Assembly (NCBI RefSeq): GCF_000503775.1
Contig: NZ_KI629785.1
Coordinates: 434,001 to 498,000, forward strand
Source of the DNA: Brevibacillus panacihumi W25
GTDB taxonomy: Bacteria > Bacillota > Bacilli > Brevibacillales > Brevibacillaceae
Reading direction: 5' to 3'
Length of the DNA stretch: 64,000 bases
Shown: positions 1 to 64,000 of the stretch, piece after piece
Numbering within the stretch: position 1 is the stretch's first letter
How the letters are laid out: every line of letters starts with the position of its first letter
Notes under the pieces: generated by a model
The model's database searches: none
What the model was told of the DNA's origin: nothing
The model's input: only the letters and a program-made list of their open reading frames with translations
Made by a program: the position numbers and the translations under genes

Positions 1-497
1 TGCATGGTCACCAGCAATTTGTCCAACAGTGTCAGAGTAGCGAGATGAATGGCGGTTGGAAAGGCATCATTCGTCGATTGGGACATGTTCACATGCGTGT
101 TCGGGCTGAGGTGGAAGTAATCCCCCTTCTTCTCGCCCAGAAGCTCCAATCCCCGATTCGCAATGACTTCATTGGCATTCATATTAATGGAAGTACCCGC
201 GCCACCTTGGATCGGATCCACGATGAACTGGTCATGCCACTGTCCGGCAATAATCTCTTCTGCCGCTTGCACAATGACATTCCCCAACCGAGGATTCAAT
301 CGGGATACCTCCATGTTGGCAATCGCTGCTGCTTTTTTCACCATTGCCATAGCAATGATCAGCGAAGAATGAAGACGGTAACCGGTGATGGGAAAGTTCT
401 CTGTCGCCCGCATGGTTTGGACACCATAATAGGCATTCACAGGAATCTCTTTTTCACCCAGAAAATCCTTTTCAATTCGAAACGATTGTTGTTCCAT
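1..497 (-). CDS. aspA: Aspartate ammonia-lyase, N-terminal part (runs off the left edge)
   Basis: Aspartase deaminates L-aspartate to fumarate and ammonia in the cytosol. Only the first 165 or so residues are in the window; the catalytic serine loop of the family lies beyond the edge. The visible part reads IPVNAYYGVQT, then GAGTSINMNANEVIANR and NTHVNMSQSTND, the substrate-binding stretches of the aspartase/fumarase superfamily. GAGTS in place of the fumarase-type SGTQ favours aspartase over fumarase C. The ATG at 497 gives the usual N-terminus; no strong Shine-Dalgarno precedes it. The gene diverges from the lipoprotein gene at 655. The family assignment is firm; the aspartase rather than fumarase call is slightly less so. 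Confidence 0.92.
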   Translation of the reverse strand, partial: MEQQSFRIEKDFLGEKEIPVNAYYGVQTMRATENFPITGYRLHSSLIIAMAMVKKAAAIANMEVSRLNPRLGNVIVQAAEEIIAGQWHDQFIVDPIQGGAGTSINMNANEVIANRGLELLGEKKGDYFHLSPNTHVNMSQSTNDAFPTAIHLATLTLLDKLLVTM

Positions 498-654
498 CTT
501 GTTCGACCAGCTTTCCTAGTAATTGTTGGTTGTATGCCACCCCCATTCTACCATAGAAACAAGAAAAAGGGCTGTCGAGATGAAACGCGGTTTTCTTTTC
601 TCCGTCCAATTGGGTAGAATGTGTATCATCATCTACAAAATCGAGGGGGATACC

Positions 655-1155
655 ATGAAGAAATTTTTACTCCTTCTGTTGACTGCTGCTATCTTGCATG
701 GATGCAGCAGTACATCAGCACCCGCCGAATCTAATGAAACGCAGCCGCCTGCTGCGAATGAGCCAGCGACTCCCGCGCCGACACAGCCGCAAGAACCTGC
801 TCCCGCACCAGAGGCCGGGCAAGAAGAACCCGAACCGACTTCCGATATGACGTATGGAAACGATATTTTCCAAAAGGTGACTGTTCGTAAAACGGGCGAA
901 GATACTTTCGAGGTAAAAGGACAGGCGAAGGTCTTCGAAGCTGTCGTCAGCTATGTCGTGGAGGATGGTCACAACGAATTGGCTGAAGGCTCCTTCACCA
1001 CTTCGGCAGGCGCTCCCGAATTTGGAGATTTTACCTACACCTTGAAAGTAAAAAAAGCGGAACCGAATTCTACCCTTTTGCTCATCCTCTTTGAAAAAAG
1101 CGCCAAAGACGGCAGCAGACAGATGGAACTGATCATTCCTTTGCCTGAAAAATGA
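655..1155 (+). CDS. Gmad2-domain lipoprotein
   Basis: A 166-residue exported lipoprotein. It has a signal peptide (MKKFLLLLLTAAILHGC) with the lipid-modified Cys at about residue 17, then a linker of some 50 residues rich in Pro, Ala, Glu and Gln. The C-terminal half from about residue 75 resembles the Gmad2 immunoglobulin-like domain: VKGQAKVFEAVVSYVV, then TSAGAPEFGDFTYTL and FEKSAKDGSRQ. That domain is found in spore-germination GerM proteins and other envelope lipoproteins. The ATG at 655 follows GAGGGGGA with good spacing; in-frame upstream codons lack a ribosome site and would bury the signal peptide. A strong terminator follows. The precise role is unknown; an envelope or spore-germination role is inference. 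Confidence 0.8.
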   Translation: MKKFLLLLLTAAILHGCSSTSAPAESNETQPPAANEPATPAPTQPQEPAPAPEAGQEEPEPTSDMTYGNDIFQKVTVRKTGEDTFEVKGQAKVFEAVVSYVVEDGHNELAEGSFTTSAGAPEFGDFTYTLKVKKAEPNSTLLLILFEKSAKDGSRQMELIIPLPEK

Positions 1156-1228
1156 AGATTTATTACGACGTAATTCTCTTGAAAAACAGCCTACTGCCTG
1201 ATGCCCTTTCATGCTGAAAAGACCAAAC

Positions 1229-1270
1229 GCCCCCTCAGACGCCAGTGCTTCGCTTTGCGTCCGTGGGGGC
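1229..1270. terminator. Bidirectional intrinsic terminator
   Basis: GCCCCC-tca-GACGC pairs with GCGTC-cgt-GGGGGC, with a T tract on the plus side (ATTTTTAC) and a T-rich tail on the minus side. It lies between the convergent genes ending at 1155 (+) and 1275 (-) and can serve both. Confidence 0.75.
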
Positions 1271-1274
1271 ATTT

Positions 1275-2855
1275 TTACATTTGTTCTTCTACGTGTTTTA
1301 CCCGTTTTTTTCCAAGCTTGTTGGCTGCCAGGGTGATCAGGAAGGAGCCGATCAAGCCGCTAGCCATCGCCAGAATAAACCCTGCCATGTTGTTGGAGAG
1401 AAGCGGCGCCATAATCGATGGTACATATGCTGTTCCTCTGACATCGAAGAAGCCGACAAGCATACCTGCAACACCCGACGAGATGATGGCCCCGGCGAAA
1501 ACGATCTTGTTTGAAAACATAAACGGATAGGCGGCTTCGACAAACGTACCAAAGCCCATGTTGATCAAAAAGCCCGGTGTCGCCAAGGCAGCTTCGCTTT
1601 TTTCACGCGGCGCCACGATATTCGCCAGCGTAATCCCTGCGGAGACCATCACCAGGCCAACCATATCCACTGCTCCAAGGAAGCTGTTGCCCGTCTTCTC
1701 CATCTCCAGCAATACAATCGGGAGGATCGCGGCGTGATAGACTCCGCCGATGATGGCGGGCCAGATGAGCAGGCCCGCAACCAAGCCTGCCAGAACCGGA
1801 CTGTAGGCGACAGCACCTTCGATCAGCACTTTTACCCACTCACCTGCCTGCAGGGCAATGGGCGCCAACAGATAATACACAATCAGTCCAGCTGCGAGAC
1901 CAGAGATCCCCCCGGCAATAATATTGACCGTCGTAGTCGGAAAACGCCACTCAATGCATTTGCGAAACAGCAGATTCACGAAAAGACCTGCGCCGATCCC
2001 ACCGAGCATCCCGCCGATAATCCCGCCGTCTATGGACAGGACACCAGCCAGGACGCCTGCGACGACGGAGACCTCCTCCATGTCGGAGACCTGTTTGGCC
2101 GCTACGGCAGCAATGACGACCGGGAGTGCCTTGATTAACACATCAAAGACGTCGCCAAGCATCGACAAACCGGGAATCTTGCTTAACGCCAAGACCAGGG
2201 CCAACGCAATAAAACCCGGAAGCGACGACATCATGATGCCGCGCACCTGAATTCTCCTCCACGGTTGATGGGACATCTCTGCTGCTTTTTTCGCATCCCC
2301 GATCATCGGGCGATAGGAGATCCCCCAGTGCTTGCCGAATGCCGTGAGGAAACTGATCGCCCTCGTCCGGTTCGTCGTCCCCGTGGTGCCTGAGGTCAGG
2401 ATGATTTTCGCCCCCCTCGCTGCAATCATGGCCATCGATGTGCCGCCTGTGCCAGCGATCGGCAGTTGCTTGTCCACGGCTGCCTGAATGGCTTGCTGAT
2501 TGGCTTTTTGCGGATCGGCACTCATCACAATCAACCCATCGATCTCTTCGCTGCGGATCTGTTCGGCGATGCCCGCATCCAGTTGGGCTGCATATTGGTT
2601 GCACGATCCCAATGTCCCCTCATGGACCGTGATGATTTGCTTGCTGTCTCCATCCCAGGCATAGACTGCAGCGGGTGTGGACTCCCCTGCCATATCCATC
2701 GAGCTTTGAGCGCCAATATATTGGATTGCTGCTGGTTCGACTCCCGCCGATTCCATCTGCGAAATGATTTCTCCCAGAAGCTTTGTTGGATCTTTACCGC
2801 CCAGATTGTATAGATTGCCTCCACTGCTGCCAATGACCGCTATTCGCTTTCTCAC
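1275..2855 (-). CDS. PTS EIIC-like membrane transporter with an N-terminal soluble domain
   Basis: A 526-residue protein. Residues 1-185 are soluble and Rossmann-like, with a glycine-rich start (VIGSSGGNLYNLGG) and a second small-residue loop (GTGGTSMA). Residues 205-515 form about nine or ten membrane segments like those of PTS EIIC permeases, including GGVYHAAILPIVLLEME and a conserved FGTFVEAAYPFM stretch. No EIIA or EIIB phosphotransfer domain is visible in the protein or beside it, so the energy source and substrate are unknown. The start is GTG at 2855, six bases after AGGAGGG. Two operator-like dyads lie upstream (2881-2927). The family call is from pattern recognition; it may be a transporter or a sensor-transporter. 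Confidence 0.7.
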   Translation of the reverse strand: MRKRIAVIGSSGGNLYNLGGKDPTKLLGEIISQMESAGVEPAAIQYIGAQSSMDMAGESTPAAVYAWDGDSKQIITVHEGTLGSCNQYAAQLDAGIAEQIRSEEIDGLIVMSADPQKANQQAIQAAVDKQLPIAGTGGTSMAMIAARGAKIILTSGTTGTTNRTRAISFLTAFGKHWGISYRPMIGDAKKAAEMSHQPWRRIQVRGIMMSSLPGFIALALVLALSKIPGLSMLGDVFDVLIKALPVVIAAVAAKQVSDMEEVSVVAGVLAGVLSIDGGIIGGMLGGIGAGLFVNLLFRKCIEWRFPTTTVNIIAGGISGLAAGLIVYYLLAPIALQAGEWVKVLIEGAVAYSPVLAGLVAGLLIWPAIIGGVYHAAILPIVLLEMEKTGNSFLGAVDMVGLVMVSAGITLANIVAPREKSEAALATPGFLINMGFGTFVEAAYPFMFSNKIVFAGAIISSGVAGMLVGFFDVRGTAYVPSIMAPLLSNNMAGFILAMASGLIGSFLITLAANKLGKKRVKHVEEQM

Positions 2856-2880
2856 AAATCTGCCCTCCTATTTTATCTAA

Positions 2881-2927
2881 GTAAAGCGTTACTATGCTAA
2901 TTCTTTATTTATTTACTTTAGTAAAGT
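2881..2927. promoter_or_regulatory. Operator-like inverted repeats upstream of the EIIC-like gene
   Basis: A perfect dyad ACTTTA-G-TAAAGT spans 2915-2927. A second, weaker dyad GTAAAGCGTTAC spans 2881-2892, and both share the CTTTAC core. They lie 26-72 bp upstream of the GTG at 2855, where a repressor would act. No regulator gene is adjacent. That these are operators is inferred. Confidence 0.4.
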
Positions 2928-3014
2928 GAGAGACTAAATTCAAGCCATTCTGAAAAACTATTTTCATTCAGATGAACTTTTCTGCTTCTCTGCTTTAGGA
3001 ACCTTCTGACTTTA

Positions 3015-3023
3015 TGGTATAAT
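3015..3023 (+). promoter_or_regulatory. Extended -10 promoter element
   Basis: TGGTATAAT is a perfect sigma-A -10 hexamer with the TG extension. It lies 41 bp upstream of the GTG start at 3065. No good -35 box is seen, which an extended -10 can tolerate. Confidence 0.55.
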
Positions 3024-3064
3024 CTGGGTGTGATTTTCTTCAGTCAATGGATAGGAGGGAGTTC

Positions 3065-3229
3065 GTGATCCAGGAATATGGCATCGGGTGGGGGACGCTC
3101 GCCCTAATCAACGCGGGGATTGCGCAAGGGAAAAACCGCAGCGGATTCAACTGGTTTCTGCTTTCCTTGCTGCTCGGACCAATCGCGACTTTCATACTCG
3201 TCCTTGTGGAAAAACGGTCAGAAATATAA
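3065..3229 (+). CDS. Small hydrophobic membrane protein
   Basis: A 54-residue protein with two likely membrane stretches: GWGTLALINAGIA near the N-terminus and FLLSLLLGPIATFILVLV near the C-terminus, separated by a basic loop (QGKNRSG). An in-frame ATG exists at 3047, but AGGAGGGA at 3053-3060 is placed ideally for the GTG at 3065, so the GTG was chosen. An extended -10 promoter lies just upstream and a shared terminator follows. I do not recognise a named family; it looks like the small membrane proteins often annotated as hypothetical in bacilli. Confidence 0.6.
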   Translation: MIQEYGIGWGTLALINAGIAQGKNRSGFNWFLLSLLLGPIATFILVLVEKRSEI

Positions 3230-3230
3230 A

Positions 3231-3263
3231 AGCACCCCTCTCCGTCGAAACGAAGAGGGGGCT
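3231..3263. terminator. Bidirectional terminator between two tiny genes
   Basis: AGCACCCCTCT pairs with AGAGGGGGCT around an 11-12 base loop. It separates the convergent genes ending at 3229 (+) and 3269 (-). Confidence 0.55.
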
Positions 3264-3268
3264 GAAGC

Positions 3269-3403
3269 TTATTTTTCTGTTGATTCATTTTTCTGACTAT
3301 CTTTGTAGCAATCTATGCATAGACCGTTGTTATTTTCGATTTCATACTCGGTCAAACGCGCCTGACAAGATGTGCACTGTCTTTCTGTCAATACCAAGTT
3401 CAC
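3269..3403 (-). CDS. 44-residue CxxC/CxxC zinc-ribbon-like protein
   Basis: A short gene found by reading the gap. It starts with GTG at 3403, eight bases after AAAGGAG, and ends with TAA at 3269. The protein has two CxxC pairs, CTSC near residue 10 and CIDC near residue 33, spaced like a treble-clef or zinc-ribbon knuckle, with a polar C-terminal tail. Such proteins usually bind one zinc ion. It recalls the YhfH and Gin (anti-sigma-G) groups of small bacillus zinc proteins, but the spacing matches neither clearly, so no name is given. A terminator lies directly downstream. The good ribosome site, paired cysteines and clean stop support a real gene. Confidence 0.6.
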   Translation of the reverse strand: MNLVLTERQCTSCQARLTEYEIENNNGLCIDCYKDSQKNESTEK

Positions 3404-3529
3404 AGCACGATCTCCTTTCCGATATATTCTCTCTCTATACTCGTATTATAAACGATTCTTTATGTATTTCAGCCTGTATGTGTGTAAATTGTGTGAATTC
3501 TTTCATAACTTTTTGTCAGGAGCCTGTTT

Positions 3530-4282
3530 ATGCTTGAAACTTTTCTTTCTTACACCATTTCCGGCGAGCCTTTCCGCCTTTTTTCACTTTCTCACCTGGT
3601 TGTTTTGCTGCTTTTTGCCGCTGGCACATGGGCTTTATACTTTTATCGGAGAAAACTTCGAGCCTCTTCCATGAAAGAAACGATGCGCCATACTCTTGCT
3701 GCCACATTGCTTTTGACCGAATTGGCCTTTCAGTTTTGGCATGTGTGGACGCAGACCTGGTCGACTGCCTATACCTTACCATTGCAGTTATGCAGTGTCT
3801 CCTTGCTTTTATGTGTCGTCATGCTCTACAGCAAAAGCTATGCGCTATACGAAGTGACGTTTTTCGCCGGGGTTGGTGGCGCCCTCCAGGCCATGCTTAC
3901 TCCTGAGCTGTTCTATCCCTTCCCGCACTTCCGCTTCCTGCACTTTTTTCTCGCGCATGCCTGCATCATCTGGGCTTGCCTGTACATGACCTGGGTGGAA
4001 AAGTATCAGCCGACGCTGCGATCAGTTTGGAAGACGATGGTCTTCCTCAACCTGCTTCTCGTCATCGCGCTGCTGGTCAATCGATGGACGGGCGGGAATT
4101 ATCTGTTCGTCTCCCGCAAGCCGGATAACCCCAGCCTGATTGATTATCTGGGTGCCTATCCGTGGTACATCATCTCCCTGGAAGGCGTCGCAATTGTCAT
4201 GTTTCTCCTGCTGTACCTGCCCTTCGCTGCATCGGGGAGAAAAAGTTCGGCTTCCCCCACATCCCGGGACTTTTCCTCCTGA
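3530..4282 (+). CDS. YwaF/TIGR02206 family integral membrane protein
   Basis: A 250-residue protein with about six or seven membrane segments and several conserved aromatic and histidine positions: FQFWHVW near residue 67, LPLQLCS near 83, FPHFRFLHFFLAH near 128-140, and GAYPWYI near 210. This pattern fits the YwaF (TIGR02206) family, whose function is unknown. The start ATG follows AGGAG by seven bases. It is a single-gene unit with a terminator at 4292-4319. The substrate or role cannot be judged from sequence; the conserved His and Trp residues in the membrane suggest ligand or cofactor contacts, which is inference. Confidence 0.8.
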   Translation: MLETFLSYTISGEPFRLFSLSHLVVLLLFAAGTWALYFYRRKLRASSMKETMRHTLAATLLLTELAFQFWHVWTQTWSTAYTLPLQLCSVSLLLCVVMLYSKSYALYEVTFFAGVGGALQAMLTPELFYPFPHFRFLHFFLAHACIIWACLYMTWVEKYQPTLRSVWKTMVFLNLLLVIALLVNRWTGGNYLFVSRKPDNPSLIDYLGAYPWYIISLEGVAIVMFLLLYLPFAASGRKSSASPTSRDFSS

Positions 4283-4291
4283 AAGAAATAC

Positions 4292-4319
4292 ATCCGGCTC
4301 CTGTGTATCAGAGCCGGAT
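4292..4319. terminator. Intrinsic terminator
   Basis: ATCCGGCTC and GAGCCGGAT form a perfect 9-bp stem with a 10-base loop, followed on the plus strand by TCTTCTTTT. It ends the YwaF-type gene and may also serve the convergent amidohydrolase gene. Confidence 0.7.
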
Positions 4320-4339
4320 TCTTCTTTTGCCTGCCTTGC

Positions 4340-5932
4340 TTATCGCGTGTAGACTACCTTGCCGCCAATTACGGTCATCTCGATTTTGGTTTCGAGCAGG
4401 GCATCGGGATCCATGGTAAACAATTCATGAGAATAGACGGTCATATCCGCGAATTTCCCTCGTGCCAGCGTTCCTTTCACATGTGACTCTGCCGTTACCT
4501 GGGCGCCTCCTACTGTGAACAGGGCGATCGCTTCCTCCATCGTCAGCTTTTCTTCTGGCATGTACCCATCATGGGTGTCTCCCGGCGCTTTGCGTGTGAC
4601 CGCCGCATGAATCCCGAGCAAAGGATCAATTGGCTCAACTGGAGTATCAGAACCACCCGCACAGATAATGCCTTTGTTCAGCATTGTTTTCCAAATATAG
4701 GAGTTCGAAATCCGCTCCGGTCCGACCCGATCGATCACCCAAGGGAAGTCTCCCGCCAAAAAGCGCGGCTGGATGTCCGCGATGCGGTGAGGATGACGCA
4801 GTCTCTCCAGCAGATCGGGGCGGACAATCTGCGTATGAATCAAACGATCCGGGTACGCGGCAGGTGCGAAGAGATCCAGGCTGTCCAGGACCATTTCCAG
4901 TGCCTTGTCCCCTATGGTATGAACGGCGATCGGCATGGACAGGCTTCTTGCCTGCCGTACCAGCTCTGTCAACTCCTCCTGCTCATGGACCGGATAGCCG
5001 CTGGTGGAGGGATCATCCGCATAAGGTGCAGACAAATAAGCCGTTCGTCGACCCAAAGCCCCGTCCGCAAAAATTTTGACCGCGCCGATCCGGACGTGAT
5101 CGTTGCCGTATCCGGCGTGCATCCGCAGGTCGCGCAGCTCGTGCATATGGGGATAGTAGACGAGCAGGTTGCAGCGAAGCGCCAGTCCTTCCTGGTTGAT
5201 CAGTTCGTCGTAGAGCTGATAGGTCTGCGCCAAGCCGCCCAACTCGCGCAGATCTTCCGTGTGCGCGCCTGTCAGCCCATGCTGCATCGCATACTGGATG
5301 GAGCGGCGCAAAGACTTTTTCAGCTGCTCATAATCCGGCTTGGGAATATGCGGTCTAACCAGATTCGATGCCGTCTCCAAGAGCATCCCTGTTGGCTGCC
5401 CCGAAGCCTCATCGCAAACGACCACGCCTCCAGCAGGCACTGGCATTTCTTTGTGGTAGCCAATCTTCTCCAGCGCCTTGCTGTTGACCAGATGGGCATG
5501 GCCGCAGATGCGCGAGAGCATGATCGGGCAGTGAGGCGCTACATGGTCCAGCTCCTCGATGCTGGGAATTCCCCCGCTTGCAAACAAATTCTCATCCCAG
5601 CCGAATCCCTCGATCCACTCCCCGGGGCCCGTCTCGTCTGCTCTTTGCTTGATCAGCCGAAGCATGTCATCCTTGGACCTTGCTTTGCCCAGATCAAGCT
5701 GCAAAAACGTCAAACCCTGCCATCCCAGATGCAAATGACTGTCGATCAGTCCCGGCGTAACAGTACGCCCCTGCAAATCGATAACATGAGCTTCCTTGCC
5801 CCATTGCAAACGCATATCCGCATCACTTCCGAGATCGTGGACAAGTCCATCCCGTACGACAATTGCTTCTACAAAACGGGTTTGCTGGTCTCCCGTGTAA
5901 ATATGTCCATTCGTAAAAATCGTTGTGGTCAT
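4340..5932 (-). CDS. Amidohydrolase family 3 protein (YtcJ-like)
   Basis: A metal-dependent hydrolase of about 530 residues in the Amidohydrolase_3 (YtcJ/N-substituted formamide deformylase) group. Signs are the N-terminal composite domain starting TNGHIYTGD, the metal-binding HxH in LIDSHLHLG, a later His in AVHTIGD, and the Asp region GGSDTPVEP followed by DPLLGIHAAVTRK typical of YtcJ proteins. The substrate is not predictable; relatives cleave N-formyl or N-acyl amides. Two starts are possible. The ATG at 5932 has GAGGGGG seven bases upstream, whereas the ATG at 5953 lies too close to AGGAGGG, so 5932 is preferred. It is monocistronic by spacing. Confidence 0.88.
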   Translation of the reverse strand: MTTTIFTNGHIYTGDQQTRFVEAIVVRDGLVHDLGSDADMRLQWGKEAHVIDLQGRTVTPGLIDSHLHLGWQGLTFLQLDLGKARSKDDMLRLIKQRADETGPGEWIEGFGWDENLFASGGIPSIEELDHVAPHCPIMLSRICGHAHLVNSKALEKIGYHKEMPVPAGGVVVCDEASGQPTGMLLETASNLVRPHIPKPDYEQLKKSLRRSIQYAMQHGLTGAHTEDLRELGGLAQTYQLYDELINQEGLALRCNLLVYYPHMHELRDLRMHAGYGNDHVRIGAVKIFADGALGRRTAYLSAPYADDPSTSGYPVHEQEELTELVRQARSLSMPIAVHTIGDKALEMVLDSLDLFAPAAYPDRLIHTQIVRPDLLERLRHPHRIADIQPRFLAGDFPWVIDRVGPERISNSYIWKTMLNKGIICAGGSDTPVEPIDPLLGIHAAVTRKAPGDTHDGYMPEEKLTMEEAIALFTVGGAQVTAESHVKGTLARGKFADMTVYSHELFTMDPDALLETKIEMTVIGGKVVYTR

Positions 5933-6000
5933 AGCACAGCCCCCTCTTTTCATTCCCTCCTTTCTTAATTGCCCGTCTATTGCGATATTCCTTCTGCAAA

Positions 6001-6045
6001 TAAAAAACCTCTACAACGGTCACCAGGAGGAACCATTGTAGGAGG
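6001..6045 (-). terminator. Terminator of the split FMN reductase gene
   Basis: On the minus strand a stem of about 12 bp (CCTCCTACAATGGT against ACCGTTGTAGAGG, with one bulge) is followed by TTTTTTA. It lies 17 bp past the stop codon at 6062. Confidence 0.7.
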
Positions 6046-6061
6046 CTGTGATATGTCAGTA

Positions 6062-6401
6062 TTATTTTTGTCTAATTGTCTGCAATGCACCGCTCCATGA
6101 GAGGAGTTGGTCAAGCATTTGGTTCGCGTTCTTGGCATGGTAATCAGCGGGCTTGAACGCGCTCATGTTTTCAAAATCCGTCAAAAGCGAGAACGTAATT
6201 GCCGTACGAACATCAGCTACCTGCAATTCACCCAAAATCAGGCGAAGATTTTCGATTGCACGCGCACCGCCCAAGCTGCCATAAGCGGCAAAACCGGCGG
6301 CCTTATTGTTCACTTCAAGATTCAGGTAATCCAGCGCATTTTTTAATACACCCGTAGTGGCATGATTATATTCTGGCGTTACGAAAATATAGCCGTCAAA
6401 G
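6062..6401 (-). pseudogene. NAD(P)H-dependent FMN reductase, 3' fragment cut by an IS
   Basis: The C-terminal part of a flavodoxin-fold NADPH-dependent FMN reductase (azoreductase/YhdA-like group). It reads from the insertion junction as DGYIFVTPEYNHATTG, the family's conserved phosphate- and flavin-binding stretch, then AAGFAAYGSLGGARA, and ends in a natural stop. The other half lies at 8374-8604. Removing 6402-8373 plus one copy of the duplicated CTTTGA joins the halves in frame as SEKMASFDGYIFVTPEYN. The gene would have encoded a soluble flavin reductase of about 190 residues, probably co-transcribed with the quinone oxidoreductase upstream. It is now non-functional unless the element excises precisely. 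Confidence 0.88.
6396..6401. repeat. Target-site duplication, left copy
   Basis: TCAAAG directly abuts the left IS end. The same six bases occur at 8374-8379 beside the right end. Confidence 0.85.
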
Positions 6402-6416
6402 GAGAGCCCTGCAAAA
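6402..6416 (+). repeat. IS terminal inverted repeat, left
   Basis: GAGAGCCCTGCAAAA, a perfect 15-bp match to the reverse complement of 8359-8373. Similarity continues imperfectly inward (TCCCC against GTCCACC). Confidence 0.88.
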
Positions 6417-6483
6417 TCCCCTTGTTGGAGCTTGCAACTCGAGTAACCCCATTGAATTGTGTAAAAAAGAGGGCAATAACGAA

Positions 6484-6524
6484 AAAATGCAGTTCAATCT
6501 CCCTCAGGAGGCGGACTGCATTTT
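6484..6524 (-). terminator. Transposase terminator
   Basis: AAAATGCAGT and ACTGCATTTT form a 10-bp stem that overlaps the last codons of the transposase gene. On the minus strand it is followed by TTCGTTATTG. A smaller inner stem (CCTC/GAGG) lies in the loop. Confidence 0.6.
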
Positions 6525-8027
6525 CTCTGTTAATTTTATCATCCGTTTTACATTTACGACGAAAGTCGTAAGTATTGCCTGTATTCGCATGCGAAAGAGA
6601 CCACGGTACTTAGCCTTGGTCATCCCATGATACCTTTTTAGTTCCGCATTTTTATGTTCAATAATCGGTCTGCGACAAATACGTTCCTTGAACGTATCGC
6701 TTTTCTCAAACTCGATTTGCTCTTGGTAATGTTCCGCCACAATCCGAATGGAATAGGTTTTGCTCTTCGCTCCTGGCTTGAAGCATCCTTCCTTAAGCGG
6801 GCACGCCTTGCATTTCTCGGTATCGAAATAGAAAACAAGAGAACGACTATTGCCACTTTGCTTGCTTCCTTGGACAGCTTTTCGAATACTGTGTTGTCCT
6901 GCCGGACAAATAACAAAGTCTGCATCCTTGTTGTATTCAAAACCTTCTTGTCTAAGCCCTCCGTTATGTACGATCGGGTTAAGTGGTACGACGGGTTGAA
7001 TCTGCTTACTTTTCATCTCTTCCAAATTATCTTTACCCGAATATGCAGTGTCAGCAATCACTTCATGTACTTCTATACCTGCGTCCAAGGTTTGATTCAA
7101 AAGTTCTTTGAATTGTTTGCCGTCATCCGAACTTCCTTCAGTAACTTCCACAGCCGTAATGATCTCTTCTTCTGTCATGGCGATATGTTCTTTGTAGCCA
7201 AAAAAGGATTTTGTATTGCTCTTCCATCCAAAGCGTGCATCCGGATCAATGGCCGACATAATGCCTTTATTGGCAAGGAGACGCTCGTCTTCCACGATGG
7301 CCTTGGCGATTCGAACTTTCTCCGAGATGGAACCTTCATGATCCGGCAACAACAACTCAACAGTTTCCCCAAGATTAGCCAGGTACTGAAGCATGATCTT
7401 CTCGGCATCCTCTTGATCTTCTTTCCTCAACCCCGGTAACTTCGGGAGTTTCTTCTCAAGCTTGGGATGCTTTTTCACCACAACACGGAACAGGCGCTTC
7501 GCCGCATCTCGAAGTACTTCAAGTGGCTTTTGTTTTTGCGAAGCTGCCAGTGTATGGGTGGAGTCCATGATGATCGTCTTTGACTTCACAAGACCTTTTT
7601 CAATGCACTGACGCACAACTGATATGAGCACCTCATCCACGGCTCCTGCTCCTAATCGATGATTACGAAAGCGAGACAGTTGGGAGGGGTCAGGAAGGTT
7701 ATCCTCCGGATTTACACCTAAAAACCACTTGTAAGCGAGGTTTACCTGCGTTTCCTGAATGATGCGTTCATCCGAAAGATTGTAGAGAACTTGTAAAAAC
7801 AGCAAACGAAACAGGAGTTCTGGTTCGTTAGCAGGTCTTCCGTAATGCTCACAATAAGAGGAACGAACTAAGTCATGAATAAACGTGAAATCTACGATTT
7901 CATTGATTTTTCGTAATGGGTGATCCTCGGGAATCAGTTTGTATAATTCGGCATGGAAAGATGCCGTCATTTGTTTAGAGGGCTGTAGCAATGGTTCCAA
8001 CTCTTTCGTTTTCTTTTCATTGTACAA
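6504..8027 (-). CDS. IS1182-family transposase (DDE type)
   Basis: A transposase of about 507 residues. The N-terminal domain has the family pattern LIPEDHPLRKINEIVDFTFI followed by YGRPANEPELLFRLLFLQ (DUF772-like). A DDE nuclease fold follows, with IIMDSTH supplying the first Asp, VIADTAYSGKDN the second, and a C-terminal ENKN-like stretch (RRPIIEHKNAELKRYHG) the Glu. A Cys cluster (CPAGQHS...CKACPLKEGC) sits before the last catalytic block, as in the family. The start is uncertain: the frame is open back to an ATG at 8087, inside the long hairpin and without a ribosome site, so a TTG near 8027-8030 is used here. The gene looks intact. No second frame or frameshift is needed. Confidence 0.88.
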   Translation of the reverse strand: MYNEKKTKELEPLLQPSKQMTASFHAELYKLIPEDHPLRKINEIVDFTFIHDLVRSSYCEHYGRPANEPELLFRLLFLQVLYNLSDERIIQETQVNLAYKWFLGVNPEDNLPDPSQLSRFRNHRLGAGAVDEVLISVVRQCIEKGLVKSKTIIMDSTHTLAASQKQKPLEVLRDAAKRLFRVVVKKHPKLEKKLPKLPGLRKEDQEDAEKIMLQYLANLGETVELLLPDHEGSISEKVRIAKAIVEDERLLANKGIMSAIDPDARFGWKSNTKSFFGYKEHIAMTEEEIITAVEVTEGSSDDGKQFKELLNQTLDAGIEVHEVIADTAYSGKDNLEEMKSKQIQPVVPLNPIVHNGGLRQEGFEYNKDADFVICPAGQHSIRKAVQGSKQSGNSRSLVFYFDTEKCKACPLKEGCFKPGAKSKTYSIRIVAEHYQEQIEFEKSDTFKERICRRPIIEHKNAELKRYHGMTKAKYRGLFRMRIQAILTTFVVNVKRMIKLTEKMQSAS

Positions 8028-8032
8028 CAAAA

Positions 8033-8331
8033 CCCAGTGCCAAAGGGGGTACTGGTTGAAAACTCTACGGTTGGGGAGGAGAAGCATGTTTCCAGGCGGA
8101 GCGATTGGCGGAGTCCAGCCTAGCGGAACAGCGAAGCCCGGGGAAACGAAAGCGCAACCTATGAATAAACTCCGGAGCTGCGCGCCGTTTTGCGCTTCCC
8201 CCGGGATCGCTGTGGAGCGGACAGTTTAACTCCCTTGCGGGACGTAGACCGTAGCGCAGATCGGAAACATGCTTCTCCCCACTACAGCTACATTCACGAC
8301 ACATGAATCCCCAGTACCTAAAAGCACTGGG
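8033..8331. repeat. Long imperfect inverted repeat in the IS leader (element A)
   Basis: A roughly 300-bp self-complementary region at the transposase 5' end. The outer boxes are CCCAGTGC (8033-8040) with GCACTGGG (8324-8331), and GGTACTGG (8048-8055) with CCAGTACC (8311-8318). The main stem is 18 bp, GGAAACATGCTTCTCCCC (8263-8280) pairing with 8073-8093 apart from a 3-base bulge. An inner stem pairs CAGCGA and CCCGGGG (8129-8143) with 8199-8212. It holds no convincing coding capacity. It may insulate the transposase from read-through or form a structured RNA. Its ends resemble those of the hairpin at 21616-21860. Confidence 0.75.
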
Positions 8332-8337
8332 GATTCA
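8304..8337. repeat. Perfect 12-bp hairpin near the right IS end
   Basis: TGAATCCCCAGT (8304-8315) and ACTGGGGATTCA (8326-8337) with a 10-base loop. It is terminator-like in form but lacks a T run on either strand. It could block transcription entering the IS from outside. Confidence 0.6.
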
Positions 8338-8358
8338 GTTTACAGATAGTAGGTGGAC

Positions 8359-8373
8359 TTTTGCAGGGCTCTC
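8359..8373 (-). repeat. IS terminal inverted repeat, right
   Basis: TTTTGCAGGGCTCTC on the plus strand, the exact reverse complement of 6402-6416. The target duplication TCAAAG follows at 8374-8379. Confidence 0.88.
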
Positions 8374-8604
8374 TCAAAGGAGGCCATTTTTTCTGACCAT
8401 GCTTGTATATGTGCCTTTGCTTCCTCTTGCATCGCTTCAGGTATGGCCGAACCATAAAACGGAAGATTGAAATCAGCAAGATCCACTAGCTCGTATTTTG
8501 CGTTATCGTTGCGTTCTGTTGCAAAATCGTATACCCATTTTGCAACAGCCTCCCCATTGCGCCCTTGACGTGTACTGCCGATAATGTTTTCCGATTGATA
8601 ACAC
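8374..8604 (-). pseudogene. NAD(P)H-dependent FMN reductase, 5' fragment
   Basis: The N-terminal half of the reductase continued at 6062-6401. It shows the family's flavin-phosphate loop, IIGSTRQGRNGE, then YELVDLADFNLPF and the junction sequence SEKMASF. Beyond the junction the frame runs into IS sequence and stops after 13 codons. A GTG at 8604 preceded by GGAGGGG would start the expected MLSIG(N)IIGSTR, but that start is one base out of frame. A run of four A (8587-8590 on the complement) contains one base too many. The alternative in-frame ATG at 8624 gives an atypical N-terminus. So the gene may carry a frameshift as well as the insertion. Confidence 0.8.
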
Positions 8605-8634
8605 GCAGACCCCTCCACAATCATTCAGATTTTG

Positions 8635-9552
8635 TTAGTCAATGACCAGGACAACCTTTCCTCGACCGTGACCGCTTTCGATCTCTCGATGAGCATCCTC
8701 AGCTTGATGCAGCGGAAATGTCTTACGGATATGGATATGCAATTTCCCTTGTTCGTAAAGCTCAACCAATTCGACAAGTCGATCGACAGACCGCTGGCTC
8801 CGGATTGCTCGAACACCAAGCTTCTGTGCAAGTTCAAATGCGACGATCGTACCGATACGATTTTTATCCTGAACAAGGGCCAAAGAATCAAGCAGGACTT
8901 CGCCCCCGGCAGCGTCAAAGACAGCGTCCACCCCATCCGGTTGCACGGAACGTACCCGGTCGATGAGACCGTCTCCATATGCGACCGGAATTGCGCCAAG
9001 CGAGCGAAGGTAGTCGTGGTTTTGTTCACTCGCAGTACCGATAACCGTTGCCCCCCATGCGCGTGCTAGCTGAACAGCTATTGTACCAACTCCGCCTGCT
9101 GCAGCATGTATGAGCACGGTGTCACCCTTGCCAACTCCCAGTTCTTTTAACGCTGTGTGAGCGGTTTGTCCAGAAGCTGTTATTCCCCCCGCTTCATCCC
9201 AAGGCATGTTCTTTGGCTTATGCGAAATTTGCTCAACATGGACAACTACATATTCGGCATAACTAGCCAGCAGGGCCCAGCCTATCACTTCATCCCCAAC
9301 CGAGAAGTTTATGACGTCCTCTCCAACTTGATCAATCACTCCTGCAAACTCGTTGCCAAGAATTTGTGGATACTTTACCTCTATTCCGGGTGGTGCCCAT
9401 CCGCTGCTCCGTACCGATAAATCAAACGGCTGTACTCCGGCAGCCTTGACTCGTACCCGAACTTGTCCTTTTCCCGCCTGTGGAGTTTCAAATTCCATTA
9501 CCCGCAAGACATCGGGTGGACCAGGACTTGGAATCGCCGCAGCTCTCATCAT
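8635..9552 (-). CDS. Zinc-independent quinone oxidoreductase / NADP-dependent MDR protein
   Basis: A 305-residue medium-chain dehydrogenase/reductase without zinc ligands. The catalytic GroES-like domain (residues 1-120) includes GNEFAGVIDQVGEDV and FSVGDEVIGWA. The nucleotide-binding domain has the AAAGGVGTIAVQLAR Rossmann loop near residue 150. The C-terminus ends GHGRGKVVLVID, standard for quinone oxidoreductases, which reduce quinones or enones with NADPH. It stops just upstream of the split FMN reductase gene, so the two probably formed a redox or stress operon. The start ATG follows a GAGGGA site. Confidence 0.88.
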   Translation of the reverse strand: MMRAAAIPSPGPPDVLRVMEFETPQAGKGQVRVRVKAAGVQPFDLSVRSSGWAPPGIEVKYPQILGNEFAGVIDQVGEDVINFSVGDEVIGWALLASYAEYVVVHVEQISHKPKNMPWDEAGGITASGQTAHTALKELGVGKGDTVLIHAAAGGVGTIAVQLARAWGATVIGTASEQNHDYLRSLGAIPVAYGDGLIDRVRSVQPDGVDAVFDAAGGEVLLDSLALVQDKNRIGTIVAFELAQKLGVRAIRSQRSVDRLVELVELYEQGKLHIHIRKTFPLHQAEDAHREIESGHGRGKVVLVID

Positions 9553-9688
9553 TCATCCCTCGTTTCTAACTTCCTTTTAGACCCTGAGATCGACTTTCAT
9601 CATTTAGTCTATATTCGATTTGAAATAATTGATAATATATATTCCTTTATCCATCGATAACCTTAGGTATATGAATGAAAATGTAAAA

Positions 9689-9722
9689 AACCTTTCCGCA
9701 CGGGTTTTCCGGCAGAAAGGTT
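9689..9722 (-). terminator. Terminator of the 93-residue gene
   Basis: AACCTTTC and GAAAGGTT around an 18-base loop, followed on the minus strand by TTTTTACATTTTC. It lies 17 bp beyond the stop at 9739. Confidence 0.65.
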
Positions 9723-9738
9723 CATGGGTGGCTTGTTT

Positions 9739-10020
9739 TTAGGAATTTGCGACTTTTTTGTCTCGTGTATTCACGATGTGATGGCCCAACGGCAAGCCGC
9801 GTTGCTGCAAATCATCCGCTGTCAGAATAAGGAGCGTCTCATTTTTGCACGGCATTGGCATCAACCCACCCAATGGACTCATCACCCGCCCATTGGTATC
9901 TGTCTCAATGACCACGTACAGACCTTTACCCTCCAACTGCTGCAAAAATTCACTCCAGCACTTGGACGTAATTTGATCGACGTGCTTCGTGAAAATGACA
10001 CCCATCTCTTGTGCTAACAT
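9739..10020 (-). CDS. Conserved-looking hypothetical protein, 93 residues
   Basis: I do not recognise the family. The protein is soluble, mixed alpha/beta by appearance, and has two Cys (KCWSEF near residue 22 and MPCKNE near 59). A central stretch, GKGLYVVIETDTNGRV, then SPLGGLMPM, looks like a small beta-sheet domain. The ATG at 10020 has AGGGGA six bases upstream; an in-frame TTG two codons earlier is too close to that site. It stands alone with its own terminator. Its function cannot be stated. Confidence 0.65.
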   Translation of the reverse strand: MLAQEMGVIFTKHVDQITSKCWSEFLQQLEGKGLYVVIETDTNGRVMSPLGGLMPMPCKNETLLILTADDLQQRGLPLGHHIVNTRDKKVANS

Positions 10021-10334
10021 GTACAATCCCCTTTGTCTTAAGCTCAGATCCCTGATTCATAGATGTTCTCTTCTAACGAATACAAAGATACAGGGAAACG
10101 GCTCTTCTGGCAAAATCCACATAGCGCTGGAAAATGCGAAAATGAGCTGTTTTTCACCGCTTTTCGCTTCCCTCGCTATCCTTCTCTCGCGCAGGTACTT
10201 CTTTCGCTTCTGCACGCTGTTTTTTGCGGTTTGCCTTTTTTTACACATGCTTGAGACAAAAAAAAAAGGAGGATTTTCCCAAACCCCAAACGAATATCCT
10301 TTTTATCTTTATTTGAAGAAAGAGGCGATGATCG
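10021..10334. other. 314-bp intergenic region
   Basis: This lies between two divergent genes. I see only short A/T-rich tracts, including an A10 run at 10259-10268 and a weak AAAAAGGA/TCCTTTTT dyad at about 10263-10305. No reading frame with a ribosome site, riboswitch or RNA gene is recognisable. It presumably holds the two promoters. Confidence 0.4.
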
Positions 10335-10688
10335 ATGAGCAAGATGTTCCAACGCATTGATACGGTTTTTGTCCCGACCCGCGATATCGAGAAAGCGTTC
10401 GCTTGGTATCAGGATGTCCTGGGCGGTCTTCCCGGCTGGAAAAGCGAGAAAGGGGAATACCAATGTGTAAAATTTGGCGACACCTCGATTACACTGTTTC
10501 TCACCGATGATCCCTTGTATTTTCAACCGCGTAGAAGCGCGTTTAACTTTTACGTCCCTCATGCTGGCGAGGCCTACGACTACCTGCTAAGCCGCGGTGT
10601 CAAGGTAGAAGAGGTCAAGGAGTACGGAGCGAAGTATTTTGCCTTCTACGATTTGGATGGAAACTGCCTGGAGGTTTGCGAGTATTGA
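10335..10688 (+). CDS. VOC (glyoxalase/dioxygenase-like) family protein
   Basis: A 117-residue single-repeat vicinal-oxygen-chelate protein. It begins IDTVFVPTRDIEKAFAWYQD, the usual first beta-alpha unit with WY at the helix end, then GDTSITLFLTDD, and a second unit NFYVPHAGEAYDYLLSRGV. It ends FYDLDGNCLEV, where the Glu is the typical metal ligand. Members bind a metal ion and act as lyases, dioxygenases or drug-binding proteins, normally as dimers. The specific substrate is unknown. The ribosome site AGAGG is nine bases upstream of ATG. The convergent YolD-like gene ends four bases away. Confidence 0.85.
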   Translation: MSKMFQRIDTVFVPTRDIEKAFAWYQDVLGGLPGWKSEKGEYQCVKFGDTSITLFLTDDPLYFQPRRSAFNFYVPHAGEAYDYLLSRGVKVEEVKEYGAKYFAFYDLDGNCLEVCEY

Positions 10689-10691
10689 TCC

Positions 10692-11027
10692 CTAGCGTTC
10701 GCCGCATTCCGCTTGCAGCAGGCTGGCAAACGAAAGCCAGTGCATCCCGCTTCCCGTCCGGAGCTTGATCCGCTGCTGCGCCTGGTCGATATGCATGACA
10801 TGACCAGACAGCCGGCTCGGCTCCTTTCCGTCATAATAGGAAAGGGTCAGCGTATCGCCGGATTGATATGCCTGCCAGATCTGCTCACTCAGCTCCGCCA
10901 GCTGCTCACTGTCCAGCTCCGGGGGTACATAGCGTCGTTCCTGTTCCTTGATGCGCATGTATAATTCACGATGCTCCGGCAGTACAAATCTCGATGAGCC
11001 GAATAAGTCGTTTTTCTTGCTGCCCAT
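10692..11027 (-). CDS. YolD-like protein
   Basis: A 111-residue member of the YolD-like family, small proteins usually encoded beside Y-family DNA polymerases and proposed to modulate them (a UmuD-like role is only a proposal). Diagnostic parts are LPEHRELYMRIKEQERR and the SH3-like C-terminal strands LTLSYYDGKEPSRLSGHVMHI with a final WLSFASLL. The start ATG follows AGGAGGGG. A LexA-type box lies just upstream (11045-11058), so damage induction is likely. The Y-polymerase gene is 9 kb away with its own SOS boxes, so this gene is separate from its usual partner. Confidence 0.85.
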   Translation of the reverse strand: MGSKKNDLFGSSRFVLPEHRELYMRIKEQERRYVPPELDSEQLAELSEQIWQAYQSGDTLTLSYYDGKEPSRLSGHVMHIDQAQQRIKLRTGSGMHWLSFASLLQAECGER

Positions 11028-11044
11028 ATCTTCCCCTCCTTTTA

Positions 11045-11058
11045 CGAACCTACGTTCC
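11045..11058. promoter_or_regulatory. LexA (SOS) box upstream of the YolD-like gene
   Basis: CGAACCTACGTTCC contains the Bacillus LexA core GAAC-N4-GTTC. It lies 18 bp upstream of the start codon at 11027, over the expected promoter. Confidence 0.75.
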
Positions 11059-11155
11059 CATTATATGCTGCTATCTACGAAATTATCAACATCCTTTCTG
11101 TCTGGAACACGTGAGTTCCACCCATTTGACCATCCCATCCCAGCAGTTTGATACG

Positions 11156-11189
11156 AAAAAGAACCCTCGACTCAAACGTTCGAGGGTTC
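11156..11189 (-). terminator. Terminator of the amine-utilisation operon
   Basis: GAACCCTCGA and TCGAGGGTTC form a perfect 10-bp stem with a 9-base loop, followed on the minus strand by TTTTTCG. It lies 24 bp past the permease stop. Confidence 0.85.
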
Positions 11190-11212
11190 CTACTGAGGGC
11201 TGCTTCCGCCTT

Positions 11213-12610
11213 TTACAGGTCTCGCATGGTGGGCGGCACTTCCCTGTATCCTTTTGACTTCACGGCGCCCAGGATGATCCCCGCTGCAAGCCAGCTTCCA
11301 CCAACGACATAAGTCATGGTATCGAAACCTGACCAAACGAAGAAAATGATGGAAAAACCTAGCAAGGGAAGCAGGCCGTATAGCAGAAGACCTTTGGGAT
11401 CCCGCTGTTTTTTCTTGAAAATAAAGTAGATGATGACGGTCAGATTCAGCATCATAAAGGAGGTTAACGCTCCGAAGTTGACCAGCTTAATGATCGTTTC
11501 AATGGAGACGAATAAGGCAACAAAGAATGAGACTATTCCGACAAAAATCGTTGCGTTGAAAGGCGTTTTGTAGACTGGATGTATTTTTCCCAAAATTCCG
11601 GCAAACGGCAGCAGATTATCCCTGCTCATCGAGTAGATGATGCGGGCGATTGCCGATTGAATCGCCAATGCATTCGCAATCCCCACGGCAGCTACAGCGA
11701 TGATGATAAACAGGTAGTAGAGAAGATCCCCGCCGACCTCTCTGGCAATATCGAAGTACGCCATATCCGGATCAAGGTCTTGATAATTTGGATGTGCCAG
11801 TGACGCCAGATAGGTTTGCACCATGAAGATCATCCCGATGGCCACTAAGGAAAATACCGTCGCTCGACCGACCGTTTTTCGCGGCTCTTTCACTTCCTCG
11901 GACAACGTACTGATGACATCGAAACCTAGAAATCCGAGTACTGCGATCGAAGCGGCACTTGCCAGAAATTCGAGGTTCACTTTGTCTGGTTGAATCAGCG
12001 GAGCTAATGAGAAACCACCCATCCCATTGCCGTCCACAAAGACAAACTTGATCGTGCAGGCGATGAATACCGCTAACACGGAGAGTTCCATGATGAGAAA
12101 TACCAGGTTCGTGCGAGCTGTCAGGGAGATCCCTCTCGCATTGATGAAGGTATTGATGAAAAGGAACAACAGGATCAGCAGATAGGTCGGGATTGCTGGA
12201 AAAATGCTGTTCAGCCACATCGCTGAAAAGGACGCCAAGAGCGCTGGGCCCATAATGTAATCGACCGCGATCAGCCAGCCTGTCGCAAACCCTACATGCG
12301 GGTTCAGTCCCCTCTGTACATAGGAATATACGGAGCCCGCAATGGGAAACTCCTTGCTCATTTGGCTGTAGCTGAGTGCTGTAAATACCATGGCCACGAT
12401 CCCGACCAGGTAGACGAGCGGCACCATGCCTGAGCTTTCGTGCGCCAGCATGCCATAAACCTGGATAGGCGCGATCGGGAGCATCGTGATCAACCCGTAG
12501 ACAACGAGATCTTTCATGGTCAAGGCACGTTTCAGTTCCTGTTTGTAGCCGAGGTTGGTCAATGCAGATCCATTCTCATTCAAGCCTGTCTGTACTTTCA
12601 TGTCACCCAA
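11213..12610 (-). CDS. APC-family amine/amino-acid permease
   Basis: A permease of 465 residues with about 12 membrane segments, in the APC superfamily near the putrescine importers PuuP/PlaP. Seen are the TM1 motif MLPIAPIQVYGMLAHESSGM, the TM2 region with SYSQMSKEFPIAGSVYSYVQ, and the TM6 region GFDVISTLSEEVKEPRK, all typical of the group. It is the last gene of the operon running from 17480. It presumably imports the nitrogen compound that the enzymes degrade. The start is a TTG at 12610 six bases after GGGGGG; an ATG three codons later is an alternative. Putrescine is one candidate substrate; an amino alcohol is another. Neither is proven by the sequence. Confidence 0.88.
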   Translation of the reverse strand: MGDMKVQTGLNENGSALTNLGYKQELKRALTMKDLVVYGLITMLPIAPIQVYGMLAHESSGMVPLVYLVGIVAMVFTALSYSQMSKEFPIAGSVYSYVQRGLNPHVGFATGWLIAVDYIMGPALLASFSAMWLNSIFPAIPTYLLILLFLFINTFINARGISLTARTNLVFLIMELSVLAVFIACTIKFVFVDGNGMGGFSLAPLIQPDKVNLEFLASAASIAVLGFLGFDVISTLSEEVKEPRKTVGRATVFSLVAIGMIFMVQTYLASLAHPNYQDLDPDMAYFDIAREVGGDLLYYLFIIIAVAAVGIANALAIQSAIARIIYSMSRDNLLPFAGILGKIHPVYKTPFNATIFVGIVSFFVALFVSIETIIKLVNFGALTSFMMLNLTVIIYFIFKKKQRDPKGLLLYGLLPLLGFSIIFFVWSGFDTMTYVVGGSWLAAGIILGAVKSKGYREVPPTMRDL

Positions 12611-12662
12611 GCTAATCCCCCCGATTTATATGGATGTTGAATCTTCGAAGAGGTGTGACCCC

Positions 12663-14114
12663 TCACTCGAAAGTGAGGGCCACGTATTTCAGTTCCGTAA
12701 ATTCTTCGACGCCTTGTTTTCCTCCGACACGTCCGATTCCACTCGCCTTCACGCCCCCAAAAGGCGCTTGCGGATATGCGAGAGAGGTCCCGTTGATCGC
12801 CATGTTTCCTACCTCGAGCCCCGCGATCATGCGGAACATTCTGGCGGCGTCCCGCGTAAAGACGTAGCCAGCCAGCCCATACGGCGTGTTGTTGCTGCGT
12901 TCAAGCACCTCCGTCTCATCCTCGAAGGTAAGAACCGGGGCTACTGGCCCAAAGATCTCTTCCTTGGTCAGCTCCATGTCATGTGTCACCTCGTCCAGAA
13001 GAGTGGGCGCAAAAAACAATCCATTCCCGAGTCCGTTTTCTGTAAGTCGGCGACCGCCTGTCAGCACCTTTGCCCCTTTTTCCACGGCATCCGCTACCAG
13101 ACGCTCCACCTTGGCCAAGTAGGATGGATCGATCATGGCTCCCACCTGGCTGTCTGGCGCTAATCCCGGGGCCACTTGCAGTCGGCTGATTCGCTCCGCC
13201 AGCTTGTCCACCAATTCCTGATGGATCTTTTTGTGGGCATAGATGAGGTTGATCCCGTTGCACACTTGCCCGGCATTTTCAAATTTATTGCTGACGATTT
13301 TCTCCGCTGCCGCGTCCAGATCAGCATCCGGGAAGACGATGACCGGAGAGTTTCCACCCAATTCCAAGGTCAATCGCTTCACGTGATCAGCAGCCTGTCT
13401 CATCAGGATTTTGCCTACTTCCGTGGAACCCGTGAACGAAATTTTGCGCACTCTTGGGTCTGCTGATAGCATGTTGCCGATGGCAGCCGGTTCGCCCGTT
13501 ACCAGATTTGCGACACCCTGAGGGATGCCTGTCTCCATCAGGTGACGGAACAAAGCAATAGCGATACAAGGAGTCTGCTCTGCAGGCTTCAGCACAATGG
13601 TACATCCTGCCACCAATGCCGGAGCCACCTTTTGCGCCAAGATCGCCGCCGGGAAATTGGCAGGCGTGATGAGACCGGCTACACCTACCGCTTCCCGAAA
13701 GACCATCAGCTTTTGTCCTGGATTCGATGCCGGGATGATCTCTCCCGCCAGCCGCTGTCCTTCTTCCGCATTGTAGCGAATCATGTACGCGGTTCCCGCT
13801 ATTTCGCCCCGTGCCTCAGCGAGCGGTTTCCCTTGCTCGCTCGACAGGAGCAAAGCCAGCTCCTCATGATGGGCCAAAATCCGGTCTGCCCAGTCCAGCA
13901 GGTATCCAGCCCGATCCCCTGCTGTCCGCTTGGACCATTCCGGAAATGCCCGGTAGGCGGCGTCGATCGCTTGCTTCGTCTCCCTTTCTCCTCCATTCGG
14001 AACATAGGCCAGGACTGCTCCTGTCGCCGGGTTGTATACTTCGAAGGTCTCCTGCAAAGTGACTTGCTCTCCGTCAATCCACATGTGGTTCCATTCCATG
14101 CTCTTCTCTTTCAT
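12663..14114 (-). CDS. NAD(P)-dependent aldehyde dehydrogenase
   Basis: About 483 residues of the succinate-semialdehyde / gamma-glutamyl-aminoaldehyde dehydrogenase type (GabD/PuuC group). The fold markers are FPAAILAQKVAPALVAGC, then ISFTGSTEVGK for the cofactor loop, LELGGNSPVIV with the catalytic base Glu, and GQVCNG with the catalytic Cys. It oxidises an aldehyde to an acid. In this operon the likely substrate is the aldehyde of a gamma-glutamylated amine (inferred). The ATG at 14114 follows GTGGAG by eight bases and gives the usual family length; the GTG at 14162 would add 16 atypical residues. Confidence 0.9.
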   Translation of the reverse strand: MKEKSMEWNHMWIDGEQVTLQETFEVYNPATGAVLAYVPNGGERETKQAIDAAYRAFPEWSKRTAGDRAGYLLDWADRILAHHEELALLLSSEQGKPLAEARGEIAGTAYMIRYNAEEGQRLAGEIIPASNPGQKLMVFREAVGVAGLITPANFPAAILAQKVAPALVAGCTIVLKPAEQTPCIAIALFRHLMETGIPQGVANLVTGEPAAIGNMLSADPRVRKISFTGSTEVGKILMRQAADHVKRLTLELGGNSPVIVFPDADLDAAAEKIVSNKFENAGQVCNGINLIYAHKKIHQELVDKLAERISRLQVAPGLAPDSQVGAMIDPSYLAKVERLVADAVEKGAKVLTGGRRLTENGLGNGLFFAPTLLDEVTHDMELTKEEIFGPVAPVLTFEDETEVLERSNNTPYGLAGYVFTRDAARMFRMIAGLEVGNMAINGTSLAYPQAPFGGVKASGIGRVGGKQGVEEFTELKYVALTFE

Positions 14115-14191
14115 CTGTCGTGCTCCACTCCTTTCACATCCTGCTCTGCCCGCTTCCGACACCGCCTTTATGACGGGTCCTATCAGCTAGC

Positions 14192-15550
14192 TTAGATAAA
14201 CTCGAAGTATTTTTTCCGCTCCCAATCCGTCACTTCCGCGAAATAATCGTTCAGTTCATTGCGGGCCGCTGTCAGATAATGCTCCACCACTTCATTGCCC
14301 AACAACTGCCGCACGATTTCACTTCGATCCAATTGCGTAATCGCTTCCACAAGATTGGAAGGAAGGCGCTCTACATCGGGATTGCTGGAGGGCTCTCCAC
14401 GGGTAGGGGCGGCGATGTCTATGCGATTTTTGATGCCGTACAGACCGGATGCCAGCATAGCGGCAAGCACCAGATAGTGATTGACATCTGCGCCTGGAAT
14501 CCGGTTTTCAATCCGGCACGACTTCCCTTTGCCATCGGTGCGAAACGAAGTGAAGCGGTTGTCTTCGCCCCATGTCAAGGTGTTGGGAGCCCCGCCGCCA
14601 TTGGCAAGCCGCTTGTACGAATTGATGTACGGCGCGTAGAAGAGCATCATGGCTGGAGAAAGCGCCAGCATGCCGCCGAGGAAAAAGCGGCCTGTCTCGG
14701 AAAGTCCATACGTGCCGGCCGGATCGTAAAATAGATTGTTGCCGTTTGGATCCCACAGGCTGATATGGGTATGTCCGCTGCTGCCTGGCTCATCCGTGTC
14801 AGGCTTGGCCATAAACGTCGCCATCAGCTTGTTCATAACTGCGATTTCCTTGATGCCGTTCTTGTAAACGGCTGTACGATCCGCCATCTCCAGCGCTTCG
14901 GCATACCGGACATTCAGCTCGACCTGTCCCTTGCCGTATTCGCCCTTGATCGCCTCCAACGGTACGCCTGCTCCCTCCAAATGGCGAGACAACTGCGAGA
15001 GAAACCAGTCATCCACATTTAAGCGAAAGATGGAATAATCGACCGGATAGGAGAACAGCGGCTTCAGATCAATAAAATTCTTTTCACGAATGCTATCGCT
15101 CGTCTCCTGATACAAGTAGAACTCCATCTCGGACGCAGCATTGACTTTATATCCCTTGGCGGAGGCTTTGTTCAACTGCCGTTTCAAAATATTGCGCGGT
15201 GCGATTGACACTTCCGACCCGTCCTTGTTGTACAGATCGCCCAGCACCAGCGCAGTCCGTTCAATCCAGGGGTAGCGACGCAAGGTGGTCAGATCGGGAA
15301 CGACCAGCATGTCGTGCAACCCGCTATCCAGATTGCAAAACTCATAATTTTCCGCGTATTTCAGGCTGGCATCCCAAATGAAGTTAATGGCGCACGTGTG
15401 AATGCCGTCCTTGGCGTCATCCAGAAAGTAGCGGGCAGGCACTTTTTTTCCAAACAGCTTGCCCTGCATGTCGACGCCCGCAATCGTTACCGTTTCGATT
15501 TCTCCACTGGCCACCAGCTCTGCCAATTGCGCTAGATCAATCTTGCCCAC
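14192..15550 (-). CDS. Glutamine-synthetase-like gamma-glutamyl-amine ligase
   Basis: About 452 residues of the glutamine synthetase superfamily, nearer to PuuA/FluG/GlnA4-type ligases than to true GlnA. The catalytic domain shows EMEFYLYQE (metal-binding Glu), GQVELNVRYA, SGHTHISLWD (ATP and metal site) and RIENRIPGADVNHYLVLAA. An N-terminal beta-grasp-like part begins after the GTG start. Such enzymes use ATP to join glutamate to an amine, giving a gamma-glutamyl amide. The neighbours (SDR, aldehyde dehydrogenase, M20 amidase, amine permease) fit a gamma-glutamylated pathway and not nitrogen assimilation. GTG at 15550 has GAGGGGGGAAGG upstream; a TTG at 15586 would overlap the SDR gene and lacks a site. 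Confidence 0.85.
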   Translation of the reverse strand: MGKIDLAQLAELVASGEIETVTIAGVDMQGKLFGKKVPARYFLDDAKDGIHTCAINFIWDASLKYAENYEFCNLDSGLHDMLVVPDLTTLRRYPWIERTALVLGDLYNKDGSEVSIAPRNILKRQLNKASAKGYKVNAASEMEFYLYQETSDSIREKNFIDLKPLFSYPVDYSIFRLNVDDWFLSQLSRHLEGAGVPLEAIKGEYGKGQVELNVRYAEALEMADRTAVYKNGIKEIAVMNKLMATFMAKPDTDEPGSSGHTHISLWDPNGNNLFYDPAGTYGLSETGRFFLGGMLALSPAMMLFYAPYINSYKRLANGGGAPNTLTWGEDNRFTSFRTDGKGKSCRIENRIPGADVNHYLVLAAMLASGLYGIKNRIDIAAPTRGEPSSNPDVERLPSNLVEAITQLDRSEIVRQLLGNEVVEHYLTAARNELNDYFAEVTDWERKKYFEFI

Positions 15551-15570
15551 TTGCCTTCCCCCCTCTCTCC

Positions 15571-16332
15571 TTAGTGAATAGTCCAACCGCCATCTACGAC
15601 AAGCGTGCTGCCCGTAATGTACTCCGACTCGTCGTACGAGAGAAAGACTACGGCATTGGCTACATCAGCCGGTTTTCCAACTCGACCTGCGGGCACACGT
15701 TCCAGAACCCACTCTTTGACCTCAGGATTTTCCAAGCCTTTTTGTGTAAATGGCGTTTCCACTACACCAGGAGCCACCGCATTTACTGTAATGCCATGGG
15801 AAGCAAGCTCCAGCGCGATCGCTTTGGTCAGCATGAACAATCCACCCTTGGACGAGTTGTAATGCGGCTGGCAATGACCGCTGCTGGAAACTACGCGATG
15901 CGCTTCAACCGAAGTAATATTGATAATTCTGCCGCCACGGCCCGCCTTGATCATTTCCTTGGCTGCTGCCTGGGAGCAGAGGAATGGCGCTTTCAGATTG
16001 ACGTTGTGGACGCGGTCCCACTCCTCTACGCCAAGCTCGAGAAATGGCGTAAAAGCGACGATACCGGCATTGTTCACGAGAATATCGAGTTGACCGAATT
16101 CCTGTACCGTTTGCGACACCATTTTTTCTACGTCTGCCGGATTGGTAACATCTACCTTGATTACCATCCCTTTGCTTCCCGCCGGCGCCATCGCGATGGT
16201 TTCATTGGCTCCCGATTCATTGATGTCTGCAACAACGACGGTTGCCCCCTCTTCGAAGTAGCGCAATGCGATAGCTCGTCCATTACCGGATCCGGCTCCT
16301 GTTACGATAACCACTTTGTTTTGCAATTTCAT
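15571..16332 (-). CDS. Short-chain dehydrogenase/reductase (SDR)
   Basis: A 253-residue classical SDR. It has the cofactor loop TGAGSGNGRAIA near residue 11, an Asp after the second strand (VVADI) that favours NAD over NADP, NNAGIVAF, the catalytic Ser in NITSVEAH, and the YxxxK pair as HYNSSKGGL. The C-terminus ends ITGSTLVVDGGWT. SDRs of this type interconvert alcohols and ketones or aldehydes. Inside the gamma-glutamylation operon it could oxidise the hydroxyl of a gamma-glutamyl amino alcohol, feeding the aldehyde dehydrogenase; this is inference. Its ATG overlaps the stop of the M20 gene by four bases, so translation is probably coupled. Confidence 0.9.
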   Translation of the reverse strand: MKLQNKVVIVTGAGSGNGRAIALRYFEEGATVVVADINESGANETIAMAPAGSKGMVIKVDVTNPADVEKMVSQTVQEFGQLDILVNNAGIVAFTPFLELGVEEWDRVHNVNLKAPFLCSQAAAKEMIKAGRGGRIINITSVEAHRVVSSSGHCQPHYNSSKGGLFMLTKAIALELASHGITVNAVAPGVVETPFTQKGLENPEVKEWVLERVPAGRVGKPADVANAVVFLSYDESEYITGSTLVVDGGWTIH

Positions 16333-17480
16333 TTGACATCTTCCCTTCCCTGAATGGATTGTACGAATTTTTCGATGATTTTTTGATAAGTGAATAACGA
16401 TGGAATTTCTACATATTCATCCGGACCATGATGATTGGCTCCAATTGGTCCGAACTCGACTGCCGGTATTCCATGGGCGGCGAAAAAGCGCGTGTCGGCA
16501 GAGCCGTCTTGGCCAAACATCCTTACCGGCATAGCCGCCACTGTACTCGTCGAATGACGCAGCAGCCGAACGTAAGGGTCATCTGCGTAGGTTAGAACGG
16601 GAGCGCCCTCCTGGAGTACGCTTACGTCAGCCTCCGGGACAGCCCGCCGAATATCGGAAAGAATCTCATCCCGATCCTGTCCAGGCAGGTAGCGAATATC
16701 CAGACAGAACGAGCATGCATCAGGCACTTGATTGAGGGCCCCTCCCGCTTCGATCCGCGCGATATTGAAGGACGGACGATCATAGAAAGCTGAGCTTTGT
16801 TTCAAGAAATCGAGCCCTTCGATCTTTCGGTATACGTCCATAGCACAGAGAATTGCATTCTTTCCGAGCCAGGGACGGCTTCCGTGAGCGGCGACACCTG
16901 TCACTTCCACCTTCAGTTGCAATACGCCTTTGGCTTGCACGGCGATGTGCAAGTTCGTAGGTTCTCCGCAAATGACGAAATCGCCAAGAAAGCCATTTTG
17001 CGCCAAGAAGCCTGTGCCCTTCATTCCTCCCGTCTCTTCATCCGGGACCAGCTGCAAGAGAACATGGCAATCAAGCTCTTCCTCACGCAGCTCCACCATC
17101 GCCATCATCATGGCGGCCACTGCGCCTAGCATATCGTAGCTGCCTCGCGCATACAGCCTGTCCTCGACGATCTTTGGTTCGAACAAATGAGGCTCCCCCG
17201 GCACGACATCGAGATGTCCATTCAACACGACAGTAGGCTTTCCTGGTTTGTGTGCACCCTTGCTCGCCACTACGCTCTTCAGTCCCTGATTCATCAGAAC
17301 CTCCGTCTTGAGGCCATGACGGTTCAGCCACTCCGCACAGAATGTCGCCGATTGATTGATCGCAGTCGCAGAAGTGGCTTCCATTCGAATCAGGTCGCAC
17401 AGCAATGCAAGCAACGGCTTCTCCATCCCTACCACATCCTTTTTGCCATTTCTTTCTTTGTTCTCTATAGGGGGCGGCAT
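16329..17480 (-). CDS. M20-family amidohydrolase (ArgE/DapE type)
   Basis: About 383 residues of the M20 metallopeptidase family. Metal and catalytic parts are NGHLDVVPGE (His and Asp), YDMLGA, PDEETGG (general-base Glu), ICGEPTN, and the C-terminal HHGPDEYV. A dimerisation insert (GVAAHGSRPW) sits between. M20 enzymes cleave N-acyl or peptide amides such as N-acetylornithine or succinyl-diaminopimelate. Here it is the first gene after the sigma-54 promoter and could split a gamma-glutamyl amide at the end of the pathway, in place of a PuuD-type peptidase. The ATG at 17480 follows AGGAGGGG; the ATG at 17426 has a poorer site. Confidence 0.85.
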   Translation of the reverse strand: MPPPIENKERNGKKDVVGMEKPLLALLCDLIRMEATSATAINQSATFCAEWLNRHGLKTEVLMNQGLKSVVASKGAHKPGKPTVVLNGHLDVVPGEPHLFEPKIVEDRLYARGSYDMLGAVAAMMMAMVELREEELDCHVLLQLVPDEETGGMKGTGFLAQNGFLGDFVICGEPTNLHIAVQAKGVLQLKVEVTGVAAHGSRPWLGKNAILCAMDVYRKIEGLDFLKQSSAFYDRPSFNIARIEAGGALNQVPDACSFCLDIRYLPGQDRDEILSDIRRAVPEADVSVLQEGAPVLTYADDPYVRLLRHSTSTVAAMPVRMFGQDGSADTRFFAAHGIPAVEFGPIGANHHGPDEYVEIPSLFTYQKIIEKFVQSIQGREDVK

Positions 17481-17533
17481 CCTTCCCCTCCTATCCGGAG
17501 AAAATTTAGTAAATCTTCACGCAATTTTTTATT

Positions 17534-17549
17534 TGCAAGTACCATGCCA
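17534..17549 (-). promoter_or_regulatory. Sigma-54 promoter of the five-gene operon
   Basis: On the minus strand TGGCAT-GGTAC-TTGCA matches the sigma-54 consensus TGGCAC-N5-TTGCW with the invariant GG and GC in register. Transcription would start near 17523, about 43 bp before the ATG at 17480. An enhancer-binding activator gene lies immediately upstream, which supports use of this promoter. Confidence 0.85.
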
Positions 17550-17579
17550 CCTTTTTACTAGGCAAAAAGGCTAGGCTTT
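17550..17579. promoter_or_regulatory. Inverted repeats behind the sigma-54 promoter
   Basis: CCTTTTT (17550-17556) pairs with AAAAAGG (17564-17570), and AAAGGCTAGGCTTT (17566-17579) is a near-palindrome. They could be binding sites for the adjacent activator. They sit only about 15-30 bp behind the -24 element, closer than most enhancers, so the assignment is tentative. Confidence 0.35.
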
Positions 17580-17589
17580 CACCAAATAA

Positions 17590-17630
17590 AAATGGGATAA
17601 TCGGGCTAACTCCACCTGATCATCCCATTT
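17590..17630 (-). terminator. Terminator of the sigma-54 activator gene
   Basis: AAATGGGAT and ATCCCATTT form a 9-bp stem extended by GATC/AATC, followed on the minus strand by TTTTATTTGG. It isolates the activator transcript from the sigma-54 operon. Confidence 0.75.
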
Positions 17631-17637
17631 CACCCAT

Positions 17638-19668
17638 TTATCCTTGCAAATAGGCACTCCCCTTGCTTGTCAACTTACAACCGGCACGACCAGGAGTAAC
17701 TTCAATCAAGCCAGCTTCACGCAGTTGATCAAGCGTCTTGCGCATATCATTTTCCGTAATCACGTAGCCGCTCTCTCTTGCGCGTCTCACCAGCGCACGT
17801 CTGCCCGTATTTTGCCCACTCACCCGCCCTTGGTGAATCATTTGCAAAATCAAGAGCTCTCTTTTCTCACCTGGCAGCTCCTGCAAATCGAGATGCGGAG
17901 TCCCGCGGTTAGACACTGTATCAGCACTGCCCTGCAAAAACAATGGAATGTCCTCCAGCGTCTCGCATCCTTCATTCATAAACGCGATATACTCCATCGT
18001 ATTTTCCAATTCCCTGACATTCCCCGGCCATGGATACCGCATCAATGCGTCCTTCAACTGATGAACATGGCCCGGATGGGCGCCTCTGCGCTCCAGAAAC
18101 CAAGTCGCCAAATACGGAATATCCTCGGGCCTTTCACGAAGCGGCGGGATATCCAACTGCAAGACCCGCAGACGATAGTACAAATCATCGCGAAATTTCC
18201 CTTCTGCCACTAATTTGGACAAATCCCGATTGGTGGCGGCGATGATTCGGACATCAATCGGAAATAGCCTCGTACCCCCTACTTTCAATACCTCTTTTTG
18301 CTGAATCACGCGCAATAGCCGGCTTTGCAGGCTGGGTGAAATGTCGCCGATCTCGTCCAAAAAGATCGTACCTTTATGGGCTTCCTCAAATAATCCCGGT
18401 TTCCCTCCCTTTTTGGCTCCGGTAAACGCTCCATCTTCGTAGCCAAACAGCTCGCTCTCAAGGAGATTATCTGGCAATGCGCTGCAATTGACTGCAACAA
18501 ATGGATAGTTCGCACGTTTCGACGATTGATGGATCGCGTGAGCAAACAGCTCTTTTCCCGTCCCGCTCTCCCCAAGAATCAGCACATTCAAATCGGTTGA
18601 TGCCATTTTTTTCGCACGCTGTACGATCTGTTTCATTTTCTCGCTCACTGTAACCAATTCGTGAAAGCCGAACTTAGCCACGTGCCCCTTCGGTTGAAAG
18701 CGGAGCTTCAATTCCAGCTCTTCCACCCGCTTCGCCACTTTGAGGGTCAACACGCCTCCCGTCATCCGGCCGTTCGTCACGATGTGCTGATTGTTGAGAA
18801 TGACCTTCTGCTTCTTGATTTGTGTCAGGACATCCTTCCATTCTTCCTCGAACGAAGGACATTCCGCTCCCTCCTGCTTGAGCAAGCGCATGACATCCTG
18901 TGCTTCTTCTGCGGTACAGGAAAAAAATGCTTTGGCCTCTTGGTTGAGCAGCGTAATGCTTCCGTGCTGATCATAGCCAATGACCACGTCCTGAACCATA
19001 TTCAGCGTTTGCTGCAGCATTTTTTTGGCATGAATCAGGCCTTTCATGGTCAATTCCAAACCTTGACTGCGCGATACGATGCTTTCTGCGTATCGGGCCA
19101 GAATGTTGCGGGTTGTGCCGTTCAACAAGTTTAACTGCGTCAGCATATCCACCATGGTCCCCACATCTACAACCCGATCACCAATGTCCACGATCTGGTT
19201 CACATAGTCGGGGACCAGATGACTTTCTCCTGGCGTGATCGCGATGGGAAGCTGTTCGGACAGATCAGCACCTGGATAGTAGGCCACGCACTCGATATGT
19301 CTTGCTCCCAGTTCATACAGAAGAGCGATTGCCTCCTCTGCCGAATCTTTTTCATCATTGACGAGAAGCAATCGAGTCCCTGTAGGAATCGCCATAACAT
19401 TTTCCCAACTGCCGAGGGTCAAGGTCCGGCGGATGACCAGAATCACAGTACCTGGCTTGATCCAGGGAGGAGTATTCCTGAGGAAGATGGTGTGGGTACT
19501 GATTAGCACCATGTCAAAATCGATATCCTGATCTCCCCAGTCCTTGATGGGAATTCCTGAAAAATCTATCCATTGTCCGAATAGTCCATTCAATTGAGCG
19601 ACAATTTCCCCTGCGGTCTCCCGTGAACCGGCAATAATGGCTACTCTCGGCCTTCTTGGTATGTTCAA
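17638..19668 (-). CDS. Sigma-54-dependent transcriptional activator
   Basis: A 676-residue enhancer-binding protein. Residues 1-200 form a Rossmann-like sensory region that I do not recognise. Residues 225-330 look like a PAS domain (VIGYDQHGSITLLNQEAK). The AAA+ domain (about 345-575) has Walker A GESGTGKE, the sigma-54-contacting GAFTGA loop, Walker B GTIFLDEIGD, and the arginine-finger region FRDDLYYRL. The C-terminal 80 residues are not a Fis-type helix-turn-helix but look like a winged helix (MRKTLDQLREAGLIEVTPGR). It very likely drives the promoter at 17534-17549 in response to the operon's substrate. The start is a TTG at 19668 after AGAGGAAG. Confidence 0.92.
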   Translation of the reverse strand: MNIPRRPRVAIIAGSRETAGEIVAQLNGLFGQWIDFSGIPIKDWGDQDIDFDMVLISTHTIFLRNTPPWIKPGTVILVIRRTLTLGSWENVMAIPTGTRLLLVNDEKDSAEEAIALLYELGARHIECVAYYPGADLSEQLPIAITPGESHLVPDYVNQIVDIGDRVVDVGTMVDMLTQLNLLNGTTRNILARYAESIVSRSQGLELTMKGLIHAKKMLQQTLNMVQDVVIGYDQHGSITLLNQEAKAFFSCTAEEAQDVMRLLKQEGAECPSFEEEWKDVLTQIKKQKVILNNQHIVTNGRMTGGVLTLKVAKRVEELELKLRFQPKGHVAKFGFHELVTVSEKMKQIVQRAKKMASTDLNVLILGESGTGKELFAHAIHQSSKRANYPFVAVNCSALPDNLLESELFGYEDGAFTGAKKGGKPGLFEEAHKGTIFLDEIGDISPSLQSRLLRVIQQKEVLKVGGTRLFPIDVRIIAATNRDLSKLVAEGKFRDDLYYRLRVLQLDIPPLRERPEDIPYLATWFLERRGAHPGHVHQLKDALMRYPWPGNVRELENTMEYIAFMNEGCETLEDIPLFLQGSADTVSNRGTPHLDLQELPGEKRELLILQMIHQGRVSGQNTGRRALVRRARESGYVITENDMRKTLDQLREAGLIEVTPGRAGCKLTSKGSAYLQG

Positions 19669-19787
19669 CTGATGACTTCCTCTCTTCTATTCCTGCTTCT
19701 TTTTACTCCTGCTACCCTTTATTTCTCTTCTGTTCATCGTAGCACAATTTTGAATTGTCAGCTGATCCTGTCTTATTTTCAAAATTT

Positions 19788-20180
19788 TTAAATAATTGTT
19801 TTCTCGCCTTGCTGATTGCTTGATACCCACAGACGGATCAATTCCTGGCATTCCGCCCGCAGGATTTCGATGGAGTAGATGGCCTCTCGCAGATAGCCGC
19901 GCTGCCGATACTGCACCACATAGGTTGGCCCCTGCTTTTGGGAGCGGACTACGTAGCACCCCCGCTGGCGCAACAGGCGGCGAATGGCATGGTGCTGCCG
20001 TTCTGCCCAGCGGGAAAGCTCCTGAAAAACGCTGTCGTAGGTCAGCTTCAGGACGACCTGATGCGTCGAATCCATATCCACCATCACGACCCGAAACAAA
20101 ATGCCGAAGAGAATAAACCGTCGGATCAGATCCATCTCTTGTTCTTGCTGTTCTTTTCCTGATTCCTCCGGCTCGATCAT
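19788..20180 (-). CDS. Hypothetical protein coupled to the Y-family polymerase
   Basis: A 130-residue protein I cannot assign. It begins with an acidic/Gln-rich stretch (EPEESGKEQQEQE), followed by a hydrophobic segment (FILFGILFRVVMVDM) and a basic, Arg-rich middle (RHHAIRRLLRQRG in outline, around residues 62-73). Its ATG overlaps the TGA of the polymerase gene as ATGA, so the two are translated together and share the SOS promoter. YolD-like proteins usually hold this position, and this could be a diverged functional counterpart, but no YolD motif is visible. Confidence 0.75.
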   Translation of the reverse strand: MIEPEESGKEQQEQEMDLIRRFILFGILFRVVMVDMDSTHQVVLKLTYDSVFQELSRWAERQHHAIRRLLRQRGCYVVRSQKQGPTYVVQYRQRGYLREAIYSIEILRAECQELIRLWVSSNQQGEKTII

Positions 20181-21418
20181 TTATAATGCCCTCCGATCTT
20201 CCGGGCGCGCTCCCTCGCCTGGCCGGCTCCAAGCAGAGACGTAGCTCGCAGGATGGCATCCGGACCGTACTTGGAGCGAATCCCGTCCATCGCATGGGCC
20301 AGCGAACGCCGTCTGTGATTGTCCGTAAACAGATTCAGCTGAAGCACATTGTCCGGGACCAACTGCCCGAGATTGACTCCGACACTTCGCACAGGCGTCC
20401 CTTGCCAGTGGCGGTCAAACAGGCAGCAGGCTGCCTCGTACAGCGTCGTCGCGTCATTCGTCTGCTCCTCCAGCTTCAACTGGCGGCCAAATCCGTTGGC
20501 TGCATCCAAATCAGCGCCGCGGCACCCTACCGAGACGACTGATCCCATCAGTTCCTTGCTCCGTGCCCGCCGAGCTACCTCCTCGCACAGCTCCAACAGG
20601 ACCACCTTGATTTCTGCTGCTGTGTGGTAATCGCGCGGCAGCGTCATGTGGTGACCGATCCCTTTTTGCGTATCGTAGGCGCGAAGCGAGACAGGCGAAT
20701 CATCCAGACCATGTGCGGTGCGCCACAGCACCTCGCCGTTTACTCCCCAACGCTGCTTGAGGACTGCGGGAGACAATCCCGCCAATTGCCCGATCTGGTA
20801 CACGCCCATGCGGTGAAAATGCCGCTTCATCCGCGAGCCCACCCCGAACAGCTTCTCGATCGGCAGCTTCCACAGCGTCTCTTCCAGCTCTTCTTTCTTT
20901 AACCAAAAAACGCCCGCCTCTTGTTTCTTGGCGAAGTTGTCACAAGCCATTTTGGCCAGAACCTTGTTCTCCCCGATTCCTACCCGGCAGTTGATCCCCG
21001 TCTCCAGCCAGACGCGCTGGCGGATCTGCGCCGCCATCTGATACACATCCCCAAACAGATGGACACTCCCTGTCACATCGAGGAACTGCTCGTCGATGGA
21101 GTACGGCTCTACCTTGTCGGTAAAAGACTCGAAAATCTGCGTAATCAGCAATGAAATATGAATATACGTTTCCATGCGCGGACGTACGACGACGAGGCGC
21201 CGGCATTTCTGCTGGGCCTGCCACAGCGCCTCTGCTGTGACGACCCCATAGGTTTTGGCGATTGGACAGGCAGCCAGAACCACACCGCTGCGCCGCTCAG
21301 GATCTCCTGCTACAACGATCGGCTGATCCCGGAGCGCTGGATTGGCTGCTTTCTCGATACTGGCGTAGAAACTTTGCATGTCGATGAGAAAAATAATCCG
21401 CTTGTTCGCCTTGGTCAT
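20177..21418 (-). CDS. Y-family DNA polymerase (UvrX/DinB-like translesion polymerase)
   Basis: A 413-residue error-prone polymerase that copies damaged templates. The catalytic parts are FLIDMQSFYASIE (first Asp and steric-gate region) and PYSIDEQFLDVT (SxDE pair). They are followed by the helix-hairpin-helix thumb (KLFGVGSRMKRHFHRMGV) and a little-finger domain (LPRDYHTAAEIKVVLLEL). QxxL(F/S)-type clamp motifs near the end (LQLNLFTD) fit beta-clamp binding. It resembles the UvrX/YqjW branch of bacilli more than DnaE-linked forms. Two LexA boxes precede it. It starts with ATG after AGGAG and is coupled to the gene at 19788. Confidence 0.92.
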   Translation of the reverse strand: MTKANKRIIFLIDMQSFYASIEKAANPALRDQPIVVAGDPERRSGVVLAACPIAKTYGVVTAEALWQAQQKCRRLVVVRPRMETYIHISLLITQIFESFTDKVEPYSIDEQFLDVTGSVHLFGDVYQMAAQIRQRVWLETGINCRVGIGENKVLAKMACDNFAKKQEAGVFWLKKEELEETLWKLPIEKLFGVGSRMKRHFHRMGVYQIGQLAGLSPAVLKQRWGVNGEVLWRTAHGLDDSPVSLRAYDTQKGIGHHMTLPRDYHTAAEIKVVLLELCEEVARRARSKELMGSVVSVGCRGADLDAANGFGRQLKLEEQTNDATTLYEAACCLFDRHWQGTPVRSVGVNLGQLVPDNVLQLNLFTDNHRRRSLAHAMDGIRSKYGPDAILRATSLLGAGQARERARKIGGHYK

Positions 21419-21439
21419 CTTGGACCATCTCCTATATAA

Positions 21440-21452
21440 GAACGTTTGTTCG
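21440..21452. promoter_or_regulatory. LexA (SOS) box, proximal
   Basis: GAACGTTTGTTCG, a perfect GAAC-N4-GTTC core, lies 22 bp upstream of the polymerase start. Confidence 0.85.
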
Positions 21453-21476
21453 CAAAATCTTTTGTTCTTAGTATAG

Positions 21477-21490
21477 CAAACAAACGTTCG
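21477..21490. promoter_or_regulatory. LexA (SOS) box, distal
   Basis: On the minus strand CGAACGTTTGTTTG, one base off the GAAC-N4-GTTC core. Together with 21440-21452 it brackets an extended -10 element (TGCTATACT on the minus strand), so LexA would block this promoter tightly. Confidence 0.65.
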
Positions 21491-21561
21491 CTTTTATACC
21501 TCCTTTTCTTCTTTTGGGCTTGGTAATTTTTGCTGGCTCGTCCTAGGCGCGTTCGGAATAA

Positions 21562-21593
21562 GAAAAACGGGGGAAGATCAAGGTCACCCCCGT
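21562..21593 (-). terminator. Terminator closing the long hairpin element B
   Basis: ACGGGGG and CCCCCGT form a 7-bp GC stem, followed on the minus strand by TTTTCTTATT. Its 13-base loop includes CTTGATCTT, which is complementary to AAGATCAAG at the far side of the element (21886-21894, complement strand). Confidence 0.6.
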
Positions 21594-21615
21594 CCTTTTG
21601 CTTTCGTGGTCCTCA

Positions 21616-21860
21616 AGCTGTAGTGGAGCAGAGGAAAAAGGCGAGAACGCTCAGGCGGGTTGGGATCTTCGCTGGGAGCATCCCTGGCCGGCTACACTCC
21701 AAAGACGGAACCGCGGCCAAAAGCAGCCCTTTCGAAGAAGTGGTTCAAGGTTGGCCGCTAAATGCATGTTCCGCCTTTTGCGTTGCGCCTAGGTCAAGAT
21801 CCCAAATGCCTTCGCTTTTCTCCCCTTTTTCCTCGACCATCTTTTCTTGCTCCCCCCACC
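21616..21860 (-). repeat. Long imperfect hairpin element (element B)
   Basis: A 245-bp non-coding inverted repeat between the polymerase gene and the lipoprotein gene. The stems are GAGGAAAAAGG (21631-21641) with 21824-21834, TTGGGATCTT (21660-21669) with 21797-21806, CGGAAC (21706-21711) with 21768-21773, and GCGGCCAA (21713-21720) with 21751-21758. An outer pair, 21572-21581 with 21886-21895, encloses it. Read on the minus strand it starts GGTGGGGGGAGC and ends CTCCACTACAGCT, resembling element A in the IS (GGTTGGGG...CCCCACTACAGCT). It ends before a terminator, so it may be a structured RNA; a mobile relic is the alternative. No open frame in it has coding signals. Confidence 0.65.
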
Positions 21861-21991
21861 TTTCACGGGCCTCTCTATGGAGCATCTTGATCTTCGGATC
21901 GAAATGGGATTCTTCACATCGTGACAGCCCTCATATACAAACAGCTTAAAACCCGTCTTTACCACAATTCCGGACCTATCTGTTAAAAAAA

Positions 21992-22017
21992 CAGGGCTGC
22001 GGAAAACAACAGCCCTG
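21992..22017 (-). terminator. Terminator of the propeller-type lipoprotein gene
   Basis: CAGGGCTG and CAGCCCTG form an 8-bp stem with a 10-base loop, followed on the minus strand by TTTTTTTAACAG. Confidence 0.85.
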
Positions 22018-22040
22018 CTTTGGAATCAGGATTCGGACCA

Positions 22041-23606
22041 TCACTTGCTCGCGGCCAAATCGCGATTGCTGGATACATACAGCCAATTGCCATCCCGGCT
22101 TACCCCGAGCAAATGAAACGTGCTTGGCAATCCTGTGCGCAAGACTCGATCCTGCTTGCGGTCCGCGTCAAATAAATGGAGCGACAGGAAGCTCTCCTGC
22201 CTATCATTCGTACTTTCCCATTTGACGTAGACGTACTGATGGCTGCCGGGGAGCCAGAATCCCTGACCCAGATAGTCCGATACCGCCTCAGAGCCCTTGA
22301 ACAGACCCGCAGTCAGGTACATCTGGTACATGCCGTCGTCACTTGCGGCATAACCCGCCCAGGTATCAGCTGGAACAGGCGGATTCCACTCGCTTACGGT
22401 ACCAGTCTTCCAGTCCAGACGATACCGGTTTTCTGTGTACGACACATCAGATTCACGCATCGCAAAAGTAACTTGCTGTCCATCATCGGCAAATCGGACC
22501 GTCACCAGTGAATCGTCCACCTCACTAGTCGCAACCACTCCCTGCATCACACCAGGCAGACGCCGCTCGATCTTTCCTGCCTCCAGGTCGTACACGACGA
22601 AATCCAGATCTTTTCTCTGTTCGGCAGTCCCGATCGCCATCAACAGGCGCTGACGATCCTTGCTGAAGCTGGCGCCATAGACATAGCCGTCTACTTTTAC
22701 CGTCGCAGCTGTGTCGCTAGGAGGCACTTCTGCACCTGCTGGAGGTGTCGCAAAGAAAAAGCCGCGAGGATCCGCAACAAACTCGCCCACTCCCTGATAA
22801 TGATCAAGCAGCTCGCCAGGATAGGAAATCAATTGTTTCGTTTGATTGTCATACAGCCAGTGCAGCTTGGGATAACGCGCGTCACATTCACAATACCGCG
22901 TATAGCGGCTCACCAGAAAAAATCTCGCGTCCTCGTCAAGCATCATCGTATTGTAACTGACATTCCAGTCCGTTATCTTCTCCTGTTCCTTGCCGTCCAG
23001 TGAAACTCGCCACACCTGATCCGGAAGCATCACCAAAGCCCGAAAATCAGGCGGCTCCTCCGCCAAGGGACTGCCTTTCGCCGTTTTCGCTCCAGCTACG
23101 TGCAAACGATACTCAGCCCACTCGTTCTCCGATGTCTTCGGCTTCGGCAGCTCAGCCAAAACATGAAGCTGCTGATCGTGAACCCAGTGAAATGTCAGCA
23201 ACGGCTCGACATATCCCAAATCCTCCCGCTTGGCTTCTGCCTGGGCGTTGTCGCGAATCGCCTGCTCGACGCTGGAACGGTCCATCGGCTGACGGAAAAA
23301 GACCGTATAAGCCTGCGGTCCCGTCCCCACGATGGTCCGCATGGGTGAGTGCAGCCGCGGCTCCTCATTCAATTGAATGACGACATCCTCCTGCATCGCT
23401 GCATAGGCATACGGAATTTCCACCGTACTCCACTTCGGTCGATTCGCCTCTCCCTCCTCCAAGGGCGGAGTGGCTGGCGTATTTCCGGGCACAGCAGGCG
23501 TACCCACTCCAGAAGAATCGGTCGAATCGCCGATGCTGCATCCCGTAAGCCATACAACGGACAAGCAAACAAAAAAGCCAGCTCTTACACAACGTGATAA
23601 GAACAA
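22041..23606 (-). CDS. Exported lipoprotein with beta-propeller-like repeats
   Basis: A 521-residue lipoprotein with signal peptide MFLSRCVRAGFFVCLSVVWL and lipobox LTGC. A Gly/Pro/Thr-rich linker follows. The mature part has repeating strands such as DEDARFFLVSRY, SKDRQRLLMAIG, DDGMYQMYLTAG and SRDGNWLYVSS, which look like blades of a WD40/TolB-type propeller, preceded by a region (residues 65-190) resembling a bacterial Ig-like strand domain. It probably sits on the outer face of the membrane. A binding or sensory role is inferred; no catalytic motif is visible. It is transcribed alone and has a clear terminator. Confidence 0.75.
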   Translation of the reverse strand: MFLSRCVRAGFFVCLSVVWLTGCSIGDSTDSSGVGTPAVPGNTPATPPLEEGEANRPKWSTVEIPYAYAAMQEDVVIQLNEEPRLHSPMRTIVGTGPQAYTVFFRQPMDRSSVEQAIRDNAQAEAKREDLGYVEPLLTFHWVHDQQLHVLAELPKPKTSENEWAEYRLHVAGAKTAKGSPLAEEPPDFRALVMLPDQVWRVSLDGKEQEKITDWNVSYNTMMLDEDARFFLVSRYTRYCECDARYPKLHWLYDNQTKQLISYPGELLDHYQGVGEFVADPRGFFFATPPAGAEVPPSDTAATVKVDGYVYGASFSKDRQRLLMAIGTAEQRKDLDFVVYDLEAGKIERRLPGVMQGVVATSEVDDSLVTVRFADDGQQVTFAMRESDVSYTENRYRLDWKTGTVSEWNPPVPADTWAGYAASDDGMYQMYLTAGLFKGSEAVSDYLGQGFWLPGSHQYVYVKWESTNDRQESFLSLHLFDADRKQDRVLRTGLPSTFHLLGVSRDGNWLYVSSNRDLAASK

Positions 23607-23690
23607 GCATAGTCCCCCTTTTGACTGCTATTTCTCTTCCCCATAATGACGCATCATAGAACTTCATTGTTACAATCATTGGAAAAGAAA

Positions 23691-23715
23691 AAGTCCTCCT
23701 TTGAGAGGAAGACTT
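23691..23715 (-). terminator. Terminator of the 184-residue gene
   Basis: AAGTC-TCCT pairs with AGGA-GACTT (one mismatch), followed on the minus strand by TTTTCTTTTCC. It lies 45 bp past the stop at 23760. Confidence 0.65.
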
Positions 23716-23759
23716 CTTACTTCTGTATGAGTTGGCTGCCCTACTGTAGCTGCCGTAAT

Positions 23760-24314
23760 CTAATCTACCAATTGTACAAACTCGTCTGGATTGTTGCGAA
23801 TGTGCGCACCGATCCGATTAAGAGTGAATGGAGCGATATGGTGAAACGAGGTGTTGAGAGTGTTCATGGATTCGCGGAGTTCTTGGTTACGATCGAGGTC
23901 GTCACGTGTTACAGGGAATCCCTCTAAACGCCTCGGATGTTTATGTTTGATAAGAACAACTTCCATGTCTTCAAAAAAGGAAAGCATGGCTTCATCTTTA
24001 AAATACCGCAAACCGCCTTTGATTTCGCACCAAATGCTTGGCTGCGCAAAGAAATAGGCACTCCACCAATATAACTCGGTCAGTGATTTATTTGCGTGAT
24101 TAAAATGCGCGTAGAACATGAATACGGCTTGTTGTCCTTTTGTTAAACCCTTGTAAAAAAGAGCAATGTCATGATCAAGGGCTTGTTCCGATTTATAAAC
24201 CCGGATCATAGGCTCGAAGCATGCGCCTCCGAGCTTTGAATCTTCCAGTAAAACGAAATCTTGTCTCCTTATTTTCACAATCAAAATATGAATTTCCCCT
24301 CTCCTTTCCATCAT
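23760..24314 (-). CDS. Hypothetical protein, 184 residues
   Basis: A soluble protein I cannot assign. It is rich in aromatic residues and has a central stretch YKGLTKGQQAVFMFYAHFNH followed by LTELYWWSAYFFAQP, suggesting a helical bundle. The C-terminal part (NTLNTSFHHIAPFTLNRIG) is amphipathic. The N-terminus could begin at 24314 (ATG ATG) or a few codons later at TTG or GTG, because GGAGAGGGG lies inside the first codons. It stands alone between the propeller lipoprotein and recG and has a good terminator. The lack of transmembrane segments suggests a cytosolic role, otherwise unknown. Confidence 0.65.
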   Translation of the reverse strand: MMERRGEIHILIVKIRRQDFVLLEDSKLGGACFEPMIRVYKSEQALDHDIALFYKGLTKGQQAVFMFYAHFNHANKSLTELYWWSAYFFAQPSIWCEIKGGLRYFKDEAMLSFFEDMEVVLIKHKHPRRLEGFPVTRDDLDRNQELRESMNTLNTSFHHIAPFTLNRIGAHIRNNPDEFVQLVD

Positions 24315-24386
24315 ACAGCATCAGGGAATAGGGAGACAATTCCTTGAAAAAGAGAGAGACAGCCAACGGTCTCTTGTCACCAAATA

Positions 24387-24426
24387 GCGCCCCTGTTGTG
24401 CCGTTGCCAGCCGCAAACAGGGGCGC
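24387..24426 (-). terminator. Probable terminator of the sdaAB-sdaAA-recG unit
   Basis: GCGCCCCTGTT and AACAGGGGCGC form a perfect 11-bp GC-rich stem 17 bp past the recG stop. Only a short T-poor tail (TATTTGG) follows, so efficiency is uncertain. Confidence 0.5.
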
Positions 24427-24442
24427 CTTGCCTCGCCTCGCT

Positions 24443-26497
24443 CTAGTCAAAAACAATCCCGTCCAATACACCCTCGCGCTTGAGGTACTCACGCAGCCAG
24501 GCATAGCGATCCTCTTTCCAGAAGGAACGCTCCGCCACCAAATGGGCCGCCTCCTGCCTCGCCACCTCCAGTGCCTTGTAGTCGCTCAAGAGATCCGCCA
24601 CCTTGAACTCCGGCAGCCCGCTCTGCTTGGTGCCAAAAAAATCACCGGGGCCGCGCAGCTCCAGATCGCGCTGCGACAATTCAAAGCCGTCTGTGGTCTC
24701 GCACATGACGCGCATCCGTTCTTTGCCGATCTCCGATTTGGGGTCGGCGATCAACACGCAATAGGATTGCTCCGAGCCGCGTCCCACCCGACCTCTAAGC
24801 TGATGCAATTGGGCTAGTCCAAAGCGCTCCGCATCGTAGACCACCATATAGGTCGCATTCGGCACGTTTACCCCGACCTCTACCACTGTCGTCGATACCA
24901 GCACCGCATACTCGCCAGCCAAAAACGCCTGCATGACCGCATCCTTTTCCTTCGCCGGCAGTCGTCCGTGCATCAAGCCTACGCCGAATTCCGGGAACAC
25001 CTGAGAGAGCTGGGCATGGACGTCGATGGCGTTTTGCACGTCCAGCTTTTCCGACTCTTCGATCAATGGACAGATGACGTATGCCTGTCTGCCACGACGC
25101 AGTTCGCCGCGCATCTCCTCCAGCACAGCCGGGAATTGGTCGTGCTTCTTCCAGGTCGTCTCGATCGGCTTGCGGCCCGCAGGCATCTGGTCGATTGTCG
25201 AGACGTCCATATCGCCGAAAGCCGTGATCGCCAAGGTCCGCGGAATCGGTGTCGCGGTCATGAACAACACGTCAGGAGAAAGTCCCTTGCTGCGCAGAAT
25301 CCGCCGCTGCTCTACCCCGAAGCGATGCTGTTCATCCGTGATGACCAGACCCAGGTTGGAGAAAAACACATCCTCCTGGATCAAGGCATGCGTGCCGACT
25401 ACCACATCAATCAGCCCCATCTGCAAAGAGCCAATCACCTCGCGCCGTCTTTTCGCGGTCAAGGAACCGGAGAGCAGCGCCACCTCTACTCCATAGGGAG
25501 ACAGCAGAGTCGTCAACGACTGCAGATGCTGTTCAGCCAAGATCTCGGTCGGCACCATCAACACCCCTTGATAGCCTGCTTTCACAGCCGCTATCAGGGC
25601 GATCGCCGCTACCACCGTTTTCCCGGAGCCTACATCCCCTTGCAGCAAGCGGTTCATCGCGTGGGGAGCGCGCATGTCGTCGAGGATTTCCTTGACGACC
25701 CGCTTCTGAGCATCCGTCAGCGGGAACGGCAGGCTGGTGACGAATTGGCGCACCTCGTCCATCGGAATCGCGAGTGCTGTGCCTTCTGTTTGCTGCCGAT
25801 TGATGCGGCGCAGCGTCTGCATTTTCAGCTGAAACAAAAAAAGCTCCTCAAACATGATTCGGCGACGTGCCTGCCGCCCGTCCTCCGCACCTTCCGGAAA
25901 GTGAATGGAATGAAACGCGTCTGCACGCGGCATCAGCCGGTAGCGCTCCACGAGTTCCGCAGGCAAAATCTCCGGAATCTCCCGGCCGTACTGGCGCAAT
26001 GCCTGCTGGATCAGCTTGCGCAGCAAGGCATGTGTCACATCCCCGCGCAGCGGATAGACAGGTGCCAGCTCGCCTCGCTTGACCGCACGCTCTGAATCGA
26101 CTTCGGTCATTTCACTTACGGTAATTTGCAGCTTGTGCTTGTCCCATTTTCCGGTCAAAAGCACCTCTTTGCCTGGCGACAATCTGCTTTTTACGAATGT
26201 CTGGTTGAACCAGACAGCCGTCACCACGACCCGGTCCATCACGACCTTGACGCTGATGCGCGATTTGCCTTTTCCGTAAAAACGAACAGAGGGTTCGCCG
26301 TAGACGGTACCGGCTAGCGTAACCCTCTCCCCGTCCTTGATTTCGGTCAAGTCGCGTACGCGGTAATCCTCATAGCGGGAGGGAAAATACTCCAGAAGAT
26401 CACCAATGCTCTCTATGCCCATCCCTGCCAATGACCTCGCCCGCTCATCCCCTACCCCGTGCAAAAGGGAGACGGACTTCTCATACATACCGCTCAC
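24443..26497 (-). CDS. recG: ATP-dependent DNA helicase RecG
   Basis: A 684-residue helicase that reverses stalled replication forks and branch-migrates recombination intermediates. The N-terminal wedge domain (about 1-270) binds the fork. Helicase motifs follow: GDVGSGKT (Walker A), LVITDEQHRFGV (DEQH box), MTATPIPRTLA, and in the second lobe STTVVEVGVNVPNAT and QLRGRVGRG. The TRG motif region is near DLELRGPGDFFGTKQSG. The length is normal for RecG. The GTG start at 26497 overlaps the sdaAA stop as GTGA; an ATG three codons later is an alternative. Confidence 0.97.
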   Translation of the reverse strand: MSGMYEKSVSLLHGVGDERARSLAGMGIESIGDLLEYFPSRYEDYRVRDLTEIKDGERVTLAGTVYGEPSVRFYGKGKSRISVKVVMDRVVVTAVWFNQTFVKSRLSPGKEVLLTGKWDKHKLQITVSEMTEVDSERAVKRGELAPVYPLRGDVTHALLRKLIQQALRQYGREIPEILPAELVERYRLMPRADAFHSIHFPEGAEDGRQARRRIMFEELFLFQLKMQTLRRINRQQTEGTALAIPMDEVRQFVTSLPFPLTDAQKRVVKEILDDMRAPHAMNRLLQGDVGSGKTVVAAIALIAAVKAGYQGVLMVPTEILAEQHLQSLTTLLSPYGVEVALLSGSLTAKRRREVIGSLQMGLIDVVVGTHALIQEDVFFSNLGLVITDEQHRFGVEQRRILRSKGLSPDVLFMTATPIPRTLAITAFGDMDVSTIDQMPAGRKPIETTWKKHDQFPAVLEEMRGELRRGRQAYVICPLIEESEKLDVQNAIDVHAQLSQVFPEFGVGLMHGRLPAKEKDAVMQAFLAGEYAVLVSTTVVEVGVNVPNATYMVVYDAERFGLAQLHQLRGRVGRGSEQSYCVLIADPKSEIGKERMRVMCETTDGFELSQRDLELRGPGDFFGTKQSGLPEFKVADLLSDYKALEVARQEAAHLVAERSFWKEDRYAWLREYLKREGVLDGIVFD

Positions 26498-27381
26498 GGG
26501 GTATCCAACCGGACGCCAAAGATCTTGGCTTCGATTTGTTTGCCGGTCTGTGTCGCAGCGAGTCCTCCCTGCGCTGTCTCTTTTAGCGCAGTCGGCATCT
26601 CGCAGCCGATTCGGTACATCGCTTCGATCACCTCATCGGTCGGTACGACACTTTTGATCCCGGCCAAAGCCATATCTGCCGCGACCGTTGCAATCGCAGC
26701 TCCCATCGCATTTCGTTTTACACAGGGTACTTCCACGAGGCCAGCAACTGGGTCGCAGACCAGACCGAGCATGTTTTTCAGTGCAATCGCGACGGCCTGC
26801 GACGACTGCTCCGGCGTGCCTCCCGCCATCTCTACGATCGCAGCCGCTGCCATCGCCGTCGCTGAGCCTACCTCTGCCTGACAGCCACCGGCAGCTCCCG
26901 AGATAAAGGCATTGTTGGCGATGCAATATCCAATGGCGCCCGAGGTAAACAGATAGTTCACCATCTCTTCTCTCGTCGGCTGCAATTTTTCGGAAACCGC
27001 GAACAACGTGCCGGGGACGATGCCGCATGCTCCTGCGGTCGGTGTCGCTACGATGGTTCCCATCGCCGCGTTCACTTCATTGACCGCCACAGACATGGAG
27101 ACCGCATTCAACAGCGTCGGCCCAGAGAGAAACGGCTTGGTCTTCATATATTCCTGCAGCTTTTTCGCGTCCCCGCCCGTCAGTCCGCTATGTGAGCGGA
27201 TATCCTCCGTCAGCCCGCGTTGGACCGCTTTTTCCATAATGTCCAGATTTTTGTACATCTGCTCCATGATTTCATCCCGGCTACGTTGGGATACTTCCAT
27301 CTCCGCTTCAATCATCACCTGGGAGATTTTCTTTCCCTGTGATTCTGCCAGCTCCACCAGTCCAGCTACATTGCGAAACAT
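26494..27381 (-). CDS. sdaAA: L-serine dehydratase, iron-sulfur-dependent, alpha subunit
   Basis: A 295-residue catalytic subunit that converts L-serine to pyruvate and ammonia with a [4Fe-4S] cluster. The cluster cysteines are in TAGACGIVPGT, VCDPVAGLVEVPC and GCEMPTALKETAQGG. The fold marker GAAGGCQAEVGSATAMAAAA is typical of the alpha subunit in two-subunit bacillus enzymes. It pairs with SdaAB encoded just upstream and overlaps recG downstream. The start ATG at 27381 follows a GAGTGG-type site. Confidence 0.97.
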   Translation of the reverse strand: MFRNVAGLVELAESQGKKISQVMIEAEMEVSQRSRDEIMEQMYKNLDIMEKAVQRGLTEDIRSHSGLTGGDAKKLQEYMKTKPFLSGPTLLNAVSMSVAVNEVNAAMGTIVATPTAGACGIVPGTLFAVSEKLQPTREEMVNYLFTSGAIGYCIANNAFISGAAGGCQAEVGSATAMAAAAIVEMAGGTPEQSSQAVAIALKNMLGLVCDPVAGLVEVPCVKRNAMGAAIATVAADMALAGIKSVVPTDEVIEAMYRIGCEMPTALKETAQGGLAATQTGKQIEAKIFGVRLDTP

Positions 27382-27418
27382 GATGTGATACCACTCCTCT
27401 ATCCCCTCGTCAGGCCCG

Positions 27419-28084
27419 TTAGCCTAGCGCAAGCAGGGAAACATCAAATATATGGGGAATGTTGCGGATCTCCTCCATGACCTGCTCCGATACGACCGCA
27501 TCCGTCTCCAGTGCCATCAATGCGCGAGAACCGCGGTCGTGGCGGGAGACCTCCATCAGTCCTACGTTGATCCGCTGCCGCGTCAGCACCTTGGCTACAG
27601 CCGCAATCATTCCGAAACGATCCTCATGCAAGACCAGCAGGGTCGGACTGTCAAATCCCAATTGACAGGAAAAGCCGTTGATCTCCAGCACTTCGATCTT
27701 GCCGCCACCGATGGATACGCCGACGATCTCTATCGTCTCCTTCTCATCGGACAGCCGGATTCTCGCTGTGTTGGGATGCTCTGTCCGCACATCTGACGTC
27801 TGCAGGATCACTTCCATTCCTTCATTTTGCGCAATGCTCAGAGAATCTTTCAAGCGCAAATCGAAAGTATCAAAATCAAGAATTCCCGCCACTGTCGCTA
27901 CATCTGAGCCATGACCCTGATAGGTTTTGGCAAATGAGCCGTAGAAGGTGATTTCAGCCCGCTTCGGCTGACGGCCCAACAGCTTGCGGGCCACTCTGCC
28001 GATCCGTGCCGCACCTGCGGTATGGGAACTAGAGGGCCCAACCATGACGGGGCCGATAATATCAAATACGCTTTTGTATTTCAA
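27419..28084 (-). CDS. sdaAB: L-serine dehydratase, iron-sulfur-dependent, beta subunit
   Basis: A 221-residue beta subunit. It begins with the serine-dehydratase beta domain (VFDIIGPVMVGPSSSHTAGA, then HGSDVATVAGIL) and ends with an ACT domain from about residue 148 (LVLHEDRFGMIAAVAKVLTR, then GLMEVSRHDRG), which may sense serine. It forms the active enzyme with SdaAA. AGGAGGAG lies before the ATG. It is the first gene of the unit sdaAB-sdaAA-recG; a gap of about 150 bp with the degV terminator separates it from degV. Confidence 0.96.
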   Translation of the reverse strand: MKYKSVFDIIGPVMVGPSSSHTAGAARIGRVARKLLGRQPKRAEITFYGSFAKTYQGHGSDVATVAGILDFDTFDLRLKDSLSIAQNEGMEVILQTSDVRTEHPNTARIRLSDEKETIEIVGVSIGGGKIEVLEINGFSCQLGFDSPTLLVLHEDRFGMIAAVAKVLTRQRINVGLMEVSRHDRGSRALMALETDAVVSEQVMEEIRNIPHIFDVSLLALG

Positions 28085-28192
28085 CCGCTTCTCCTCCTGC
28101 TATCAAAGGGGTGGCACGTTCATTCTCATTGTATCGCACAGCATATGAAAGCGCTACATAGGTTTGAACATCCGGCTCTTGAACAAGGCAAA

Positions 28193-28217
28193 AGCCCCCC
28201 TTCGACTGAGGGAGGCT
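28193..28217 (-). terminator. Terminator after degV
   Basis: AGCCTCCCT and AGGGGGGCT form a stem with a 7-base loop on the minus strand, followed by TTTTGCC. It lies 20 bp past the degV stop. Confidence 0.65.
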
Positions 28218-28236
28218 CTCCGCCAAAATCCTGAGC

Positions 28237-29091
28237 TTACTCTTTCACCATCACGAAGCCCAGCAAACCGGGTCCAGTGTGGGTTCCAATTACAGGACCA
28301 ATTTCTTGAATATAGGATTCGCTGACCGAGAACTCCTGCTTGATGCGCTCCAGCATTTCAGCAGCCTGCTCAGGAACGCTGCTATGCAGAACGGCCACCT
28401 TGACCCGCTGCCCCTGGGCGTATTCCTGCAGGGTTTCCAGCACACGGCTGAGCGCTTTTTTCGTTCCGCGAACCTTGTCAAAAGCACTGACGTAGCCCGC
28501 AGGGTCCAGCATCAAAATCGGCTTGATGTTGAGCAGCGAGCCAATCACGGCAGAAGCACGTCCGATTCGGCCGCCTTTTTGCAGGAATTCCAAGGTATCC
28601 ACGATAAAGTACACCTGCACCTCATCCAGGTAGCGGTCGATCATGTCGAGAATTTGCTGCTTGTTTTTGCCTTCCCGTGCCGCACGGGCTGCCTCGACAC
28701 AGATCATGCCATGGACAAACGAGGCTTTGCGCGAGTCGATCACTGTGATATCCACTTCGTCTTCCATCATCGTCTTGGCGATCATCGCAGACTGATACGT
28801 GCCGGAAAGGGCGGCAGACAGCATGATCACAATAATCTGCACATCTTTTCCGTGCTGTTCCACGATTCCCTTGTACGCTTCGGCAAACTCAATCGGAGAA
28901 GGCTGCGAAGTGGTCGGCAGTGCAGAACTTTGCTTTAACTTGTCAAAAAACTCACCTGAGGAAATAGTGACCCCGTCCAGATAGGTCTCCGATCCGAACA
29001 TGACCTTCAACGGAACACTTACAATCCCCAATGATTGACGTACAGATGCTTCGATATCAGAAGCACTGTCAGTAAGAATCACAATGGACAT
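28237..29091 (-). CDS. DegV family fatty-acid-binding protein
   Basis: A 284-residue DegV/FakB-type protein. It starts IVILTDSASDIE (the conserved strand with the acidic pocket residues), has TSQPSPIEFAEAYKGI, the lipid-head Ser region MLSAALSGTYQSA, and ends GPVIGTHTGPGLLGFVMV, a hallmark of the family. FakB proteins present a fatty acid to the kinase FakA for phosphorylation. The fakA gene is the next one upstream, only 20 bp away, which supports this partnership. The ATG follows GGAGATGCG. Confidence 0.93.
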   Translation of the reverse strand: MSIVILTDSASDIEASVRQSLGIVSVPLKVMFGSETYLDGVTISSGEFFDKLKQSSALPTTSQPSPIEFAEAYKGIVEQHGKDVQIIVIMLSAALSGTYQSAMIAKTMMEDEVDITVIDSRKASFVHGMICVEAARAAREGKNKQQILDMIDRYLDEVQVYFIVDTLEFLQKGGRIGRASAVIGSLLNIKPILMLDPAGYVSAFDKVRGTKKALSRVLETLQEYAQGQRVKVAVLHSSVPEQAAEMLERIKQEFSVSESYIQEIGPVIGTHTGPGLLGFVMVKE

Positions 29092-29111
29092 ACGCGCATC
29101 TCCTCACACGA

Positions 29112-30812
29112 TTACTCTACAGAATAGATAAAGGGATAAAGGGGTTGGCCACCTTCAAGAATCTCGACTTCCACATCCGGAAATGCATCTGACACGACCG
29201 TCTCCAGCTCGGCCGCCTGATCCTGCGTCGCATCAGCGCCGAGGAAGATCGTGACGATCTCTGCCTCCTCATCAATCATGCTGAGCAACAGCGTCCGTGC
29301 GCTCTCCATCAGATCCGCGCCTGACGTGACGATTTCCTTTTCTGCAATGCCAATGTAGTCTCCTTCCTTGATTTCCACATCACCCATTCGCGTATCGCGC
29401 ACGGCATGAGTCACCATACCAGTCTTGACATGGGCAATCGCCCTGCTCATGGCCTCTGCATTCACCTTTGGCTCCGCGCCTGCATTGAACGCCACGAGTG
29501 CCGCCATCCCTTGGGGAATGCTTTTGCTCGGGATCACAGTGACAGGCACCTCTGCCAGCTCCGAAGCTTGTTGGGCGGCCATAATAATATTGCTATTGTT
29601 AGGCAGGATGAAAATATGCTCGGCGTTGCATCCAGCAATCGCATTTACGAAATCTTCCGTGCTCGGATTCATTGTCTGTCCGCCTTCTACCACGACATGA
29701 ACACCCATGCTGCGGAAGATGTCTGCGATCCCCTTGCCAGCCGCCACCGCAATCAGACCATAAGGAAGCGCTCCCAATTGCTGGCTTTCGTCGACAGCAT
29801 CCTGCTCTTTGCTCTCTTCTGCTTTTAAAATGTTGGCGTGCTGCTCCCGCATGTTTTCGATCTTGATGCGGTGCAAGCTGCCGAATTGCTGAGCGTATTG
29901 CATCACATTGCCCGGATGCTCGGCATGGATATGTACTTTTACCACATCATCGTCCGAGACGACGAGCAATGAATCTCCCATCTTGTCCAATTGAGCGCGG
30001 AACAAGGCTTCGGAGAACGGCTTCTTATTCGGCTCGGTGCTATGGGAGAGCCAGACCATAAACTCTGTGCAATACCCATAATGAATATCCTCTGTCTTGA
30101 GATGAACCTGCGCGTTGTGGTGCTCTTGCACCAGCTTGTCGAGTTGCATCTGGTCCTTGGGCTGTGACGAGGCTTGCTTCACTTCAGTGGCCGTCTCCCC
30201 GCGCAAGGCACGCAGAAATCCTTCATATATGTATAAAAGACCTTGTCCACCAGAATCAACAACCCCGACTTCTTTCAAGACGGGCAGCATATCCGGTGTG
30301 CGCAATAAAGTATCTTGCGCCTGTTCATATGTTTTCTCCATGACGTGGACCACATCATCGGATGTACGGGCAGTACGGACAGCCATGTCTGCTGCTTCCC
30401 GCGCAACTGTCAAAATGGTCCCTTCTACCGGCTTCATCACTGCTTGATAAGCAGAATCCACACCGGCTTTTAGTGCGTCCGCAAATTGACGGGCATTGAT
30501 TTCCTCTTTCCCGTTGACTGTTTTGCTGAAGCCGCGGAACAGCTGGGACAAGATAACCCCGGAGTTCCCCCTGGCCCCCATCAGCAAGCCTTTTGCCAAG
30601 GCAGAGGCGGCTTCCGAAATGCTTGCGGACTCTTTGCGCGACAGTTCCTCCACGCCAGAGGTGAGCGTCAAATTCATATTGGTCCCCGTATCGCCATCCG
30701 GTACGGGGAACACATTCAATCCATCTACCACTTTGACGTTTTCGGACAGAAAACTCGCTCCCAAGTAAACCATCCGGCTAAACTGCACGCCATCCAGACG
30801 CGTATGTACCAC
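29112..30812 (-). CDS. fakA: Fatty acid kinase catalytic subunit FakA (YloV)
   Basis: A 566-residue kinase that phosphorylates FakB-bound fatty acids so that exogenous acids enter phospholipid synthesis. The N-terminal DhaL/DAK2 domain (about 10-200) has the metal and ATP site VFPVPDGDTGTNMNLTL, then MGARGNSGVILSQLFRG and VGVVDSGGQGLLYIYEG. A middle domain (about 230-330) contains YCTEFMVW and HIHAEHPG. The C-terminal DegV-like domain ends LEGGQPLYPFIYS. The start is GTG at 30812 after GGAGGAACG. It lies between the Asp23 gene and degV, as in B. subtilis yloU-yloV. Confidence 0.95.
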   Translation of the reverse strand: MVHTRLDGVQFSRMVYLGASFLSENVKVVDGLNVFPVPDGDTGTNMNLTLTSGVEELSRKESASISEAASALAKGLLMGARGNSGVILSQLFRGFSKTVNGKEEINARQFADALKAGVDSAYQAVMKPVEGTILTVAREAADMAVRTARTSDDVVHVMEKTYEQAQDTLLRTPDMLPVLKEVGVVDSGGQGLLYIYEGFLRALRGETATEVKQASSQPKDQMQLDKLVQEHHNAQVHLKTEDIHYGYCTEFMVWLSHSTEPNKKPFSEALFRAQLDKMGDSLLVVSDDDVVKVHIHAEHPGNVMQYAQQFGSLHRIKIENMREQHANILKAEESKEQDAVDESQQLGALPYGLIAVAAGKGIADIFRSMGVHVVVEGGQTMNPSTEDFVNAIAGCNAEHIFILPNNSNIIMAAQQASELAEVPVTVIPSKSIPQGMAALVAFNAGAEPKVNAEAMSRAIAHVKTGMVTHAVRDTRMGDVEIKEGDYIGIAEKEIVTSGADLMESARTLLLSMIDEEAEIVTIFLGADATQDQAAELETVVSDAFPDVEVEILEGGQPLYPFIYSVE

Positions 30813-30824
30813 TTACGTTCCTCC

Positions 30825-31190
30825 TTACGTATCTCTGTCTGTACGAACTCCCTGTACGAAAATATTGACGGCAGAGACATCAATTCCAACCGTTTGCTCC
30901 AATGTGTATCGAACGCGGCGCTGTACGTTGCCAGCCACTTCTGAAATCTTCACGCCATAGCTGACGATGATATGCATGTCCAAGCTCACTTCGCCATTTT
31001 GATTGTGGACAACGACACCTTTGCTAAGGTTGTCCTTTTTTAACAGCTCCGCGATTCCATCTTTTAACGCTTTGCGGGATGCCATTCCTACCAGGCCAAA
31101 CACTTCCATGGCCGCGCCCCCAGCAATTCGTGCGACAACATCTTCCGTAACGTCAATTTTTCCCAGAGGGGTGCTCAATTCCACTGTCAT
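30825..31190 (-). CDS. Asp23/Gls24 family envelope stress protein (YloU)
   Basis: A 121-residue alkaline-shock (Asp23/Gls24) protein. The hallmarks are a start in short acidic strands (GKIDVTEDVVARIAGGAAME), a middle VVHNQNGEVSLDMHIIVSYG, and a C-terminal part VRYTLEQTVGIDVSAVNIFVQG. Members sit at the membrane face and relate to envelope stress, but no enzymatic activity is known. It begins the minus-strand unit yloU-fakA-degV, 12 bp before fakA. ATG follows AGGAG. The 250-bp gap to rpmB holds the divergent promoters. Confidence 0.93.
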   Translation of the reverse strand: MTVELSTPLGKIDVTEDVVARIAGGAAMEVFGLVGMASRKALKDGIAELLKKDNLSKGVVVHNQNGEVSLDMHIIVSYGVKISEVAGNVQRRVRYTLEQTVGIDVSAVNIFVQGVRTDRDT

Positions 31191-31440
31191 GCAAGGACTC
31201 CTCCTTTTTCAACGGCTTGGCCGTCATCGGTTCGCCTAACTATGCTTCCCCCAATTCTACACTAACATATGGGAGAAATGAAGCGTTTTTGTCGATTGGT
31301 AGATTGTCATTGCGGAAAGAGCGGACAAATCCTCATGTCAAGTATTGCAATTGACAGCTGTCATATGCTACTATTATCGAGTATTTGTATTTCCCATCGA
31401 AGGAAATCCCGTTTAGATGCAACAAGGGAGGTGGATCGTA

Positions 31441-31629
31441 ATGGCACGTCGCTGCTTTGTAACTGGTAAATCTGCTAAAGCTGGAAACGCTCGCTCCCAC
31501 TCCATGCGCGCAACTCGCCGCACCTGGGGTGTTAACGTACAAAAAGTGCGCATTCTTGTAAATGGAAAACCGAAGCGCGTTTATGTAAGTACCCGAGCAC
31601 TGAAATCCGGACTCGTAACTCGCGTATAG
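31441..31629 (+). CDS. rpmB: 50S ribosomal protein L28
   Basis: A 62-residue protein of the large ribosomal subunit. The full pattern is present: [20 protein letters not shown], then [13 protein letters not shown] and [15 protein letters not shown]. Only one Cys remains (residue 5), so it is the zinc-free type. The ATG at 31441 follows AGGGAGGTGG. A good terminator lies 17 bp downstream. It is transcribed away from the yloU cluster, as in B. subtilis. Confidence 0.97.
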
Positions 31630-31645
31630 TGATTCATGCTACGCG

Positions 31646-31673
31646 AAAAAAAGCACCCTTGAGGTGCTTTTTT
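31646..31673. terminator. Bidirectional terminator between rpmB and spoVM
   Basis: AAAAAAGCACC and GGTGCTTTTTT form an 11-bp stem with a 5-base loop and T runs on both strands. Confidence 0.9.
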
Positions 31674-31718
31674 GCATTTCTTTGACCTTTCATCCTTGAG
31701 GAGGCCCGTGCCACGCCG

Positions 31719-31802
31719 TCATTTTTTCTTGTTGAATGCCTCTATGACGGCGCGAATCATGCCACCCAGGAACTTCGGCAACTTGATGGTGTAAAACCGC
31801 AT
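31719..31802 (-). CDS. spoVM: Stage V sporulation protein M, 27 residues
   Basis: A micro-gene found by reading the gap. The peptide begins MRFYTIKLPKFLGG and ends EAFNKKK. It matches the B. subtilis SpoVM start (MKFYTIKLPKFLGG) with conservative changes. SpoVM is an amphipathic helix that recognises the curved forespore membrane and anchors the coat ATPase SpoIVA. The ATG at 31802 has GGAGGGG four bases upstream. Its position beside rpmB is conserved in bacilli. A gene for a small membrane protein lies 20 bp upstream on the same strand and is probably co-transcribed. Confidence 0.95.
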   Translation of the reverse strand: MRFYTIKLPKFLGGMIRAVIEAFNKKK

Positions 31803-31822
31803 GTTACCCCTCCTCACCGAAA

Positions 31823-31999
31823 TTACTTCCCACGATACAAAAACAAGCCGGCCCCCATGAGCGCCACCGATAACAGGCTATACCAAACCCACGGAGGTGC
31901 CATGTACAGGAAAATGGTGACTCCTCCGACAGCCAATGCAACACCGAGAACACGTCGCAAGGCGCCCCCCTGTCGCAGGCGAAAGGAGCGCAATCCCAT
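31823..31999 (-). CDS. Small two-helix membrane protein upstream of spoVM
   Basis: A 58-residue protein with a basic N-terminus (MGLRSFRLRQGG, then LRR) and two membrane segments, VLGVALAVGGVTIFLYMA and WVWYSLLSVALMGAGLFL, ending in a short basic tail. The ATG at 31999 follows AAAGGAGGTG by nine bases; the upstream in-frame ATG at 32041 has no ribosome site and would add 14 residues. It lies 20 bp from spoVM on the same strand, so a sporulation role is possible. I do not recognise a named family. Confidence 0.65.
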   Translation of the reverse strand: MGLRSFRLRQGGALRRVLGVALAVGGVTIFLYMAPPWVWYSLLSVALMGAGLFLYRGK

Positions 32000-32123
32000 T
32001 TCTTGACGCACCTCCTTTAAGGTGTTCTCCCAAACGTGCATATTACATCATATTCTGCTGTCGGATAAACATGTATCCTGCCGCACGAAAATGTAAAAAC
32101 GATGATTCCAACCAAAGACAAAA

Positions 32124-32151
32124 AATCAGGCAGCAGGATAGCTGCCTGATT
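32124..32151 (-). terminator. Terminator of thiT
   Basis: AATCAGGCAGC and GCTGCCTGATT form a perfect 11-bp stem with a 6-base loop, followed on the minus strand by TTTTGTCTTTGG. Confidence 0.85.
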
Positions 32152-32206
32152 ACAATATGCGCGGCTGATGTTAAAAATGCAGGTCCACCCGCGGGAATTT
32201 TGCACG

Positions 32207-32773
32207 TCAGGCCAAACGGCGCTTGCGTGCTGGCTGCAGCAATTGCGGCGCACTGGCCAATACAATGGTCAGGACGATCCCCGAGATCACCATCTCAGGC
32301 AAGAGATACGTAATATTGTATACGAACGAATACCAGGCCACATTCATGCCCTCTGGCGCAAATTCGCCAAACCAGACAATCCCCGAGGTGAAGTGGCAGG
32401 CAAAACGAATCAGTACACCCGCCAGCAGTGCACCCCATACTGCGAGATTGCGTTTTGACTTATTCTCGAATTCGGAGATACGTACAATTCCAGCCAAGCC
32501 CAGTGCAGCAAAAGCAATTGGATAATCCAAGAGAAGCTGGACGACGTTGACGAAATAGCCCCCCATGAATAGCTGCAGCAGGCCGACTATCATACCCGTC
32601 AACACTCCCGGAACCATGCCGCGCCGAACAGCAATCAACGCAATAGGAACCATGACCAGAGAGACCGATCCGCCCTGTGGCATTTGAAAGACTTTAATTT
32701 CACTAAAAACAAATGCAAGTGCTGCCATAATCGCCATTTCCAGCAATATCAGCAGTCGATTCCGATCCACCAT
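32207..32773 (-). CDS. thiT: Energy-coupled thiamine transporter ThiT
   Basis: A 188-residue S-component of an ECF transporter with six membrane helices. It shows the family's thiamine-site pattern: SEIKVFQMPQGGSVSLVMVP near residue 25, HFTSGIVWFG near 126 and WYSFVYNITYLLPEM near 146, whose Trp, Tyr and Asn residues contact thiamine in known structures. Uptake requires the shared EcfA/A'/T module, which is not in this window. No TPP riboswitch is visible in the 130 bp upstream. It occupies the place where B. subtilis has thiN (thiamine pyrophosphokinase). Confidence 0.92.
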   Translation of the reverse strand: MVDRNRLLILLEMAIMAALAFVFSEIKVFQMPQGGSVSLVMVPIALIAVRRGMVPGVLTGMIVGLLQLFMGGYFVNVVQLLLDYPIAFAALGLAGIVRISEFENKSKRNLAVWGALLAGVLIRFACHFTSGIVWFGEFAPEGMNVAWYSFVYNITYLLPEMVISGIVLTIVLASAPQLLQPARKRRLA

Positions 32774-32879
32774 GTTTCACTCCCTCATCATAGATGGTTT
32801 AGAACATTGTACAAATGAGAACAATTTCTACTCTTACTGCTCTGATTCTAGCCCAAGTGTTCTGTACTGTCAAAACGAA

Positions 32880-32909
32880 AAGCCGCGCTCTTTCAGAACG
32901 CGACTTTGC
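32880..32909 (-). terminator. Terminator of the amino-acid ABC transporter operon
   Basis: On the minus strand AAAG-CGCG pairs with CGCG-CTTT (one mismatch), followed by TTCGTTTTG. It abuts the stop codon at 32910. Confidence 0.6.
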
Positions 32910-33632
32910 TTATCGGACTTTTTCCAAAAACTGCTTGGCGCGCTCACTCTGAGGACGCTGGAAGAAATCAGCAGGCGCCGCATCTTCCACAAGACGCCCT
33001 CCGTCGAGAAACAGAATGCGGTCCGCCACTTCTTCCGCGAAGCGCATCTCGTGCGTCACGATCGCCATTGTCATTCCCGAATCAGCCAGTCCCTTCATCA
33101 CGTCCAGCACCTCTTTGACCATCTCCGGATCAAGTGCAGAGGTAGGCTCGTCAAACAGCATAATCTGCGGCTCCATGACGAGGGAACGAGCGATCGCCAC
33201 ACGTTGCTTCTGTCCCCCGGAAAGTCGGGATGGGTAGGCGTCCGCCTTGTCTGACAAACCGACACGGGCGAGCAGCTCCTTGGCCTTTTGTTCAGCTTTG
33301 TCTTTGGACATGCCCTTTACCTTGATTGGTGCATAGGTCAAGTTGTTCAGCACGGTCATGTGCGGGAACAGGTGAAAGTGCTGAAAGACCATGCCGATCT
33401 GTTGACGGATTTGCATCACGTTTGCCTTCGGATCTGTGATGGCTTGACCATTGATGATAATCTGGCCGCTAGTCGGAACCTCGAGCAGATTGATGCAGCG
33501 CAACAAGGTCGATTTGCCTGAACCGGACGGGCCGATGATGGCCACGACTTCTCCCTTGCCAATCTCGGTCGAGATGCCTTTGAGCACCTCCAGCTGTCCA
33601 AACGATTTCGTTATCTGATCGATCTTAATCAC
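32910..33632 (-). CDS. Polar amino-acid ABC transporter, ATP-binding protein (GlnQ type)
   Basis: A 240-residue ATPase. It has Walker [11 protein letters not shown], the Q-loop ([20 protein letters not shown]), the signature [15 protein letters not shown], Walker [14 protein letters not shown] and the switch His in [12 protein letters not shown]. The sequence pattern is that of the polar-amino-acid (GlnQ/HisP) group. It couples ATP hydrolysis to uptake through the permease encoded by the overlapping upstream gene, with the lipoprotein at 34320-35135 as binding protein. The substrate is likely glutamine, glutamate or a related amino acid, which sequence alone does not settle. Confidence 0.95.
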
Positions 33633-34284
33633 TGCGTCTCATCCTCCGTTCCACAAACCGGGCCACCCAAGTCAGGAGCATCACCATCACGTAGTACAGC
33701 ACCCCAGCAATGATATAAGGCTCTAAGTAGCGGAAGGTCACTCCCCTAACCACGTTGGCGTTCTGCAGAATATCGGCAAGACCAATCGTAGAGACGAGTG
33801 CGGATTCCTTCAACAGGGCGATCGTCTCGTTGACCAGTGCCGGAAGGATGTTTTTAACCCCCTGCGGCAGGATGATATCGAGCATCATTCTGCGATAGGG
33901 AACCCCGAGGGCCTTGGCCGCTTCCCACTGCCCCTTGTCGACAGCGAGAATCCCCCCGCGAATCGTCTCCGAAATATAGGCAGCCGAATTCAGTGTAAAG
34001 GTAAGCACCGCCGCCTCCCACTGCGAGATGCTGTAGCCCGTCAACTGCGGTGTGGCAAAATAGACAAATGAAAGCTGCAAGATCAGCGGCGTGCCGCGAA
34101 ATACCGAGGTGTAGGCGACAGCAAACCAGTTGAGTGGGCCCAGCTTCGAGATTTTGATCAGTGCCAGCACAGAACCCCAGATGAAACCGAGTACCACGGA
34201 AATCAATGTAACTTGTAGCGTGACCTTTATCCCTTCAAAAATAAAAGGGATATAGGGCACGATTTGATCAAAATTCCAATCCAT
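33625..34284 (-). CDS. Polar amino-acid ABC transporter, permease
   Basis: About 219 residues with five membrane segments. It has the family's TVAYTSV-like stretch [20 protein letters not shown] and the EAA loop [21 protein letters not shown], which contacts the ATPase. Such permeases act as homodimers (GlnP type). The start ATG at 34284 is preceded by AAGGTGGGG; a TTG at 34305 overlaps that site. The 3' end overlaps the ATPase gene by eight bases, so translation is coupled. Confidence 0.94.
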
Positions 34285-34319
34285 GCCCTTCCCCACCTTT
34301 ATCAACAGCCTGTTGGCTG

Positions 34320-35135
34320 TTATTCAGATTCTCGGAACCATTTGTTGATGAGCTTGTCCATCTCACCGTTTTCTTGCATTTTCTTGATTACGTTATTGAA
34401 ATCTTCGACCAGCGGAGAGCCTTTCGGGAAGGCAATCGCAGTTCCGTTTGTTTCAGGGCTTTCGATGACGGTATATTGCAAGCCCTCATTGTTTTTCACG
34501 AAGCCTGCTGCTACCTGGTCCTCGATGATCGCAGCATCCACGCGTCCCGTTTTCACTTCTTCCACGATCTCGCCAATGCGGTTCAGGGAAGTGATTTGCA
34601 AGCCTTCTACTTTTTCTGCCAATTCTTTTGCTGCTGTTTCCTGGATGGAACCGAGCTGTACGGCTACTTTTTTGCCAGCCAGCTGCTCTGGTTTTGTCAG
34701 GTTGCTGTCTTTTTTCGATACGATAGTATTTCTCGCTTCGTAGTAGATAACCGAGAAATCAGCATTTTGCAGGCGCTCCGGTGTAGGAGTCATTCCCGCC
34801 ATGACGAAATCAGCGCGCTTGGATTGCAGGGCTGGAACCAGTCCATCGAAGTTCATATCATTTACCTGTACTTCGAAGCCCAGTTCTTGTCCAATATATT
34901 TGGCAATGTCGATATCAAAGCCAACGATCTCATCCTTGCCGCTAGTCAGATCATGGTACTCATAAGGCTGATAGTCTGCTGATGTAGCCATAACCAATGT
35001 CTTTTTATCTCCGCTTGGCTGCGCAGCATCCTGGCCTGCTTGCGGCTGCTGTGTGCCTGTCCCACAGCCTGTCATCATCGCTACTGCCAGCAACGAGGAA
35101 ATGGCAAGCGAAAAAACCGACTTTTTGTTTTTCAT
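34320..35135 (-). CDS. Amino-acid ABC transporter substrate-binding lipoprotein
   Basis: A 271-residue binding protein of SBP family 3. The signal peptide (MKNKKSVFSLAISSLLAVAM) ends in the lipobox MTGC near residue 25. The mature part has MATSADYQPYEYHD, VGFDIDIAKYIGQELG, MTPTPERLQNADFSVIYYEA and AIAFPKGSPLVEDFN, the standard bilobed ligand-binding fold. The ATG at 35135 follows GGAGG by seven bases; the frame extends upstream to an ATG at 35213, which would spoil the signal peptide. It is the first gene of the transporter operon and diverges from the M20 peptidase gene. Confidence 0.95.
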   Translation of the reverse strand: MKNKKSVFSLAISSLLAVAMMTGCGTGTQQPQAGQDAAQPSGDKKTLVMATSADYQPYEYHDLTSGKDEIVGFDIDIAKYIGQELGFEVQVNDMNFDGLVPALQSKRADFVMAGMTPTPERLQNADFSVIYYEARNTIVSKKDSNLTKPEQLAGKKVAVQLGSIQETAAKELAEKVEGLQITSLNRIGEIVEEVKTGRVDAAIIEDQVAAGFVKNNEGLQYTVIESPETNGTAIAFPKGSPLVEDFNNVIKKMQENGEMDKLINKWFRESE

Positions 35136-35340
35136 GATGAAACCTCCGTTTAGTATGAAGAAAGTTTTGATCAACAATTTATATTTATACAACAAAATGA
35201 TTGGAATAATCAATGCCTAATTTTCGAAGAAACCGCTTCCTTCGATAGTATGTCCGGTTTTTGTCAAAAACTGCACTGTACTCTCGTTGCTTCTGGCATA
35301 ATAGAATCCAGACAAAGGCGCGTACCAGGGAGGAATGATT

Positions 35341-36468
35341 ATGGAAAACTGGACTTCTTATTTCCAAGAATTGATGCCAGAGATTGTAGAAGAATTACGA
35401 ACCTATGTAGAGATGGAGACCCCGACTCACAATAAAGAAGCTGTCGATCGGTTGGGAAGTGTGCTTGCTGAACGGTTTGCGGCTTTGGGGTGCCGCGTGG
35501 ATGTCATCCAGCAGCGCGAATACGGCAATCCGTTGCGAATCGAATACGGCAAGGGTGACGAGCAAATTCTCATATTGGGCCATTTTGACACAGTCAAAGA
35601 GATCGGCACCCTGCAGCGAGAGCCATGGCGCATTGAAGACGGTCGCGTGTATGGGCCCGGTGCCTATGATATGAAGGCAGGTATTGTTTTCAGTTACTTC
35701 GCCCTCCGTACCATTATCGAGAAGGGACTGCCGCTTCAAAACAAGCTGGTCTTTTTTTGGAACACCGATGAGGAGACTGGCAGTCTGGCATCCGAGCATT
35801 TGATCAAGGAGGAAGCAAGAAAAAGCAAGTGCGTGCTGGTCATTGAACCTGCCGCGGGCAATGGAGCCTTGAAAACCAGTCGCAAGGGCGGCGGCGACTT
35901 TATCTTGAAAGTGCGCGGACAGGCAGCGCACGCAGGAAATGATCACGCCAAAGGGATCAACGCGATTGAGGAATTGGCCCACCATGTACTGAACATCCAG
36001 TCCTGGACGGATTACGCTCTCGGTACGACACTCTCCGTCGGAACGATCAAAGGCGGAAGTGCCTCCAACGTCGTGCCTGATGAGGCAGAAGCTGTGATTG
36101 ACGTCCGCGTCCAGACGATTCAAGAGTCAGAGCGCATCGAACGGCTGATGCGGCAACTCAGCCCTGTCCTCCCCGGAGCCAGCCTGATTGTAGAGGGCGG
36201 GATCACCAAGCCGCCGATGGAGAGAACGGAAGGGACGGAAGAACTGTTTCGTCTGGCTCGGAGCCAAGCAAAGCTGGAAGGAATCGAACTCAAGGAGATT
36301 GGGGTAGGCGGAACAAGCGACGGGAATTTTGCCGCTGCGACCGGAACCCCTGTGCTCGATGGCTTGGGACCTGTCGGCGACGGCGCCCACGCTTCCCATG
36401 AGCATATTGTCTTGTCTGAGGTTCCCGGACGAATTGCAGTGCTGCTAAGACTCATTACTGCATTGTAA
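35341..36468 (+). CDS. M20 family metallopeptidase (carboxypeptidase G2-like)
   Basis: A 375-residue zinc peptidase. Seen are LGHFDTVKEIG (His and Asp ligands), GAYDMKAGI (bridging Asp), WNTDEETGSL (general base), LVIEPAAGNG, and the C-terminal DGAHASHEHIV His. It is closest in pattern to glutamate carboxypeptidases, which release C-terminal glutamate from folate or peptide conjugates, a role that would suit the divergent polar-amino-acid transporter; this link is inference. ATG at 35341 lies seven bases after AGGGAGG; the ATG at 35335 is too close. A terminator hairpin follows at 36513. Confidence 0.92.
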   Translation: MENWTSYFQELMPEIVEELRTYVEMETPTHNKEAVDRLGSVLAERFAALGCRVDVIQQREYGNPLRIEYGKGDEQILILGHFDTVKEIGTLQREPWRIEDGRVYGPGAYDMKAGIVFSYFALRTIIEKGLPLQNKLVFFWNTDEETGSLASEHLIKEEARKSKCVLVIEPAAGNGALKTSRKGGGDFILKVRGQAAHAGNDHAKGINAIEELAHHVLNIQSWTDYALGTTLSVGTIKGGSASNVVPDEAEAVIDVRVQTIQESERIERLMRQLSPVLPGASLIVEGGITKPPMERTEGTEELFRLARSQAKLEGIELKEIGVGGTSDGNFAAATGTPVLDGLGPVGDGAHASHEHIVLSEVPGRIAVLLRLITAL

Positions 36469-36492
36469 TTTTTTTACAAGTCTGCGTATAAT
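36463..36492 (+). promoter_or_regulatory. Possible promoter of the RDD gene
   Basis: TTGTAA, an 18-bp spacer and TATAAT (36487-36492). It overlaps the stop codon of the M20 gene. A start near 36499 would place the terminator hairpin at 36513-36539 in the leader of the RDD transcript. Confidence 0.4.
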
Positions 36493-36512
36493 GAATAGAG
36501 TTAACATGACGT

Positions 36513-36539
36513 ACTCCGCCCGAGTTAAAAAGGCGGAGT
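36513..36539 (+). terminator. Terminator between the M20 and RDD genes
   Basis: ACTCCGCC and GGCGGAGT with an 11-base loop, followed by TTTGTCTTGTC. It ends the M20 transcript and may attenuate the downstream RDD gene. Confidence 0.75.
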
Positions 36540-36577
36540 TTTGTCTTGTCTTTTCAAATGAATGGGGAGGGAGCAGC

Positions 36578-37006
36578 ATGGACACAGAACAGATAGAATT
36601 TTTGGGAATGAACCCAGTGGGTTTTTGGCGTCGTTTTGGGGCTGCCTTTTTGGATGGGCTGCTTTTCGGATTGCCCTTATCCCTGCTCTTGTCTATCATC
36701 CTCGGGGGCGAGGAAAACGAATATCTCATCGAAGTCATCACTTTTCTATATTTCCTTTTGCTTCCGTTATTCTGGAATGGCTACACCATCGGAAAAAAAA
36801 TCATGGGCATTCGCATTGTCAAAATGAACGGAGAGAATGTCGGAATCGGCAATATGCTGCTGCGGGAACTCGTCGGGCGACTGATCTACATCATTACCTT
36901 TGGCATCGGAATCATCGTCAGCGCCATCATGGTCGCCGCGCGCGAAGACAAGCGCTCCATCCACGATCTAATCGCTGGGACGTATGTCACATCAAACGAG
37001 CCTTAG
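36578..37006 (+). CDS. RDD family membrane protein
   Basis: A 142-residue RDD protein with three to four membrane segments. It shows GFWRRFGAAFLDGLLFG (the R...D of the name), GYTIGKKIMGIRIVKMNG and EDKRSIHDLIAGTYV, the three hallmark stretches. RDD proteins are thought to move ions or small solutes, and some serve as sodium/proton antiporters; this one's role is unknown. ATG at 36578 follows GGGGAGGGAG. It converges on rpe with a shared terminator. Confidence 0.9.
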   Translation: MDTEQIEFLGMNPVGFWRRFGAAFLDGLLFGLPLSLLLSIILGGEENEYLIEVITFLYFLLLPLFWNGYTIGKKIMGIRIVKMNGENVGIGNMLLRELVGRLIYIITFGIGIIVSAIMVAAREDKRSIHDLIAGTYVTSNEP

Positions 37007-37020
37007 ACTCTTCATTCCCC

Positions 37021-37066
37021 AAAAAGGGTGTCCAACAGTCTCTATCGACTGCAGGACACCCTTTTT
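37021..37066. terminator. Bidirectional terminator between the RDD gene and rpe
   Basis: AAAAAGGGTGTCC and GGACACCCTTTTT form a 13-bp stem. The loop holds a second small stem, CAGTC/GACTG. T runs occur on both strands. Confidence 0.92.
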
Positions 37067-37070
37067 ACTC

Positions 37071-37718
37071 TTACCCGCGAATCGCAGCGATCGCCTGCGC
37101 CCGGTCCGGCTGATTGAATACGGCGTTGCCCGCTACCAGAACAGTCGCGCCTGCCTCGATGCACTGACGGGCTGTTTCCTTGTTGACGCCGCCGTCGATC
37201 TCGATCTCCACATGTCCGAGACCGCGTTCATCGAGCAGTCGGCGCAGCTCGCGAATTTTTGCGACTACGGAAGGAATGAACTTCTGTCCGCCAAATCCAG
37301 GGTTGACCGTCATCAGCAGCACCATGTCCAGATCCGGCAGCATGGACTCGATGGTCACGAGCGGCGTTGCCGGATTGAGCACCACGCCTGCTTTGACCCC
37401 CTGCTCCTTGATCAGGTGAATCGTCCGATGCAGATGGCGGCACGCCTCCTGATGAACGGTGATCCAGTCTGCCCCGCTTTTGGCGAATTGCGGGATGTAG
37501 CGGTCCGGCTCCTCGATCATCAGGTGGACATCGAGCGGCAGCTTGGTGACCGGACGAATAGCGTCTACGATCAAGGGCCCAATCGTGATGTTGGGAACAA
37601 AGTGGCCGTCCATGACATCGACATGAATCCAGTCTGCTCCTCCCCGTTCGACATCCTGAATTTCTTCACCCAGACGTGCAAAATCTGCTGACAGGATAGA
37701 TGGTGCGATTTTTACCAT
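37071..37718 (-). CDS. rpe: Ribulose-phosphate 3-epimerase
   Basis: A 215-residue TIM barrel that interconverts ribulose 5-phosphate and xylulose 5-phosphate in the pentose phosphate pathway. Conserved parts are [28 protein letters not shown] (metal-binding His and Asp), [24 protein letters not shown] (phosphate loop) and [12 protein letters not shown] (catalytic Asp). It overlaps rsgA by seven bases and closes the prpC-prkC-rsgA-rpe unit, which has the same order as in B. subtilis. Confidence 0.97.
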
Positions 37719-38602
37719 GGTTTGTTCCTCCGTTGATATTCTTTCAGCTCTTCTCGAAACTGTTTGTAGTGCTCGTAGCGCTCCATGCTTACCTCTCCGG
37801 CCTCCAATGCAGCCCGTACCGCGCAGGAGGGCTCGCTGACATGCAGGCAGCCACGAAACTTGCAGTCTGAGCTCAACACGGCGAAATCCCGGAACGCCTC
37901 CGCCAGATCCAGCTCATCCATATCCATGAACTCCAGGGAGCTGAATCCCGGCGTATCCGCTACGTAACCGCCGCCTTCCAGCGGAATCAGCTCGACGTGA
38001 CGGGTCGTATGCTTTCCTCTCCCCAGCTTTTCACTGACATCTCCAGTCTGCAGGCTGATGCCGGGAAACAAGAGATTGATCAGCGAGGATTTGCCTACAC
38101 CGGATTGCCCTGCGAATACAGAAATGCGGTCGCGCAGCAATTCCTTTACTTCTTCGACTCCGCGCTGATCCACCTTTGAGGTGGGAATGACCCTGTAGCC
38201 GATCGCAGTGTACTTGGCGACAATCTCCGCGATCTCCTCCTCGGACGCGTGGTCAGCCTTGGACAATACAATCACAGAGTCGATGCCTGCCTTCTCCGTA
38301 TGTACAAGAAACTTGTCCAATAACAGCGAGCTGAATTGGGGCTTGAACATGGAAAAGACCAAGACGGCCTGATCAACATTGGAAATGGGCGGGCGGACCA
38401 GCTCGCTGGTCCTTTCGCCCACCTCCATGACATAACCTTCTTCCTCGCTGATGACATCATAGACGACCCAGTCGCCTACGAGCGGTGTCACCTTGGCTCC
38501 TTTTTTCTTGAACAAGCCGCGCGCACGGCAACTGTAGACGCGGTCCCCGTCCGCTACGTAGTAGAAACCGCTTAGCGCTTTGACAATCCGTCCCTCTGGC
38601 AT
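37712..38602 (-). CDS. rsgA: Ribosome small subunit biogenesis GTPase RsgA
   Basis: A 296-residue circularly permuted GTPase that checks maturation of the 30S subunit. An OB-fold domain covers residues 1-65. The permuted G motifs follow in the order LSKAD (G4), [14 protein letters not shown] (G1) and [11 protein letters not shown] (G3). The C-terminal zinc knuckle is [14 protein letters not shown]. It overlaps rpe and lies 18 bp after prkC. In B. subtilis this GTPase is phosphorylated by PrkC, which fits their linkage. Confidence 0.97.
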
Positions 38603-38620
38603 TCAAGTACCTCCACTTAT

Positions 38621-40600
38621 CTACGGCAAGCTGTTGTACGATATAGGAATGGTTTGATATTCAATGTATTGATTGTTCGACCCTTTGATAAACACGCGAA
38701 TCACGGCATCCTTCTGCGGCGAGAGCACGATCGGCACGTCAAATTCGTTGCTTTCCGTGATGACGTCCTGGTAGGCTACCTGCTTGTCGCCCCGAGCGTC
38801 CGAGACCTCGATCTTGAAGTCGACCGTCTCGCCAGGAACGACTTCCACGTAGACCGGTACATTGTAGGACTTGGCATCCAACGGGATTTGTCCATTGCTT
38901 ACGGTCAACGGAATCGCCACTCCTTTTTCCACCTGCATGCCAGGGTCGTACGGATGAGTAGACAGGACTCTGCCCGCCTCCTGAGTGGTGTACGAAGGCT
39001 CCTTGGTGACGTCCCCTACTTCAAGGCCAGCCTTCAAGAGCTCGATTGTCGCCTCTTCTACCGTCTTTCCACGGACTTCCGGCATCTTGACGAAGGATTT
39101 GCCCTTGCTTACCTTGACCGTCACGGTATCTTTGCTCGGGTAGACTTTGTCGTTGAACGATGGATCCTGACCGATGACGATTCCAGCTTCTGCCTGGTCG
39201 TCCTCTTCTTCCACGAACTTGATGTTCTCCGGTTTAAAGCCCATTCGCTTCAGCATATCTTCGGCTGTCGAACGTGACAGTGTAATCAGGTTGGGCATGT
39301 CTTCCGCCTGCTGTCCCTTGCTTACGTAGATCGTGACGGTTGCCTTTTCCTTCAATCTCATCGGCGGAGCCGGATCCTGTCTGATGACCATCCCCTTCTC
39401 CAACGTGTCGTTCGCTTCCTCGATCACGTTCGCGACAAGCTTGGCGTCTTCGATTTTTTTTGTGGCCTGCTCTACAGGCGAACCTTCTACATAAGGGACG
39501 GGTACTTCTGGTACAGTTGGGAAAAGATTTAAGAGTAAATTGAATCCGAGAAACGCAAGTACAAAAAACAAACCGATGCCGCCCACCCATAGCAAGGCTT
39601 TAACCCACCATTTTTTCGGTGGCTTTTGCTCATCATCGTCATCCGTGCGCTCATGGCGGTTGCGCTGGCTTGAACCGGCGCGACCAGAGGCCTGCTTTTC
39701 CAACATTTCAGGCGTAATGATGGGTACGACTCTCGTCTCCTCATCATCCACAGGAAAAATCAGTTTTTTCTCATGCAAACGTTCTGGCAACAGGCATGTT
39801 TCCAGATCATCCAGCATCTCACGGGCTGAAGCATAGCGCAAAAACGGGTCCTTGACCAGTGCTTTCAAAATGACATTTTCCACACTTTGTGGAATGCCCG
39901 GATTGATTTGACGCGGTTCGGGAAGCGGCTCCTGCAAATGCTTGAGCGCCACTGAGATCGGCGAATCTCCTGAAAATGGAAGCTCTCCCGTAACCATTTC
40001 ATACAGCACGATCCCGAGTGAATAAATATCGGACTTTTCCCCGGTAATGCCGCCCCTTGCTTGTTCGGGCGAGAAATAGTGAACCGAACCCAGCATGGCA
40101 TTGGTATGCGTGATCGTCGTCGAGGTAACCGCTCTGGCGATGCCAAAATCCGTTACCTTTACGCGTCCATTTTTCCCGATCAGAATATTATGCGGCTTGA
40201 TGTCCCGGTGAATAATTTGATTTTGATGCGCGTGTTCCAATGCATCGAGGATCTGTTCAGCAATTCGTACTGCCTCTTCTACCGGCAAAGCACCGCGTGA
40301 GACAATCATTTCTTTCAGCGTGGAGCCTTCCACGTATTCCATCACCATGTAGTGCGTATCGTTCTCCTGTCCCACATCGTATACGCCGACCACATTGGGG
40401 TGAGACAGACTGGCAACCGCCTGTGCTTCCCGCCGAAAACGGTTGACGAAATCTTCATCCGTCCCGAACTGGGAACGCAACACTTTGACGGCCACCTGCC
40501 GATTCAATATCAAATCTCTGGCCTTGTATACAATTGCCATGCCGCCACCGCCAACACGGGCTTCCAACTGATAGCGTCCACCCAGTCGCAAACCTTCCAT
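38621..40600 (-). CDS. prkC: Serine/threonine protein kinase with PASTA domains
   Basis: About 659 residues. The kinase domain (about 10-270) has GGGGMAIVYKARD (P loop), VAVKVL (Lys), IIHRDIKPHNI (catalytic loop) and VTDFGIAR (DFG). The juxtamembrane part is acidic. One membrane segment lies near 335-360 (ALLWVGGIGLFFVLAFLGF). Three PASTA domains follow (about 365-570), for example VPYVEGSPVEQATKKIEDA and MPEVRGKTVEEATIELLKAG, then a C-terminal Ig-like domain. It senses muropeptides and promotes spore germination and cell-wall control in relatives. The ATG at 40600 has GAGGGG eight bases away; a GTG at 40609 overlaps prpC. Confidence 0.96.
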   Translation of the reverse strand: MEGLRLGGRYQLEARVGGGGMAIVYKARDLILNRQVAVKVLRSQFGTDEDFVNRFRREAQAVASLSHPNVVGVYDVGQENDTHYMVMEYVEGSTLKEMIVSRGALPVEEAVRIAEQILDALEHAHQNQIIHRDIKPHNILIGKNGRVKVTDFGIARAVTSTTITHTNAMLGSVHYFSPEQARGGITGEKSDIYSLGIVLYEMVTGELPFSGDSPISVALKHLQEPLPEPRQINPGIPQSVENVILKALVKDPFLRYASAREMLDDLETCLLPERLHEKKLIFPVDDEETRVVPIITPEMLEKQASGRAGSSQRNRHERTDDDDEQKPPKKWWVKALLWVGGIGLFFVLAFLGFNLLLNLFPTVPEVPVPYVEGSPVEQATKKIEDAKLVANVIEEANDTLEKGMVIRQDPAPPMRLKEKATVTIYVSKGQQAEDMPNLITLSRSTAEDMLKRMGFKPENIKFVEEEDDQAEAGIVIGQDPSFNDKVYPSKDTVTVKVSKGKSFVKMPEVRGKTVEEATIELLKAGLEVGDVTKEPSYTTQEAGRVLSTHPYDPGMQVEKGVAIPLTVSNGQIPLDAKSYNVPVYVEVVPGETVDFKIEVSDARGDKQVAYQDVITESNEFDVPIVLSPQKDAVIRVFIKGSNNQYIEYQTIPISYNSLP

Positions 40601-40605
40601 CTCTC

Positions 40606-41361
40606 TCACCCCTCTTTCTGACTAGCATCGGGCATATTGCGGACAGCGACCAGTGTGATGTTATCTTCTCCACCGGCAGCCAAAGCCTCATCGATCAGGC
40701 CGTCTACTCTGTCCTGTAGCGATACCTCTTTATGTAGCCATTCTTCCATTTTCTTGTCTTGCACCTTGTTGCTCAAGCCATCTGAACAAATCAATACAAT
40801 GTCATCCGCCGACCATGGAAATTGACCCAGGTCGATCCGCACATCCGGCTCCGTCCCCAAGGAGCGCATGATGACATTGCGATGGGGATGGACGGAAGCC
40901 TCCTCCTGGGTAATCTGCCCGCTTTTCACCAATTCGTTGACCAGGGAGTGATCCTCTGTTTTGATCAGAAGAGCTCCATCATTGAAATGGTACAGGCGAC
41001 TGTCCCCGATATGCGCTGTAATCACGCTCTCCGAACTCAGCAAGGCGGCGACGACGGTCGTCCCCATGCCATTGCATTCCGGGTGTTCCAAGGAGTATTC
41101 ATAGACTTCCTTGTTCGCGTGCAAAACAGCGTTCATCAGTTGTTCCCGGGCATCCTCATCGTCCAGGCCATTTTCCAGATGACTCAGTTCTTTTACTATT
41201 CGCTCAACGGCGAGCCGGCTGGCAATTTCGCCAGCCTGATGACCGCCCATACCGTCTGCTACAACTGCCAGCACACGTCCGTTCAGGTCTTCCACACAGG
41301 CAAAAAAGTCCTCGTTGACCTGACGGACGCGGCCGACATGGGATTTCATCGCAATTTCCAT
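40606..41361 (-). CDS. prpC: PP2C-type protein phosphatase (Stp1/PrpC)
   Basis: A 251-residue metal-dependent phosphatase that reverses PrkC phosphorylation. Motifs: VRQVNEDFFA, VVADGMGGHQAGEIAS (metal Asp and Gly), VITAHIGDSRLYHF, TEDHSLVNEL and VLICSDGLSNKV, then GGEDNITLVAV near the end. The ATG follows GGGGTGACG. It lies ten bp after rlmN and overlaps or nearly overlaps prkC, matching the conserved kinase-phosphatase pair. Confidence 0.97.
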   Translation of the reverse strand: MEIAMKSHVGRVRQVNEDFFACVEDLNGRVLAVVADGMGGHQAGEIASRLAVERIVKELSHLENGLDDEDAREQLMNAVLHANKEVYEYSLEHPECNGMGTTVVAALLSSESVITAHIGDSRLYHFNDGALLIKTEDHSLVNELVKSGQITQEEASVHPHRNVIMRSLGTEPDVRIDLGQFPWSADDIVLICSDGLSNKVQDKKMEEWLHKEVSLQDRVDGLIDEALAAGGEDNITLVAVRNMPDASQKEG

Positions 41362-41370
41362 GGTAACACG

Positions 41371-42441
41371 TCACCCCACGGTTTCTTTAGCGTGTTGCGC
41401 CCTCAACTGCCCACATGCAGCGGCGATATCACTGCCGTGTTCACGTCTGATGGTCACATTGATTCCCTTGTCCTCCAAAATTCGTTTGAACTGAAAAATT
41501 TCATTGCGCGGTGTACGCACATAATCCCGCTCCGGCACGTAATTGACGGGAATCAAGTTTACGTGGCAAAGCATATCTCCAATCAAACGGGCCAGCTCTT
41601 CGGCATGCTCCGGCTGGTCGTTTTTACCGCCGAACAGGCCGTACTCAAAACTGATGCGACGACCGGTCTTGTTGATGTAATGACGGCACGCCTCCATCAA
41701 CGTATCGAGCGGAAAACCGCGATTGATCGGCATAAGCTGGCTTCTCAGCTCGGTGTTGGGCGCATGCAGGGAAATAGCCAGATTGACCTGCCCGCCTCTT
41801 TCCGCGAACTCGTAGATTTTCGGCACGATGCCGCTCGTCGAGACGGTGATGTGGCGCGCCCCGATATTCAGCCCGCGATTGTCGTTGATAATGGACAAAA
41901 AACCCATCAGGCTCTCGAAATTTTCAAAAGGCTCGCCAATCCCCATGACGACCACATGGCTGACACGCTCTCCCTGGGCATCCAGCTTGCGTTGCGCCAT
42001 CAATACTTGTGAGACGATCTCACCGGCGTCAAGGTTGCGTTTTAACCCGCCCAAAGTGGACGCACAGAACGTACACCCGATCCGGCAGCCCACCTGTGTG
42101 GTCACGCAGATGCTGTTGCCGTAGTTATGGCGCATGATGACGGTCTCGATTGCATGGCCGTCGATCAGTTGGAACAGGAACTTGATTGTTCCATCCTGCG
42201 ACTCCTGATGCATGATCTCCTTGAGCGGATCCATGCGAAAGGTACTCTCCAGTTTTTGGCGCAAATCCTTGGATATATTGCTCATCTCGTCAAAGGAAGC
42301 AACGCGTTTCACATACAACCAATCAAAAATTTGTTGGGCGCGAAACGGTTTATCCCCCGCCTCTACCAGCCAATCCTTCATTTCATCGAGGGTCAGACTG
42401 TAGATGAGCGGCTTGGCGCTAGTAAATGTTGTTATTGGCAT
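41371..42441 (-). CDS. rlmN: 23S rRNA (adenine2503-C2)-methyltransferase RlmN
   Basis: About 356 residues. This radical-SAM enzyme methylates A2503 of 23S rRNA and A37 of some tRNAs. It has the CxxxCxxC cluster in [14 protein letters not shown], the GEP motif in [13 protein letters not shown], and a C-terminal catalytic Cys region ([16 protein letters not shown]). The frame is open further upstream to 42600. The ATG at 42441 gives the usual family length, although its ribosome site is weak. About 200 bp with a terminator separates it from rsmB. Confidence 0.95.
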
Positions 42442-42599
42442 TGCTGTTTTCACATCCTCAAAATCAATGCAACTTGGCATCGTCATTTTTTCATTGTACC
42501 CTGCCTGACGCCTGTCTTCAAACGGTTTTCCCCGCCAATTGCGCAATTGCGTCGCTTTACCTAGTGTAAACCAATCCGCGCTTGTGCAAACAAACGGCA

Positions 42600-42640
42600 A
42601 AAAGGAGCAGCACCCTCGATTACGAGCATGCCGCCCCTTC
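42600..42640 (-). terminator. Terminator between rsmB and rlmN
   Basis: On the minus strand GGGGCGGCA pairs with TGCTGCTCC (two G-U pairs), followed by TTTTTGCC. It lies just past the rsmB stop and would split the cluster into two transcripts or attenuate rlmN. Confidence 0.6.
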
Positions 42641-42642
42641 GA

Positions 42643-43989
42643 TTATCTTTTCCGCTTCAAACGGGCGATAAAAAAGCCGTCGCTGTCGAAATCCTGGGGC
42701 AAGATCTGCAAAAAACCCTTGGACGGATCCAGCTTGTCCCGGACCGGCTGAGGCATGTCGTCGGCAAGCGTCTCATCCAGGACAAAATCAGGATGTTCCG
42801 CTACAAAACGCTTGACGATCTCCTGATTTTCCGCAGGCTCGATCGTGCAGGTGCTGTAGACCAGGAGTCCTTCCGGGGCAAGCATGGACGAGAGTCGTAC
42901 CAGTAGCTCATACTGCAGCTTGGCAATCTCTTTGACATCCTGGGGAGTTTTGTTCCACTTGAGATCCGGCTTGCGGCGAATGACGCCAAAACCAGAGCAC
43001 GGGGCATCCAGCAGGATTCGGTCGAAGCTGCCCAAATTCCGATCCGGCAGTTCGAGCGCGTCGCTGACAATCGCATCAATAATATCGATGCCAAGACGAT
43101 TCGCTGTCTGAACGATCAACTCCCGCTTGTGTGGATGCACATCGCTGGCTACGATTTCGCCCTGGTTGTCCATCCGTTCAGCAAGATGCGTCGTCTTCCC
43201 TCCCGGAGCCGCACACGCATCCAGCACGCGCATGCCAGCCTTTGGCGCTACAGCCAAGGCCACCAGCATAGAGCTTTCGTCCTGAATCGTGCAATACCCT
43301 TTTTGGAACCAGCTTGTCCCGGCAGCATTGCCTCCCGCCAGCAGGATACCATCCGGGGCAAGCGCTGAGGCTTCTGCTGCTTTGCCTTCTTCCTGCAAGT
43401 GGGACAGCAAGGCTTCCCGGGTCGTTTTCAGACGGTTGACCCGAATAGAGCTGTGCGGCGCTTGATTGTTCGCGTCGCAGATCGCACGTGTCGTCTCCTC
43501 GCCGTATACGTCCAGCCACTGACGGACCAGCCATTGCGGGTGGGAATATGTGACAGCCAAGCGTTCCGCGAGGTCTCCCTGCGGTTCACGCTCCCATGCA
43601 TCTGGCTGGCGCAGGACATTGCGCAAGACGCCATTGACCATCGAGGCGATACCTTGGTGGCCGCGGCGTTTGGCGATTTCAACTGCTTCATGCACCGCCG
43701 CCCGTTCGGGAATCCGATCCAGATAACGAATCTGGTACAGGCTCAAGCGAAGCAGATTGCGTACCCAAGCCTGAAGCTTTTTGCCCCCGACAAAATGGGA
43801 CAGGACGAAATCAAGCGTCATTTTGCGCTGAATCGTTCCATAGACCAGCTCGGTTACCAGCCCCGCATCTGCCGCACTCAAATCTGCCTTGTCCAATACA
43901 GACTTCAATTCCAGGTTGCTGTAGGATTTCTGTTCTTCCACTCGATTCAGCACATCAAGTGCCAGTTCACGTGCACCTTTTTTTGCCAC
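42643..43989 (-). CDS. rsmB: 16S rRNA (cytosine967-C5)-methyltransferase RsmB
   Basis: A 448-residue methyltransferase. The N-terminal NusB-like domain (about 1-140) starts ARELALDVLNRVEE. The SAM-binding domain has VLDACAAPGGKTTHLAE, and the two catalytic cysteines are in LLDAPCSGFGVIRRKPDLKW and VYSTCTIEPAENQEIV. It ends DFDSDGFFIARLKRK, the usual RNA-contact tail. It modifies C967 of 16S rRNA. It lies four bases after fmt. Confidence 0.97.
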   Translation of the reverse strand: MAKKGARELALDVLNRVEEQKSYSNLELKSVLDKADLSAADAGLVTELVYGTIQRKMTLDFVLSHFVGGKKLQAWVRNLLRLSLYQIRYLDRIPERAAVHEAVEIAKRRGHQGIASMVNGVLRNVLRQPDAWEREPQGDLAERLAVTYSHPQWLVRQWLDVYGEETTRAICDANNQAPHSSIRVNRLKTTREALLSHLQEEGKAAEASALAPDGILLAGGNAAGTSWFQKGYCTIQDESSMLVALAVAPKAGMRVLDACAAPGGKTTHLAERMDNQGEIVASDVHPHKRELIVQTANRLGIDIIDAIVSDALELPDRNLGSFDRILLDAPCSGFGVIRRKPDLKWNKTPQDVKEIAKLQYELLVRLSSMLAPEGLLVYSTCTIEPAENQEIVKRFVAEHPDFVLDETLADDMPQPVRDKLDPSKGFLQILPQDFDSDGFFIARLKRKR

Positions 43990-43992
43990 GGG

Positions 43993-44943
43993 CTATTCTC
44001 CTACCTTTGTGCCGATTTCGATGCTGTTGCCCGCTCCGCGCAAAAAGTCAAGAGCACTCATCCGCTTCTTGCCCTCTGGCTGAAGCTCGGTTATTTTTAC
44101 CGCGCCACTCCCACAGGCTATGACCAGGCCATCCTCTTCCCGTGCGAGGATGGTGCCAGGTGCCTCTGCGGAGCCCGTAGTTTGGACTTTTTCCACCCAC
44201 CATACTTTCCACACCTTGCCTTGATAGCTCGTAAAAGCGACCGGCCAAGGGTTCAAACCGCGCACTTGGTTGTAAATCTGCTCCGCTGTGCGCGACCAAT
44301 CGATGCGCTCATCGGACCTTTTGATATTGGGAGCAAAGGTAGCGGCTTCATGGTCTTGTGCCTCTGCCTTCAATTCGCCCGCCAAAAGGGCCGGGAGTGT
44401 ATCGATGAGTAAACCGGAACCAGCGACCGCCAGCTTGTCGTGAAGACTCCCTACCGTATCCCGTTCCTCGATCGGGACGATGACCTTGCTGAGCATATCC
44501 CCTGCATCCAGCGCCTCCACCATGTACATGATCGTGACGCCGGACTCTTTTTCGCCTTCCACGATACATTTGTGGATCGGGGCGCCTCCCCGGTATTTGG
44601 GCAGCAAGGAAGCATGGACGTTGATGCAGCCAAAGCGGGGCGCTTCCAGCAGCTTTTTCGGCAAGATCTGTCCATACGCCGCTGTCACGATCAAGTCCGG
44701 CTCAAGCGCCAGCACTTCTGCCAAGGCTTCCTCTGTCTTGATCCGCTCCGGCTGCAAGACTGGAAGCCCATGACGGATAGCCGCCTCTTTTACAGGCGGC
44801 GGGGTCATGACTTGTTTGCGTCCTACGGGGCGGTCAGGCTGTGTGACCACTCCGATGACGTGATAGCCTGCTTCCATCAGCGCATCCAGACTGGATACAG
44901 CGAAATCAGGCGTTCCCATAAACAGGATGCGAGTTTTATCCAA
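43993..44943 (-). CDS. fmt: Methionyl-tRNA formyltransferase
   Basis: A 316-residue enzyme that formylates the initiator Met-tRNA. Motifs: [17 protein letters not shown] at the start, then [18 protein letters not shown] (catalytic Asn and His with the SLLP folate loop) and a C-terminal beta-barrel domain (from about 208) with WKVWWVEKV. It lies between def and rsmB, so formylation and deformylation genes are adjacent, as in most bacteria. Confidence 0.98.
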
Positions 44944-44949
44944 AGCGAA

Positions 44950-45426
44950 TTATTCCCCTTCCTCGTCCGGGCTCACCGGGTACACCTTGTCTGCCACATC
45001 AATGAACAGTACGCCGTTCAAGTGGTCGATCTCGTGCTGAGCGCAGCGGGACAGCAGATCTTCCGCTTCCAGCTCCACGTGATTGCCCAGGCGATCCTGA
45101 CCGCGCACCTTGATCCACTGATGGCGGCGGACTTCACCGCGCAATCCTGGAATACTCAGGCAGCCTTCCGGATAATCGATTTGCTCTCCTTCATGCTCGA
45201 CGATCTCGGGATTGACGAGTTCGATCAAGCCGTCGCCGCAATCCATGACGATGACGCGTTTGGAGATGCCGACCTGTGGGGCAGCAAGCCCTACGCCATT
45301 GGCGTCATACATCGTGTCTGCCATGTCGTCCAGCAGCTTGTGCAGATTTGCGTTGAATTTGGTCACCACGATCGCTTTTTCCCGCAGGATTGGATCCGGA
45401 TGTTTGACGATGGTGCGAATAGCCAT
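44950..45426 (-). CDS. def: Peptide deformylase
   Basis: A 158-residue metalloenzyme that removes the formyl group from nascent proteins. The three family motifs are present: GVGLAAPQVG, EGCLSIPGL (metal Cys) and CAQHEIDHLNG (two metal His and the catalytic Glu). The ATG at 45426 lies 11 bases after GGGAGG; the longer frame to 45471 overlaps priA and lacks a site. It is the short type 1 form. It is followed by fmt. Confidence 0.97.
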   Translation of the reverse strand: MAIRTIVKHPDPILREKAIVVTKFNANLHKLLDDMADTMYDANGVGLAAPQVGISKRVIVMDCGDGLIELVNPEIVEHEGEQIDYPEGCLSIPGLRGEVRRHQWIKVRGQDRLGNHVELEAEDLLSRCAQHEIDHLNGVLFIDVADKVYPVSPDEEGE

Positions 45427-45442
45427 TTGTATTATATCCTCC

Positions 45443-47878
45443 CTAAAGCAGTACGTAAGGATCGACGTCAATCGTCATCAGTACCTTCTGCTGTTTGTTC
45501 CACTCTTCAAATACAGCCGTCGCTTGTGCCAGCAATTCGGCCACATTCGGTTCATCCCGATATTTTAGCATGATCTGAAATCGAAATCTATCCTTTACCC
45601 GTGCGATCGGAGAAGCGACGGGTCCGAGCAGAATGGTCGTCTGCGCTACTTTTTGCCGCAAAAAATCTCCCATGACATGCGCTCCCCGCACGACGACCGG
45701 AACCTCTTCATGGCTGAAGGTGATCAGCACGAGCCGGAAATACGGGGGATAACCGGTCCTGCGACGCTGCAGCATCTCGTCTTCATAAAAGGCCGGATAA
45801 TCGTGTCTGGTGGCGTGCTGGATGCTGTAGTGCTCCGGGGTGTAGGTCTGAATAACCACATCCCCCTCCAGCTCGTGGCGCCCCGCCCGGCCGCCGACCT
45901 GCGTCAGCAGTTGGAAGGTCTTCTCCGCAGCGCGAAAATCCGGCAGGTGCAAGGAGGTATCCGCCGCAATAATTCCTGCCAGCGTTACGCGCGGAAAATC
46001 CAGCCCTTTGGCGATCATCTGGGTCCCGAGCAGGACATCGCCCTGGCCTTGGCGGAACTTGCTCAGCAGCTCCTCATGGGAGCCTTTTCGCGAAGTCGTG
46101 TCCACGTCCATGCGAATGACGCGAATACCGGGGAAGAGCTTCGCCAGCTCTGCTTCCACCTTCTGCGTCCCTGTCCCGAAGAAGCGGATATGCTCGCTTT
46201 GGCACTCCGGACAATGCGATGGCTGCGGAATCGTATACCCGCAGTAGTGGCAGCGCGCCGTATGATTGCTTTTGTGATAGGTGAGCGAGATGTCGCAATG
46301 GACGCAGCGCATGGTGTATCCGCAGGAACGGCACATGACAAATGTGGAAAAACCGCGGCGGTTCAAAAAGATGACCATCTGCTCCTGCTTCTTCAGCCTG
46401 TCCGCGATCATTTCATGCAAAAGGCGGCTGAACATGGAGCGGTTCTCGCTGTGCAATTCCTCGCGCATATCGACGACGTGGACTTGCGGCATGGGGCGGT
46501 TGCCCACGCGATCAGGCATCTTGAGAAGCTTATACCTGCCTCGCGTCGCCAGGGCGTACGTCTCCAGTGCCGGAGTGGCGCTGCCCATCAAGAGGACCGC
46601 ATTGTTCTCTTTGGCCCGCCACAAGGCGACTTCACGTGCATGATAGCGGGGCGTCTCTTCTTGTTTGTAGGAGCTTTCATGCTCTTCGTCGATCACAATC
46701 AGTCCGACATTTTCAAAAGGGGCAAAGATCGCGGAGCGCGCCCCGACCACTACCTTTACCTCTTTACGGATGATTTTGCGCCACTCGTCATAGCGCTCTC
46801 CCTGCGACAATGCGCTGTGCAGCACAGCCACATCCGCACCAAAGCGCGCCTTGAAACGCTCCACCATCTGCGGTGTCAGCGAAATTTCCGGCACGAGGAA
46901 GATCGCTTCCCGCCCTTTCATCAGGGTGTGCTCGATGGCTTCGAGGTACACCTCTGTCTTGCCGCTCCCGGTGACACCGTGCAGAAGATACGATGCGTAG
47001 CTCGACTCCTTGATGGAAGTGATGATCGGTTCCAGTGCCTGGAGTTGCAGCGGGGTAAAATCCGGCTTCTGTTTCTCCTGAAATCGGCGATTTGCATACG
47101 GATCGCGGTATATCTCGACCTGCTCGATCGCGATCCACCCTTTTGCCTCCAAGCCTTTCAAGGCAGAGCGGTTGATCCCGAATTCGTCGCGCATAGTCTG
47201 TACCGAAAAGGATTGCTCCGGGTGCTGAAGAAACACCTCCAGCACTCTGCGCATCTGCTCGGCTCGAGCCGATAGAGAAGCCAGAGACTCCGACAATTGC
47301 TGGGGCGTCAAAAGGCTTCTCACAAAGCTTTGCTGTTTTTTCGTGATCCGGTCCCTTACCTGGTACTCCGTCGACAGCAGACCGCTGTGAATCCAGCCCG
47401 GCACCAGCATAAACTCGTCCGGGAACTGCTTCTCCACCTCTGCAAGCGGCAATTGGCGCTTGCGGTACAGCTCCCAAAGAAGCCCCGACCTGGAGCATGT
47501 CTCTTCGTCCAAAAGATCGCTCGCGGTCAGCCATTTCTGCGCCTTGCCTTTGAGAACGGCCGGCAGCATCGCCTGTACAGCCGTCACCCAGGGACACAGA
47601 TACTGCCTGGACATCCACTCGCTCATCTTCAACAGTTCGGGTGTCAGCGGAGGTGTGTCATCCATGACCTGCTCCACATCTTTGAGCCGATGAAGGGCCT
47701 CCTCAGGTCCGTCGTCCTCCGTGATTCCGATGACATACCCCTGCAGCTTGCGCGGACCAAACGGCACCACCACACGGCTTCCCACGTGTATGAGCGGACT
47801 TAGCCATCCGGGTACGCGATAGTCAAACGGCCGGTTGGTCCGACTGACCGGCACATCCACGATAACCTGTGCAATCAT
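45443..47878 (-). CDS. priA: Primosomal protein N' (replication restart helicase PriA)
   Basis: An 811-residue superfamily 2 helicase that restarts stalled forks. The N-terminal 3'-DNA-binding domain begins IAQVIVDVPVSRTNRPFDY. Helicase motifs follow: LLHGVTGSGKTEVYL, LIVIDEEHESSYKQEE, LLMGSATPALE and LLGTQMIAKGLDFP. The zinc-binding cysteines (CRSCGYTMRCVHC...CHYCGY...CPECQ) are all present. It lies between coaBC, whose stop it overlaps by four bases, and def. Confidence 0.97.
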   Translation of the reverse strand: MIAQVIVDVPVSRTNRPFDYRVPGWLSPLIHVGSRVVVPFGPRKLQGYVIGITEDDGPEEALHRLKDVEQVMDDTPPLTPELLKMSEWMSRQYLCPWVTAVQAMLPAVLKGKAQKWLTASDLLDEETCSRSGLLWELYRKRQLPLAEVEKQFPDEFMLVPGWIHSGLLSTEYQVRDRITKKQQSFVRSLLTPQQLSESLASLSARAEQMRRVLEVFLQHPEQSFSVQTMRDEFGINRSALKGLEAKGWIAIEQVEIYRDPYANRRFQEKQKPDFTPLQLQALEPIITSIKESSYASYLLHGVTGSGKTEVYLEAIEHTLMKGREAIFLVPEISLTPQMVERFKARFGADVAVLHSALSQGERYDEWRKIIRKEVKVVVGARSAIFAPFENVGLIVIDEEHESSYKQEETPRYHAREVALWRAKENNAVLLMGSATPALETYALATRGRYKLLKMPDRVGNRPMPQVHVVDMREELHSENRSMFSRLLHEMIADRLKKQEQMVIFLNRRGFSTFVMCRSCGYTMRCVHCDISLTYHKSNHTARCHYCGYTIPQPSHCPECQSEHIRFFGTGTQKVEAELAKLFPGIRVIRMDVDTTSRKGSHEELLSKFRQGQGDVLLGTQMIAKGLDFPRVTLAGIIAADTSLHLPDFRAAEKTFQLLTQVGGRAGRHELEGDVVIQTYTPEHYSIQHATRHDYPAFYEDEMLQRRRTGYPPYFRLVLITFSHEEVPVVVRGAHVMGDFLRQKVAQTTILLGPVASPIARVKDRFRFQIMLKYRDEPNVAELLAQATAVFEEWNKQQKVLMTIDVDPYVLL

Positions 47879-49128
47879 GACAGCTCACGCAGCGACCGCT
47901 GCTCCGACAAGAGAAGAATGGCATCCAAAAGCTTGTCCGCTACGGCGCGCTTGCTCATTTTGGCCAGCTCCACCTGTTCGCCGGAACGGGCCATCAGCGT
48001 GACGATATTGGTGTCGCTGCCCATCCCGGCGCCTTCTGTCAGCACATTGTTGGCGACGATCATATCCAGGTTTTTGCGCTCGAGCTTGGATTTGGCATTT
48101 TCTGTCAAATTCTGCGTCTCGGCAGCGAACCCGACCACAAACTGCTTGGTTTTTCGCTCTCCTATGGTTTTCAAGATATCTGGTGCCTTGTCCAACTCCA
48201 GGACGAGCGGGCCATCGCCTTTTTTCATTTTATGCTCATGTACCGTTTTCGGCCGATAATCCGAGACTGCAGCAGACTTGATTACGATGTCGCTTTCAGG
48301 CAAATCACGCATGACCGCATCGAACATTTCCTGCACCGACTCCACAGCGACAAAGCGCACTCCTGCAGGCTGCGGCAAAGAAGTCGGGCCGCTCACCAGG
48401 ATGACGTGCGCTCCGCGGTCCCGTGCCGCTTCCGCAATCGCGTAGCCCATCTTGCCCGAAGCGTGATTGGTAATATAGCGCACCGGGTCGATTTTTTCTC
48501 TCGTCGGACCAGCCGTTACCAGCACGGTTTTTCCGCTCAAGTCCTTGTCTGTACAGTCCACTTGCCTTTGCTCGGCAAAAAAGGCTGCGACCGCCGCGAC
48601 GATTTCTTCCGGCTCTGCCAGACGTCCTTTTCCTACCCAGCCACAGGCAAGCAACCCTTCCCCAGGCTCGATAAATCGATAGCCATATTCCGCAAGCTGG
48701 CGCATATTGGCCTGTGTTGCCGGATGGTCGTACATGTTCACATTCATCGCTGGAGCCACCAGGACCGGAGCCTTCGTGGCCAGGACGGTTGTCGTCAGCA
48801 TATCGTCAGCAAGACCGTGCGCCATTTTCGCGATGACATTGGCTGTCGCAGGAGCTACAAGTATCAAGTCTGCCCTGTCTGCCAGATCGATATGGCTGAT
48901 TACATGCGGGTCGGGCTCCGCAAAAACATCCGTGTGCACAGGCTGATGGGACAAGGCCTGAAACGTCAACGGCTGAACAAATTCCACTGCATGCTTGGTC
49001 ATGATCACATGGACGGTCGCCCCTGCCTGTGTCAGCTTGCTCGTCAAAGCAGCGGCCTTGTATGCAGCAATCCCTCCGGAAACACCGAGCACAATTCGTT
49101 TTCCCTCTAGCGAGTCAAGCGAATGCAT
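47875..49128 (-). CDS. coaBC: Bifunctional CoaBC (phosphopantothenoylcysteine synthetase/decarboxylase)
   Basis: A 417-residue enzyme for two steps of coenzyme A synthesis. The N-terminal flavin-dependent decarboxylase domain (about 1-190) has VLGVSGGIAAYKAA, LILVAPATANVIAKMAHGLA and VAPAMNVNMYDHPATQ (CoaC Asn). The C-terminal synthetase (from about 195) has VLVTAGPTREKIDPVRYITN and SGKMGYAIAEAARDRG. It follows rpoZ after a terminator and overlaps priA. Confidence 0.97.
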   Translation of the reverse strand: MHSLDSLEGKRIVLGVSGGIAAYKAAALTSKLTQAGATVHVIMTKHAVEFVQPLTFQALSHQPVHTDVFAEPDPHVISHIDLADRADLILVAPATANVIAKMAHGLADDMLTTTVLATKAPVLVAPAMNVNMYDHPATQANMRQLAEYGYRFIEPGEGLLACGWVGKGRLAEPEEIVAAVAAFFAEQRQVDCTDKDLSGKTVLVTAGPTREKIDPVRYITNHASGKMGYAIAEAARDRGAHVILVSGPTSLPQPAGVRFVAVESVQEMFDAVMRDLPESDIVIKSAAVSDYRPKTVHEHKMKKGDGPLVLELDKAPDILKTIGERKTKQFVVGFAAETQNLTENAKSKLERKNLDMIVANNVLTEGAGMGSDTNIVTLMARSGEQVELAKMSKRAVADKLLDAILLLSEQRSLRELS

Positions 49129-49167
49129 CTCATTCTCCCCTTTTCAAGAAAGCTCCTCATCCGAAAA

Positions 49168-49190
49168 AAACAACCTGCTTGAGGTTGTTT
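49168..49190 (-). terminator. Terminator between rpoZ and coaBC
   Basis: AAACAACC and GGTTGTTT with a 7-base loop, followed on the minus strand by TTTTCGG. It suggests that remA-gmk-rpoZ and coaBC onward are separate or attenuated. Confidence 0.7.
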
Positions 49191-49205
49191 TTACGAGGTT
49201 TTGCC

Positions 49206-49412
49206 CTATTTGCGCGTGTCTTTATTCTCGTACACGAGTTCATCGGAAATCATTTCTTCCAATGCCATCCCGACGTATTTTTTCGACTTTGGTTTTGCGA
49301 CTTGCATCGGGCTGTTCTCCCGAAGCTGGCGCGCACGTTTGGATGCGACTGTCACCAGAATGTACTTGCTCTCCGCTTTCGCAGTCAGTTCATCAATCGA
49401 TGGATACAACAT
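49206..49412 (-). CDS. rpoZ: RNA polymerase omega subunit
   Basis: A 68-residue subunit that helps assemble RNA polymerase. It begins [20 protein letters not shown], continues [11 protein letters not shown], and ends [18 protein letters not shown], the omega pattern. The ATG at 49412 follows AAGGAGG; a longer frame to 49514 overlaps gmk and has no site. It lies two bases after gmk. Confidence 0.96.
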
Positions 49413-49414
49413 GA

Positions 49415-50035
49415 TTATCGAACCTCCTTCAACCATTTGCGATATTTGTGAACCTGGCGCTCCCGCTTCAGATGCTCGGCAGTGATGATCGCCTGAATCC
49501 GGTCGCACGCCCAATCAATTTCATCATTGACCACGACGTAATCGTAATGGTCCATCAACTCGATCTCCGCACGCGCCACTTCCATCCGCTTGCGAATCGT
49601 TTCCTCGGACTCCGTGCCGCGGCCGATGATCCGGTTTTCCAGTACTTCCAGATCTGGAGGAGCGAGGAACAAAAACGTCCCCTGGGGAAACTTTTCTTTT
49701 ACCTGCAAGGCACCCTGGACTTCGATCTCCAAAATGACATCGCGCCCGGAAGCCAGCATCGCATCCACAAAGGCACGCGGCGTTCCGTAGTAATTTCCCA
49801 CGTATTCTGCCCACTCGAGCAATTCGTCTTGCTCGATCATGCGGCGGAATTCTTCCTTGCTCTTGAAAAAGTAATTGACTCCCTCTACTTCTCCGGGACG
49901 CGGCTGGCGCGTCGTTGCAGAAACGGAGTACACCAGATCAGGCATACGTTCACGAAGGGCTTTGCAGACGGTACCCTTCCCCACTCCTGCAGGTCCGGAG
50001 AGAATCAAAAGGAGACCACGATCAGCCATATCCAT
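49415..50035 (-). CDS. gmk: Guanylate kinase
   Basis: A 206-residue kinase converting GMP to GDP. It has the P-loop [32 protein letters not shown] (GMP site), [14 protein letters not shown] and [18 protein letters not shown] at 50035 follows AGGAG by eight bases. It lies between remA and rpoZ, a conserved order. Confidence 0.98.
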
Positions 50036-50050
50036 GATTTACACTCCTAC

Positions 50051-50311
50051 TTATTCGTCCGATTCATCATCTTTCGTCGTCAGTCTCTGTGCGACCGTCT
50101 CCGGCTGCACGGCGGACAAAATGACGTGATCGCTGTCCGTGATAATCACCGCTCGCGTCCGTCTGCCATAAGTCGCGTCCACCAGCATGTTGCGGTCCCG
50201 CGCCTCCTGAATGATCCGTTTGATCGGAGCAGATTCAGGGCTTACAATGGAGATGATGCGGTTGGCGTTCACGATGTTGCCAAATCCAATATTGATTAGC
50301 TTGATTGCCAT
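50051..50311 (-). CDS. remA: Extracellular matrix regulator RemA (DUF370)
   Basis: An 86-residue DNA-binding protein that activates biofilm matrix operons in B. subtilis. The DUF370 pattern is clear: [38 protein letters not shown] and [20 protein letters not shown]. It assembles into ring-like oligomers in known members. The gene is directly before gmk. The acidic C-terminus (TTKDDESDE) is usual. Confidence 0.95.
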
Positions 50312-50334
50312 GCGGCCCAGCCCATCCTTTCGTC

Positions 50335-51225
50335 CTACTCGATGTTCTGAACTTGCTCTCTCATCTTTTCCAGTTCTGTCTTGATATCGACAGCCAGGTG
50401 CTGAATATGTAAATGATTTGCTTTGGAAGCAATGGTATTTGCTTCCCGGTTCATTTCCTGCAAGAGAAAATCAAGTCCTCGACCTATCGCGTCATCGCGT
50501 CCGAGCTGCTCGGAAAATTGGAGGCAGTGGCTTTGCAGCCGCGTCACCTCTTCGCTGATGTCGCTTCGTTCGGCAAAAATAGCGACTTCCTGCACGATGC
50601 GCTGCGGGTCCAGTTCTACAGATACCTGGTTTAGCATGTCAGCCATTCGCTGTTGAAGACGTTTGCGATACTCCTCGCTGGCCTGTGGAACAAGCTCTTG
50701 AAGCTGGCTTACCCACTCCCTGATCTGCGAAAGCCTCTTGGACAAATCCATTTGGAGTTGGGTTCCCTCCGCTTGTTTCATCGCCAGTAAATCTTCGGCC
50801 GCCGCTCTCACAGCATCAAGGATCCAGTCCCCTGTATCCTTCTCGGCATGTTCTTTGCCATCTTTGGTATGTACGACACCAGGCAAAAGCAGCAGGTCCT
50901 TGGGTGTCAATGGCGTCTCCAGTGAAAAGCGCTCACCCATCTCCCTGGCAATCTGCACGAATTGATTGGCGAGATGCCAATCGATCTCAACTTCCGATCT
51001 CGTCTCGGCCGCTTCCCCTTCCAGCGCAATCGCCACGTCAACGCGTCCGCGCCGAACAAAAGACGCGACCTGTTTGCGAACCGAATCCTCAAGCATTGTC
51101 CAGGCTTTGGGTAAACGAACCAGTATGTCCGAAAAACGATGATTGACCGAACGGATCTCCACCGTTACACGCAATGCTCCTTTTTCATCCTCTTTCCGTC
51201 CATACCCTGTCATGCTTCGTACCAT
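50335..51225 (-). CDS. YicC/YloC family endoribonuclease
   Basis: A 296-residue member of the YicC family. It starts [20 protein letters not shown], has [16 protein letters not shown], and ends with [17 protein letters not shown], all diagnostic. YicC proteins are endoribonucleases that cleave small RNAs in E. coli; the bacillus YloC is less studied. The ATG at 51225 gives the normal N-terminus; the open frame further up (to 51312) looks non-coding. It is the first gene of the minus-strand cluster and diverges from rqcH. Confidence 0.93.
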
Positions 51226-51455
51226 CGCATTCACTTCCGTCACTGGATTCCGTCTCGATTTTGTCGGATTCACGGCAGACAAGCTGCCAAGAGGACTAGG
51301 AGCCACGACCAAAAAATCGTTAATTTATTATAGGAGACAACTATTTGCAGTGTCAACTCATGGAGGTGATAAGGATACAACATTCCTCCCTCTACAGTCG
51401 TTTTATGCTACACTGTGAAGGCATCATGCAACCAATTTGAACGAGGTGAATCCAA

Positions 51456-53183
51456 GTGGCATTCGATGGCGTAGTCACCCGTGCTGTAGCACAGGAATTA
51501 CATAGATTGGTCGGTGGGCGCATATCCAAGATTCATCAGCCCCACCATAGCGATATCGTTTTGCAGGTTCGTACGCAAGGTGAGAACGTCAAGCTCTTGC
51601 TCTCCGCAAATCCCACCTATCCGCGCATCCATGTGACGACAGAGGAGTTTACCAACCCGCTGGAAGCCCCGATGTTCTGCATGCTGCTGCGAAAGCATTG
51701 CGAAGGCGGGATGATCGAATCCATCGAGCAAATCGGCATGGAACGCATCATCCACATCGACGTGCGCACTCGCGATGAGCTGGGAGACACGACGGTGCGC
51801 AGAATCATCATGGAAGTCATGGGAAAACACAGCAACATCATTCTCGTAGATCCCGCTTCCGGTACAATACTGGACAGTGCCATGCACGTCACCCTGGCGA
51901 TCAGCCAGTACCGACAGGTTATTCCGGGCCGTCCCTATGTGTCCCCGCCGGGCCAAAACAAGCGCGATCTCTTTGAAGTAGACAAGATGGCGTTTATCAC
52001 CTCTCTTGACTGGAACACCGGACGCTTGGACAAGCAGCTTGTCGATGCCTATACAGGGGTAAGTCCCCTTTTGGCAAAGGAAATTGTTTATAGAGCGGGA
52101 CTGGCTACACGAGACAGCCTTTGGGAAGCTTTTTCCGCTATCCGGGACGACCTGCTCGCTCAGCGTTATACACCCATGATCGTGACAACCCGGGAGAAAT
52201 CGTATTTTCATGTGGTAGAGCTGACCCACCTTGAAGCGGAAGCCCTCACGCCTTATCCCACGGTCCAGGCTTGCCTGCAGGCTTACTACGAAGGAAAAGC
52301 TCTGCGTGATACGGTCAAGCAGCGCGCCCATGATCTCATCCGCTTCGTCACGGGGGAACGGAACAAGAACGAGAAAAAAATCGAAAAACTCCTGCAGACG
52401 CTAGAAGATGCCAGGGACGCTGAGCAGTTCCGCCTGTACGGTGAAATGATCACGGCCAATATGCATCAAATCAAGCGCGGCGACAAGGAGCTGGTGACTG
52501 TCAATTGGTACGACGAAGCCGGGGGGACCATAACCATTCCACTCGACCCTCTGAAGACTCCGTCGGAAAACCTGCAATCCTATTACAAGCGGTACAACAA
52601 GGCAAAAAACAGCATTCAGGTCGTCAACGAGCAGATCGAGCAAGCAAGAACGGAAATCCTCTACCTCGATGGATTGTTGGGACAGCTGGAGCATGCCAGC
52701 TTGCAGGAGGCCGAAGAAATTCGCGAGGAACTGGTCGAGCAAGGATACATGCGTGACCGCAAAAAACGAGGCATGCGCAAAAAGAAGGATACGAAGCCTG
52801 CTCTAGAAAAATACATTTCTTCTGACGGTACCGAAATACTAGTCGGCAAGAATAACAAGCAAAATGATTATCTGACCAACAAGCTGGCATCTCCTCAAGA
52901 CACCTGGCTGCATACCAAGGATATTCCTGGGTCCCACGTCGTTATCCGTTCACGGCAGTACTCGGAACAAACCTTGCTGGAAGCAGCCAATCTGGCGGCC
53001 TTTTTCAGCCGCGCACAGCAGGGAAGCCAAGTCCCGGTAGACTACACCTTGGTCAAACATGTAAAAAAACCCAGTGGCTCAAAACCGGGATTCTGTATCT
53101 ATGAACAACAAAAAACTGTCTACGTGACACCTGAAGAAGCCTTGGTCCACAGGTTGAAAACGAACGCCAAAGGAAACGCATAG
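51456..53183 (+). CDS. rqcH: Ribosome quality control protein RqcH (NFACT family, YloA)
   Basis: A 575-residue NFACT protein that binds stalled 50S subunits and adds C-terminal alanine tails. The NFACT-N domain starts FDGVVTRAVAQELHRLVGGR. A coiled-coil middle is seen around 275-440 (NEKKIEKLLQTLEDARD). The NFACT-R domain near 455-550 has SSDGTEILVGKNNKQNDYLT and TWLHTKDIPGSHVVIRS. The start is GTG at 51456 after GAGGTGAATCCAA. Older names include fibronectin-binding protein. It diverges from yicC. Confidence 0.95.
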   Translation: MAFDGVVTRAVAQELHRLVGGRISKIHQPHHSDIVLQVRTQGENVKLLLSANPTYPRIHVTTEEFTNPLEAPMFCMLLRKHCEGGMIESIEQIGMERIIHIDVRTRDELGDTTVRRIIMEVMGKHSNIILVDPASGTILDSAMHVTLAISQYRQVIPGRPYVSPPGQNKRDLFEVDKMAFITSLDWNTGRLDKQLVDAYTGVSPLLAKEIVYRAGLATRDSLWEAFSAIRDDLLAQRYTPMIVTTREKSYFHVVELTHLEAEALTPYPTVQACLQAYYEGKALRDTVKQRAHDLIRFVTGERNKNEKKIEKLLQTLEDARDAEQFRLYGEMITANMHQIKRGDKELVTVNWYDEAGGTITIPLDPLKTPSENLQSYYKRYNKAKNSIQVVNEQIEQARTEILYLDGLLGQLEHASLQEAEEIREELVEQGYMRDRKKRGMRKKKDTKPALEKYISSDGTEILVGKNNKQNDYLTNKLASPQDTWLHTKDIPGSHVVIRSRQYSEQTLLEAANLAAFFSRAQQGSQVPVDYTLVKHVKKPSGSKPGFCIYEQQKTVYVTPEEALVHRLKTNAKGNA

Positions 53184-53234
53184 CAGCGGGGGCAACGCTC
53201 ATACTAAGAGCATGTGAAAGGAGGAGTTCCAGAA

Positions 53235-53579
53235 TTGAACATCCTGATCAAGCTCGTATCTAACGGTATTGTGGCGATTCCTGGACTCTGGTGGTCAGGG
53301 ACTTCCCTTGCTTTTGCTATTGTAGCCAGCGTGATTATCAGCCTGATCGCCTACGCGATTGGCGATTTGCTGATCTTGCCCAGTACGAATAATACATTAG
53401 CGACTACAGCGGATTTTATCCTTGTGTTCGCCTTGTTCTGGGCGAGCTGCTCCCTTTTTAATCAGACCTTCGCGTTGTCTGGTCTATTGTTGACATCCTT
53501 GATCATCGGGGTGGAGGAGTATTTCTTCCACGGCTATCTCCAGCGTAAAGGCGTACACCACACCAAACATCCAGGGTGA
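53235..53579 (+). CDS. DUF2512 (YndM-like) membrane protein
   Basis: A 114-residue protein with four membrane helices: VSNGIVAIPGLWW, LAFAIVASVIISLIAYAIGD, TADFILVFALFWASCSL and LSGLLLTSLIIGVEEYFFH. The helix order and the GD(L/W)-lil pattern fit DUF2512. The role is unknown; members are often expressed during sporulation. The TTG at 53235 lies ten bases after AGGAGG and gives the usual MNIL start; an in-frame GTG at 53214 overlaps the ribosome site. Confidence 0.8.
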   Translation: MNILIKLVSNGIVAIPGLWWSGTSLAFAIVASVIISLIAYAIGDLLILPSTNNTLATTADFILVFALFWASCSLFNQTFALSGLLLTSLIIGVEEYFFHGYLQRKGVHHTKHPG

Positions 53580-53600
53580 CTTCCTGAAAGGAGCATCGAA

Positions 53601-54032
53601 ATGAACGTGATTGGCATCATCCAGACAGACTTGAATGAGTTCAGCGTCCTCTTCGATCAACAGCAGCAAGGCGACCAAGGGCAGGGTCAAGATCAGCAGC
53701 AGAGCAATGCCCACAACGGAGAATCACAAAACAGCGAAGAAAACGATTCCATGTTCCTGAGCTTTCTCGACGAACCGATGGGGGGCGGCAATGACAACAA
53801 GTCGGGCTCCCAGCAGCAGCAGGGACAGCAAAAAAACGGCCCCCAAGAAATGACGGTACGCATCAAGGGAATCCCGGAAGGACAAAAGGCAAACTTTTTG
53901 CAGATGTATCAGATTCTCCAGGATGCCAAGGATACCAACTCTCTGCACCAGTCCCTAACCATTGTTCAGCAGGGAGACCAGCAAGGACAGCAAGGTCAAC
54001 AGGGCCAAAAGGGACAGGGAAAAAGCCAGTAA
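53601..54032 (+). CDS. Gln/Gly-rich low-complexity protein
   Basis: A 143-residue protein I cannot assign. The ends are low-complexity: FDQQQQGDQGQGQDQQQSN near residue 18 and GDQQGQQGQQGQKGQGKSQ at the C-terminus. Between them is a short folded-looking core (residues 82-120): MTVRIKGIPEGQKANFLQMY, then QILQDAKDTN. The start ATG follows GAAAGGAGC by eight bases. It lies 22 bp after the DUF2512 gene and is probably co-transcribed. A disordered scaffold or coat-associated role is possible but unproven. Confidence 0.7.
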   Translation: MNVIGIIQTDLNEFSVLFDQQQQGDQGQGQDQQQSNAHNGESQNSEENDSMFLSFLDEPMGGGNDNKSGSQQQQGQQKNGPQEMTVRIKGIPEGQKANFLQMYQILQDAKDTNSLHQSLTIVQQGDQQGQQGQQGQKGQGKSQ

Positions 54033-54082
54033 TCAAGGGAAAGGAATACGTCCAGTCCTGCCTTTCGAAGGGACAGGATACC

Positions 54083-54118
54083 AAAAAAACCACCCGGAAA
54101 CGATGTTCCAGGTGGTTT
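54083..54118 (-). terminator. Terminator of the small RNA
   Basis: AAACCACC and GGTGGTTT enclose TGGAA/TTCCG, followed on the minus strand by seven T. This ends the RNA at about 54083. Confidence 0.88.
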
Positions 54119-54324
54119 CGCATTCTTCGTGTACCCGCTCTGCCGTTGACCTCATGTTTCTATAACCTGCGCTCACACAGGTGGGTGACACTATTTCGCG
54201 CTTCTGCCTTCCCATGCATCCCAACAGGAGGTGGGCTTGACATCTACAGCGAATTTTCGTCTCCCGAATAACACGTATAAGGTTAGAAACATTTACGGCC
54301 TTACGTACATCGCAGGAAGTTGTT
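54083..54324 (-). ncRNA. ssrS: Stand-alone small RNA, probable 6S RNA
   Basis: A transcription unit without a gene. A sigma-A promoter (TTGAGC, 17 bp, TGaTACAGT) is followed about 240 nt later by a strong terminator. The 5' part, CCTGCGATGTACGTAAGG, resembles the 6S RNA start (E. coli CUGAGAUGUUCGCAAGC). The 3' part, GGTTATAGAAACATG then GCGGGTACACGAAG, pairs back with ATGTTTCTAACC and CTTC...TGTAC, giving the long rod with an open centre that lets 6S RNA mimic a promoter and bind RNA polymerase. No minus-strand gene lies downstream, which argues against a riboswitch. The 6S identity is by resemblance only. Confidence 0.6.
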
Positions 54325-54330
54325 GCTCTT

Positions 54331-54359
54331 ACTGTATCACAGAATGCTGAAAGGCTCAA
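54331..54359 (-). promoter_or_regulatory. Sigma-A promoter of the small RNA
   Basis: On the minus strand TTGAGC (54354-54359), a 17-bp spacer, and TACAGT (54331-54336) with a TG one base before it. The predicted start is near 54324. Confidence 0.75.
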
Positions 54360-54378
54360 CGGATATTCTTTCCAGTTG

Positions 54379-55143
54379 TTATCGCTTCATTTTTGCACGA
54401 ATGAGGGCTGCGAACTCCGGATGCTGCAACAAAGCGGGCTGCTGTTCTTTTTCCCACGCCAGCATATGGCCCAGATCATGCTGCAAACTTTGATTGAGCC
54501 CTTCTTTTGTGACGGAATACGCCTTCTTGGGCAATTGCCGCAAGCGTCGAAGCAGGTTCTCGACTTCCTGACCCAGAAGATCAGCCGGGACCGCCTTGTA
54601 GATCAAGCCGATCTGCTCTGCCTCTTCCCCTGAGATCGGATCTGCCAATAGTGCCAAGCGCTTTGCCTGTGCCAGCCCGACTAGACGCGGGAGCAGGTAC
54701 GTCCCGCCAAAATCGGTCGTCAAGCCAATTTGAACAAATGGCTCCTGAAGGCGTGCACTCTTGGCAGCGAGTACAAAATCGGCATGCAAAGCCAAATTCA
54801 ATCCTGCCCCCACCGCTACGCCATCAATAGCAGCTATCACCGGCTTCGGCATCTGGTGTAGACGTGTTAACAAGTCGTTGATGACGGTCAGAGCTTCATG
54901 GGCCTGCCTTTCCTCTTTCAACGATCCGAGCACGCTCAAATCTGCTCCCGAACAGAAGTTGCCTCCTGCACCTTTTAACACGATAAAGTGGGCTTCCTCT
55001 TCTTCAGACGCTTCCACAATCACGTCACGCAATAATCCAAACATCTCGACAGTCAAGGCATTCAACACCTGCGGACGGTTCAGAGTAATGGTCCATACTC
55101 CGTCTCGCTTATCGACAAGAATCTGCTTCTCTTGATCCTCCAT
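54379..55143 (-). CDS. Enoyl-CoA hydratase/isomerase family protein
   Basis: A 254-residue crotonase-fold enzyme. Signs are ITLNRPQVLNALTVEMF at the start, the oxyanion-hole loops LKGAGGNFCSGADLSVLG and AIDGVAVGAGLNLALHADF, and QIGLTTDFGGTYLLPRLVG with the C-terminal helix. Such enzymes hydrate or isomerise acyl-CoA esters, for example in phenylacetate or fatty-acid breakdown. The substrate is not clear. It lies 19 bp after a type III CoA-transferase gene, so the two probably handle the same acid. ATG at 55143 follows GGGGG by eight bases. Confidence 0.92.
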   Translation of the reverse strand: MEDQEKQILVDKRDGVWTITLNRPQVLNALTVEMFGLLRDVIVEASEEEEAHFIVLKGAGGNFCSGADLSVLGSLKEERQAHEALTVINDLLTRLHQMPKPVIAAIDGVAVGAGLNLALHADFVLAAKSARLQEPFVQIGLTTDFGGTYLLPRLVGLAQAKRLALLADPISGEEAEQIGLIYKAVPADLLGQEVENLLRRLRQLPKKAYSVTKEGLNQSLQHDLGHMLAWEKEQQPALLQHPEFAALIRAKMKR

Positions 55144-55161
55144 CTTCACGTCCCCCTTTTA

Positions 55162-56274
55162 TCACTTCTGGACAGGGATGACGCCCATATCTTCCAGGCG
55201 TCGCAATGATGCGTCCGTCATTCTCAGCTTTTTCTTCAGCCATTCATGAGTGTGGTCTTCGTGCCCTACCGGTTCCGCTTCCGGCAATGTATCGGCAATC
55301 TCCCTGCTGCGAGCATAGGCATGCTCCGCCCAATCAGCCCATTCTTCAACCGCAGTCAAGCAGCAGTCCACCTCAGCTCCCAGTTCACTCCATTCCGCTT
55401 GCGTCCGGGACAAAAACAAATCGCGCAACTCCACGTACAAATCATGATTTCCGCTGATTGTTGCGGTGTGCATAGTCTCCCAGTCAGCTCGTCCAACAGC
55501 ACGGCAAAAGTTGCGCCAGAATTTTTCTTCTCTGGCGGCGAGGGCTACATACTGACCTTCAGCTGTCTCATAGACCTGATAAGCCACAAAATCGCGGGAT
55601 GAATCAACTTTTTCCTGTTCTGTGTGGCTGCTCTTTGCAAGAAGGGCTTGTAGGCCTGACCAGTAGGAAAGCAGATCAGCAGATGCGACATCCAGATACG
55701 CGCCACGGCCTGTCCGCTCACGCTGCACCAATGCCGCACAGATCTGTTCGCTGGCATAGACTCCCACCGCGAAATCAGCCAATGGAAGCTCTCCTGCCAC
55801 AGGCCTCCCCTGAGCATCCCGAACGGCGGACAAAAAACCGCTTACGGCCTGGATATTCAAATCACTGCTGCCCAATTGATACAGGTCGCCACTCTGTCCA
55901 TAATGCGTCACAGAACAAAAAATGACAGATGGATGAACCTCCCACAACCGATCATAATCCAACCCCAGATGACGCAAGACGCCAGGGCGATAGCTTTCCA
56001 CCACGACATCCGCTTCCTTGGCCAACGCAAATGCGAGCGATCTTCCCTCCACCGTGCGCAGATTCAGAGAGATGCTCTTTTGATTGCGATGTGAGCGCAA
56101 AATACTTGCACCCGTCTTCCTGTCGGGACCGCCTGCAATAGAGGAAAATGGAGAGGGATCTTGCGGATACGGTTGTACTTCAAGAACCGTAGCCCCAAGT
56201 TCAGCAAGTCGCATGGTACAGATGGGTCCGGGAAGATGGTGCGAAAAATCGACCACAGTAATGCCCGACAGCAT
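55162..56274 (-). CDS. Type III CoA-transferase (CaiB/BaiF family)
   Basis: A 370-residue CoA-transferase. It starts LSGITVVDFSHHLPGPICTM, has LNLRTVEGRSLAFALAKEAD and VVESYRPGVLRHLGLDYD, and the catalytic Asp region GELPLADFAVGVYASEQICA. It moves CoA from one acyl-CoA to a free acid, here probably an acid handled by the next gene's enoyl-CoA hydratase. The ATG at 56274 follows GGGGTGG; the GTG at 56295 overlaps that site. Confidence 0.9.
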   Translation of the reverse strand: MLSGITVVDFSHHLPGPICTMRLAELGATVLEVQPYPQDPSPFSSIAGGPDRKTGASILRSHRNQKSISLNLRTVEGRSLAFALAKEADVVVESYRPGVLRHLGLDYDRLWEVHPSVIFCSVTHYGQSGDLYQLGSSDLNIQAVSGFLSAVRDAQGRPVAGELPLADFAVGVYASEQICAALVQRERTGRGAYLDVASADLLSYWSGLQALLAKSSHTEQEKVDSSRDFVAYQVYETAEGQYVALAAREEKFWRNFCRAVGRADWETMHTATISGNHDLYVELRDLFLSRTQAEWSELGAEVDCCLTAVEEWADWAEHAYARSREIADTLPEAEPVGHEDHTHEWLKKKLRMTDASLRRLEDMGVIPVQK

Positions 56275-56396
56275 GCTGTCACCACCCCGTTTCACCGTTT
56301 ACCTGCAAGATGATTTCGTGGGGCGGGTTTGCTCTTCCTGCTTTTGTTGGAAAATTCCATCATCTTTGGCGAGTCGCTCCATGGGAGCAGGAGGAC

Positions 56397-56753
56397 TTAC
56401 TTGATAAAGCGTATGGTTAGAGGATAGCGGTACATGTTCCCCTCATTGGCCTTGATGCAGGCGAGGATCATACAGACGATCCAGAACACAAAAAGACCAA
56501 AGAGCAGCACAGCACCAATCAACACGAAGATTAACACGGTAGAAATGGCAGCATATATCGTAATCGACAGATTGAAATTCAATGCTTCTTTTCCATGTGC
56601 ATCGACGAAGGCGCTTCCCTCACGCTTGATCAGCCAGATGATCAGCGGTCCAAGAACATTGCCGAGCGGGATAAAGCTGCCGGACAAAGTGGACAGATGC
56701 GCGACCATGGCCCACGTCCGATCCTCCTTGCTCGATGCAAGATACTCATTCAT
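56397..56753 (-). CDS. DUF4870 membrane protein
   Basis: A 118-residue protein with three membrane segments, typical of DUF4870 (Tic20-like). Markers are TWAMVAHLSTLSGSFIPLGN, LGPLIIWLIKREGSAFVDAH, then GKEALNFNLSITIYA and a last part KANEGNMYRYPLTIRF. The function of the family is unknown. The ATG at 56753 follows GGAGGG by six bases. It is a single gene. Confidence 0.9.
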   Translation of the reverse strand: MNEYLASSKEDRTWAMVAHLSTLSGSFIPLGNVLGPLIIWLIKREGSAFVDAHGKEALNFNLSITIYAAISTVLIFVLIGAVLLFGLFVFWIVCMILACIKANEGNMYRYPLTIRFIK

Positions 56754-56838
56754 GCACAACCCTCCATTTTGCAAAAGTAAGATCCTGTATAAAAATATAC
56801 TTCAAAAGGAGCGCAAATAGTCAAAAAAAGGCGAAAAA

Positions 56839-56856
56839 GCGCCAAATAGTTGGCGC
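56839..56856 (-). terminator. Terminator of the Cys/Tyr-rich gene
   Basis: GCGCCAA and TTGGCGC with a four-base loop, followed on the minus strand by TTTTTCGCCTTTTTTTG. Confidence 0.8.
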
Positions 56857-56871
56857 CTTCTCTCGATGAAC

Positions 56872-57090
56872 TTAGTATTTGCTGTCATAACCACCATGAC
56901 TAGAAGAGCCGTATCCGTATCCACCGTATCCACCACAACCGCAACTGTGGCCATGTCCATGACCATAGCTTTTTCTGCATTCGGTTTTGTAATATGGTTT
57001 GTAGTAACAGTGTTTCTTGTAGTATTTCTTTTTGCAGCATTTTTTGTAGTAGCACTTGTGGCAACTAGACTTTCTGCATCCGCAACCCAT
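56872..57090 (-). CDS. Cys/Tyr/Lys/Gly-rich coat-like protein
   Basis: A 72-residue low-complexity protein. It starts MGCGCRKSSCHKCYYKKCC, followed by repeated KKYYKKHCYYKPYYK and then a GHGHGHSCGCGGYGGYGYG tail ending DSKY. It contains at least nine Cys, about 16 Tyr and many His and Lys, so it can cross-link by disulfide or dityrosine bonds and bind metals. This composition is typical of small spore-coat or appendage proteins in bacilli. The start ATG follows AGGAGGGGG. A role in the spore surface is inference; no named family fits. Confidence 0.75.
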   Translation of the reverse strand: MGCGCRKSSCHKCYYKKCCKKKYYKKHCYYKPYYKTECRKSYGHGHGHSCGCGGYGGYGYGSSSHGGYDSKY

Positions 57091-57194
57091 TACCTCACCC
57101 CCTCCTGATCGTTACATCAACAAAGTATGTAGGTAAGTGGTCATCCGCATGGTACACCAGTCTAGTCCCTAGGAAAATCAGCCTTTATCACGAT

Positions 57195-58145
57195 TTACTG
57201 TGTGACAATCTTACGCAGCTTGGTGATGCCGTGGTAATCCGGAATTTCCTGGTATTCTTTCACCTTCGGCAGGGTCAGCAGATGGGGTCGTGTCATGTAT
57301 CCGGGTTTGGAAATATAGACAACATCACAGTTGGCAATCATGTCAAAGACATCAGGGTGATTGGCTTCGATGATGCGCAGTTCCAAATGGTTGATTCCTG
57401 CATTGTGCAAATCCTGAATCATCCCCTCTGCTCCCCGTATGGTCGCACAGATGAGACCCACTTTGGTATGTCGTGGATACGCCTCCATTGCAGGAATGAC
57501 GGTTGTCGGGTCCGGGATAAAATCGAGGCTGACGACGGGCGGAGCTTCCCTCGGCATGATTTGACGCATCTTCATGCTCGCCGATGGATGTGTGACGATG
57601 GCCTTGTACTCCTGCAAAAAGCTGGGGTCCTCCTCCAATCGTTCGGTAAAGTCCTCAAAGGTCCTTCCCTCGACCATGGCGCTTGGCAGATGGTATTGAA
57701 CCAAGCGCAAATACTCTGCCAGCTCCAGTTCGGTATACCGCAAAAACAAAACAGGAAACTGATTCACTTCCTGAACGACAGCGGACAGGACGCGGGAAAA
57801 TTCATCGAGGGAATAACCCATTGCTTTTATTTTGTGCAGGGTTTCTTTCGCCAGCAGAGCCAGATGGGCCGGGTTGCGGGTCATGAGCGGGTCATTGACC
57901 ACATTGCTGACAATAGTCCCCCGTCCTTGCCGAGAATCTACCATCCCTTCCTGCTGCAAGCGCAAGTAGACACTGCGCACGGTATTGTAGTTGATTTTCA
58001 ACTGGGCAGCCAGTTCTCTGACCGTAGGGAGCTGCTCGTGCGGTGACAATTCCCCGCTTCGGATCGAGGCGGCGATCTGTTGATACAGTTGTTCGTGATA
58101 CGAGACATTTGAGTCTTTCTGCAAGGTGAGACGAAACACGGACAC
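57195..58145 (-). CDS. GntR-family transcriptional regulator
   Basis: A 316-residue regulator. The winged-helix DNA-binding domain (about 15-85) is classic GntR: SYHEQLYQQIAASIRSGELS, LPTVRELAAQLKINYNTVR and YLRLQQEGMVDSRQGRGTIV. The C-terminal 230 residues are long and lack an aminotransferase-type PLP lysine motif. They include Rossmann-like strands near 225-300 (VGLICATIRGAEGMIQDL, CDVVYISKPG), so an effector-binding role is likely. It stands alone, and the target is unknown. Confidence 0.88.
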   Translation of the reverse strand: MSVFRLTLQKDSNVSYHEQLYQQIAASIRSGELSPHEQLPTVRELAAQLKINYNTVRSVYLRLQQEGMVDSRQGRGTIVSNVVNDPLMTRNPAHLALLAKETLHKIKAMGYSLDEFSRVLSAVVQEVNQFPVLFLRYTELELAEYLRLVQYHLPSAMVEGRTFEDFTERLEEDPSFLQEYKAIVTHPSASMKMRQIMPREAPPVVSLDFIPDPTTVIPAMEAYPRHTKVGLICATIRGAEGMIQDLHNAGINHLELRIIEANHPDVFDMIANCDVVYISKPGYMTRPHLLTLPKVKEYQEIPDYHGITKLRKIVTQ

Positions 58146-58277
58146 ACCCCTCCGCCTATTAATGATCTAACTGTATATGAATTCGGAATAGAACGTCAAT
58201 ACATAGCCTGGCATGAAGCCTTCGCCTCGGGAGATACTATATGCGGCAAGAGATTCAGCAAGAAGGAAGGTGTATTC

Positions 58278-58448
58278 GTGGGCGAGCAAAGTCGTTTTCG
58301 CGAGGGCGAAAAATCTCCTAAAAACGGCGTCTACATGGAAATTGGCGAGTCCGGATCCAGTGTGCAGGATCCAATGATCATCGAATTGGCCAGAGGAGAA
58401 AAGTTCCCTGCAACCCGCAACAAGAATCGCGTCTGGACGCAAAAATAA
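58278..58448 (+). CDS. YjzC-like small protein, 56 residues
   Basis: A gene found in a gap. GTG at 58278 follows AGGAAGGTG. The protein begins MGEQSRFREGEKSPKNGVY and continues MEIGESGSSVQDP, then LARGEKFPATRNKNRVWTQK at the end. This matches the YjzC family of bacillus proteins, which share the FRxGxKxPxxGxYxEIGE start and the final NRxWT. The function of YjzC is unknown. It is transcribed away from the GntR gene and is followed by a symmetrical hairpin. Confidence 0.85.
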   Translation: MGEQSRFREGEKSPKNGVYMEIGESGSSVQDPMIIELARGEKFPATRNKNRVWTQK

Positions 58449-58460
58449 CAGGCAAGATCA

Positions 58461-58494
58461 AGAAGAACCAACCGCTGCGCATGTTGGTTCTTCT
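58461..58494. terminator. Symmetrical hairpin after the YjzC-like gene
   Basis: AGAAGAACCAAC and GTTGGTTCTTCT form a perfect 12-bp stem with a 10-base loop between convergent genes. No long T run follows, so termination is likely but not certain. Confidence 0.6.
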
Positions 58495-58511
58495 GCTGCC
58501 TAATTATGTAG

Positions 58512-58757
58512 TTAGCTGTCTTCGCGGTCATCCTCGTCCGTCTCATCTTCTTCGTCATCTTGTACATATATGATCGTGACTCCGAGGCTCTCCAGCAGTT
58601 GAAGCACTTCTCGATTGAGGTCCGGGTCGAGCAGCAAGCCCAGACTTTCCGCCAATTCCAGCTCCTCCAAATCTCCATTTTCCGCATCCTCAATCAATTC
58701 GATGACCTCGGTCATCTGGTTGTTTTCCAGTACCTTCAGCAATTCATCTCTTGTCAT
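58512..58757 (-). CDS. Acidic protein resembling sigma-70 region 1.1
   Basis: An 81-residue acidic protein. It has a helical part (TRDELLKVLENNQMTEVIEL), a Leu/Glu-rich middle, then NREVLQLLESLGVTIIYVQ and an acidic tail (DDEEDETDEDDREDS). The last half looks like the end of sigma-70 region 1.1, where a helix is followed by LGIEIV(D/S)-type strand and an acidic linker. Region 1.1 normally blocks sigma from binding DNA when free. A stand-alone version could modulate RNA polymerase, but this is inference. ATG at 58757 follows GAGGTG. It diverges from the DUF309 gene. Confidence 0.65.
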   Translation of the reverse strand: MTRDELLKVLENNQMTEVIELIEDAENGDLEELELAESLGLLLDPDLNREVLQLLESLGVTIIYVQDDEEDETDEDDREDS

Positions 58758-58844
58758 TTCTTCTTCGCACCTCGATTTCAACGGTCTATCCTTTATAATA
58801 GTATACAAGACGACCGTTGAAAACCAAGCTGTGAGGTGATTGGA

Positions 58845-59381
58845 ATGTATCCTGAACCCTATTTGGAATATCTGATCCAGTTTCATGCAGAGCGGGATTA
58901 TTTTGAATGTCATGAGATCTTGGAAGAATATTGGAAAAGCGCACCCGCAAATGAACGCCAGCCCGTCTGGGTAGGGTTGATCCAGATCGCCGTAGCCCTT
59001 TACCACCATCGACGCGGCAACTTCAACGGTGCAATCAAAATGCTGAGCAGCGCGATTCACATCCTTGACAAGCAACAAATGAAACTTCAAGAATTGGGAC
59101 TGGATTCGATCACCCTCCTGCGTTTGCTGGAGCAGCGCCTGGAGGATTTGCACCAATCGCTTCCTTATCAGCGCATGGATCTGCCCATCGCCTCTCAAGC
59201 CCTGCGGGAATGCTATCAACAGGCATGCCGCCAGCGACATCTGCCCGAGTTCCGCAGCAGCGACATGACCAACGAATTTTTGCTGAACAAGCATACCCTG
59301 CGCGATCGGCAGGAGGTACGCGAGGAGCGGATGCGGCAATTGAAGCTGCGAGAGCTTCGGCGCAGCAATGGCAGCAAGTAA
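58845..59381 (+). CDS. DUF309 family protein (YpuF-like)
   Basis: A 178-residue helical protein. The DUF309 core is plain: EYLIQFHAERDYFECHEILEE, YWKSAP, VGLIQIAVALYHHRRGNFNG and AIKMLSSAIHIL. The conserved Glu/His residues in FECHEILEEYW suggest a metal or ligand site. The C-terminal tail is basic and may be less structured. Function is unknown. The ATG at 58845 follows GAGGTG by six bases; GTG at 58836 lies inside that site. Confidence 0.9.
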   Translation: MYPEPYLEYLIQFHAERDYFECHEILEEYWKSAPANERQPVWVGLIQIAVALYHHRRGNFNGAIKMLSSAIHILDKQQMKLQELGLDSITLLRLLEQRLEDLHQSLPYQRMDLPIASQALRECYQQACRQRHLPEFRSSDMTNEFLLNKHTLRDRQEVREERMRQLKLRELRRSNGSK

Positions 59382-59389
59382 ACCGCATC

Positions 59390-59428
59390 AAAAGCCGGTG
59401 CTATCCATTTCGGTTGGCATCGGCTTTT
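59390..59428. terminator. Bidirectional terminator
   Basis: AAAAGCCGGTGC and GCATCGGCTTTT form a 12-bp stem (one G-U pair) between convergent genes ending at 59381 and 59436. Confidence 0.8.
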
Positions 59429-59435
59429 CGTCTTG

Positions 59436-60116
59436 TCAGAACACCCACAGGAGCACCCCTCCAACCAAGCCCGCATCCGCGAGCATATGACTGAACCACG
59501 TCGGATAGACGGAGGGAAACATCCCTTTCATCCAAGCCCATAATAGACCGACGATGAACACGACTCCCGTCAGAAGAACACCCCACCAGAACCCGAACAA
59601 AACGGCCGCGACAATCAGGTGGTAGAGAGAATAAAAGAAAGTTGATAACAAGATAGCTGCAAGACGGTTCATCCCCCGTAAAAAGCGTTGCAGGACAAAC
59701 CCCCTCCATAGCAGTTCCTCCAGCAGAGAATTGACGACGGTGAGGTAGAGAGCAAACCACCCAATCCAGCGACGATCCAAACCCCAATGCTCCAATATTT
59801 TTCGGATGTGATCCGCACTGCCCGGTGATTGCAGCAACAGCCACATGCCCGCCATGGCCCCCACCATGAAGAGGATTCCCAATCCGAAACCATAGAGAGC
59901 GCCGCGCTTCTCGAACCTCCCCCAGGCTTGTTGCCAATGATCGCTTAATCTTCCTTCCCGCCATCCGTGAAAAAGCGGAATTCCGAGACAGACGAGCAGG
60001 TGAAAGCTGACAAAGGTCACGAACAGACTTTGGCGTTCCACCAAACCGTAGAAGATGGCAAGCGTGGCAGCAAACCCGTAGCCGATCAGCAACAAAAACG
60101 ACCGTACTCGCAGCAT
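59436..60116 (-). CDS. CPBP-family intramembrane metalloprotease
   Basis: A 226-residue membrane protein with about seven segments. The CPBP (Abi/CAAX protease) motifs are NSLLEELLWRGFVLQRFLR with the EExxxR signature and SLYHLIV with the metal His, then a last segment with WFSHMLADAGL (third motif His). It belongs to a family with roles in membrane-protein processing or bacteriocin immunity. ATG at 60116 follows AAGGAG; the TTG at 60125 is too near. Confidence 0.9.
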   Translation of the reverse strand: MLRVRSFLLLIGYGFAATLAIFYGLVERQSLFVTFVSFHLLVCLGIPLFHGWREGRLSDHWQQAWGRFEKRGALYGFGLGILFMVGAMAGMWLLLQSPGSADHIRKILEHWGLDRRWIGWFALYLTVVNSLLEELLWRGFVLQRFLRGMNRLAAILLSTFFYSLYHLIVAAVLFGFWWGVLLTGVVFIVGLLWAWMKGMFPSVYPTWFSHMLADAGLVGGVLLWVF

Positions 60117-60236
60117 CTTCAGCAAGCTCCTTTATCGCGTATTGGCCGTAAATCATATGTCCGATAGTTTACCCATTCCAAGGCAGCACCATGTTCTCGA
60201 CTGCATGAATACGCTCAATGAGAATATACAAATATT

Positions 60237-60265
60237 TTGACAAGTGCTATACTGTATAAACTTGT
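60237..60265 (+). promoter_or_regulatory. Promoter and operator region of the MFS gene
   Basis: An extended -10 (TGCTATACT, 60245-60253) is overlapped by the perfect dyad TATAC-T-GTATA (60248-60258). A wider pair, ACAAGT and ACTTGT, flanks it at 60240-60245 and 60260-60265. A repressor bound here would block the promoter. No regulator gene is adjacent. Confidence 0.45.
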
Positions 60266-60297
60266 TGGTAAAAATTATTTGATAAGGAGTGGGCCCC

Positions 60298-61503
60298 ATG
60301 TTGTGGAAAAATCGTACCTTTCTGCTGTTGATGACAGGAGAAGTGGTCGCGGGCGCTGGCATATGGATTTTTATCCTCGCCAACCTGCAGTTTATGCAGG
60401 GCCTGATTCCTTCTGATACGCTGAAAGCATTTGTCCTCATGAGCGGATTGGCAGTCAGCATTCTTCTCTCCCCGAAGGCAGGCGTCATCATCGATACATA
60501 CGACAAACGGAAAGTCCTGATTATTTCCAGCTGGGTGCGCTGTATCAGTCCGGTCTTGATGCTTCCGGCGATCGCTTACGATTCCTTGATCTGGATGATT
60601 ATCGCCCTGATTGTCATGCAAAGCTCGGCAGCCTTTTATTTTCCCACGTTGCAATCATCCCTGCCCGCCATCCTGACCAAAGATGAATTACTAAAAGCAA
60701 ATAGTGCTTATTTGAACATCTCGACGCTCTCTCGGATTTTCGGCACGGCTGCGGGCGGAATCCTAGTGGCTGCTTTTTCGTTGTCCCAGCTTTATTTGTT
60801 TTCGTTGGTCGCCTACGTCGTGTTGGCCGGAATCACCTTCTTCGTTCAGATTCCGCACGTACAGCAGAGCCAGCAAAGAGAAAAAATTGAATTTCGCGAA
60901 GTGTTGACGGCTAGCCGAAAAGATCCCGCTATTTTCGTCGGATTGATCAACAGCGGGCTGATCACCCTTTTCCTCGGCGGGGTCAATCTCATGATCCTGA
61001 ATTTCAGCTCCATTCAAGGAGAGCCGCAGCTCATGGGCTGGATCTTTGCTGCTGAAGGGATCAGCATCCTGATCGGGGGGCTTTTGGCCAAACGCTGGAT
61101 CGGTGGACGCAATCTGGTCTCCTCGTCCACCCTGATGCTGTTCTTCTTCGCTGTCTCGCAATTCGGCATGACCTTTGTGGACAATAAAGTGATGGTATTG
61201 GCTTCCTTTGCCTTTTTCGGCTTCATCGTCGCCTTCTTCTTCCCGGTGACGACCACCATCTTTCAAAAAAGGCTGCCGCAAAATCAGCACGGGCGCTTCT
61301 TTTCTTTCAAGAGCATGCTCGATCGCAGCTTTTTCTTTCTGGCGCTGGCCATTACAGGTGCCTCACTCGATTTGTTGGGCCTAAGCCTGTACCTGATCTG
61401 CCTCGCCACGGTAACCCTGTTCGCAGGCATTTTCACGTACATGTACAGTAAAAAGCACAAGCTGGACGTGAGAAGCAGTGATGAAAGTCCTGCCGCAGCC
61501 TGA
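60298..61503 (+). CDS. MFS transporter (MFS_3/EntS-like)
   Basis: A 401-residue transporter with about 12 helices. The N-terminal part begins LWKNRTFLLLMTGEVVAGAG. The cytoplasmic loop 2-3 motif is present as GVIIDTYDKRKVLIIS (variant of GxxaDrxxrr). FPTLQSSLPAILTKDELLKANS is typical of MFS_3 exporters, and the C-terminal half has FQKRLPQNQHGRFFSFKSML. The family includes enterobactin and macrolide exporters; the substrate here is unknown. ATG at 60298 follows AAGGAG by eight bases. Confidence 0.9.
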   Translation: MLWKNRTFLLLMTGEVVAGAGIWIFILANLQFMQGLIPSDTLKAFVLMSGLAVSILLSPKAGVIIDTYDKRKVLIISSWVRCISPVLMLPAIAYDSLIWMIIALIVMQSSAAFYFPTLQSSLPAILTKDELLKANSAYLNISTLSRIFGTAAGGILVAAFSLSQLYLFSLVAYVVLAGITFFVQIPHVQQSQQREKIEFREVLTASRKDPAIFVGLINSGLITLFLGGVNLMILNFSSIQGEPQLMGWIFAAEGISILIGGLLAKRWIGGRNLVSSSTLMLFFFAVSQFGMTFVDNKVMVLASFAFFGFIVAFFFPVTTTIFQKRLPQNQHGRFFSFKSMLDRSFFFLALAITGASLDLLGLSLYLICLATVTLFAGIFTYMYSKKHKLDVRSSDESPAAA

Positions 61504-61616
61504 TTTCCCTATTATGGAAAGTGCAGTGTCTGCGGCCGGATGGATGCGGAACCTTTGTCTGAGTTTCCGGAATGGTGTACACTTACATCATCGTTAACCT
61601 ACGGGAGGAAATTTTC

Positions 61617-62096
61617 ATGGACACCTTTTCAACTTCTACCCTTGGGCTGCTGCTCCCGATCGCCATGGCCGCCTTCGTCATTATTTTGCGCATGAAACGC
61701 GCCAAGCGACCCGTAACTGCAAAAAGCATCATTCTGCCGCCATTTTTTATGGCAACAGGCTTTGCCATGTTTTTGTTCCCTGGCACGACGACAACTCCAG
61801 TTATCGACCTGACTGCCTTTCTGATCGGGATTGTGCTGTCCGTTCCCTTGATCATGACATCGCGATTTGAGGTGGTCGGTGAGGATATTTATCTGAAGCC
61901 ATCCCGAGCTTTGTTCTTTATTCTCGGAGGTCTGCTTGTGATCCGCGTAATCATCAAGCTCGTCATCAACGATTCATTTACTCCCTTGCAAACGGCTGGG
62001 CTGTTTTTCCTGCTGGCATTCGGCATGCTGGCTACCTGGCGGGGAGCGATGTTGTACATGTATCGGCAGATCACCAAAAAACCGCTTCGCACGTAA
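61617..62096 (+). CDS. CcdC family membrane protein
   Basis: A 159-residue protein with about five membrane segments in the CcdC (DUF1453) family. Recognisable parts are LRMKRAKRPVTAKSIILPP, FFMATGFAMFLFPG, LSVPLIMTSRFEVVGEDIYL and FFLLAFGMLATWRGAMLYMY. CcdC was linked to cytochrome c biogenesis by gene context in B. subtilis, but its role is unclear. The ATG at 61617 follows GGGAGGAA by seven bases. Confidence 0.88.
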   Translation: MDTFSTSTLGLLLPIAMAAFVIILRMKRAKRPVTAKSIILPPFFMATGFAMFLFPGTTTTPVIDLTAFLIGIVLSVPLIMTSRFEVVGEDIYLKPSRALFFILGGLLVIRVIIKLVINDSFTPLQTAGLFFLLAFGMLATWRGAMLYMYRQITKKPLRT

Positions 62097-62114
62097 ACTT
62101 TCTGACCGCATAAA

Positions 62115-62154
62115 AAAGCAGGACCCGTGACCCTTGAGGCAAACGTCCTGCTTT
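62115..62154. terminator. Bidirectional terminator
   Basis: AAAGCAGGAC and GTCCTGCTTT form a perfect 10-bp stem with a 20-base loop between convergent genes; T-rich flanks occur on both sides. Confidence 0.75.
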
Positions 62155-62169
62155 CTTTAATGTGAAACG

Positions 62170-62988
62170 CTATCTGCTCACTGATTCAGTCATGTACATC
62201 CCGCCAAACAACTCATGCGAAGTCTTTTCGCAGGCTCCTTTCAAACGGACGAAAAACGGCCTTTCCCCTCTTGTGTCTAGCATGCGCCGTGTCAGTCCTG
62301 CCCCGGACGGTTCGCATAAAGTCACATTCCCGCCAGGCAAGAAAAAGCTTCGGCAATGCGCCTCCAGCTCAGCATCAAACACACGGGTACCTGCTTCCCA
62401 GCCAAACCAGCGGCTCCAGGTATCCGCCGCCTGCTCAAGATTCCGAACCGCATAACCGACCGAGTCGAGGTTTGTTGCTCCATTCGGGTGATTTCCGATC
62501 AGGCCGCGCTTGCTCAGCTCCTGGAAGCGCTCCTCATCCCCTTGTTCCCATTGGATAAAAAACGGCGGGTGCATCCCGCTTTCTGGATCGCGCGCAAACA
62601 GCATCTGCCAGCGTACAGTAGTCCCGTCCTCTCTCTGGCGGCTGCCTGGGACCGGACCTGTAACCTCCAGACCAGCAAGAGCCAATCGCTTGCTCCACTC
62701 CTGGATTTGCGTGGTGCGAAGGGCAAGCTGGCCGAAGCCCTCACCAGCCGGTTTTTCATCAACCAATTGGCGAATCAGTGGATTGTCCGACTTGTCTGCT
62801 ATCTCTTCGACTTCGACAGCTAAACATTCGATATAGGAAAGTCCAAAGTAACTGACACTATTCCAAGTCCCCCATGAGGTGTGACGTCCACCTGGTGCAA
62901 CATGATATCCCGCCTGCGCAAGTGAAAATCTCCCTTCCGCAGGGGGACGATGAAGAAAATGGACGAGATGATCAAAGGCGGCTTCCAT
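62170..62988 (-). CDS. VOC family protein with glyoxalase-like domain
   Basis: A 272-residue protein of the glyoxalase-like (Glyoxalase_3, PF13468) type. It begins EAAFDHLVHFLHRPP, has HTSWGTWNSVSYFGLSYIEC and then WQMLFARDPESGMHPPFFIQW, typical of this group, whose members bind metal through His and Glu. The C-terminal half contains a second VOC-like unit (LDSVGYAVRNLEQAADTWSR). The activity is unknown. The ATG at 62988 follows AAGGGAG by eight bases; the upstream in-frame ATG at 63075 adds 29 residues without a site. Confidence 0.85.
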   Translation of the reverse strand: MEAAFDHLVHFLHRPPAEGRFSLAQAGYHVAPGGRHTSWGTWNSVSYFGLSYIECLAVEVEEIADKSDNPLIRQLVDEKPAGEGFGQLALRTTQIQEWSKRLALAGLEVTGPVPGSRQREDGTTVRWQMLFARDPESGMHPPFFIQWEQGDEERFQELSKRGLIGNHPNGATNLDSVGYAVRNLEQAADTWSRWFGWEAGTRVFDAELEAHCRSFFLPGGNVTLCEPSGAGLTRRMLDTRGERPFFVRLKGACEKTSHELFGGMYMTESVSR

Positions 62989-63104
62989 CAGGCAAACTCC
63001 CTTCTCATTGGATCTGGCAGGCTGGCCGACTGGTTTTGCCAGCTTTCGATTTGCTATACTATAGAAATGTTTCACAATAGTCCTGGAAGATCAAGGGGGG
63101 TAGA

Positions 63105-64000
63105 ATGAAACAGACGCGAACACAACGGGTGAAGGAACAGCGCAATAAAAAGCGCCGCATATGGATACAGATTAGTATGCGAACAATTCTTTTTTGCTTG
63201 CTCGCCGTACTGGCAGTCGGTGCCTATTCGTTCTTCAAAACCTTCTTTTCCGATCCGGACGAAGCTAGCCGATTTCCCGAGACCGTGCCTGACAGTGCAA
63301 GCCAGATGCCCGAACCTGCACCAGAACCACATATTCATCTGTCCTTTGTCGGTGATGTCATGATGGCAGGAAACGTCGAGAAGATGCTGATAGAGAAGGG
63401 TTTTGACTACCCCTACACAGAGGTAGCAAAATGGTTTGCCCAAGACGATATTACGATCGCCAACCTGGAAACACCCGTGACGACCAGAGGAACCCCGCCT
63501 GAAAACAAAGCATTTATCTACAAATCGCCGCCCGCCGCACTGCCTGCCCTCAAAGAAGCGGGCATTGACGTGGTCAACCTGGCCAATAATCATTCCATGG
63601 ACCAGGGAGTAGAGGGGCTTCTCGACACGTTTTCTTTTTTGGATAAAAACCAGATCGCTTATATCGGAGCAGGAAAAGACATGGAGCGGGCTTATGCTCC
63701 TGTCATCGTCGAGAAAAACGGGATTCGGGTCGCTTTCCTTGGGTTCAGCCGCGTCATTCCTGACGTGAGCTGGTACGCCGGAAAAAACAAGCCGGGGATG
63801 GCTGCCACCTATGATCCCGCCCTTGCAGTCAAAGCGATTCAGGAAGCCCGCACCCAGGCCGATCTGGTCGTCGTCATCCCCCATTGGGGGGAGGAGCGCA
63901 AGGATAATCCCGTCGATCATCAGACGCAACTCGCACGAGCCTACATCGACGCTGGCGCTGACCTGGTCGTAGGCGGACATCCCCATGTCCTGCAAGGCTT
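63105..64000 (+). CDS. CapA-family protein, N-terminal part (runs off the right edge)
   Basis: The first 298 residues of a CapA/PgsA-like protein. A basic N-terminus (KEQRNKKRRIW) precedes one membrane anchor (ILFCLLAVLAVGAYSFF), then a Pro/Glu linker, then the CapA domain: HLSFVGDVMMAGNVE, ITIANLETPVTTRG, VVNLANNHSMDQGVEGL and VVIPHWGEERKDNPVDHQTQ. The domain is a calcineurin-like fold thought to act in capsule or poly-gamma-glutamate formation. The active role of this copy is unproven. The ATG at 63105 follows AAGGGGGG. Confidence 0.9.
   Translation, partial: MKQTRTQRVKEQRNKKRRIWIQISMRTILFCLLAVLAVGAYSFFKTFFSDPDEASRFPETVPDSASQMPEPAPEPHIHLSFVGDVMMAGNVEKMLIEKGFDYPYTEVAKWFAQDDITIANLETPVTTRGTPPENKAFIYKSPPAALPALKEAGIDVVNLANNHSMDQGVEGLLDTFSFLDKNQIAYIGAGKDMERAYAPVIVEKNGIRVAFLGFSRVIPDVSWYAGKNKPGMAATYDPALAVKAIQEARTQADLVVVIPHWGEERKDNPVDHQTQLARAYIDAGADLVVGGHPHVLQG

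What the first reader, a model, noticed from the sequence alone, without database searches (positions are those of the whole stretch)
11213..17549. Sigma-54 operon that looks like a gamma-glutamylated amino-alcohol (or diamine) pathway
Seen: one sigma-54 promoter followed by an M20 amidohydrolase, an SDR, a glutamine-synthetase-like ligase, an aldehyde dehydrogenase and an APC amine permease, with stop/start overlaps and one terminator at the end. Known: PuuA/IpuC/GlnA4-type ligases protect amines as gamma-glutamyl amides; the Puu route oxidises the amine with an amine oxidase (PuuB) and releases product with a class-I peptidase (PuuD). Neither PuuB nor PuuD is present. Inferred: the SDR would fit oxidation of a hydroxyl group, so ethanolamine or another amino alcohol could be imported, glutamylated, oxidised to aldehyde and acid, then hydrolysed by the M20 enzyme to glutamate and an amino acid such as glycine. 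This combination would be a new arrangement.
Basis: partly seen in the sequence, partly recalled or inferred. Interest (0 to 1): 0.75.

Follow-up and report, generated by a model that had tools for sequence, protein, structure and literature searches.

The report
Glutamate-tagging operon for bulky amino alcohols
This Brevibacillus operon encodes a glutamine-synthetase-like enzyme, two dehydrogenases, an M20 hydrolase and a permease, and it is predicted to let the cell feed on bulky amino alcohols (likely valinol or leucinol, the end groups of some peptide antibiotics) by tagging them with glutamate, which would turn them into amino acids.

Summary
The general idea (gamma-glutamylate an amino alcohol, oxidise it twice, hydrolyse) is supported but not new: it is published for ethanolamine in Streptomyces and Phaeobacter. 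The favoured substrate, ethanolamine, is unlikely. The ligase lies outside the ethanolamine-type ligases in its own clade (100/100), where glycine stands at the GlnA E327 position instead of the Phe, Trp or Tyr of nearly all other amine ligases sampled. The host already has two EutBC pairs; EutB is in 11 of 13 genomes with this ligase type and 0 of 23 with the ethanolamine type (confounded by kinship). In two Paenibacillus-group relatives a leucine dehydrogenase sits inside the operon; in a third, an aminotransferase follows it and phenylacetate and 2-oxoacid dehydrogenase genes flank it. Best reading: a route for branched-chain (valinol/leucinol-type) or other hydrophobic amino alcohols, releasing glutamate plus the amino acid. 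M20 in the hydrolase slot is recurrent (8 of 23 ethanolamine-type Bacilli loci). New variant of a known kind; substrate untested.

The parts
17638..19668 (-). sigma-54-dependent activator; N-terminal ~200 residues without a Pfam match over cut-off
   Evidence: PF00158 3e-71; beside the operon in 15 of 18 window-clade loci; N-terminal stretch has no Pfam family; its model has mean pLDDT 60
17589..17631 (-). hairpin between activator gene and promoter (terminator-like or activator site)
   Evidence: -24.7 kcal/mol, z -4.4; similar stems seen by eye in relatives
17535..17549 (-). sigma-54 -24/-12 promoter TGGCATGGTACTTGC
   Evidence: only exact match in window; a site (8 exact, 4 looser) in 12 of 13 operons
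16329..17480 (-). M20 amidohydrolase, predicted gamma-glutamyl-amino-acid hydrolase
   Evidence: PF01546/PF07687; PDB relatives include DapE and [LysW]-lysine hydrolase 5xoy; present in 17 of 18 window-clade loci, cut by the contig end in L006
15571..16332 (-). SDR, predicted gamma-glutamyl-amino-alcohol dehydrogenase
   Evidence: PF13561; passes NCBIfam's 'glucose 1-dehydrogenase' subfamily cut-off, 256 against 215 bits; 70-99% identical partners in the window-clade loci
14192..15550 (-). GS-like ligase (GTG start at 15550; ORF runs to TTG 15586), predicted gamma-glutamyl-amino-alcohol synthetase
   Evidence: PF00120; below the cut-offs of the GlnA, GlnIII and GGputSyn models; own clade 100/100; Gly at the GlnA E327 position
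12663..14114 (-). aldehyde dehydrogenase (ORF runs to GTG 14162)
   Evidence: PF00171 3e-163; start inferred from the ribosome site
11213..12610 (-). APC-superfamily permease, predicted importer
   Evidence: PF13520; best NCBIfam models are amino-acid transporters, below cut-off; best PDB chains are cationic amino-acid transporters
11159..11191 (-). terminator hairpin followed by T run
   Evidence: -19.4 kcal/mol, z -4.5

Best explanation
This operon likely imports a bulky amino alcohol (most likely valinol or leucinol type), whose amine the glutamine-synthetase-like ligase would join to the gamma-carboxyl of glutamate; the SDR and the aldehyde dehydrogenase are then predicted to oxidise the alcohol to aldehyde and acid, and the M20 enzyme would cut the resulting gamma-glutamyl-amino acid into glutamate and a branched-chain amino acid. 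Tagging would keep the reactive amino aldehyde from leaving or condensing, and the product would carry the free alpha-carboxylate that M20 enzymes of the ArgE/DapE/LysK kind recognise (recalled). The neighbouring activator would switch the operon on through sigma-54. Shown: gene set, order, promoter site and hairpin, clade, residues, neighbours in relatives. Inferred: every reaction, the substrate and the inducer.
For: Gene set and promoter site. The ligase keeps 11 metal, glutamate and ATP columns of GlnA but not Y179 and E327; it is separate from GlnA, PuuA, IpuC and the ethanolamine-type ligases. Gly at the E327 position in 21 of 21 window-clade rows; Phe, Trp or Tyr in the other amine ligases sampled except L107 (Leu); among the 114 of 120 hits that could be parsed, 40 G, 73 F, 1 V. 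Leucine dehydrogenase between ALDH and permease in L120 and L121; for L120 the nearest PDB entries are leucine dehydrogenases, E 4.5e-184, against 2.9e-108 for tryptophan and 2e-63 for phenylalanine dehydrogenase; that of L121 is 74% identical to it. The MFS protein beside it carries an ACT domain of the AHAS small-subunit kind. In L005 an aminotransferase follows the permease. Permease nearer to amino-acid than to ethanolamine permeases. Host has EutBC twice; EutB in 11 of 13 window-type against 0 of 23 ethanolamine-type genomes. [quoted passage not shown]
Against: No reaction was tested. Leucine dehydrogenase is in 2 of 18 loci and not in the window or the Brevibacillus loci, and its only NCBIfam match among non-glutamate models is tryptophan dehydrogenase ScyB, below cut-off. 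The L005 aminotransferase passes the HisC (histidinol-phosphate) cut-off; the 2-oxoacid dehydrogenase genes beyond a divergent Lrp-type gene there are not resolved into branched-chain or pyruvate kind; and paaABCD in front points to an aromatic product. The EutB contrast is confounded by kinship: 23 of 26 genomes of the genus have EutB, and G402 and G719 have this ligase without EutB. Two clade members, L006 and L011, have a different permease, and L011 has no M20 or activator nearby. Glycine for an aromatic residue suggests but does not prove a larger pocket; no structure of the ligase was made; GlnA N264, a glutamate contact, is Pro here. In Paenarthrobacter TC1 the Ipu route is postulated to release alaninol before oxidation (PMC6776027, passages), so the order of steps could differ.
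Confidence: 0.45

Rival explanations
1. Ethanolamine route: gamma-glutamylethanolamide is oxidised to gamma-glutamylglycine and hydrolysed to glutamate and glycine, as proposed for Streptomyces GlnA4 and Phaeobacter; M20 replaces the amidotransferase or formylglutamate-type hydrolase.
For: Same enzyme logic in print (PMC6529630, PMC10132767); an M20 gene is by the ligase in 8 of 23 ethanolamine-type Bacilli loci; G402 and G719 carry the window-type ligase without EutB.
Against: Ligase outside the ethanolamine-type superclade; Gly for Phe/Trp at the E327 position; EutBC twice in the host; amino-acid-type permease; leucine dehydrogenase in two relatives.
Confidence: 0.18
2. Aromatic amino alcohol route: phenylalaninol or tryptophanol is converted to Phe or Trp, then to the oxoacid and phenylacetyl-CoA.
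For: In L005 the operon lies directly behind paaABCD and an aldehyde dehydrogenase, and a HisC-type aminotransferase follows it; PaaA is also in the host genome, elsewhere; the L120 amino-acid dehydrogenase matches the tryptophan dehydrogenase model, below cut-off.
Against: The paa link is seen in 1 of 18 loci; by PDB comparison the L120 dehydrogenase is of the leucine kind.
Confidence: 0.18
3. The amine is not an amino alcohol (diamine, alkylamine or aromatic amine), and the SDR acts on a later or different intermediate.
For: Related ligases take polyamines and anilines (PMC11335346, passages and sections 12-13) and isopropylamine (PMC6776027, passages).
Against: The operon holds no amine oxidase, P450 or dioxygenase gene (families), so an amine without a hydroxyl would lack its oxidising step; the SDR-GS-ALDH set is kept in 18 of 18 loci.
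Confidence: 0.14
4. The ligase is an ordinary or backup glutamine synthetase.
For: PF00120 match.
Against: GlnA Y179 and E327 lost; outside GlnA in the tree; below the GlnA and GlnIII cut-offs; the genome has two other glutamine synthetase genes, one of them placed with E. coli GlnA.
Confidence: 0.03

Closest known systems
Streptomyces GlnA4 ethanolamine cluster (PMC6529630)
   Same: GS-like ligase, SDR and aldehyde dehydrogenase in one cluster with a hydrolase and, in several species, a permease; same predicted chemistry.
   Different: Hydrolase is a glutamine amidotransferase (orf5, Fig. 2 legend) or of the formylglutamate amidohydrolase family (discussion); the words M20 and sigma-54 do not occur in that text. 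A cluster of the same make-up, L050, falls in another ligase clade; GlnA4 itself was not in the tree.
Phaeobacter ethanolamine pathway (PMC10132767) and Ruegeria/Sinorhizobium/Aminobacter clusters
   Same: Ligase, aldehyde dehydrogenase, alcohol dehydrogenase, gamma-glutamylglycine-type hydrolase; an importer in Phaeobacter, Ruegeria B32 and Sinorhizobium.
   Different: In the Ruegeria, Sinorhizobium and Aminobacter records: iron-type alcohol dehydrogenase and N-formylglutamate-type hydrolase; TRAP transporter in Phaeobacter and Ruegeria B32. Ligases of Ruegeria B32 and Sinorhizobium are 39 and 42% identical to ours, with Phe at the E327 position.
IpuC / Ipu pathway
   Same: Gamma-glutamyl tagging that passes through gamma-glutamyl-alaninol (PMC6776027, passages); SDR and amidotransferase genes nearby in TC1.
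   Different: Uses a P450 to make the alcohol; ligase outside both clades (long branch).
Puu pathway (E. coli)
   Same: Ligase, aldehyde dehydrogenase and permease classes.
   Different: No PuuB or PuuD homologue found in the window; ligase 27% identical to PuuA.
LysK, [LysW]-lysine hydrolase (M20)
   Same: M20 enzyme that cuts a gamma-glutamyl to alpha-amino bond (recalled); found by sequence, E 8.5e-12.
   Different: Acts on a carrier protein in lysine or arginine biosynthesis (recalled).

Membership tests
Glutamine synthetase (GlnA) | ammonium-site residues D50, Y179 and flap E327 | tested here: not met
   E, gap and G at these columns, the D50 column being poorly aligned; GlnA model 259 bits against cut-off 429
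Gamma-glutamylputrescine synthetase (PuuA) | NF045547 score over cut-off | tested here: not met
   226 bits against 650
Ethanolamine-type ligase clade (Phaeobacter/Ruegeria, GlnA4-like and Bacilli clusters) | place inside that clade | tested here: not met
   separate 21-row clade 100/100; the ethanolamine-type superclade of 31 rows is 98/98; GlnA4 itself not in the tree
GS-like amine ligases in general (GoaS) | metal, glutamate and ATP residues kept, ammonium residues lost | tested here: met
   11 of 12 such GlnA columns kept (N264 is Pro), Y179 and E327 lost; criterion from PMC6529630 and PMC11335346
GS-like amine ligases in general (GoaS) | ligase activity with an organic amine | not testable with these tools
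   needs purified protein
Gamma-glutamyl amino-alcohol pathway | ligase, alcohol dehydrogenase, aldehyde dehydrogenase, hydrolase and importer genes in one cluster | tested here: met
   core kept in relatives; the activities are predicted
Gamma-glutamyl ethanolamine pathway | ethanolamine as substrate | not testable with these tools
   indirect evidence is against it
Puu pathway | PuuB amine oxidase and PuuD hydrolase | tested here: not met
   no PuuB or PuuD match in the window at E 1e-15
Sigma-54-dependent operon | -24/-12 site and adjacent activator | tested here: met
   transcription itself untested
M20 hydrolase | M20 catalytic and dimerisation domains | tested here: met
   PF01546 and PF07687 over cut-off

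The most novel reading that the evidence does not exclude
A dedicated, inducible catabolic route for the hydrophobic amino alcohols that cap non-ribosomal antibiotics (valinol of Brevibacillus lipopeptides; leucinol, valinol and phenylalaninol of peptaibols): a soil bacterium eats the end group of its own or its neighbours' peptide antibiotics through gamma-glutamyl amino aldehydes, with an M20 enzyme releasing the amino acid and leucine dehydrogenase feeding it onward.
Probability: 0.33. Interest if true: 0.75.

Novelty: new variant of a known kind. Interest (0 to 1): 0.57.

Why it matters
The listings of my paper searches show no described bacterial pathway for valinol, leucinol or phenylalaninol (open-licence PMC only; two searches listed 12 of 15 and 10 of 41 papers). 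If the reading holds, it gives a fate to the amino-alcohol end groups of peptaibols and Brevibacillus lipopeptides, extends gamma-glutamyl tagging from ethanolamine to chiral amino alcohols, supplies enzymes that could make amino acids from amino alcohols, and provides a one-residue marker (Gly at the E327 position) that separates two ligase groups in Bacillota whose members, where a source names them, are mostly called just 'glutamine synthetase (family protein)'.

Tried and rejected
Considered and rejected: GlnA (residues, tree); Puu-type diamine route (no PuuB or PuuD found); uniqueness of the arrangement (prior art found); uniqueness of M20 in the hydrolase slot (8 of 23 ethanolamine-type Bacilli loci).

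Led nowhere: the activator's N-terminal stretch has no Pfam family, its model has mean pLDDT 60 and the fold search was off, so the inducer class is unknown. The promoter/terminator scan listed neither the sigma-54 site nor the end hairpin. Paper searches on amino-alcohol catabolism gave no pathway. A search for LysK literature gave no paper that I read, so the LysK chemistry is recalled.

Rows dropped and limits: the own-genome synthetase row L081 was mis-parsed by my script and left out of the tree. Six of 120 hits could not be parsed at the E327 position; an earlier regex gave wrong letters there and was replaced. The tree holds 65 rows that I chose. Of 27 ethanolamine-type genomes I examined 23 (G144, G243, G248 and G264 left out); 20 of the 23 ligases were placed by the tree and 3 (G334, G219, G190) by best panel match and gene order. 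Hydrolase-slot counts come from a BLAST panel at E 1e-10 on flanks of limited length (7.5 to 17.4 kb loci), so other hydrolase kinds would be missed. Loci L104, L105 and L111 repeat L003, L006 and L014 and were not counted among the 18. On re-checking I lowered the best reading from 0.48 to 0.45 and the novel case from 0.35 to 0.33, because the oxoacid dehydrogenase genes in L005 are not shown to be of the branched-chain kind and its aminotransferase passes the HisC cut-off.
Full report
1. What is there. On the - strand, window 19668 to 11159 holds a sigma-54 activator gene, a hairpin, a -24/-12 promoter site, M20 hydrolase, SDR, GS-like ligase, aldehyde dehydrogenase, APC permease and a terminator hairpin. 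The genome is close to Brevibacillus panacihumi: the ligase is 97-98% identical to that of L001. The genome holds two other glutamine synthetase genes, one of which groups with E. coli GlnA.

2. Conservation. Among 18 distinct loci of the same ligase clade (window included), the set SDR, GS, ALDH is kept in 18 (in L006 a permease gene lies between SDR and GS), M20 in 17 (not L011; cut by the contig end in L006), the activator in 15 and a permease like ours in 16 (not L006 and L011). Twelve of 13 operons have a -24/-12 site before M20, 8 exact and 4 looser; the exception, L005, sits directly behind paaABCD and an aldehyde dehydrogenase. A chemoreceptor gene lies beside the operon in 6 of 18. 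Of 38 ligase relatives that I took from the 120 listed, 17 have the same longest-contig length as one of the 120 listed M20 relatives, a rough sign of linkage. Distribution is patchy: 6 of 26 genomes of the genus, 1 of 104 of the L005 family and 3 of 392 of its order, 2 of 261 of the L011 order.

3. The ligase looks like an amine ligase but not of the ethanolamine group. Of 12 GlnA columns for metal, glutamate and ATP, 11 are kept and N264 is Pro; Y179 and E327 are lost, and the D50 column aligns poorly (a similar test was used for GlnA4 in PMC6529630). In a 65-row tree the window ligase sits in a 21-row clade (100/100), sister to 8 rows with Phe at the E327 position; the ethanolamine-type ligases (Ruegeria, Sinorhizobium, actinobacterial and Bacilli clusters) form a separate 31-row group (98/98), with IpuC, PuuA, L107 and GlnA outside. 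Long branches (PuuA, L107, IpuC) make the outer order unsure. At the E327 position 21 of 21 window-clade rows have Gly; the other amine ligases sampled have Phe, Trp or Tyr, except L107 with Leu. Of 120 listed hits, 114 could be read: 40 Gly, 73 Phe, 1 Val. I take this as a wider amine pocket; that is inference.

4. Ethanolamine is probably not the substrate. The host has EutB and EutC over cut-off with an EutA-like gene (below cut-off) at one locus, and EutB and EutC at another. EutB is found in 11 of 13 genomes with the window-type ligase and 0 of 23 with the ethanolamine type (Fisher p 1.3e-7, not corrected for kinship). In the genus 23 of 26 have EutB; the two genomes with an ethanolamine-type ligase are among the three that lack it. 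So co-occurrence with Eut in Brevibacillus is mostly background; the telling part is that the ethanolamine-type ligase was seen only where EutB is missing. Against this, G402 and G719 have the window-type ligase and no EutB. The permease is nearer to amino-acid than to ethanolamine permeases.

5. What the product may be. In two Paenibacillus-group genomes (L120, L121) the operon reads sigma-54 factor, activator, M20, SDR, ligase, ALDH, ACT-domain MFS protein, leucine dehydrogenase, permease, second SDR. The L120 dehydrogenase matches solved leucine dehydrogenases far better than tryptophan or phenylalanine dehydrogenases, although its best NCBIfam model is tryptophan dehydrogenase, below cut-off. 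In L005 an aminotransferase follows the permease; it passes the HisC cut-off. Beyond a divergent Lrp-type gene lie E1, E2 and E3-like genes of a 2-oxoacid dehydrogenase of unresolved kind. In L126 an amidase, a further M20 and an alpha/beta hydrolase follow. A branched-chain or other hydrophobic amino acid as the released product explains the leucine dehydrogenase better than glycine does.

6. Mechanism. Import (APC), gamma-glutamylation (ligase, ATP, glutamate), alcohol to aldehyde (SDR), aldehyde to acid (ALDH), hydrolysis of gamma-glutamyl-amino acid (M20). None of these steps was tested. M20 enzymes of the ArgE/DapE kind cut acyl-NH-CHR-COO- bonds (recalled), which fits a gamma-glutamyl-amino acid better than a gamma-glutamyl-amine; the LysK relative in the PDB list is the recalled precedent for a gamma-glutamyl bond.

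7. Known and new. The chemistry is published for ethanolamine: Streptomyces GlnA4 cluster with SDR, ALDH and amidotransferase (PMC6529630, passages); Phaeobacter cluster (PMC10132767, passages). Gamma-glutamyl-alaninol occurs in the Ipu route (PMC6776027, passages). By BLAST panel I found M20 by the ligase in 8 of 23 ethanolamine-type Bacilli loci (5 at 24-27%, 3 at 44% identity to ours), an amidotransferase in 6 and neither in 9. New here, as far as my searches go: the separate ligase clade with its glycine, the sigma-54 unit, and the leucine-dehydrogenase link that points to hydrophobic amino alcohols. [quoted passage not shown] peptaibols end in amino alcohols such as leucinol, phenylalaninol or valinol (PMC12734927, passages).

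8. Verdict. Likelihood of the general gamma-glutamyl amino-alcohol scheme about 0.8; of a hydrophobic amino alcohol as the main substrate (aliphatic or aromatic) about 0.63; of the branched-chain version about 0.45.

Noticed in passing
G000:C5:742399-743694 and G000:C1:256957-258255 (loci L122, L123): Two ethanolamine ammonia-lyase loci in the host genome, one with an EutA-like gene; a gene resembling the window's activator (45%) lies near the EutBC pair in L123.
   Followed up: partly
L120:13578-14906 and L121:2072-3415: A sigma-54 factor gene stands directly before the activator gene, so promoter factor, activator and operon lie together.
   Followed up: no
L002, L004, L009, L012, L014 (divergent from the activator) and L120: A chemoreceptor gene beside the operon, suggesting taxis towards the substrate.
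   Followed up: no
L004 and L007 (B. reuszeri DSM 9887), L008 and L009 (NIT02), L010 and L012: Two paralogous operons in one genome: activator before M20 in one, after the permease in the other.
   Followed up: no
Described only.
   Followed up: no
window 17589-17631 and the same place in relatives: A hairpin between activator gene and promoter, with similar stems but different letters in the second operon type; terminator or activator site.
   Followed up: partly
L084, L085, L086, L096, L099, L101, L108, L109, L110: Ethanolamine-type loci in which the panel found no M20, amidotransferase, PuuD or formylglutamate-type hydrolase in the flanks; their hydrolase is unknown.
   Followed up: no
   Followed up: no
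L048:4493-5974 and L054:4176-5552: Ligase clusters in Allomeiothermus and Rhizobium that carry an aminotransferase, possibly further substrate variants.
   Followed up: no
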